A stretch of 26,724 bases of DNA from a virus. The stretch covers positions 1 through 26,724 of IMG/VR virus record IMGVR_UViG_3300042305_001019; one strand, written 5' to 3'. Positions 1 to 26,724 of the stretch are shown here, piece after piece (within the stretch, counting starts at the first letter, position 1; each line of letters opens with the position of its first letter). A model generated the notes under the pieces. The model had not been told where the DNA came from and ran no database searches. It was given only the letters and a program-made list of their open reading frames with translations. The translations under genes and the position numbers were made by a program.

Positions 1-1695
1 GTTATCGCTCTCGTGGTCATAACAGAATAGAGGATATTGGATTATTCTTTGGCGAGGTACAGCAGGTAAAGACTTTAGTTGGTACCCAGTAAATAGTGGA
101 CCCTTGGTTGAATCAGTTGATGATCTAGAGATAGTAAATTTAAAAGCAAGATACTCTTGCGCCTGAGCAGGATAAGGTATACCTATCTCACTTGTTGTAG
201 CACCTTGAGCAAAGCCACCTATGTTGTACTCAGTATCTTCATAATCAATAGACTTGATGCTGATAGCACCATCTGTAGTGTCTACTCTAGGATTAAGTAA
301 TTTAAATAATTTATTCTCTAAAGTGTTATAACGAATAAAACCTGTTTGTAAATAACCAGACTCAACTTTAACTGCAGATGATTCAATCCAAACACCATCT
401 CCTGGGACAGCAAAGGCTACCCGATCTGTTGAACCAAGGAAGGCAGTTGAATCAGCAGTAACAGTCTCACCAGCAGCACACACATCCCAAGCATAAGCAA
501 AGACTAGGCTATTAGGAATTACTGGTTGGGATAAATCAATACGAACTAAACCTGACTCAGTATCCTGCTTAGTAGATACATAAGCAAACTTATCTTTAAA
601 GGTTACATCTTTACATTCAGCTTCAAATAGCAATGGTCCATAGGAGACATCTCCTTCATTGCCTAGAACTCCTACTCGCACACCTTTGTTGGTGCATAGT
701 ACCGCGTAGGTACCAAGGTAGGTATCAAAGGTATTGATGATTTCACCCTCTGGTAGATCAATAACTACTGAAGGAACACTAAGTTCTGGGAAACCAAGAG
801 AGTTAGCATTAGCAAGATCTAAAGTAATCTTATAGATAGATGAGTTCTTACGACTATATCCGCCTACATAGATAGCCTGTGGTCCTTCTGAAATGGTAGT
901 CCAAGTCCAGTCACTTTGTGGATGGGTATAGTGGTCTGAAGGTAGAGCTCCACCGCCAGTATGAGTAGCACTTAATTCATAAAGTTTATTATTGATAGTA
1001 GCAATAAGGCGTTGTTTGATGTATTTAATTCTGGCACTTGTAGTGCTACTTGCGTTATAGGTTTCAACATCGCTGGTAGTTCCACCGATATTTCCTCGGT
1101 GAACGTGAGTAGTATTGATAAACCAGTATCTAATACCATCAGTAGTTAAATCAAAGATAGTAGATGGAGTACCTGCTTGGGTATAAGTAGATGCAGTAGG
1201 AGTATCAGTGCTCATTGTAATCTTCTTTAATGCACTACCATCTGTTGTAACTAGGCAGTCATTAGTACCATCATTAGCACCTACAATTACGGTACTACTA
1301 GCAGTAGTTAAAATTCTCACAGTGCTATTAAGTAAGGTAGCCTGTCCCTTAGTAAATACATCTACGCCTTTAGACTCTGCAAACTGGAAACGAAGTGACT
1401 CATCCTGAGCTGGTTCAAAGTATTTAATACCTGCGCCAAGGTGGAATGTTGATTGAGATCTAAACCACCAACCAGTAAGTGATTGCTCACCAGCTTCTCT
1501 GGTCTGGTCATACTGCTCTTTACGATACCTTGCAGTTACTCTGCGATAAGGTGACTCATCAGAGGCTGCAATGAAGAACGGCAAACCGGCGATAGCCATA
1601 TCATAGTTAACGCCGGTAGCTGAGTAGTTCGTAGCACCTGCAGGATTGGATAGTACGTAGGGGATACCTTCGGTAATATCATCGCCGTATGCCAT
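1..1695 (-). CDS. Tail protein, possible nozzle/beta-propeller (partial)
   Basis: The frame is open for 565 codons from the ATG at 1695 to the window edge, so the 3' end is missing. The start has an AAGGAG site just upstream and reads MAYGDDITEGIPYVL. The protein is rich in beta strands and polar residues, with spaced repeats such as YIKQRLIATINNKLYEL and TYLGTYAVLCTNKGVRVG. These recall beta-propeller blades, and the early block PFFIAASDESPYRRVTARYR recalls a tail-protein family common in actinobacteriophages (from memory). It lies downstream of the adaptor-like gene, with the fibre locus and recombinase between them. In short-tailed phages the nozzle (T7 gp12 type) is such a propeller. A minor tail protein of a long-tailed phage is the alternative. 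A virion role is likely; the exact part is inference. Confidence 0.7.
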   Translation of the reverse strand, partial: MAYGDDITEGIPYVLSNPAGATNYSATGVNYDMAIAGLPFFIAASDESPYRRVTARYRKEQYDQTREAGEQSLTGWWFRSQSTFHLGAGIKYFEPAQDESLRFQFAESKGVDVFTKGQATLLNSTVRILTTASSTVIVGANDGTNDCLVTTDGSALKKITMSTDTPTASTYTQAGTPSTIFDLTTDGIRYWFINTTHVHRGNIGGTTSDVETYNASSTTSARIKYIKQRLIATINNKLYELSATHTGGGALPSDHYTHPQSDWTWTTISEGPQAIYVGGYSRKNSSIYKITLDLANANSLGFPELSVPSVVIDLPEGEIINTFDTYLGTYAVLCTNKGVRVGVLGNEGDVSYGPLLFEAECKDVTFKDKFAYVSTKQDTESGLVRIDLSQPVIPNSLVFAYAWDVCAAGETVTADSTAFLGSTDRVAFAVPGDGVWIESSAVKVESGYLQTGFIRYNTLENKLFKLLNPRVDTTDGAISIKSIDYEDTEYNIGGFAQGATTSEIGIPYPAQAQEYLAFKFTISRSSTDSTKGPLFTGYQLKSLPAVPRQRIIQYPLFCYDHESDN

Positions 1696-1703
1696 TGATC
1701 TCC

Positions 1704-2492
1704 TTAAAGTAGATTAACTAATGACCTCGTTCTGCCACTAGCAAGTTGTGTATAAACCTGAGTTGTTGCCACCGATGAGTGCCTCATTAGATCTCTAACA
1801 GCTAATAGATCACCATTAGATTTCTCAAGCATATTGGTAGCAAAATAATGTCGGCAAGCGTGAAAGGTTTTCTTAGGAATACCTAAGCGCTTCATCTCTT
1901 CAGAACAAAGTTTGGTTAACCTGTTAGGTGTAACTGACCAGATCTTTCCTGGTGTCTCGTGTTTAAGAATAGTCTTAGCGACTATCTCAGCCACTGGTAC
2001 AGATAGGTCTGTTCCGCCCTTACCTGCCACTCTAAGGATGTATCCGTCATCTACCTTCTCAAGGTCTACACCTCGTAGGTTAGCTACCTCCATAGCCCGT
2101 AGGCCCGCTTTACAGCCTATTATAAACCAGTCCCTCATAGGCATATCAGCCTTAGTCATAACTAGTTCAGCCTCACCTGGTGTTAATGGATGAGGTAAAC
2201 CTCTACCCTTACGCACAGCAGGTAAGTCAAGGTCGGCTTGGTTATCTATTACGCCCATCTTACGAAGAGCTTTAAAGATACTACGTACCCTTGCTGCATA
2301 GGTTCCCTTAGTGGAAGCAGCCTTTACGGTCATTACAAGTCGTTGCAGATCTTCAGTCGTAGCCACCTGTGGATGAACTCCTAGGCGCAATATTAGATTG
2401 AAGTCATTTCTAAACAAGGCTTCTGAGAAACCCTGAGTCTCATATCTGTCTCTTAGCTTTTCTTTTATTACTTCAAGTGGTATCTGTTCCAT
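1704..2492 (-). CDS. Tyrosine recombinase (integrase or fibre-gene invertase)
   Basis: The 262-residue protein carries the complete catalytic set of the tyrosine recombinases: R132 in CKAGLRAMEVANL, K158 in AGKGG, H211 and R214 in HACR, H238 in MRHSS and the nucleophile Y247, nine residues after H238. Residues 1-90 form a helical SAM-like core-binding domain. No extra arm-binding domain is visible, so it is shorter than typical actinophage integrases (usually above 320 residues) and closer to Xer or shufflon enzymes. It breaks strands through a Tyr-DNA bond and needs no cofactor. It sits between a tail gene and silent fibre cassettes on the opposite strand, and has its own promoter. Integration into a host chromosome is possible, but I see no repressor, excisionase or attP-like tRNA fragment nearby. 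The enzyme class is secure; inversion of the fibre locus is inferred. Confidence 0.93.
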   Translation of the reverse strand: MEQIPLEVIKEKLRDRYETQGFSEALFRNDFNLILRLGVHPQVATTEDLQRLVMTVKAASTKGTYAARVRSIFKALRKMGVIDNQADLDLPAVRKGRGLPHPLTPGEAELVMTKADMPMRDWFIIGCKAGLRAMEVANLRGVDLEKVDDGYILRVAGKGGTDLSVPVAEIVAKTILKHETPGKIWSVTPNRLTKLCSEEMKRLGIPKKTFHACRHYFATNMLEKSNGDLLAVRDLMRHSSVATTQVYTQLASGRTRSLVNLL

Positions 2493-2503
2493 AGTTCCAG
2501 CAT

Positions 2504-2531
2504 CTTATATTTGGAATTGTTCTGCTGTCAA
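2504..2531 (-). promoter_or_regulatory. Sigma70-like promoter of the recombinase gene
   Basis: Read on the minus strand, TTGACA (2531-2526, perfect -35) is followed after 16 bases by TATAAG (2509-2504, -10). The transcript would start near 2497, about five bases before the ATG at 2492. It would be nearly leaderless, which is common in Actinobacteria, and the start has only a poor ribosome site (GGAAC). The recombinase can therefore be expressed separately from the late operon. Confidence 0.6.
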
Positions 2532-2546
2532 GCACATTCGTCAGCA

Positions 2547-2569
2547 ATTGTGCCGAGGCTTAGCACAAT
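2547..2569. repeat. Inverted repeat with GCACAAT arm, left edge of fibre locus
   Basis: ATTGTGC (2547-2553) and GCACAAT (2563-2569) form a 7-bp stem with a 9-base loop. The same GCACAATC word forms hairpins at 3373-3390 and 5076-5097. Here it stands 17 bases before the left copy of the GTAGCGGATAG core, just as the 3373 hairpin stands before the middle core. It may be the leftover terminator of a lost cassette, or part of a recombination site. There is no clear T-run. Confidence 0.5.
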
Positions 2570-3168
2570 CCCATTGCGTAAGTATCGTAGCGGATAGCGC
2601 CGAAACCACTGGTTTGAAGTGGGCAACACCTGCGGCTGGTGGTATGACCTTAATTTCTGAAACAGTTGCAAGTAGTTTAACAAGTTTAACTCTAGGTTCA
2701 ATACCATCAACCTATAAACAATTGATGTTAATTTGGGCAGGAATACAACATTCAGATAGTTCATCAGGATTTTCTTTAAGAATAAATAACTCCGCAGATG
2801 CCGCTAAATATCCACAACAAGGTTTGCGTTTTGCGGGTAATACACCAACAGTTTCATTGTTTGGTACATCAAATGTTGGATTTGCTTCTCAACAATTATT
2901 TGGTGAAGCAGCAAATAACACAGCCCCCGAATTTGCAAATACAGGTTATGTGTTAATTGATAACTACGCTTCATCCACAAAGGATAAATTTTTTCGCTTT
3001 AATTCTGCCTGGTTTAATAACAGTACAAGTGTTCCTTATGTAGCACAAGGTACTGGTAGATTTGATGATACAACTGCAATAACTTCTTTAGATATATTTA
3101 GAACAAATGGCTCAGGTAATTTTTCAAATCAAACAAATACTTCTATTAGATTGTATGGTATATCATAA
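2548..3168 (+). CDS. Silent headless tail-fibre tip, cassette B
   Basis: This frame is antiparallel to all surrounding late genes. Homology to the expressed fibre starts abruptly at GTA 2587 (VADSAETTGLKWATPA). The 13 residues before it (MCRGLAQSHCVSI) start with TTG inside a hairpin and match nothing in the fibre head. From 2587 the frame gives a 193-residue tip ending GSGNFSNQTNTSIRLYGIS, a type of C-terminal receptor-binding domain I recall from many aquatic phage fibres. It has no head, no ribosome site and no visible promoter. Its stop overlaps the next ATG (TAATG), as the expressed fibre does with its partner. I read it as a stored alternative tip that inversion at the junction would join to the 45-residue head, giving about 238 residues. 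It could also be a fossil. Confidence 0.75.
   Translation: MCRGLAQSHCVSIVADSAETTGLKWATPAAGGMTLISETVASSLTSLTLGSIPSTYKQLMLIWAGIQHSDSSSGFSLRINNSADAAKYPQQGLRFAGNTPTVSLFGTSNVGFASQQLFGEAANNTAPEFANTGYVLIDNYASSTKDKFFRFNSAWFNNSTSVPYVAQGTGRFDDTTAITSLDIFRTNGSGNFSNQTNTSIRLYGIS
2585..2643 (+). repeat. Fibre junction repeat, left copy (cassette B)
   Basis: The 13 bases TCGTAGCGGATAG (2585-2597) match the right copy at 5826-5814 exactly, in inverted orientation. Similarity continues to about 2643 with mostly third-position changes, because both encode VADSAE-TGLKWATPA-GG. Upstream of the core the copies do not align. The sharp left edge is what a crossover site would leave. Confidence 0.75.
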
Positions 3169-3371
3169 TGACTAAACTAATTGTAAATTGCGAAACAGGC
3201 GAGGAAATTTTAAGAGAATTAACTAAGGCTGAAGAAGATCAGCAAAAAATTGATGAGGCAGAAATTGCTACTCAACAAACCAAAGCAGAAGCAAGAGAAG
3301 CCCAACGCCAAGTAATCCTTGATCGCCTAGGGCTAACCTCAGATGAAGCCAGGCTTATTTTAGGCTCCTAG
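3168..3371 (+). CDS. Small fibre-partner protein of cassette B
   Basis: The 67-residue protein starts at an ATG overlapping the stop of the cassette B tip. It begins MTKLIVNCETGEEILRELT, has a charged helical, probably coiled-coil middle (KAEEDQQKIDEAEIATQQTKAEAREAQR) and ends LDRLGLTSDEARLILGS. The partner of the expressed fibre (5351-5100) ends in almost the same motif, LDRLGITEDEARLLLG. Small proteins of this kind often follow fibre genes in aquatic phages and may help fibre assembly or cap the tip. The function is inference. It would move with its tip as one unit if the cassette inverts. It is probably silent in this orientation because no upstream rightward promoter is visible. Confidence 0.7.
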   Translation: MTKLIVNCETGEEILRELTKAEEDQQKIDEAEIATQQTKAEAREAQRQVILDRLGLTSDEARLILGS

Positions 3372-3372
3372 C

Positions 3373-3390
3373 ACAATCCTCTGAGATTGT
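3373..3390. repeat. Hairpin at end of cassette B
   Basis: ACAATC and GATTGT pair around a six-base loop, two bases after the stop of the small cassette B protein. A T-containing stretch (TCTTGAATT) follows. The sequence matches the hairpin at the end of the expressed fibre cassette (GCACAATCCCTC...GATTGTGC on the minus strand), so both cassettes carry the same 3' border. It may be a weak terminator or a cassette boundary. Confidence 0.5.
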
Positions 3391-3405
3391 TCTTGAATTA
3401 GGTTT

Positions 3406-3433
3406 GTAGCGGATAGTGCAGAAACCACTGGGC
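3406..3433 (+). repeat. Fibre junction repeat, middle copy (cassette C)
   Basis: GTAGCGGATAGTGC (3406-3419) is identical to the first 14 bases of the right copy, which is inverted relative to it. It encodes VADSAETTGLK. Similarity to both other copies begins at 3406 and fades after the TGLK codons. A stop, TGA at 3394-3396, lies in frame just upstream, so the reading frame cannot come from further left. Confidence 0.75.
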
Positions 3434-3849
3434 TTAAGTACACCAACGCTCTTTCTGACTTTGTAATCAAAGGCTTTGAAGAAGATGTGAATGTAGTTGG
3501 TTCTGCCGCTACTGGCACTATTAACTTTAATGTGGAAACTGCCTCAATCTGGTATTACACCTCAAATGCTACTGCTAACCACACATTAAATTTTAGATAT
3601 TCAAGTTCTGTTTCATTAAATACCGCTATGGCTACTGGAGATGCAATTACTTTAGTTTGGCTTAATACAAATGGTGCAACGCCTTACTATCCAAACGTTA
3701 TTCAAATTGATGGCAGTACAGTAACTCCTAAAGTTCCTGCTGCTATCTCTGGTGGTAACGCTTCAGCTATTGATGCGTATTCTTTTACAATTATTAAAAC
3801 TGCATCTGCAACATTTACAGTGTTAGAAACACAAACTAAGTTTGCATAA
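3406..3849 (+). CDS. Silent headless tail-fibre tip, cassette C
   Basis: The frame opens after a TGA at 3394. It enters homology at the junction (VADSAETTGLKYTNALSDF) and continues for 147 residues to LETQTKFA. The only possible start is a GTG at 3487 with no good ribosome site, so it is best read as a headless tip. The body (GTINFNVETASIWYYTSNATANHTL and onward) is a beta-rich domain unlike the tips of cassettes A and B. Joined to the head of the expressed gene at VADSAE it would give a fibre of about 192 residues. It leads a three-gene block with a glycine-rich protein and a 116-residue protein that would be co-transcribed after inversion. Confidence 0.7.
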   Translation, partial: VADSAETTGLKYTNALSDFVIKGFEEDVNVVGSAATGTINFNVETASIWYYTSNATANHTLNFRYSSSVSLNTAMATGDAITLVWLNTNGATPYYPNVIQIDGSTVTPKVPAAISGGNASAIDAYSFTIIKTASATFTVLETQTKFA

Positions 3850-3858
3850 GGGGGAACA

Positions 3859-4737
3859 ATGCCTTTAATCGGAACATTAGCCAATTCCTCTGCTAGAGGG
3901 TTTGGTGGATTAAGAAGTTCTGGCCCATCATTATCTGTTGAATATTTAGTAGTTGCAGGTGGTGGCGGCGGCGGTTTTTATATATCAGGTGGTGGCGGTG
4001 CAGGTGGATATAGAACAGATAGTTTAACTATTGCATTATCAACTAATTACACAGTAACTGTTGGTGCAGGCGGTGCAGGTAAGTCTGATTCTGATGGTCC
4101 TGGTGCAAGTGGTTCTAATAGCGTTTTTAGTACTATTACATCCGCAGGTGGTGGTGGTGGTGCAGGTGGTGGTACTAATGGTATTTCAGGCGGTTCTGGC
4201 GGTGGTGGAAGTTATCTTAGCGGTACTGGTGGTGCTGGTAATACACCAACTCAATCTCCATCACAAGGAAATAATGGCGGTAATGGTAGTAGTGCAAATG
4301 GTGGTCCAGCAGGCGGCGGTGGTGGTGCTAGTGCCACAGGTGCAGCAGGTAGTGCTAGTGCTGGTGGTAATGGTGGTGCTGGTTCCAGTTCTTCAATTAC
4401 TGGAAGTAGTGTAACTAGAGCAGGCGGTGGTGGCGGTGGAGCATCAACTCCGACAAGGGGTACTGGCGGTTCTGGTGGTGGCGGTAATGGTGCTAACGAC
4501 TCTAATAATGGTTCAGCCGGAACTGTTAATACTGGCGGTGGTGGCGGTGGTGCTGCAACAGCTGATGTAGTCGCACCTCGCATAAATGGACATAATGGCG
4601 GCTCAGGAACTGTTATTCTAAAATACTCAGATGCTCTTACAGCATCTTTTAGTGGTGTAACACAAACTACTAGCACTTCAGGTGGTTTTAAGGTATCAAT
4701 AATTACAGCAGGCACAGGAACTGTGAGTTGGGCATAA
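3859..4737 (+). CDS. Glycine-rich fibre-tip/adhesin protein
   Basis: This is a 292-residue protein with an ATG preceded by GGGGGA. After a short leader it has the block EYLVVAGGGGGG (from residue 28). Then come about 200 residues of glycine runs separated by short loops rich in Ser, Asn and Thr, and a closing strand region (GSGTVILKYSDA to GTGTVSWA). Glycine-rich domains like this fold as polyglycine-II bundles in phage adhesins such as the gp38 type, where the loops touch the receptor. It is part of silent cassette C, nine bases after the cassette C tip, and its stop overlaps the next start. The long low-complexity track would be prone to slippage and recombination, which suits a variable receptor binder. 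The adhesin role is family knowledge plus inference. Confidence 0.75.
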   Translation: MPLIGTLANSSARGFGGLRSSGPSLSVEYLVVAGGGGGGFYISGGGGAGGYRTDSLTIALSTNYTVTVGAGGAGKSDSDGPGASGSNSVFSTITSAGGGGGAGGGTNGISGGSGGGGSYLSGTGGAGNTPTQSPSQGNNGGNGSSANGGPAGGGGGASATGAAGSASAGGNGGAGSSSSITGSSVTRAGGGGGGASTPTRGTGGSGGGGNGANDSNNGSAGTVNTGGGGGGAATADVVAPRINGHNGGSGTVILKYSDALTASFSGVTQTTSTSGGFKVSIITAGTGTVSWA

Positions 4738-5087
4738 TGGCACATTACGCATTTTTAGATGAAAATAATATCGTTACCGAAGTTATAGTAGGTATTGATG
4801 AAACTGAATTAATTCAAGGAATAAATCCTGAAACTTGGTATGGTAATTTTAGAGGTCAAGTATGTAAAAGGACTTCCTATAATAATAAAATAAGAAAACA
4901 ATACGCAGGCATTGGTTACAAATATGATCCAAATGCAGATGTATTTATAGCACCACAACCTTATCCATCTTGGTCGCTAGATAATAACTTTGATTGGCAA
5001 GCTCCAACACCTAGACCTATTGAAGGTTTTTGGCGTTGGGATGAAGTAACCCTTACCTGGGTTGAATCTAACTTAGCACAATCTTGA
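4737..5087 (+). CDS. Conserved small tail-fibre-associated protein
   Basis: The 116-residue protein starts at the ATG that overlaps the previous stop (TAATG). It begins MAHYAFLDENNIVTEVIVG and contains CKRTSYNNKIRKQYAGIGYKYD, then PYPSWSLDNNFDWQAP and a Trp-rich end. I recall this family from many cyanophages and other marine phages, usually beside tail-fibre genes. Its role is unknown, perhaps a structural or fibre-end protein. It closes cassette C, and its stop falls inside the loop of the hairpin at 5076-5097, where it meets the expressed cassette tail to tail. It is probably silent in the present orientation. Confidence 0.75.
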   Translation: MAHYAFLDENNIVTEVIVGIDETELIQGINPETWYGNFRGQVCKRTSYNNKIRKQYAGIGYKYDPNADVFIAPQPYPSWSLDNNFDWQAPTPRPIEGFWRWDEVTLTWVESNLAQS

Positions 5088-5097
5088 GGGATTGTGC
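5076..5097. terminator. Perfect hairpin between convergent fibre cassettes
   Basis: GCACAATC (5076-5083), a six-base loop and GATTGTGC (5090-5097) form an uninterrupted 8-bp stem between two convergent genes. It could end transcripts from both sides, although neither side has a long T-run. It shares the GCACAATC word with the hairpins at 2547-2569 and 3373-3390, so it is also a cassette border. Confidence 0.5.
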
Positions 5098-5099
5098 CG

Positions 5100-5351
5100 T
5101 TAGCCTAGAAGTAGCCTTGCCTCATCCTCTGTAATACCAAGCCGATCAAGTAGGGCTGCTTTTTCAGCAGCCTTGGTTGTTGCCTCAGTTATCTCATCTG
5201 CCTTTACCTGCTCTATTGCATTATCAACTTCGGCTTGAGTAGGTGCATCACCATCTAATACATCCCATTTAATTGTAGAGTAATCATTTTCTTGAAATGA
5301 AAACTCAGCAGTTGGCTTTAATTTTTTAATTGCTTTGACTAAGTAACTCAT
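5100..5351 (-). CDS. Small fibre-partner protein of expressed cassette A
   Basis: This 83-residue protein has an ATG overlapping the stop of the expressed fibre gene by one base. It starts MSYLVKAIKKLKPTAEFSF, has a central segment about queries and aspartates (TIKWDVLDGDAPTQAEVDNAIEQV), then an Ala/Glu helix and the end LDRLGITEDEARLLLG. That end is shared with the cassette B partner (3168-3371), while the N-terminal halves differ. This suggests that the C-terminal part does a common job, such as fibre assembly, and the N-terminal part is matched to the tip. The function is not established. A perfect hairpin follows its stop. Confidence 0.75.
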   Translation of the reverse strand: MSYLVKAIKKLKPTAEFSFQENDYSTIKWDVLDGDAPTQAEVDNAIEQVKADEITEATTKAAEKAALLDRLGITEDEARLLLG

Positions 5352-5959
5352 TATGCACCTATTTCTAAAAGTGTAATTGTGCTTAAACCAACATTATGTG
5401 TTGAAGAGCGACTGTCAGCAGTTGAGTTCATTCTGGCTTGAATTTTGTATGTTGTTGCCGACGTGGTATTAGGTGAATCTAAATAAACAATTGGTATATT
5501 ATTTAATGATTCAATTGCTCTTACTCCAAATGATTGACTTGAATCTCCTTGAGTATAAATAGTTGTTCCTGATCTCAATAATCTTAAAGCACAGGCAGTA
5601 GTTACCGCAGTTGCTGCCTCAACGTAAGAACTTTGGGTAGCAAGAATTAATACTTTACTTGTTGCAGAGGTAGGCGTAATTGCTAAAGATAATCCTGTAT
5701 CGGTAAAAGTCAATGATGCTATGGTTGTATCAACATCATAAGTACCATAAACAACCTGTAAAACTTTTCCACCACCTGCTGGCGTAGCCCACTTTAAGCC
5801 TGTTGCTTCCGCACTATCCGCTACGAGTGTGGTGCCATTTGCGCCTACTGCTAGACGTGCAGGGGCATCACTACCAGTAGCTGTGATGATGTCACCTTTA
5901 GCATCTACGATAGATTCAGGGATACCAGTCCCTGGTTCTGGTATTCTTCCTATTGCCAT
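5351..5959 (-). CDS. Expressed tail-fibre/receptor-binding protein, cassette A
   Basis: I chose the ATG at 5959 (MAIGRIPEPGTGIPES) because a GGAG site lies 11 bases upstream and the previous gene ends two bases before. An upstream in-frame extension to 6052 would overlap that gene and has no family resemblance. The product is 202 residues. Residues 1-45 are a head with SIVDAKGDIITATGSDAPAR and LAVGANGTTL, a motif common in aquatic phage fibres that probably anchors to the tail. Residues 46-65 are the junction VADSAEATGLKWATPAGG. The rest is a beta-rich tip ending HNVGLSTITLLEIGA. The protein probably forms a trimeric fibre that contacts the host surface. It is the only fibre in the window with a head and a start. 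Confidence 0.82.
   Translation of the reverse strand: MAIGRIPEPGTGIPESIVDAKGDIITATGSDAPARLAVGANGTTLVADSAEATGLKWATPAGGGKVLQVVYGTYDVDTTIASLTFTDTGLSLAITPTSATSKVLILATQSSYVEAATAVTTACALRLLRSGTTIYTQGDSSQSFGVRAIESLNNIPIVYLDSPNTTSATTYKIQARMNSTADSRSSTHNVGLSTITLLEIGA
5768..5826 (-). repeat. Fibre junction repeat, right copy (expressed gene)
   Basis: On the minus strand TCGTAGCGGATAG (5826-5814) begins a stretch encoding VADSAEATGLKWATPAGG. It is inverted relative to the left (2585) and middle (3406) copies. Exchange here with the left copy would flip about 3.2 kb, and with the middle copy about 2.4 kb. Both would keep the reading frame. Confidence 0.75.
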
Positions 5960-5960
5960 A

Positions 5961-6290
5961 TTATGATAGCTCCGTTCCAAAGGCATTGAATGTGAAATCA
6001 GCAGTAGATGCGTATACAGATAGAACATCTGTCGCAGCCAATGTGATTCCAAGAGTCATAGTATCTGTAGAGTTCGCTGAGAGCGAAGCATCGTAGATTA
6101 GATATTGAGCATTGGCAATAGAGGCACCAGCCACTCTTACTGCTATGCGATATGTACCAGCACTTGCTGCCCGATTAGCTACAGTAATCGTAGATACAAT
6201 CGTTGATGTGGCAGAAGGAACTGTGTACAAAGTTGTTAAAGATGTTGCTGACGGGGCAGATTGCCCCAGTACCTTGTATGTTGTTGCCAT
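5961..6290 (-). CDS. Small beta-rich virion protein
   Basis: The 109-residue protein starts at ATG 6290 with GGGAG upstream. It begins MATTYKVLGQSAPSATSLTTLYTVPSATSTIVSTITVANR and continues as alternating beta strands with many Thr, Ser and Ala, without charged clusters or membrane segments. Proteins of this type are common just before fibre genes in aquatic and actinobacterial phages and look like single beta-sandwich domains. A role as a fibre collar, decoration or base protein is plausible but not shown. It ends one base before the start of the expressed fibre gene, so the two are probably translated from one message. Confidence 0.65.
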   Translation of the reverse strand: MATTYKVLGQSAPSATSLTTLYTVPSATSTIVSTITVANRAASAGTYRIAVRVAGASIANAQYLIYDASLSANSTDTMTLGITLAATDVLSVYASTADFTFNAFGTELS

Positions 6291-6294
6291 TAGT

Positions 6295-6672
6295 TTATGC
6301 TCCCATATATAAGAACGATGTTGGTATCGGTTCTTGTTCGTTTACTACTCCTGCTTCAAATGCGTTTAGATCATCTGAAGTAAGAACGTGCTTCACAGTG
6401 GCTCCGGTAGAATGACTGATATTGCTAGTCCCTGCCTCACCCCGTGAAATTGTGAATGTGTCCCCTGAAGGACCTGCTGTGATAAAGACTATCTCTTCAT
6501 TAATAGTATCTGGATCTATTGCTACAGTGAATTGACTGTTTGCTACTAAAGTAACTCCACCAAGTAAGGTGGTTGCAGTACCAGTTGCTACCGTCATTGA
6601 GGTAGCTGTACTATTGATGGTAGATGCTAGTGTTGTTGAAACACTTATAGAGCTAAATAAACGGAGTGCCAT
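6295..6672 (-). CDS. Beta-rich phage structural protein
   Basis: The 125-residue protein has a strong upstream site (AAGGAAGG before ATG 6672). It contains the pattern TSMTVATGTATTLLGG, then FTVAIDPDTINEEIVFIT, then FTISRGEAGTSNISHSTGATVKHVLTSDDLNAFEAG. This order (a strand pair, IDP...EE, S/TRG..GT...H..GA.V.H) is a module I recall from many actinobacteriophage tail or virion proteins. The closing segment YLYMGA-like end is short. It sits between the adaptor-like gene and the small beta protein in the tail cluster. A virion part is likely; the exact position is unknown. Confidence 0.65.
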   Translation of the reverse strand: MALRLFSSISVSTTLASTINSTATSMTVATGTATTLLGGVTLVANSQFTVAIDPDTINEEIVFITAGPSGDTFTISRGEAGTSNISHSTGATVKHVLTSDDLNAFEAGVVNEQEPIPTSFLYMGA

Positions 6673-6681
6673 TAACCTTCC

Positions 6682-7567
6682 TTACCGTAGATAATGTATG
6701 CGAATTGGATACTTGTCTTTCAACTTCAACGCCTCTTCGTTTAATCTCTGTTGATACAGAGCGAAGATGTAACGAGAAGCCGAAACACCAGCAGTGGATG
6801 GAGTCTTGCTATCGGCATTATCAGCCTCAGCAGATGTAAGATTGATACGACCTGAATCTAGGAATGATAGTAATTTATAGGAAGCACCAAGAGTTACTAC
6901 ATCCTGAGATGATTGTGGCAAACCAGTAACATCAGCAAAGTCATCTGAATTAGCATCTAATGTATTAGCTGTTGTTGTGTAGTAAACTTGAACTGTTCTA
7001 CCAGGTTGAACATTGTCATAAATATTTAAAGTAGCATTAGTATTAAAGGTTGCAGCATTAGCAAAGTTATCCAAGCGCCATCTTTTTAATGGTAACCACT
7101 CTTGGCTTGATCCAGTAGTTTGCCAAGATACATACAAGACATCCTCAACATCGTCTGGCAGGGCATAGGTTGTTACTGATGCGTTAAAGGTAAAAGTATA
7201 TGAGGCTACAGCCCAAAGATTAGGATACAAAGAATTGATAGTATCGTTGATAGCCTTCTTAATTGCAGTTCTTGGAAAGGTAGGAGCCAAGGTAACCTGA
7301 GCATATTGTGAGTGTGGTGCTGGTACTGTTCCTTGATAACCTCTACCAAATCCTGGTATTACGTTAAGTGTATTAGTTGCCTTATCAAAGGAATCAATAA
7401 AGATAAGTTCATCATCAACCTCAATAATACCTTTAGCAAGATTTGAGGCAGAGCCGAGAGTAATAGCAGAGCTAGTAGTGGATAAGCCACCAACATTATC
7501 TACATAACTGATACGGTCTTGGCGCAAGGTGTAGCCTTGCAGGTTGGATTTGATTTCATCAACCATT

Positions 7568-7584
<17 letters not shown>
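6682..7584 (-). CDS. Head-tail adaptor / tail tubular protein A-like
   Basis: This 300-residue protein starts MSTLGEMVDEIKSNLQGYTL with a helical N-terminus. A beta module follows (IIEVDDELIFIDSFDKATNTL, GFGRGYQGTVPAPH), then PRTAIKKAINDTINSLYPNLWAV and LPDDVEDVLYVSW. The helix AIKKAINDTINSLYP and strand YALPDDVEDV are typical of adaptor or tail-tubular-A-like proteins that bind below the portal in short-tailed phages, as I remember them. The C-terminal third is helical (YIFALYQQRLNEEALKLKDKYP). It begins 17 bases inside the end of the glycosyltransferase gene, with AAGG upstream, so the two are translationally linked. The assignment is a reasoned guess; a general tail structural protein is the fallback. 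Confidence 0.6.
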
Positions 7585-9919
<2,335 letters not shown>

Positions 9920-9923
<4 letters not shown>

Positions 9924-10207
9924 GTTGAGATCGCTCTCAACGCTTGGGCAGCAGGTAATCCAGTAGTAGATGCTAAAGAATTACAGACACCGTTAAAGTC
10001 AAGGAATTTATTAGAATCAGTACGGCTATCAATAGCGTTTAATACACCTACAGTATCTGTAAGGTTAGTAGTTACTGATCTTTGCACAGCCCATTGGCGA
10101 GCAGCTAGTGCTTCACCAACCATCTCTGAAGATGCTCGGTAAGTGCCACCATTTGCTAGGCGATTTAATTCATCTAATAATGTAGTGCCAGATACACCTA
10201 GTGCCAC
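9920..10207 (-). CDS. Conserved small phage protein, function unknown
   Basis: The 95-residue protein uses a GTG start at 10207 with GAGGT five to six bases upstream. It reads MALGVSGTTLLDELNRLANGGTYRASSEMVGEALAARQWAVQR and ends in Ala-rich helix (LPAAQALRAIST). It appears mostly helical, with no signal peptide, membrane segment or known catalytic motif. Similar sequences come to mind from aquatic actinophage contigs, always in the structural block. Its last bases overlap the TTG start of the BppU-like gene, so the two are probably made together. Function is not known. Confidence 0.65.
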
Positions 10208-10215
10208 TTGTTACC

Positions 10216-10380
10216 TCACTTCTTTTTCTTTTTAGCTACTGCCGCATTGTCTACTAGATTTGGATAGGGCCGACCAGCAGCCTTTGCTCTTGCCTTAGCA
10301 GCACTCTTTTGTGCTGGTGTTAATTTCTTAGAAGTTTTCTTAGGGTTCTTCTTATCCCAAAATGCTACTTTCTTTTTCAT
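10216..10380 (-). CDS. Lys-rich 54-residue peptide
   Basis: The frame starts at ATG 10380, overlapping the previous stop as ATGA, and encodes MKKKVAFWDKKNPKKTSKKL, then TPAQKSAAKARAKAAGRPYPNLVDNAAVAKKKKK. It is strongly basic with an Ala/Lys helix like those of small DNA-binding proteins. The stretch KARAKAAGRPYPNLVDN is a motif I recall from short proteins of actinobacteriophages. It may be a virion-packaged DNA-binding peptide, which is inference. It is the last member of the small-gene cluster between the capsid and tail blocks. Confidence 0.7.
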   Translation of the reverse strand: MKKKVAFWDKKNPKKTSKKLTPAQKSAAKARAKAAGRPYPNLVDNAAVAKKKKK

Positions 10381-10664
10381 CTACAACTACAATCCCAAGC
10401 CCGTAAGGACTTGTTTATTCTAGAGTTAGGATCTCTTGCTGTCTTAGCAGAGGTTAATTTAGATTTCATTCCACACATACGGCCACAGAAAGACTTACGT
10501 CTTGCAGCAGATTTAGGTGATCTCTTAGCCTCAGCCTTTTTTACTGGAGGTTTAAGGTTCATACCTTGTGCTTTAGCAGATGCTCTGCCAGCAGCGTTTA
10601 ATCCACCTTTAGGATTCTTACCTGCTTTTCTTTGCCACGCCGGACTCTTTGCCATACTCTCCAT
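10377..10664 (-). CDS. KSPAWQRK-family small basic protein (DUF6321-like)
   Basis: The protein has 95 residues from ATG 10664, or 92 from ATG 10655 (MAKSPAWQRKAGKNPKGGLN), where the family motif begins. Both starts have nearby AGGA or GGAG. The order KSPAWQRK..GKNPKGGLNAAGRASAKAQG..LKPPV and then ARRKSFCGRMCGMKSKLTSAK..RDPNSRINKSLRAWDC matches a small protein family widespread in cyanophages and other aquatic phages (DUF6321, named from memory). Four cysteines lie in the C-terminal half (CGRMC, DCSC), which could bind metal or form cross-links. The charge is strongly positive. The role is unknown, possibly as an internal capsid or DNA-associated protein. Its start lies inside the end of the next upstream gene. 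Confidence 0.78.
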   Translation of the reverse strand: MESMAKSPAWQRKAGKNPKGGLNAAGRASAKAQGMNLKPPVKKAEAKRSPKSAARRKSFCGRMCGMKSKLTSAKTARDPNSRINKSLRAWDCSCR

Positions 10665-10779
10665 ACTTTCCTAGTACTGATCTAATAGATCCATTCTTAG
10701 ACATACGGACTACACATCCATCTTTAATTTGAACTGGATTAAATCCATCGTGGCGTTTGTAGCTACCAGAGGATGCCAT
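10618..10779 (-). CDS. Small 53-residue protein, function unknown
   Basis: ATG 10779 overlaps the previous stop (TAATG), and a GAGGAA site lies ten bases upstream. It encodes MASSGSYKRHDGFNPVQIKD, then GCVVRMSKNGSIRSVLGKYGEYGKESGVAKKSR. The C-terminal 12-15 codons run in another frame over the start of the DUF6321-like gene (about 38-47 bases shared), an unusually long overlap in this operon. The short strand pair CVVRMSKNGSIRSVLGKYG looks folded, and the codon frame is uninterrupted from a coupled start, so I think it is real. No function can be assigned. Confidence 0.6.
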   Translation of the reverse strand: MASSGSYKRHDGFNPVQIKDGCVVRMSKNGSIRSVLGKYGEYGKESGVAKKSR

Positions 10780-10940
10780 TAGTTCTTTTTCCTCTTAGAC
10801 ATTCCTGCTTCTGATAAAGCAATTGCAATCGCTTGTTTCTTTGACTTAACCTTCTTAGCAGATTTACCAATATTAAGTTCGCCCTTTTTAAATTCTCTCA
10901 TAACCTTAGCGACCTTCTTGGTACCTTTTGCTTTTTTCAT
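10779..10940 (-). CDS. DUF6496-like small basic protein
   Basis: The 53-residue protein reads MKKAKGTKKVAKVMREFKKG, then ELNIGKSAKKVKSKKQAIAIALSEAGMSKRKKN. The pattern KV.KVMREFKKGEL..G...KKVKS.KQAIAIALSEAG is that of DUF6496 (from memory), a tiny basic family found in phages and bacterial prophages. The helix KQAIAIALSEAG is the hallmark. Its function is unknown, and a nucleic-acid-binding role is suggested only by charge. The start overlaps the stop of the preceding 42-residue gene and its stop overlaps the next start, so it is coupled on both sides. Confidence 0.8.
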   Translation of the reverse strand: MKKAKGTKKVAKVMREFKKGELNIGKSAKKVKSKKQAIAIALSEAGMSKRKKN

Positions 10941-11068
10941 TAAGCCATTTTTCCTGGTGCGCCAGTTTGAATTGACTCATAGGTACAATACTTCATAGCA
11001 CCTTCGTACTGTAATTCAGGTGTTGGATACTTCTGTAAGTCTTCTGACTCCATATAATTTTTCATCAT
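10940..11068 (-). CDS. Small 42-residue protein, function unknown
   Basis: The gene opens with a double ATG at 11068 and a GAGGAAAAA site just upstream. It encodes MMKNYMESEDLQKYPTPELQ, then YEGAMKYCTYESIQTGAPGKMA. Unlike its neighbours it is acidic to neutral and Tyr-rich. The coupled stop/start with the DUF6496-like gene and the good ribosome site support that it is translated. I do not recognise a family. Confidence 0.6.
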   Translation of the reverse strand: MMKNYMESEDLQKYPTPELQYEGAMKYCTYESIQTGAPGKMA

Positions 11069-11092
11069 TTTTTCCTCATTCTGTTTTAATTA

Positions 11093-11218
11093 TTATCTTA
11101 CTTTTTTACCGCGACTATTTCCTGGTATCTTTGTTACGTCATTGCCAGATTTCTTTAACGCATCCTCATATGACATAGGCTTTTTCTTAGAAACAACTTT
11201 CTTTTTATTCATAGGCAT
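11093..11218 (-). CDS. Lys-rich 41-residue peptide
   Basis: The frame reads MPMNKKKVVSKKKPMSYEDA, then LKKSGNDVTKIPGNSRGKKVR, from ATG 11218. It lies one base beyond the stop of the upstream peptide and 24 bases before the next gene. It is strongly basic and probably disordered apart from the middle helix (SYEDALKKSG). There is no recognisable function. Position and composition tie it to the same cluster of tiny late genes. Confidence 0.6.
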   Translation of the reverse strand: MPMNKKKVVSKKKPMSYEDALKKSGNDVTKIPGNSRGKKVR

Positions 11219-11219
11219 A

Positions 11220-11339
11220 TTACTTCTTCTTACCCATCTTCTTCATAACCATTTTCTTACCAGTTTTCTTGGCTAGTTTCATAGCCTTAGCTTTGCCCTT
11301 CATTGTGTAAGGGAATTTCTTTCCGTCTACGTTTGGCAT
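11220..11339 (-). CDS. MPNVDGKKFPYT-family 39-residue basic peptide
   Basis: A strong AAGGAG site precedes ATG 11339. The product is MPNVDGKKFPYTMKGKAKAM, then KLAKKTGKKMVMKKMGKKK. The start MPNV.GKKFPYT followed by a Lys/Ala or Lys/Met helix is a pattern I recall from small phage proteins in many aquatic contigs. It has more than fifteen Lys residues and no acidic residue after position 5, so nucleic-acid contact is likely but unproven. It heads the run of Lys-rich peptides after the 93-residue gene. Confidence 0.7.
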   Translation of the reverse strand: MPNVDGKKFPYTMKGKAKAMKLAKKTGKKMVMKKMGKKK

Positions 11340-11341
11340 AG

Positions 11342-11623
11342 TTACTCCTTATAAGTTAGTGAAATACCGTCAAATGCTTTGCCGGCTTCGTTGGATAGTT
11401 TTACTGCTGCATCTATATCTTTTTTCCTTGTTGAGCGCGGCTCTATACCTTGACGAGTCGCATCCCAATAAGACTGTATTTCCTTCTCATCCTTCTTAAC
11501 TTTGTCTTGATCCCAACCAGTCTTGGTTGGATTAACTCCTACAAACATTGGCGTATTAGATCTTAAACATTCGCCATAACTGGCGTGATCTTTGGTCTTA
11601 CAAGATGAAGTACAGTTACTCAT
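11342..11623 (-). CDS. Conserved actinophage small protein with Cys-rich N-terminus
   Basis: This 93-residue protein starts MSNCTSSCKTKDHASYGECL, with three cysteines in the pattern C-x3-C-x10-C. A charged helical region follows (DQDKVKKDEKEIQSYWDATRQGIEP), then STRKKDIDAAVKLSNEAGKAFDG. The order CTSGC.T.DH.SYG.CLR and then a W/Y-x-x-AR.QGI.P..T segment is a family I recall from many actinobacteriophages, placed near the capsid genes. Its role is unknown. Its start overlaps the preceding stop (ATGA), so its level is tied to the post-capsid gene. This family is one reason for suspecting an actinobacterial host. Confidence 0.72.
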   Translation of the reverse strand: MSNCTSSCKTKDHASYGECLRSNTPMFVGVNPTKTGWDQDKVKKDEKEIQSYWDATRQGIEPRSTRKKDIDAAVKLSNEAGKAFDGISLTYKE

Positions 11624-11946
11624 ACTGGAGTCACATAATCCCCGTAGCCAGCGTTAATTAAAACAGTAGCTTGGGCATCACTAATGGTGTACTCGTGTCC
11701 ACCTAAAAAATAATAACTTGCTGCAGCCAAGTCATCTTGGCTTGGTGTCTGTGTTGCAGTAACAGTAGTTCCATTCACTAGTAAAGATACACCTCTTGGA
11801 ATATCTGTAAGGCTTATTGGAATATTACCATTAACACTTCCACCATTAAATTCTTTTCCTGCTAAACGGGCATACGGAGAGAATCTATTGGTGTCATCAA
11901 TACCGTAGGTTTGATTAAGCCAAGGTGTAATCAGTGTGTATGCCAT
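11620..11946 (-). CDS. Small protein after the major capsid gene
   Basis: The 108-residue protein begins MAYTLITPWLNQTYGIDDTN and contains a beta region (IPRGVSLLVNGTTVTATQTPSQDDL) and the stretch AAASYYFLGGHEYTISDAQATVLINAGYGDYVTPV. It follows the major capsid gene after a spacer with a hairpin. In many phages this place is taken by a head-completion or decoration protein. The fold looks compact and mostly beta, with no cysteine or membrane segment. Its function is inferred from position alone. The ribosome site is weak (GAAGAA). Confidence 0.6.
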   Translation of the reverse strand: MAYTLITPWLNQTYGIDDTNRFSPYARLAGKEFNGGSVNGNIPISLTDIPRGVSLLVNGTTVTATQTPSQDDLAAASYYFLGGHEYTISDAQATVLINAGYGDYVTPV

Positions 11947-11965
11947 ATTCTTCTTTCTCTAGTGA

Positions 11966-11991
11966 TAAGAGGCGGTTTGACCCGCCCCTTA
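11966..11991 (-). terminator. Hairpin after the major capsid gene
   Basis: On the minus strand GGCGG and CCGCC pair around six bases (arms at 11982-11986 and 11971-11975), with flanking AAG/CTT able to extend the stem around a bulge. TCTTATC follows, so the T-run is poor. A partial terminator here would lower expression beyond the capsid gene and help explain higher capsid output. Confidence 0.5.
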
Positions 11992-12003
11992 CCGAACAAG
12001 CAA

Positions 12004-13182
12004 TTAACCGTTTGTTGCTGCAGACTCAATACGAATCAGTGCTGCTTCGCGTAGGCGGTTAAAGCCTCCGAAGTAGTACCAACCGATTGTGCGGAAACGG
12101 CGTAGAGCATCAATCTCTGGACCAATGATGGTTGAGATGTCTGCGGCTTGCGCCTCAGCTAATGCTTCACGACCTGCAATAATTGCACGGTAGTTGTTTG
12201 TAAATGTCACAGTACCAGTTGCTGCTGCTGATGAAACATCAGCATTAGTCTTGGCATATGAGAAGGTTGTTGTTGTACCAACTACAGTAATGGTGTAAGT
12301 ACCATTAAATACAGAGTCAACACCTGAAACAGTTACAACCTGTCCAACGCCTAGGCCGTGAGCCACAGCAGTTGTTAGAGTTGCAACGTTAGATGTTAAC
12401 GCCTTGTTGGTTACGGAAACAGTTGTTCCGATACCTGCGGCTAGATTTAAGCCGTTAAGTACACGAGGTGTCTCTACTACGAAAGCACCTTCTAATACAC
12501 CAACTGCACCAGCAGTAAACGGTGTACGCTCTACATACTTAGTCAAATCTTGGAATCCTCCGGTGCCTGATTCGGCGCGAAGGTCAGCAGATTGACGTGG
12601 GTGTAGATATGCAGCATATAGCTCACCGATACGAGGCAAAGCCTTGTTGGTGCGTAGAGTTACTACAGCGTTGCGGATATCCGCAGTTGTAATTGTATCT
12701 ACTGGAAGCACTGCACTAGATGCTGTTGGAACTGTTCCTGATGGACCATTTGCATAAATTACATTGGTACCGGCACAAAGAACTTGACCAACAACATTGT
12801 CAATGCTGTCTGCTGCGTTGTAAGCGATGATATCAGCAAGTGCTGCATCTACATCGTTAAATGAAGTTAGGTTTAACTTCTTAGTTGTTGAAACGGCTGA
12901 GCCGTATTCAGCAAGGGTTACAGTAACCTGTGATGGGTTACCTAGAGCAATTGAGGAAACGTCAGATGATTCTGTCAACGTAGATGTAGCTTGTGCTAAA
13001 TCTGAATAGATTGAGAATACAACTGATGATCCTGGCATTGCCTGTTGAACTGGTTTAACATCGGCAAGTGAGCGCATAACAGGAATGGAACGAAGTGCCA
13101 TTCTTACATACTGATCGTATGCTGCTGTGACTAAATTGCTAATGCTGGATGTAGTAGTTAAACTACCGCCTGGGGTTGCCAT
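12004..13182 (-). CDS. Major capsid protein, N4-gp56-like, with inserted beta domain
   Basis: The 392-residue protein resembles the N4-gp56 family of HK97-fold capsid proteins: YDQYVRMALRSIPVMRSLAD (22-41), then AMPGSSVVFSIYSDLAQATSTLTE (48-71), a middle helix-strand region around residues 110-240, and the end IIGPEIDALRRFRTIGWYYFGG. It builds the icosahedral shell. Residues 255-327 hold an extra module (KALTSNVATLTTAVAHGLGV, VVTVSGVDSVFNGTYTIT and a closing strand). I know this as a separate beta domain of actinophage proteins, here set into the capsid chain between TTVSVT and TFTNNYRA. It may decorate the shell surface. The gene follows the scaffold, has AAAGG upstream and is followed by a hairpin. 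Confidence 0.88.
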   Translation of the reverse strand: MATPGGSLTTTSSISNLVTAAYDQYVRMALRSIPVMRSLADVKPVQQAMPGSSVVFSIYSDLAQATSTLTESSDVSSIALGNPSQVTVTLAEYGSAVSTTKKLNLTSFNDVDAALADIIAYNAADSIDNVVGQVLCAGTNVIYANGPSGTVPTASSAVLPVDTITTADIRNAVVTLRTNKALPRIGELYAAYLHPRQSADLRAESGTGGFQDLTKYVERTPFTAGAVGVLEGAFVVETPRVLNGLNLAAGIGTTVSVTNKALTSNVATLTTAVAHGLGVGQVVTVSGVDSVFNGTYTITVVGTTTTFSYAKTNADVSSAAATGTVTFTNNYRAIIAGREALAEAQAADISTIIGPEIDALRRFRTIGWYYFGGFNRLREAALIRIESAATNG

Positions 13183-13209
13183 TGGGCATTACCTTTCATT
13201 AGGATTGGA

Positions 13210-13686
13210 TTAGAGTCCAGATCCCTTAATGATTGCATCCAACTCTTCACGAGTATTAGCGTTCATAAGTTTTTTCATAATATCGTCATTGTGCTCAGGT
13301 GTTACGCCTTGCTCAATCGTATTAGTCATCCTCTTGTACGCTGCCGCTTGAGCAGGGTCAACATTAGGTGTCTGGGGTACTTCTGGGGTTTGAAGACCAA
13401 ACACATCTGCGTTTGCTTCTAACCATTTTGATACAGACTCTTCAGTTGGGTCTATATCCTGCGGAACAAAAGAAGAAATCTTCTGATTCACTCCGCGACT
13501 TGCGAGAGCTTCTTTGATTGCTCGTTCTCTTTGCGCTTTGTTTAAAGATTCAAAGTTGGCTTTAAGATCTGCTAACTCTTTATCTTTTGCTTTATTAGCC
13601 TTGCGTAGTTGTTTAACGAGATCATTGCTTAACGATTCAACACTTGTGTCGGTATCGTCATCATCCTCGTAGTCGTTGTTGGACAT
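13210..13686 (-). CDS. Capsid scaffolding protein
   Basis: This 158-residue protein has a very acidic N-terminus (DYEDDDDTDTSVE), a long coiled-coil-type helix (NDLVKQLRKANKAKDKELADLKANFESLNKAQRERAIKEAL, about residues 20-62) and a helical C-terminus (NDDIMKKLMNANTREELDAIIKGSGL). That order, together with its place directly before the major capsid gene, is the usual signature of phage scaffolds that guide procapsid assembly and leave before DNA packaging. No protease motif is visible. The ATG at 13686 is preceded by GGGAG at nine bases. Confidence 0.82.
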   Translation of the reverse strand: MSNNDYEDDDDTDTSVESLSNDLVKQLRKANKAKDKELADLKANFESLNKAQRERAIKEALASRGVNQKISSFVPQDIDPTEESVSKWLEANADVFGLQTPEVPQTPNVDPAQAAAYKRMTNTIEQGVTPEHNDDIMKKLMNANTREELDAIIKGSGL

Positions 13687-13809
13687 AGTCCATCTCCCAT
13701 TCGTTTGTAGTTGTCGTAGACCTCATACAGTTCGGGGATCTCTGTATGGCTTCTACTACCGGTTTTAAGTTCTCTCCATCAATACCGGTGGTTCTGATGG
13801 TAGGCCTAG
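13687..13809. other. Untranslated spacer before the scaffold gene
   Basis: No convincing gene is present in these 123 bases. Two palindromic ACCGGT words (13758-13763 and 13784-13789) could pair. It is the longest gap inside the late operon and could hold a promoter or processing site for the capsid genes, but I see no clear -35/-10 pair. Confidence 0.4.
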
Positions 13810-14955
13810 TTAATAGGAGCCAGCTCTATCTCTGCTGAGTGCTCCACTGGTTATACCAGTTTGTCCGCCAAATTCTGCTTTTTCTAATCCAATAATTTTC
13901 TTACGTTTTTCTCCTGCTGCAGTTTGACCAGGAAGATTAAATATTTCTTCTTCAGCTACTGTTTGAGTATAAGGTGTTTCTTGATAAATAGAGGCAAGTT
14001 GTCTACCTCGTTCTAATCCGCCACCTATTGCGCCATAACCTTGTCTAGCGGTAGCAGCAGTTACACCATAGCGAGCAAGTTCTTCTGCTCTAACTGCACT
14101 TGTGCCTAACTTAGCACCAATCGCAGCACCACCAATTTCAGCAGCAGTTACTTTCTTTCTAATATCAGTTAATGCTTTTTCAGGATCTAAAGTATAGGCA
14201 AGAATATCACCATTAGTAATATCAGGATAGAATTGCTTTAATGCCACTGTTACCTCTGGTGATGCGTTAAGAACTCTCTCTTGTGCTGTAAGGATACGAT
14301 CCTCTAACTCTGCTGCACTAACATCAAAACCAATTAATTTTTCAAATCCTTCTTGACGACCCATAGTATCTTTAGCATAGTAAGTAGATGGTAATCCATA
14401 ATTACGCATAATGCCTTGATACTTATCCTCAAGTCCAATATAGGTTGCTTCATCTAAAGCAGCTAATCCCTTTTTAACTCTTTCAGCATTAGCGGCAAAG
14501 CGTTTTTTATAAGCATCTGTTGCTCTTAAAGCCAGTGTAAGTTCTGCAGATGATGGTCCGGAAATTATTAAAGACTTTAACGGTTCAACTAAAGAACCTA
14601 ATCCATACTGACTAAACTCTGAAAATAAAATGTCATAAGCAGATTGACCTGCTCTGCGTAAACTCTCCGCATCAGAAAGTTGTTGTTGTCTTGCTAATTC
14701 TGCAGCTTGTGCTGCGGCAGCAGCCTGTGCTGCGGCTATCTGTGCTGCTATCTGCTCTGCGGTTAAGGCAGTAGTTGCAAGTGGTGTTACTGGTATTACT
14801 GGAGCTACTGGAGCACGAGGTGGTGTAACATTTTTAGGAGCAATAGTTTTAGGAGCAGGAGTAGATTTAGGAGCGGTAGGCTGTACAAGTTTTGTACCTG
14901 AAGCAGCTACACCGCCACCTTTAGGTAATGCTCCCGTAGGTCTTTTAACTGCCAT
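13810..14955 (-). CDS. Probable internal virion/ejection protein (381 aa)
   Basis: The N-terminus is a flexible Pro/Ala/Lys region (residues 1-60, many PAP and APK words). An Ala/Gln helix follows (EQIAAQIAAAQAAAAAQAAELARQQQ), then a conserved helical part: YDILFSEFSQYGLGSLVEPL, LALRATDAYKKRFAANAERV, and DEATYIGLEDKYQGIMRNYGLPSTYY. I recall this core from aquatic actinophage proteins next to very large internal proteins. It is the third of three linked genes after portal (1530, 318 and 381 residues). Sets of this kind in short-tailed phages are carried inside the capsid and expelled into the cell. The role is inferred from position and composition. Confidence 0.62.
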   Translation of the reverse strand: MAVKRPTGALPKGGGVAASGTKLVQPTAPKSTPAPKTIAPKNVTPPRAPVAPVIPVTPLATTALTAEQIAAQIAAAQAAAAAQAAELARQQQLSDAESLRRAGQSAYDILFSEFSQYGLGSLVEPLKSLIISGPSSAELTLALRATDAYKKRFAANAERVKKGLAALDEATYIGLEDKYQGIMRNYGLPSTYYAKDTMGRQEGFEKLIGFDVSAAELEDRILTAQERVLNASPEVTVALKQFYPDITNGDILAYTLDPEKALTDIRKKVTAAEIGGAAIGAKLGTSAVRAEELARYGVTAATARQGYGAIGGGLERGRQLASIYQETPYTQTVAEEEIFNLPGQTAAGEKRKKIIGLEKAEFGGQTGITSGALSRDRAGSY

Positions 14956-14958
14956 TAT

Positions 14959-15915
14959 CTACCCCTGAAATCCAAAGTCCTGAAGGACTCTAAGTGTTGA
15001 TTCTGCAACTGTCTTTTTAGCGTTCTTTGTATACTGCCAACGAGGATCTTGGCGTAAATCTTTTTCAAAGTCATAGATTGATTTAGTTCCAACTTTACCA
15101 TCTGGAAGAGTAAAGGAAAGTGCGCCTCTAATTTTTGGGTCAAATAGATCTACAGATGTATAAGGTATCTCTAGTATATTGCTCATAGACTGAATATAAG
15201 GATCAGCTAATGTTCTAACATCAATACCTGACTTAATCTTATCAGCTAATTGTGGAAAGGCAGATGCTGCACTTTCTCTAATAGTATTAAATACTGTATC
15301 TTCATCTAACTTACCGGTAACTATTTGTGTAGCATAATCACCTGCTGCTTGATCTGAAAGTAAAATACCATTTCTTGCAGCAAAGTTTTTTACATCTACA
15401 AAGTTTTTACCTACTGGTCCTTCTGGGATACCAGCCTTACCTATTTCCTCAGCACCAGCTAATAGTTTAGTTTTAACCTGATCTTCAAGCCATAATTTAG
15501 GATCTAAGTTATCAGCAGTAAAGTAATCAGTACTTACTAATTGACCATTGCGATAAGTTTCTTTTACTGTAGACTTAGAAGCACCAGTCTTGCTCTTATA
15601 CTTAGCCCTAAGACCTGGTAACCAAAGTGCTATCTCTGCTTGAGTAGCATCTCTTTTATAAAATTGTTTATATACACTATTGATCTTATCTATTAAAGAT
15701 AGATCATCTGGTAAATTTCTAGATACATATTCTCTAACGAATACACCAGACTTAGGAGGTTTTGCAGTAGCCCCACCTGGTTGTGGAAGATTGGATAGAT
15801 CTATTCCCTGACTTTCGGCAAACTGTAATACTTCAGGAGATAATTGTTGATTGGAAGTTGATTGTTTTGGAATACTCTGTGGATTACCAGAACCGTATAC
15901 AAAGTTAGTAGACAT
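14959..15915 (-). CDS. Probable internal virion protein (318 aa)
   Basis: The protein has a Ser/Gln/Pro-rich start (QSIPKQSTSNQQLSPEVLQF). A helical region follows with SLIDKINSVYKQFYKRDATQ and EIALWLPGLRAKYKS, then ARNGILLSDQAAGDYATQIV, and the segment TIRESAASAFPQLADKIKSGIDVRTLADPYIQSMSNILEI. That last segment resembles repeats in the internal or tape-like proteins of actinophages. The DPYI and DPKIRGAL words near residues 235-265 seem conserved. The ATG overlaps the stop of the 1530-residue gene (TAATG), so it is co-translated. It has no enzyme motif and no membrane segment. I call it an internal virion protein from context. Confidence 0.6.
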   Translation of the reverse strand: MSTNFVYGSGNPQSIPKQSTSNQQLSPEVLQFAESQGIDLSNLPQPGGATAKPPKSGVFVREYVSRNLPDDLSLIDKINSVYKQFYKRDATQAEIALWLPGLRAKYKSKTGASKSTVKETYRNGQLVSTDYFTADNLDPKLWLEDQVKTKLLAGAEEIGKAGIPEGPVGKNFVDVKNFAARNGILLSDQAAGDYATQIVTGKLDEDTVFNTIRESAASAFPQLADKIKSGIDVRTLADPYIQSMSNILEIPYTSVDLFDPKIRGALSFTLPDGKVGTKSIYDFEKDLRQDPRWQYTKNAKKTVAESTLRVLQDFGFQG

Positions 15916-18900
15916 TACTCACTCACCTTTGGTGCTAGATACTTATCAGTAACTAGATCCTGTGATAAGAATCTATCGTATAGATAGGCAAATCCAAGTT
16001 TATCATCTTGTTTCAATTTATTAACCATTCCATCGTAAATGAATTTTAAATCTGCATTTGCTTTTGCATCAATAGACTTTACATCTCTTCTAAGAAGATT
16101 TTGGGCTATTGCTTTTCTTATATCAAGATAGGCAGATACAGATTTCCAAGTAGGGCTGTTTTTATTATCCTTCATAAATGTTTCATCTTGAAGAACCTTA
16201 CTAAGACCAACAATAACTTTATTAGTTTTAGACCCATCAGAATCTAGATAATCATCATACCAAGCAGTCTGAACATACTGTCCGGTCTTATTGTCAAACA
16301 AAGGTTTACCTTCAGCATCTGTTTGAACTGCAAGTTTTCTAATAAATTCTTGTTTTATGTAGGCTAGATCTTCAGCACCATTTTGCTGCGTACTAGACAA
16401 ACCTCTTTTTTGTAATTGATTATCAATAAAGTCGGCTACTTTATTATATTGAATCCAACCCTTTTCAGCTTCATTTTGTTTCTCAGCTTCAGCAGGACTC
16501 TGTGATGATAAGAAAGTCTGTGGTGAATCTGGTGAAACTTTCTTCTTATACAAGAAATTATAAGCAGCCTGAGAGAAGTTATATCCTGTTGGATCATTAG
16601 TTACTAGACCAATTAACTTAGGATTGATAGTACTTAATTCAGATACTAACTTTCCATACTTCTTACTATTTTCTGCAGCTACTGTTGATGACTGAATACC
16701 AGTAGGGTTTTTAGATAGGCTTGATGAAAAAGCAAAGTACTCAGGATAATCATTTAAGAACTTGGCATCAGCATCTAGACCGTAGATTCTCTTATACTCT
16801 CTAGATTTATTTAAATAATACTGGTAAGGACTATCAAAGCGAGGAGCAAATGGCATAATCAAACTTGCAAAGGTACGCATCCTCCAGTAATCCTTAGTCA
16901 TATCCATAATTTTTTCAGGTCTGACTGCTGGTCTACCCTCACGCTTTGCGTTTTGTTGTTCTGTTTTCCAAATCAATTGATATGTTCTAGCAAATTGTGG
17001 GTCTTCCAATTCTGCATTAGCAGTTAATTGTCTTTGGAACCAAGGTGGTAGGAAGGCAGATAGTGGAGTTTTAGGTAAACCATAAGGAAACATACCTTTT
17101 AATGAGTCTTGTAATGTTGGCTGATTCTTAGTTATTTCAGCAACAGTAACGCCAACATAAGGACCTACTGGAAATATATCGGCAAATAGATTTGGATTAC
17201 CAGTGTTATAGAGTACATCTAATCCACCTTGAAATATAATATCTAGAGATCCTTTAGGAATACCCATTCTAGTTAAAGTTTCAAGACCTGGTATTTTAGT
17301 TATACCTTTAGGTAAATCTAACCAGATAGTATCACTACCCGATGTTTGACCTACTGGAACTTGCTCACCATTTTCATCTGTTACAAGACCTGCTCTATTA
17401 GGTGATTGCCAAATTAAATAACCTTTGTTTAATATAGATGGATCGGCTGCTGCTAACTTCATCCAAGTCTTATAAGCATTTTCCTGTGCTGAAAAGAATG
17501 GGTTAATATATTTCATAGCGGTAGCAAGATTGGTCTTACGCTCAATATTAAATAGGATACTCTTCATATCTCTTAGAGCAACCTTATGAGCTTGTGACAT
17601 AATCAATTGTTGGTCAGCTACACTTACAATATCACCTTTTAATCCTGACATAATATCTAATCTACGTCTAGCCTCTTGGCGATATAGATGAACATACACA
17701 GGATTTCTAGCAAAAGCATCTTCAGGCATAGTTGCTAGTAACTTAAATAAAGAGTTTATAAGTCCCTTACTTTGTATTTCAGAAACATTATCTAGGTTCT
17801 CTTTAAGAACGTGACCGTGAATAATAGGTAAAGTTGTGGGATCTTTAAAGGTTGATCTTAAATCTTCTGCAGTAACAGTTTTAATTTTATCTCTAAGATT
17901 AGATGATATTGGTAAATACTGATCTAAAAATCCATCAACCTTGCTTACATACTCTGCAGCACCATCGGAGTTTATAGCAAGTCTTCTTCTTAAATCTCTT
18001 CCCTCAGCAGAACTTTTTAACCAGCGAGTAATATCTTCTAATGATTCACCTTTAATAATTTTATTTGCTACAGCAGAGTTACCAAATTGTGTACGCAGAG
18101 TCTGCGCCCATTGATTAAAGTATGCTGGATCAGTAGGCTTAACTGCGCCAATACCTTTAGATGAAAGACTACGTCTATATAGATCAGTATTACTATCAAC
18201 CATACGCTCAAAAGAATTACCAGATGATGCAATACGCTTAAACATATCTCCTAATGGTCCACCAAAAGCATCGTCAAGATCATAGACCTGACCATCAGAT
18301 GTGGTTACTCTATAAGAACCAGTACCAATACTTTTCTTACCTGTTGCTTTTGGATTTCTGTTAAGTACATCCGCATAATGCTGGTATACAGCCTGTTTCT
18401 CTTCTTGTAAAAGTTTAAATGTATTTAACTCACCAGCTAAATCTAAGTCATCTGGGTTTAATACTAACTTACCTTCTGCTACGGCTATCTTAGTTTTAAG
18501 ATCTTTAAGTTCACCAATAACTTTATTGCTTGACTTTTGAACTTGAGCAAGAGTCATATTGGCATCAACTGCACGGTATCTATCAATTAATCTAGCAGGA
18601 GTTGCTACCTTATCAGTAAGAACATTTTTAAGTCCAGGACCTAGATGACGTAATTGGGCATATGCACCTATTGAACCAGCAATACGCAAAGATGAATCAA
18701 CTGTATTACGAATAGTATAACCTAAACGAAGTAATACGGCTGCTTTAAAGTAATCCTGCACTAAGTCTAAAACATTGAATACTCTATTTTTAGTATTACC
18801 AATCAATTTAAATGCAGAAGCGTTACGCTTTAATAGGTCATCCATTACATCAAAATCCATTAAAGGCAAATAGTTAGCAGTTTGTGACTCTAGTATTGGG

Positions 18901-20507
18901 ACTTTAATAATAGATCCATCGGTATCAACCATAAAGCCTTTATCTTTAATAGACTTTAATGCTGAAGTTCTAGCTCTTTTGTAATTATTATAAAGATCTG
19001 TTGCTAACTCTTCGTCAACTTCATACTTCTTTGCCAATGCTCTTAATCCGGTACCTTCAAGATTTAAGGTTGCAGTAAATTTTGCTTCAGGAGTTGATGC
19101 CTTTAAATAATCATCTAATAATTTTTTACTCTCAGACGGAGTTAAGTTTGCTCTTTTTTCTAATCTGGATACGTTAGCAATAACCTCACGATAAGAATCA
19201 GGATCATTAAAATCTACAAGACCTGCAGGGCGTTCTCCCTGATTATAAGATATCTTTTGATATAGGCGGTGAAAAGGGGTAGGTTGATAAATCTCAACTC
19301 TAGGATTACCTATATTTTTATCGTAAAATTTAACAGCTCTTGCTTTTGCAACAAAGTCTTCAACACCTTGTAATCCTAAACCAGTAGTACGAGTTAATGC
19401 TCCACCACCTTTACCAACCTCCATAAGGTCAGCAAAGTATTTATCTGTGGCTGCTAAAGATCTATAGTTAGCCAAAGCCTCTTCTGTTACAGCAGGTGAG
19501 TCATTTAAGAATGGAAGCATACCTGAACCATCAGGGGCTGCAAATAATTTAAACTCATCTACTGCTGACAACTTACCACGTTCTGCTTCTAAAGCATCAG
19601 TTATGTATGCTCGCTGTAAACGTAGATCATCCATTGCTTTTGGATCACCAAGAGCAGAGCGAAGAATAAGAGCAGTTTCATCTATATCTACTGAATCACC
19701 TAGTAGGTGTGCAAGTAATCCTGGGTTAGATGAAGACTTAACCATAGGGTGAGATATTGCGTAGGCAGAATTATTATCTGTAAAATCTTTTAATACTTTA
19801 GTAAAACGGTTATCAACTCCATATTGTGCTTTAGTAATATCTTCTGCTGCTTGAGCAACTAAATCTGAGTTCTTTAATTTACCAGTGCCTAATGTACTTG
19901 CTTTTACTGCACCTAGTGCCTTTGCACCACCAATAGATAAATCACCAAATACTTGAGTAAAGGCATCTATGGTTCCTGAACTTGTCTTACCCCAAAAACT
20001 ATTTTTAAATGCTGCTTCACGTTCTCTTGGATCATAAATATTAAATTGTGGATCATAGGACATTCTACTTGCAGCAATACCGCCACCAACAACTGCTTGA
20101 CCAAGAGATATTTCTTGAGCACCTTTATATGCTTTCTTCCAAGCATTAGGATCAAAGAAGTTAAACAGTCCACCTTCTACATCTCCCATTACAAGTTGAT
20201 AAGTAGTAAATGGTTCCCTAATTACTTCTTGATTTGCTTTATATAAAGCTTCAAACGCTGGTGCTACACCAGGAACTTTCATAATAGCACCACCTGCAGA
20301 AGCAAGTGGTTTAACTACATTACCACCAGCTTTAGCTGCTGCAGTTTTAAAGGGTTGAACAAAACCATTATATTCATCATCATCATTCCAAGGAGCAGTT
20401 CCTAAATCCCAAGCAAACCGTGCAGGAGCTGTTGCTGCTCCTACTACTTCTCCACCAAACTTTGCTGCGTTAGAAGCTAGATCACCAATTCTGTTCCATA
20501 TACTCAC
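15915..20507 (-). CDS. Giant internal/ejection-type virion protein (1530 aa)
   Basis: This is the longest gene in the window. It starts with GTG at 20507, overlapping the previous stop as GTGA, with AAGGG eight bases upstream. The protein is mostly helical and water-soluble, with Lys/Glu-rich segments (around 630-700: a probable coiled coil beginning NKVIGELKDLKTKIAVAEGK). A landmark near residue 1000 is MKYINPFFSAQENAYKTWMK, followed by YLIWQSPNRAGLV, which I recall as conserved in large virion proteins of aquatic phages. No lysozyme, peptidase or polymerase motif is obvious. Its size and place after portal suggest an ejection-machine protein (T7 gp16-like in role) or a polyvalent protein. 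Too long and too central for a simple tape measure in this gene order, but that is not excluded. Confidence 0.68.
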   Translation of the reverse strand: MSIWNRIGDLASNAAKFGGEVVGAATAPARFAWDLGTAPWNDDDEYNGFVQPFKTAAAKAGGNVVKPLASAGGAIMKVPGVAPAFEALYKANQEVIREPFTTYQLVMGDVEGGLFNFFDPNAWKKAYKGAQEISLGQAVVGGGIAASRMSYDPQFNIYDPREREAAFKNSFWGKTSSGTIDAFTQVFGDLSIGGAKALGAVKASTLGTGKLKNSDLVAQAAEDITKAQYGVDNRFTKVLKDFTDNNSAYAISHPMVKSSSNPGLLAHLLGDSVDIDETALILRSALGDPKAMDDLRLQRAYITDALEAERGKLSAVDEFKLFAAPDGSGMLPFLNDSPAVTEEALANYRSLAATDKYFADLMEVGKGGGALTRTTGLGLQGVEDFVAKARAVKFYDKNIGNPRVEIYQPTPFHRLYQKISYNQGERPAGLVDFNDPDSYREVIANVSRLEKRANLTPSESKKLLDDYLKASTPEAKFTATLNLEGTGLRALAKKYEVDEELATDLYNNYKRARTSALKSIKDKGFMVDTDGSIIKVPILESQTANYLPLMDFDVMDDLLKRNASAFKLIGNTKNRVFNVLDLVQDYFKAAVLLRLGYTIRNTVDSSLRIAGSIGAYAQLRHLGPGLKNVLTDKVATPARLIDRYRAVDANMTLAQVQKSSNKVIGELKDLKTKIAVAEGKLVLNPDDLDLAGELNTFKLLQEEKQAVYQHYADVLNRNPKATGKKSIGTGSYRVTTSDGQVYDLDDAFGGPLGDMFKRIASSGNSFERMVDSNTDLYRRSLSSKGIGAVKPTDPAYFNQWAQTLRTQFGNSAVANKIIKGESLEDITRWLKSSAEGRDLRRRLAINSDGAAEYVSKVDGFLDQYLPISSNLRDKIKTVTAEDLRSTFKDPTTLPIIHGHVLKENLDNVSEIQSKGLINSLFKLLATMPEDAFARNPVYVHLYRQEARRRLDIMSGLKGDIVSVADQQLIMSQAHKVALRDMKSILFNIERKTNLATAMKYINPFFSAQENAYKTWMKLAAADPSILNKGYLIWQSPNRAGLVTDENGEQVPVGQTSGSDTIWLDLPKGITKIPGLETLTRMGIPKGSLDIIFQGGLDVLYNTGNPNLFADIFPVGPYVGVTVAEITKNQPTLQDSLKGMFPYGLPKTPLSAFLPPWFQRQLTANAELEDPQFARTYQLIWKTEQQNAKREGRPAVRPEKIMDMTKDYWRMRTFASLIMPFAPRFDSPYQYYLNKSREYKRIYGLDADAKFLNDYPEYFAFSSSLSKNPTGIQSSTVAAENSKKYGKLVSELSTINPKLIGLVTNDPTGYNFSQAAYNFLYKKKVSPDSPQTFLSSQSPAEAEKQNEAEKGWIQYNKVADFIDNQLQKRGLSSTQQNGAEDLAYIKQEFIRKLAVQTDAEGKPLFDNKTGQYVQTAWYDDYLDSDGSKTNKVIVGLSKVLQDETFMKDNKNSPTWKSVSAYLDIRKAIAQNLLRRDVKSIDAKANADLKFIYDGMVNKLKQDDKLGFAYLYDRFLSQDLVTDKYLAPKVSE

Positions 20508-20926
20508 AACTGATCCCTTAACTGTCTAATTGCAGCACGAGTTTCAGGTGAGGTATTAGGTTGATCTGATATATAAGCAAGTACTGGCATATAAGATGCT
20601 ATAGATGCTCTAAAATTTGTATCATCTGGTTGGCGCATAATTAGTGCTTCAGAACCAGCACCTTCACCCATATCAATACCTGTAGTAATTACTTCAGTTT
20701 CTCTTTGGGTTGGTGAAAATAAAGGTGCTATTGGAGTTCGCGCAACTGTTTCAGTAGGTCTACCACCTACGTTATCTGCAATACCACGAGTCTTTGACTT
20801 AGGTGCTGCTGTATTAAGTGCAGCAGTCTCGCCACCTTCTCCATATGATGTTGAACCAAAACCCATATCTGTTCTCTTGGAGTATTTACCTGGACCTGAT
20901 GCGCCAGCTAATGGACCTCTTGCCAT
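20504..20926 (-). CDS. Conserved small late protein (140 aa)
   Basis: I placed the start at ATG 20926 (MARGPLAGASGPGKYSKRTD) because AAAGGAGG lies five to six bases upstream and the upstream gene ends there (TAATG). A longer frame to 20971 would overlap that gene. The protein has a Gly/Ser-rich basic start, SYGEGGETAALNTAAP, then PLFSPTQRETEVITTGIDMGEGAGSEAL and a helical end (TSPETRAAIRQLRDQL). I recall this arrangement from aquatic actinophage genomes between portal and the large internal protein. It has no known function; a head-assembly or packaging accessory is possible. Confidence 0.7.
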   Translation of the reverse strand: MARGPLAGASGPGKYSKRTDMGFGSTSYGEGGETAALNTAAPKSKTRGIADNVGGRPTETVARTPIAPLFSPTQRETEVITTGIDMGEGAGSEALIMRQPDDTNFRASIASYMPVLAYISDQPNTSPETRAAIRQLRDQL

Positions 20927-21132
20927 TATTCCTCCTTTAAAGTTTCTAAATCTTGTGAAAATTCTTGCCAAACTTTTTCTTCTTGGCTCTTCTGAGTTGA
21001 ATGATAGATAGCTAATTGGTGCAGATCATCTGCAAGTGCTTCTATCACTGATGTTAAATTTAAAAAGAATCCTGATATTATTACTAAGTAATCTGACAAT
21101 CGCACTGGGCGATTGATGTTATTATCTTTCAC
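20926..21132 (-). CDS. Small protein with one hydrophobic helix (68 aa)
   Basis: The start is GTG at 21132 with AGGAG six bases upstream. The protein reads MKDNNINRPVRLSDYLVIIS, then GFFLNLTSVIEALADDLHQLAIYHSTQKSQEEKVWQEFSQDLETLKEE. The first half has a moderately hydrophobic stretch (YLVIISGFFLNLTSVIEAL) and the second half is a charged amphipathic helix. It could touch a membrane or form a helical bundle; it is not a convincing holin. Its stop overlaps the next start. No function can be given. Confidence 0.6.
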   Translation of the reverse strand: MKDNNINRPVRLSDYLVIISGFFLNLTSVIEALADDLHQLAIYHSTQKSQEEKVWQEFSQDLETLKEE

Positions 21133-21156
21133 CCAGTGCTCCTGTCAATAAAATAA

Positions 21157-21288
21157 TTAAGCCTTTGTTCCTTTACGACCTGCCGGTGTGTAACCGAATT
21201 TAACTTCTCCGCCGACTGGTTTAGATGTATCCATCTTACCTTGTACAGGTTTGACCTCTACAGACTTTTGAAATGTTCCCTTTTTCAT
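21157..21288 (-). CDS. Small 43-residue protein between portal and late genes
   Basis: A near-perfect ribosome site (AAGGAGGTGAAA) precedes ATG 21288. The product is MKKGTFQKSVEVKPVQGKMD, then TSKPVGGEVKFGYTPAGRKGTKA. It is basic, glycine-containing and probably extended or beta. The strong site suggests high expression, more than the portal just upstream. It is not recognised, but an intact start, clean stop and fit between neighbours argue that it is real. Confidence 0.65.
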   Translation of the reverse strand: MKKGTFQKSVEVKPVQGKMDTSKPVGGEVKFGYTPAGRKGTKA

Positions 21289-21303
21289 TTTCACCTCCTT
21301 ATA

Positions 21304-23052
21304 TTAAGCTGCGCCACTTATAGAGGCGAGTAGTTGTGCGATATCTGGTTGAGGTTGTCCAGCAGCAGGGGCCTCTCCGCTTTGTTGTTCTGGAGTTGGC
21401 TGCGAGGCAGGAACGGGGGCCGCTCCTACTGCTGGAATATTAGGTTGCTCTGGCATTGCTGGTGGTGTTGGTTGTGGTTCTGGTGCAAAAGCCTTCTCGA
21501 TAATAGTCTCTAGTTGTAAACCTTTTTGTCTACCTTGGATTACTTCAGCAATTCTTGCAATGATTTGAGATGGGTCTTGGCCTTGGGCAGCAAGTGCGGG
21601 AATAGCTTGTGCATACTGAGCAACAGCAACGCGAAGAGAATCGCGCATTTCTTCAATGTCAACCCTTTGTTCTTCTTGCGTAACATTTAACTCCATTGGG
21701 ATTTCTCGGCGAACATAATCACGGGACACTAACTTATCGCTACGCATTTGTAGTAATGCAATGATGGCTCGGTTAGGATCCATACCAGACATAATGCCGT
21801 AACGCACATCTACGCCATACTCGCCTTTAATATCACGAGATGGTGTGTACTTCATTGTATAAGGTGTACCGTCATCGGTTCCCTTAATAGTCTTAGTCAT
21901 ACTACCAAAGACAACTTCATCTACTTCAAAGCAAAGTGCAACTAACTCTTGGAACAATCTAGCAAACTGCGCTTGTGCTGCTTTAACCTGTGTATCAAAG
22001 CCTGCTTGTAATGCTTGAACTCCACGACCTGTAACAACAGAGGCATCAATATTACCTGAACGAGATTCAGGGTAGCGAGAACCTAATCTTAACTCACGCT
22101 CTAGTACACCTGACTCTGTAAATACTCCTGCTGGTAGTTCTAGTGGAACTCTACGAATACCTTGTGGATTAGCAGAACGCATAATTGCATCTGGTCCTAG
22201 TGCTAACTCCTGTACATCTTGTGGAATAGCGATAGGTGCTTGAATAGATTTCTCTGCTGCTTGAATCTGTAATACTGCAAAGCGAGCACGGGCTAATTGA
22301 ACAGATAGAACATCATCAAATTGTCCACGAGCTTCACCATCTAAGGATGAGCGAAGTGCAACTCTTGCTAAACACTTACCTACTGGGTTAGGTGTATTAG
22401 ATAGAATTAGGTTATTACGCTCTGGTATAAAAATTAAGTCTTGGTCTTTGTCGTGGTATCTAACGATAGATAGATAAGGGGATGCGTAAGCATAAACACT
22501 CTTACCAATTATCTGATCGTAATACTCAGGATACTGGGATGCGATAGTCTCAGCATCGGATGCAATGATCTGTGATATAGATAGGCAACGACCAAATCTA
22601 TCTACCTCAGGATATACACCAAATGGATTTAGTAAACGGATACGAGGATTGTTTGTCTCGTAATCCATCTCCACCATTGCAGGTAGTAGACCGTAGGTGT
22701 TAAAGTAATCAGCACCTTGATACATCTGGATCTGTAGATCAGATGAGGAAACATAATAATTTGCGATACGAGTTCTAGTATCAGCAGCACGGCGTTGGGC
22801 ATCAGATACCATATTGGTTGCTGCACAGTTAAAGGATGGCAGTGGTGCCATTACCTCTGCTAGATCTCTTGCTGCTACATCTACGAAGTTTGCAACTAAA
22901 GGCTTTGGGTAATCCTCTGAGAACATAGATGGATATACTTTTGATATATCACCTTGGCGCACAGAAAGAACATCGCGCATACGCTGGTCTCTAGCTGCAT
23001 AGCGGTTCTTCAACCGATCTATCTTGGCGACTACCTCTTTAGTAGATAACAA
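21304..23052 (-). CDS. Portal protein
   Basis: This 582-residue protein lies one gene after the terminase. It begins with a helical region (STKEVVAKIDRLKNRYAARDQRM), then YPKPLVANFVDVAARDLAEV and the block RIRLLNPFGVYPEVDRFGRC. The helical stem/crown area follows (ARARFAVLQIQAAEKSIQAP, ALQAGFDTQVKAAQAQFARLFQELVALC), and it ends in a Pro/Gln/Ala tail from about 520. This matches the portal ring through which DNA enters and leaves the capsid. The start is TTG at 23052, immediately after the preceding TAA, with AAAGG about eight bases upstream; no ATG occurs before the conserved part, so I keep it. Family call is from order, length and layout. Confidence 0.8.
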   Translation of the reverse strand: MLSTKEVVAKIDRLKNRYAARDQRMRDVLSVRQGDISKVYPSMFSEDYPKPLVANFVDVAARDLAEVMAPLPSFNCAATNMVSDAQRRAADTRTRIANYYVSSSDLQIQMYQGADYFNTYGLLPAMVEMDYETNNPRIRLLNPFGVYPEVDRFGRCLSISQIIASDAETIASQYPEYYDQIIGKSVYAYASPYLSIVRYHDKDQDLIFIPERNNLILSNTPNPVGKCLARVALRSSLDGEARGQFDDVLSVQLARARFAVLQIQAAEKSIQAPIAIPQDVQELALGPDAIMRSANPQGIRRVPLELPAGVFTESGVLERELRLGSRYPESRSGNIDASVVTGRGVQALQAGFDTQVKAAQAQFARLFQELVALCFEVDEVVFGSMTKTIKGTDDGTPYTMKYTPSRDIKGEYGVDVRYGIMSGMDPNRAIIALLQMRSDKLVSRDYVRREIPMELNVTQEEQRVDIEEMRDSLRVAVAQYAQAIPALAAQGQDPSQIIARIAEVIQGRQKGLQLETIIEKAFAPEPQPTPPAMPEQPNIPAVGAAPVPASQPTPEQQSGEAPAAGQPQPDIAQLLASISGAA

Positions 23053-23517
23053 TTATTTACCTTTGTTCTTATTACGTTGTCTCGCGGAATCTGCCGCAGC
23101 AATTACTGCTGCTGTCTTGTAAACATTCTTTTTAATTACTTCTTTACCAATGATTGGAGCTGCTGCTTTTCTTGCTCGGTCTGCACCAACAACAATTGAC
23201 TTAGTACGTCTTGTATCTTGAGCTTTAAGTGAACCTAAACGTTGATTTTCAGTAAGTGGTTTTTTAGTATACTTAACAGACTCTGCTGCCTTACTAGTAC
23301 TACGACCAGATTTTGAAGTGGTAGTTACTTTGCCCTGTACTTTACTACTTACTGTCTTACCTTTTGAGGATGGCATTTTTGGAGCTTTTTTAGATTCAGC
23401 AATTTTTTGACCAACCTTTTGTCCTACTTTAGTTGCTCCTTTAGAGCCTGCTTTTTTAGCTAATTCTCTTGCTGCTATTCTTGCTGCAACACCTGCTGCT
23501 ATAATTGGTAATGCCAT
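23053..23517 (-). CDS. Lys/Ala-rich basic protein between terminase and portal
   Basis: The 154-residue protein starts at ATG 23517 with AAGGAG seven to eight bases upstream. It has an Ala-rich N-terminal helix (LPIIAAGVAARIAARELAKK) and a long basic disordered middle (GSKGATKVGQKVGQK, KGKTVSSKVQGKVTTTSKSGRST). The C-terminal part is helical (VYKTAAVIAAADSARQRNKNKGK). Composition resembles histone-like or packaging-associated proteins. It ends exactly where the portal TTG begins. A DNA-binding or connector role is possible, and it might stand in for a separate small terminase, but the sequence itself shows no clear domain. Confidence 0.6.
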   Translation of the reverse strand: MALPIIAAGVAARIAARELAKKAGSKGATKVGQKVGQKIAESKKAPKMPSSKGKTVSSKVQGKVTTTSKSGRSTSKAAESVKYTKKPLTENQRLGSLKAQDTRRTKSIVVGADRARKAAAPIIGKEVIKKNVYKTAAVIAAADSARQRNKNKGK

Positions 23518-23526
23518 TTTAACTCC

Positions 23527-25389
23527 TTAGATAAAAGTTCTTTCCTTTTCAGCAAAGAGTTCATCTAGATTGACGACTACTCTTTTGTTTTGTTCATACT
23601 TTGATAGGAATGGATTTTTAAGATGGTGTGTCTGGTACTTACCATAGTTGAGCATCTCTCTTGCTCTGATCTCACAGAACCAAAGAGCCATTACCATATC
23701 TGTCTTACCCTTGGTTGTAGGTGACCAAGTAATTAACTGCTCGATTAGAGCCTTAATGTTTTCAGTTTGATCTGAAGGTAGGTGTATTAGATTATCTCTA
23801 TGGTGCTTACCATCAAATTGCTTAGTACCAAATAAGGTAGCCATAGATGCTACACCGAAACCTGCATCCCATTTATTACTACCAGTATGGTGCTCTTTAA
23901 ACTGTACACCTTTAGATGCTAAGTGCATCTTGATACCTTCATCTTGTGTTAGGAAAGATTGAAAGGCGTTCTTCTCGACTATCCACTCACTAGGTGAGTA
24001 CAGGGATGTCCAATCAAATATTAAATTTCTAATAGCAGCAGGGCTAGGTCTGGTAATCTTAATAGCATCCACAATATAGCGTTTACTGGTAGCCCTATCT
24101 ATTGCATAACAGATAGCTGCGGTATCTCCTACCATCGCAGGGTCTAACCCACAGATATAGGTAAAGCCATTTAAATCTCTTGGATGTCCTGGATGACCTG
24201 CGGTTAACCTACCTGACTTACGCATACCATCTATAGAGCCACGAACACAGACTGGGTCAAAGGCCGCATCATCTGATATATCTTGTTGCTGGTAAATCAA
24301 AGCCCAGGTGGAAGCATCCATAGACTGGCGTTCGTTGTAAAGGTTGCGCCCATTCCATCTAGGATAAAATCCAGTTACTGGATCCTTCTCCTCTTCCTTC
24401 TGACCATCAAAGGGTTGATCTGAGGCAGGCCATAATGTAACCCACTCTTCAGGCTTCTCACTAGATTCTAATAGGGCTGGCATTGCAAGGTAGGACCAAG
24501 GTACTAGACCGCCTGGGTATCTATCTTCATTGCGTAGTTCTTTGTATAGATCAACGGAGGCAACGCGGGTACCGATAATAATTAATTTACCACTAGGGTT
24601 AAGACGAGACCGGACATCTTGGGTTAACCACTTAATCTGTCGTTCAAAGTCATTGGCATTAGATAGAGTCACAGCATCATCTACTATAATCATATCGGCT
24701 CTTTTACCGTAGATCTGACCGCCAATACCAACTGCTTCTATATTGGGATCCTTCTCAGATGATTCACGCAACTCATCTCCAAAGGTAACCCTAGTTGCCT
24801 GCCAAGAGGCACTCTTAGATCTAAACCCTACACCTGCTGCGTATGCTGATTGTAGCTCCTCATATGAGGGGTGAGTTAATCTCTGCTTTATAGCGTATAA
24901 GAAATCTGCCGCTAAGCGCTGAGTCTGAGAAACTATCAAGACTCTAAAGTTAGGATTCTTACAGACCTGCCAGGTTACGTAGTCAATAGTAATAGTCATT
25001 GACTTGGCGTGGTTGGGTGGAATATTTAGAAGTATGCGGTTATTAGCTAGTCCTGGTTCATACTTCATAGAGGGGTGTAACCAAGAAGGTTTACCAACCT
25101 CAATCATATCTACTAGATTTTGTTGATGGGGGAATGTCTTGTTCTTTAAGAAGCGATCTCTGAAGGTAGCAAAGCTAATCTCATTTATATCACCGAGTGC
25201 AAAGTTCTTATCTCTTAAACCTAGCCTAGTTCGATCTACCTTGTCGGCGAATACCTTATCGCTTCTACGGTAGTACTCGTAGGTCTTCATAGATTTGCCG
25301 GCTGAAGCGCAGGCTTGTTCTATTGTCATACCCTCTGCTACACAACCGAGAACAATTCGCTTTGCGATATCTGCTGAGTTCTCAGCCAT
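23527..25389 (-). CDS. Large terminase with N-terminal helix-turn-helix
   Basis: The 620-residue motor protein packages DNA into the procapsid. The ATPase part shows a Walker A-like NIPPNHAKS (122-130), Walker B MIIVDD (233-238) and the coupling motif IIGTR (271-275). The RNase H-like nuclease has acidic residues at D416 (CGLDPAMVGD), E472 (WIVEKN) and D564 (KTDMVMAL). Residues 1-55 (IVLGCVAEGMTIEQACASAG, then KSMKTYEYYRRSDKVFADKV) look like the helix-turn-helix of small terminases, joined to the large subunit here; no separate small terminase gene is visible. It heads the late operon, with GGGAG upstream of ATG 25389 and the candidate origin just beyond. Confidence 0.93.
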   Translation of the reverse strand: MAENSADIAKRIVLGCVAEGMTIEQACASAGKSMKTYEYYRRSDKVFADKVDRTRLGLRDKNFALGDINEISFATFRDRFLKNKTFPHQQNLVDMIEVGKPSWLHPSMKYEPGLANNRILLNIPPNHAKSMTITIDYVTWQVCKNPNFRVLIVSQTQRLAADFLYAIKQRLTHPSYEELQSAYAAGVGFRSKSASWQATRVTFGDELRESSEKDPNIEAVGIGGQIYGKRADMIIVDDAVTLSNANDFERQIKWLTQDVRSRLNPSGKLIIIGTRVASVDLYKELRNEDRYPGGLVPWSYLAMPALLESSEKPEEWVTLWPASDQPFDGQKEEEKDPVTGFYPRWNGRNLYNERQSMDASTWALIYQQQDISDDAAFDPVCVRGSIDGMRKSGRLTAGHPGHPRDLNGFTYICGLDPAMVGDTAAICYAIDRATSKRYIVDAIKITRPSPAAIRNLIFDWTSLYSPSEWIVEKNAFQSFLTQDEGIKMHLASKGVQFKEHHTGSNKWDAGFGVASMATLFGTKQFDGKHHRDNLIHLPSDQTENIKALIEQLITWSPTTKGKTDMVMALWFCEIRAREMLNYGKYQTHHLKNPFLSKYEQNKRVVVNLDELFAEKERTFI

Positions 25390-25398
25390 TAATCTCCC

Positions 25399-25495
25399 TG
25401 TGGATTTGATAAACCCACTAGCGCAAACGAAGTTTGCTATTGTGGATAAAACCTGTGGATAAGCGCCGTAATTGAAATTTATAATTTTATACTGG
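25399..25495. other. DnaA-box cluster with AT-rich DNA, possible replication origin
   Basis: Two perfect DnaA boxes, TGTGGATAA, lie at 25441-25449 and 25454-25462, 13 bases apart. A near match, TGTGGATTT, is at 25399-25407. A perfect stem GCAAAC-GAA-GTTTGC (25423-25437) stands between them. Directly after, 25470-25493 is almost only A and T, like an unwinding element. Boxes beside AT-rich DNA, upstream of terL in the divergent region, suggest host DnaA helps start phage replication or controls transcription here. A role in packaging recognition is an alternative. Confidence 0.5.
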
Positions 25496-25507
25496 GAGGA
25501 TGATAGG

Positions 25508-25742
25508 GGTTACTAGGAGTAACCTATTACACCTGCCGCGATAGTGTGTGTGTGCTCGGTTCGCTTCGCTGTCGCTTTGCTCCCGAGCAAGCCTAAAGCG
25601 CAGTGAGGGGTAAAACCTCGGCTCGCCCTTAGGGGTCTCGCCGAGGCAACAGCCGAGGCGGTATGGGTCGTAAAACTAATAAGGTCCGTTTTACTCCCCT
25701 ACTATATATAAGGCGGGAAATATAACTCATTTCCCGTTTTTT
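25508..25742 (+). ncRNA. Candidate structured small RNA ending in a terminator
   Basis: This stretch holds no convincing gene but several strong stems. They are GGTTACT-AGG-AGTAACC (25508-25524), TGCTCGG/CCGAGCA (25553-25559 with 25583-25589), CCTCGGC (25616-25622) with two possible partners GCCGAGG (25640-25646 and 25652-25658), and GTAAAAC/GTTTTAC (25670-25676 with 25688-25694). The last is followed by a strong rightward terminator. The middle is much richer in GC than its surroundings. A rightward transcript must exist for the terminator to act on, yet no protein frame is present. No clear promoter was found, so the call is tentative. Confidence 0.35.
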
Positions 25743-25810
25743 GGTAAAAAATCTTTATAAATGTGACTAACCTCACTAACAAAGTATATCAAAACGGACA
25801 TAACGGACAG
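25684..25810. repeat. Repeats of ACGGAC, possible operator
   Basis: ACGGACA occurs at 25794-25800 and again at 25804-25810 in direct orientation, ten bases apart (one helical turn). A third copy is inverted at 25684-25692 (GTCCGTTTT, matching AAAACGGAC at 25791-25799). The spacing suggests a protein-binding site such as an operator or a replication iteron. No repressor gene is in the window. Confidence 0.35.
25714..25742 (+). terminator. Strong rightward intrinsic terminator
   Basis: CGGGAAAT (25714-25721) and ATTTCCCG (25729-25736) form a perfect 8-bp stem with a seven-base loop, followed by six T (25737-25742). The reverse direction has no T-run, so it acts on the plus strand. It shields the early genes to the right from transcription started near the DnaA boxes. 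Confidence 0.75.
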
Positions 25811-26105
25811 CACTGGTGGTAGCTCTGCAGTAGATCAATCACGGCGGTTTACAGTTCACTTTAGCAAAAATTTTTATTTGGGGTATATACCTGCTCTGTC
25901 ATTGCGATTAAGCATAGGGGGGTCGGTTTTGTCGGGCTTGTCCTATTTTGTGTGCATATTGTGAGCCTAATACGCCACTATTGCGGGAGATTGTGCGCTT
26001 ATCGCGGGCTTATTGATTAGGTTTGACCCTTAGTTAATAAAGTATTGAAGGGCTGGCTAATCCATCGGCACAATACGGGACTCTCCCCCATCTTTCTAAG
26101 ATCTT
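25811..26105. other. Non-coding part of the divergent control region
   Basis: I see no gene here. The stretch contains AT-rich tracts (AAAAATTTTTATTTGG near 25865) and a G-run (AGGGGGGTCGG near 25915). It also holds TTGACC near 26022, which resembles a -35 box but lacks a -10 at the right distance. Promoters for both the early and late operons are expected in this region but I cannot place them with confidence. Confidence 0.4.
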
Positions 26106-26127
26106 AAAAGGGGCAACCAATTGCCCC
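26106..26127 (-). terminator. Leftward terminator after the 41-residue gene
   Basis: On the minus strand GGGGCAA (26127-26121), loop TTGG and TTGCCCC (26116-26110) form a perfect 7-bp stem followed by TTTT (26109-26106) and TAAG. It lies seven bases after the stop of the small leftward gene, so that gene has its own transcription unit. Confidence 0.7.
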
Positions 26128-26133
26128 CACCTC

Positions 26134-26259
26134 TTACCCTTTGCCCTTACCTGATCGCCTCTCTTGTCTAATCCTTGCCGCATTTGTAGCTCGTACCTTT
26201 TGTCCTGGTTGTCTATATTGTCGGTATTGTCGCTTATGTACCAGCTGAAAACTCACCAT
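26134..26259 (-). CDS. Small Arg/Gln-rich basic protein, own transcription unit
   Basis: The frame from ATG 26259 encodes 41 residues: MVSFQLVHKRQYRQYRQPGQ, then KVRATNAARIRQERRSGKGKG. It is strongly basic, with a QYRQYRQ repeat, and could bind nucleic acid. No Shine-Dalgarno site is visible before the ATG, so if it is expressed it may be leaderless like the recombinase. The perfect terminator right after the stop is the best evidence that something is transcribed here. Its separation from the late operon and its place in the control region suggest an early regulator, but this is a guess. It could also be chance coding within a small RNA. Confidence 0.45.
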   Translation of the reverse strand: MVSFQLVHKRQYRQYRQPGQKVRATNAARIRQERRSGKGKG

Positions 26260-26336
26260 AAAACTATGATAGACAACTCTATCTTTTCTGCTACCCTTTA
26301 CCTATTGGGGAGACTCTCCAAAGATAGGAATAAAAA

Positions 26337-26444
26337 ATGAAATGTAAGCAATGCGGTGATAATAGTGATCTGCTTGTCGCTTTTACTAAACACCAAATCT
26401 GCGGCAGATGTACAAAACAAAATCACAAAAAGGCGGTTAAGTAA
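26337..26444 (+). CDS. Small zinc-ribbon-like early protein (35 aa)
   Basis: The first rightward gene starts at ATG 26337 with AGGAA about seven bases upstream. The product is MKCKQCGDNSDLLVAFTKHQ, then ICGRCTKQNHKKAVK. Two CxxC pairs (C3-C6 and C22-C25) separated by 15 residues make a likely zinc ribbon; a His at 30 is nearby. Tiny zinc proteins at the start of early operons often act on host transcription or replication, but nothing in the sequence fixes the role here. Its stop overlaps the next start (TAATG). Confidence 0.65.
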   Translation: MKCKQCGDNSDLLVAFTKHQICGRCTKQNHKKAVK

Positions 26445-26629
26445 TGAAAACCCTAACCAATTACAAAATAGAGATTAATTTCTCCACCGATAAAGTTTTG
26501 AACGCTGATCAATTGGCAAACCTAGAAAATGCAATTTTATTACAATTAGATGAGCCAATAGATTATGACCAAAACGCTGAGGATTATGAAACCCACCTAA
26601 TTAACTACGAGATAAACGAGGGCAAATAA
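26444..26629 (+). CDS. Small acidic early protein (61 aa)
   Basis: The ATG at 26444 overlaps the stop of the zinc-ribbon gene, and the next gene starts on its own stop base in the same way. The product begins MKTLTNYKIEINFSTDKVLN and continues ADQLANLENAILLQLDEPID, then a tail rich in Asp, Glu and Tyr. The predicted order is strand, helix, acidic tail. No family is recognised. It is clearly part of a compact early operon with tight translational coupling. Confidence 0.65.
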   Translation: MKTLTNYKIEINFSTDKVLNADQLANLENAILLQLDEPIDYDQNAEDYETHLINYEINEGK

Positions 26630-26724
26630 TGAATACCTACACCGCCACATCAAATTGGGCGCAAGAAATGGAAAAGACCTTTGATGATTTCAAATACTTT
26701 CCCGAATTGGAAATGATAGGCGCG
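26629..26724 (+). CDS. Early protein, N-terminus only (partial)
   Basis: The frame starts at ATG 26629, overlapping the previous stop by one base, and is open to the right edge (32 codons): MNTYTATSNWAQEMEKTFDD, then FKYFPELEMIGA. The 3' end lies outside the window. Too little is present to name it. Confidence 0.55.
   Translation, partial: MNTYTATSNWAQEMEKTFDDFKYFPELEMIGA

Follow-up and report, generated by a model that had tools for sequence, protein, structure and literature searches.

A probable tail-tip shufflon with a Xer-like tyrosine recombinase and a codon-locked core in a lytic-type freshwater phage

The window analyzed here (26,724 nucleotides, IMG/VR virus record IMGVR_UViG_3300042305_001019) very probably carries a tail-tip shufflon, in which a Xer-like tyrosine recombinase and short inverted cores would serve to swap tips under a constant fibre head. 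This reading draws on the anatomy of the locus, the core, the orientation of the silent tips, flipped layouts in relatives and cassettes found head-linked as well as silent, with the core as breakpoint, all of which are observed directly in the contigs. The module probably allows the phages that carry it to alter their binding target on the host. The locus comprises the following features.

1704..2492, minus strand: tyrosine recombinase, 262 aa, core-binding and catalytic domain (Pfam Phage_integrase, 1.9e-12)
2502..2531, minus strand: putative recombinase promoter TTGACA-18-TAAGAT (consensus scan)
2587..2597, plus strand: left core GTAGCGGATAG, where silent tip B starts, proximal to the recombinase (95 bp to its ATG)
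2587..3168, plus strand: silent tip B, 193 aa from the core, open frame
3168..3371, plus strand: accessory gene of cassette B, 67 aa, ...LDRLGLTSDEARLILGS (ORF)
3371..3391, no strand assigned: palindrome GCACAATC-N5-GATTGTT, junction of cassettes B and C
3406..3416, plus strand: middle core GTAGCGGATAG, start of silent tip C
3406..3849, plus strand: silent tip C, 147 aa from the core, open frame (phrog_5906)
3859..4737, plus strand: Gly-rich protein of cassette C, 292 aa (Pfam Gly_rich_2, 2.4e-21; phrog_2295)
4728..5087, plus strand: 119-aa gene of cassette C (phrog_7759, 1.3e-34)
5076..5096, no strand assigned: palindrome GCACAATC-N5-GATTGTG, between cassettes C and A, whose ends converge
5100..5351, minus strand: accessory gene of active cassette A, 83 aa (weak XkdW-like match, E 0.006)
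5354..5824, minus strand: active tip A, 157 aa from the core, open frame
5814..5824, minus strand: right core GTAGCGGATAG, inside the expressed fibre gene, encoding VADS (residues 46-49, low-confidence linker)
5825..5959, minus strand: constant fibre head, 45 aa, ATG at 5959, ending GANGTTL

A single expressed fibre gene, in which the head continues in frame through the right core (GANGTTL followed by VADS) into tip A, faces tips B and C on the opposite strand, as the earlier note had described. Both tips are indeed headless, but tip B is not strictly start-less, as an in-frame TTG is present at position 2548. Exactly three copies of GTAGCGGATAG were found in the window (2587-2597(+), 3406-3416(+) and 5814-5824(-)), one inverted relative to the other two as claimed before, and no further copies were detected in the window when one mismatch was allowed. 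The chance expectation is 0.19 copies, and three copies were reached in 0 of 100 shuffles. The inversions between the right core and the left or middle core, previously put at about 3.2 kb and 2.4 kb, were computed to span 3238 bp and 2419 bp. Each of the cassettes A, B and C contains at least one accessory gene, which the earlier description lacked, and small genes like the 67-aa gene of cassette B come after the tips in relatives too. An Rfam scan of the window returned no matches.

The recombinase is complete (1704-2492, minus strand) with every catalytic residue present, as first read. The residues R132, K158, H211, R214, H238 and Y247 are invariant in 14 aligned relatives and are conserved across different backbones; the best solved relatives are XerC-like and XerD. 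AlphaFold predicts a four-helix N-terminal domain (residues 6–78) followed by the catalytic part. Confidence in the catalytic half is low (mean pLDDT 61.5), and therefore no claim on the fold is built on that half. The enzyme is phage-encoded, does not have an arm-binding domain and adjoins the tip genes, also in the relatives that were read. That it has its own promoter holds in part: TTGACA-18-TAAGAT lies upstream, and a TTGACA-like stretch is kept in many close relatives, but the number of promoters in the consensus scan is not above that expected from shuffles.

We surveyed the codons of the core using a protein motif that leaves the codons free, which gave 103 sites in recombinase loci. 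The codons are GTAGCGGAT at 94 of these sites, GTAGCGAAT at five and GTCGCGGAT at four. At conserved neighboring residues the codons vary widely, with a synonymous entropy for Gly of 1.96 of 2 bits; the entropy table derives from core-selected sites and is therefore informative for the neighbors of the core only. A T at position -2 is common to head-linked and silent sites, which extends the core to TYGTAGCGGAT, a short, asymmetric repeat with which every variable part opens. Judged from this codon usage, the core is a DNA element and not only a peptide. The codon lock was also considered as proof that the core is carried only with a recombinase, and this was rejected, as 33 of 42 motif sites on contigs without a recombinase keep the core codons. 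Part of these contigs may end before the recombinase is reached; L252, L265, L312, L158 and L405 run on for kilobases.

A recombinase search of viral contigs yielded 80 loci, in which the region upstream of the recombinase was read. For the layout count, this set was combined with loci from further scans and duplicates were removed, leaving 37 complete loci. All follow the order head-tip, zero to two silent tips, recombinase, and head-linked sites of relatives also show a GANGTTL-type head ending. The layout of the window, a head-linked core with two inverted silent tips (H+s-s-), occurs in 16 of the 37 including the window itself, and 14 have one inverted silent tip (H+s-). Five show the arrangement H+s+s- (L017, L020/L396, L024/L163, L034/L090 and L308), and two have no silent tip (H+). 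In all 35 loci that have silent tips, head and recombinase-proximal tip point in opposite directions. The core of this proximal tip normally lies 57–123 bp from the recombinase ATG; the exception is L148, where the only core recognized is at -827. The (+,+,-) layout is what is predicted from one inversion between the outer cores of (+,-,-), and the spacing in L034 and L308, once mirrored, comes close to the common one.

In every locus read, the tail-tip slot holds the recombinase. In L021, L038, L066 and L069 the slot combines it with complete tip genes, and neither a silent tip nor a core is present, a layout that the switch model alone does not explain. An enrichment of contig ends near the cassette was considered as a sign of mixed populations and rejected, since 34 of 68 left ends and 32 of 68 right ends lay within 3 kb, which is not a significant difference. 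As the contigs are metagenomic and the cores short and identical, the layouts could in principle be assembly artefacts in which tips of other phages were joined at the shared 11-mer. We give this explanation almost no credence: the layout is repeated in dozens of contigs from different samples, and identical layouts were recovered from independent samples (L079/L080/L081, L028/L029 and L046/L048). Moreover, assemblers usually work with k-mers longer than an 11-bp word, so that the core falls below the usual k-mer size.

Five distinct tip cassettes occur in two states, linked to a head in one contig but silent and inverted in a second, with at least 95% identity between the copies. The identity starts at the first base of GTAGCGGAT, with unrelated sequence upstream. 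In the cleanest pair (L077/L308) the cassette is 100% identical over 732 bp in opposite states, with the recombinase flank 97.4% identical over 3660 bp and the head 91%. Opposite-state tips were likewise found in L146/L147 (100% over 529 bp), L382/L012 (97% over 348 bp), L337/L336 (96.6% over 876 bp) and L327/L043 (96.8% over 680 bp). L012 and L017, both on a window-type backbone and with recombinase genes that are 97.6% identical, differ in the direction of a homologous cassette junction, which is 88.6% identical over 553 bp. In L053/L054 the recombinase and its leader are 100% identical and the silent tips are unrelated directly past the core. No two contigs share an identical complete set of tips and differ in its arrangement; cassette replacement is also part of the swaps observed. 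Being comparisons between genomes, these data show past inversion and replacement events at the core and do not give their frequency.

The comparison of related contigs that the earlier note had proposed thus places the same cassettes in both states and both orientations with breakpoints at the core, which supports its suggestion of an inversion-based tip switch. Its expectation that the head would be found joined to alternative tips is borne out for the cassettes of relatives, but no relative joins the window's own head to its own tip B or C. Viral contigs contained no near-identical opposite-state copy of the window's tips, their closest relatives there having amino acid identities of 57% (B), 89% (C) and 51% (A). 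Homologues of tip B that are 40–45% identical are head-linked in L389, L043, L083 and L087, and the counterpart of tip C in L024 is silent (83% identical).

In the mechanism that we propose, an armless Xer-like tyrosine recombinase would recombine inverted copies of TYGTAGCGGAT, whose codons specify V-A-D in the flexible linker that joins the receptor-binding tip to the constant head. If the head core recombined with one of the silent cores, the segment between them would be inverted and another tip, together with its accessory genes, would come under the start and expression signals of the head, resulting in head-A, head-B or head-C. The (+,+,-) state contains direct repeats, which should permit deletion as well; loci with a single silent tip or none are consistent with such events. 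We infer that the recombinase of the window performs this catalysis, that switching takes place within populations and that it alters host binding.

The recombinase might instead act on the cores mainly in intermolecular gain and loss of cassettes, by a circular capture resembling that of integrons, with the inverted order as a by-product. That related loci carry zero, one or two silent tips is compatible with capture, as are unrelated tips on the same backbone and the recombinase loci without a silent tip. In addition, cassettes at 95–97% identity occur on different backbones, head-linked in L382 and L405 and silent in L012, or head-linked in L327 and silent in L043. Cassette spread is, however, also possible through homologous recombination, and the invariant inversion of the proximal tip fits a switch; we therefore consider capture as the main activity unlikely. 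More tentatively, and as a possibility somewhat better than this one, the recombinase and the codon-locked core may act across genomes, such that freshwater actinophages whose backbones are unrelated, some of them recombinase-less, would exchange receptor-binding cassettes at a common joint and afterwards use inversion to change among the stored tips.

The backbone of the window is syntenic with that of the cultured lytic Planktophila phages E7 and F5 (OX376640, OX376641), with identities of 46.5% for terL, about 50% for the portal, 42% for the MCP, 62.5% for the 5961 gene and 36–47% for the downstream gene. A window-type downstream gene adjoins the recombinase in 35 of the 75 loci with room for it, with other genes in the rest, and some loci are on a clearly different backbone. 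A variable 5-kb island that covers part of the tail fibre is reported in the study of these cultured phages, and for the Nanopelagicales, which are abundant in fresh water, phage predation has been put forward as the cause of their high microdiversity (PMC10202952). The backbone of the window is akin to those of Nanopelagicales phages, and from this kinship alone the window phage may have a host in that group.

Lysogeny is an unlikely role for the recombinase, because PF00589 proteins are absent from the E7 and F5 genomes, no second PF00589 protein was found in the contigs of twelve relatives (possibly fragments), and none of 84,980 bacterial and archaeal species genomes contains a relative above 32% identity. 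The same observations bear on a further explanation, in which the enzyme is a prophage integrase with an attP beside the tips, and the tips are swapped by homologous recombination at the VADSAExTGLKW-coding stretch. Pfam and PHROGs do annotate the enzyme as an integrase, and its closest cultured matches are integrases of Gordonia and Mycobacterium (27–33% identity). Core and tips also occur in phages without the recombinase, and homology that could serve recombination extends past the core, over 58 bp at 79% (2585-2642 vs 5769-5826) and a second stretch of 34 bp at 79%, because the peptide VADSAExTGLK(W) is common to all tips. Yet the species genomes hold no prophage relative above that identity, the syntenic cultured lytic phages have no integrase, and a scan of the window returned no tRNA. 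Homologous recombination would moreover not explain why GTA GCG GAT is frozen synonymously while conserved neighboring codons are not, or the constant inversion of the proximal core next to the recombinase. Identity sets in at the core base, upstream of which the sequences are unrelated. Altogether, we regard the integrase explanation as very improbable, and the tail-tip shufflon remains our preferred reading.

For tip A, the function of the exchanged part could be approached by structural modeling. The model of head plus tip A has a mean pLDDT of 79, exceeding 90 over most of residues 70–200, and residues from about 65 to 200 are predicted to form a TNF-like lectin jelly roll. The best match is the PLTL lectin of Photorhabdus (9ib7, E 2.7e-6, TM 0.78 by target length), with the TNF-like lectin BC2L-C of Burkholderia as a second match; tip A is therefore probably a sugar-binding receptor module. 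Ahead of the lectin domain, the model has a linker of low confidence, which contains the VADS junction.

The palindrome ACAATC-N5-GATTGT (3371 and 5076) is a second DNA element of the locus that was absent from the first account. It is positioned at cassette ends and upstream of the recombinase; in relatives it occurs only within 4 kb upstream of the recombinase, with no occurrence in 486 kb elsewhere. The copy at 5076..5096 has a hairpin z of -3.8 on the minus strand. The palindrome may be a terminator hairpin or an accessory site for the recombinase.

Several known systems resemble the locus. Like the Gin, Cin and Min systems of Mu, P1 and p15B, it has a constant head, inverted alternative tips and a recombinase alongside, but those enzymes are serine recombinases whereas that of the window is a tyrosine recombinase. 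In Mu S-U, small accessory genes flip together with the tip. Rci of R64 is a tyrosine recombinase that acts on an asymmetric site in multi-cassette switching of a C-terminus; by description, the R64 shufflon is similar in having a tyrosine recombinase switch a multi-cassette C-terminus, and differs in that a plasmid pilus adhesin is concerned instead of a phage fibre. In E7 and F5, in contrast, the same slot holds several complete independent tip genes, with no core or recombinase.

The suggestion that a phage tail switch run by a tyrosine recombinase would be unusual did not hold, as both Rin (PMC6109161, PMC8778435) and the phiCh1 invertase (PMC8651126) are precedents, and the kind of system is therefore already known. 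The latter, of the haloarchaeal Vertoviridae, is virus-encoded, inverts a tail-fibre module and is discussed among tyrosine recombinases (PMC8651126); by description it shares with the window a virus-encoded site-specific recombinase at the tail-fibre module, phiCh1 being an archaeal virus. The Rin shufflon, known from Bifidobacterium dnaJ2 prophages (PMC6109161) and Eggerthella lenta clade 1 prophages (PMC8778435), likewise places an armless XerD-like tyrosine recombinase beside a constant N-terminal part of the RBP and several C-termini that lack a head, in actinobacterial hosts. It also has a short asymmetric site before each tip (rix, 11 bp, or 8 bp in Eggerthella), and inversions at the site are seen between genomes, for Rin also in reads (PMC6109161, PMC8778435). 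The window locus thus appears, from its architecture, to work like Rin and may belong to the Rin type. The rix sequence TTCCCTAACCC is absent from the window, which has TYGTAGCGGAT as its core instead. Rin phages are prophages with a separate integrase, whereas the backbone of the window is of a lytic type; a second rix follows the Rin RBP gene where the window has the palindrome, and the cassettes of the window carry accessory genes. How an armless Rin enzyme restrains deletion was raised as an open question by the Rin authors (PMC6109161).

With a heritable tip switch, such phages could follow changes in surface sugars without resorting to lysogeny, and the shared core offers a handle on the movement of tips between phage lineages. 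With cultured related lytic phages, a host strain and large read sets at hand, the switch is open to direct testing. Compared with the known systems, what is new is the occurrence in a lytic-type freshwater lineage, with a codon-locked core, on several backbones and with cassettes common to unrelated phages.

A palindrome was identified near the tyrosine recombinase that borders the fibre-tip cassettes (window 1704–2492, minus strand):

3371–3391 and 5076–5096, palindrome, [CA]ACAATC-N5-GATTGT[GT]

Across the window and the loci of its relatives, the 4-kb stretch upstream of the recombinase holds many copies of this palindrome, and none was found in the remaining 486 kb of the same loci. The copies are positioned at the cassette ends and immediately ahead of the recombinase, and may represent either a terminator hairpin or an accessory site for the recombinase.

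The core TYGTAGCGGAT, which joins the constant fibre head to the variable tip, is present with the same tip type in the phages L252, L265, L312, L158, and L405, from which the recombinase is absent despite several kb of downstream sequence. These phages appear to be fixed-tip users of the same joint. In loci L021, L038, L066, L069, and L073, a related recombinase occupies the same tail slot, immediately following complete tip genes, and no silent (headless) tip is recognizable.

Other genes of the window include:

7568–8626, predicted glycosyltransferase (phrog_13126, 1.7e-143), flanked by tail genes
8641–9582, collagen-like tail fibre protein, Gly-x-y repeat, 313 aa
12004–13182, major head protein

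Residues 256–296 (approximately; 41 residues) of the major head protein are 58% identical to positions 29634–29756 of the cultured lytic Planktophila phage E7, inside the E7 region that matches the window gene at 1–1695. This 41-residue stretch suggests that the head protein and a tail-end gene have one domain in common.
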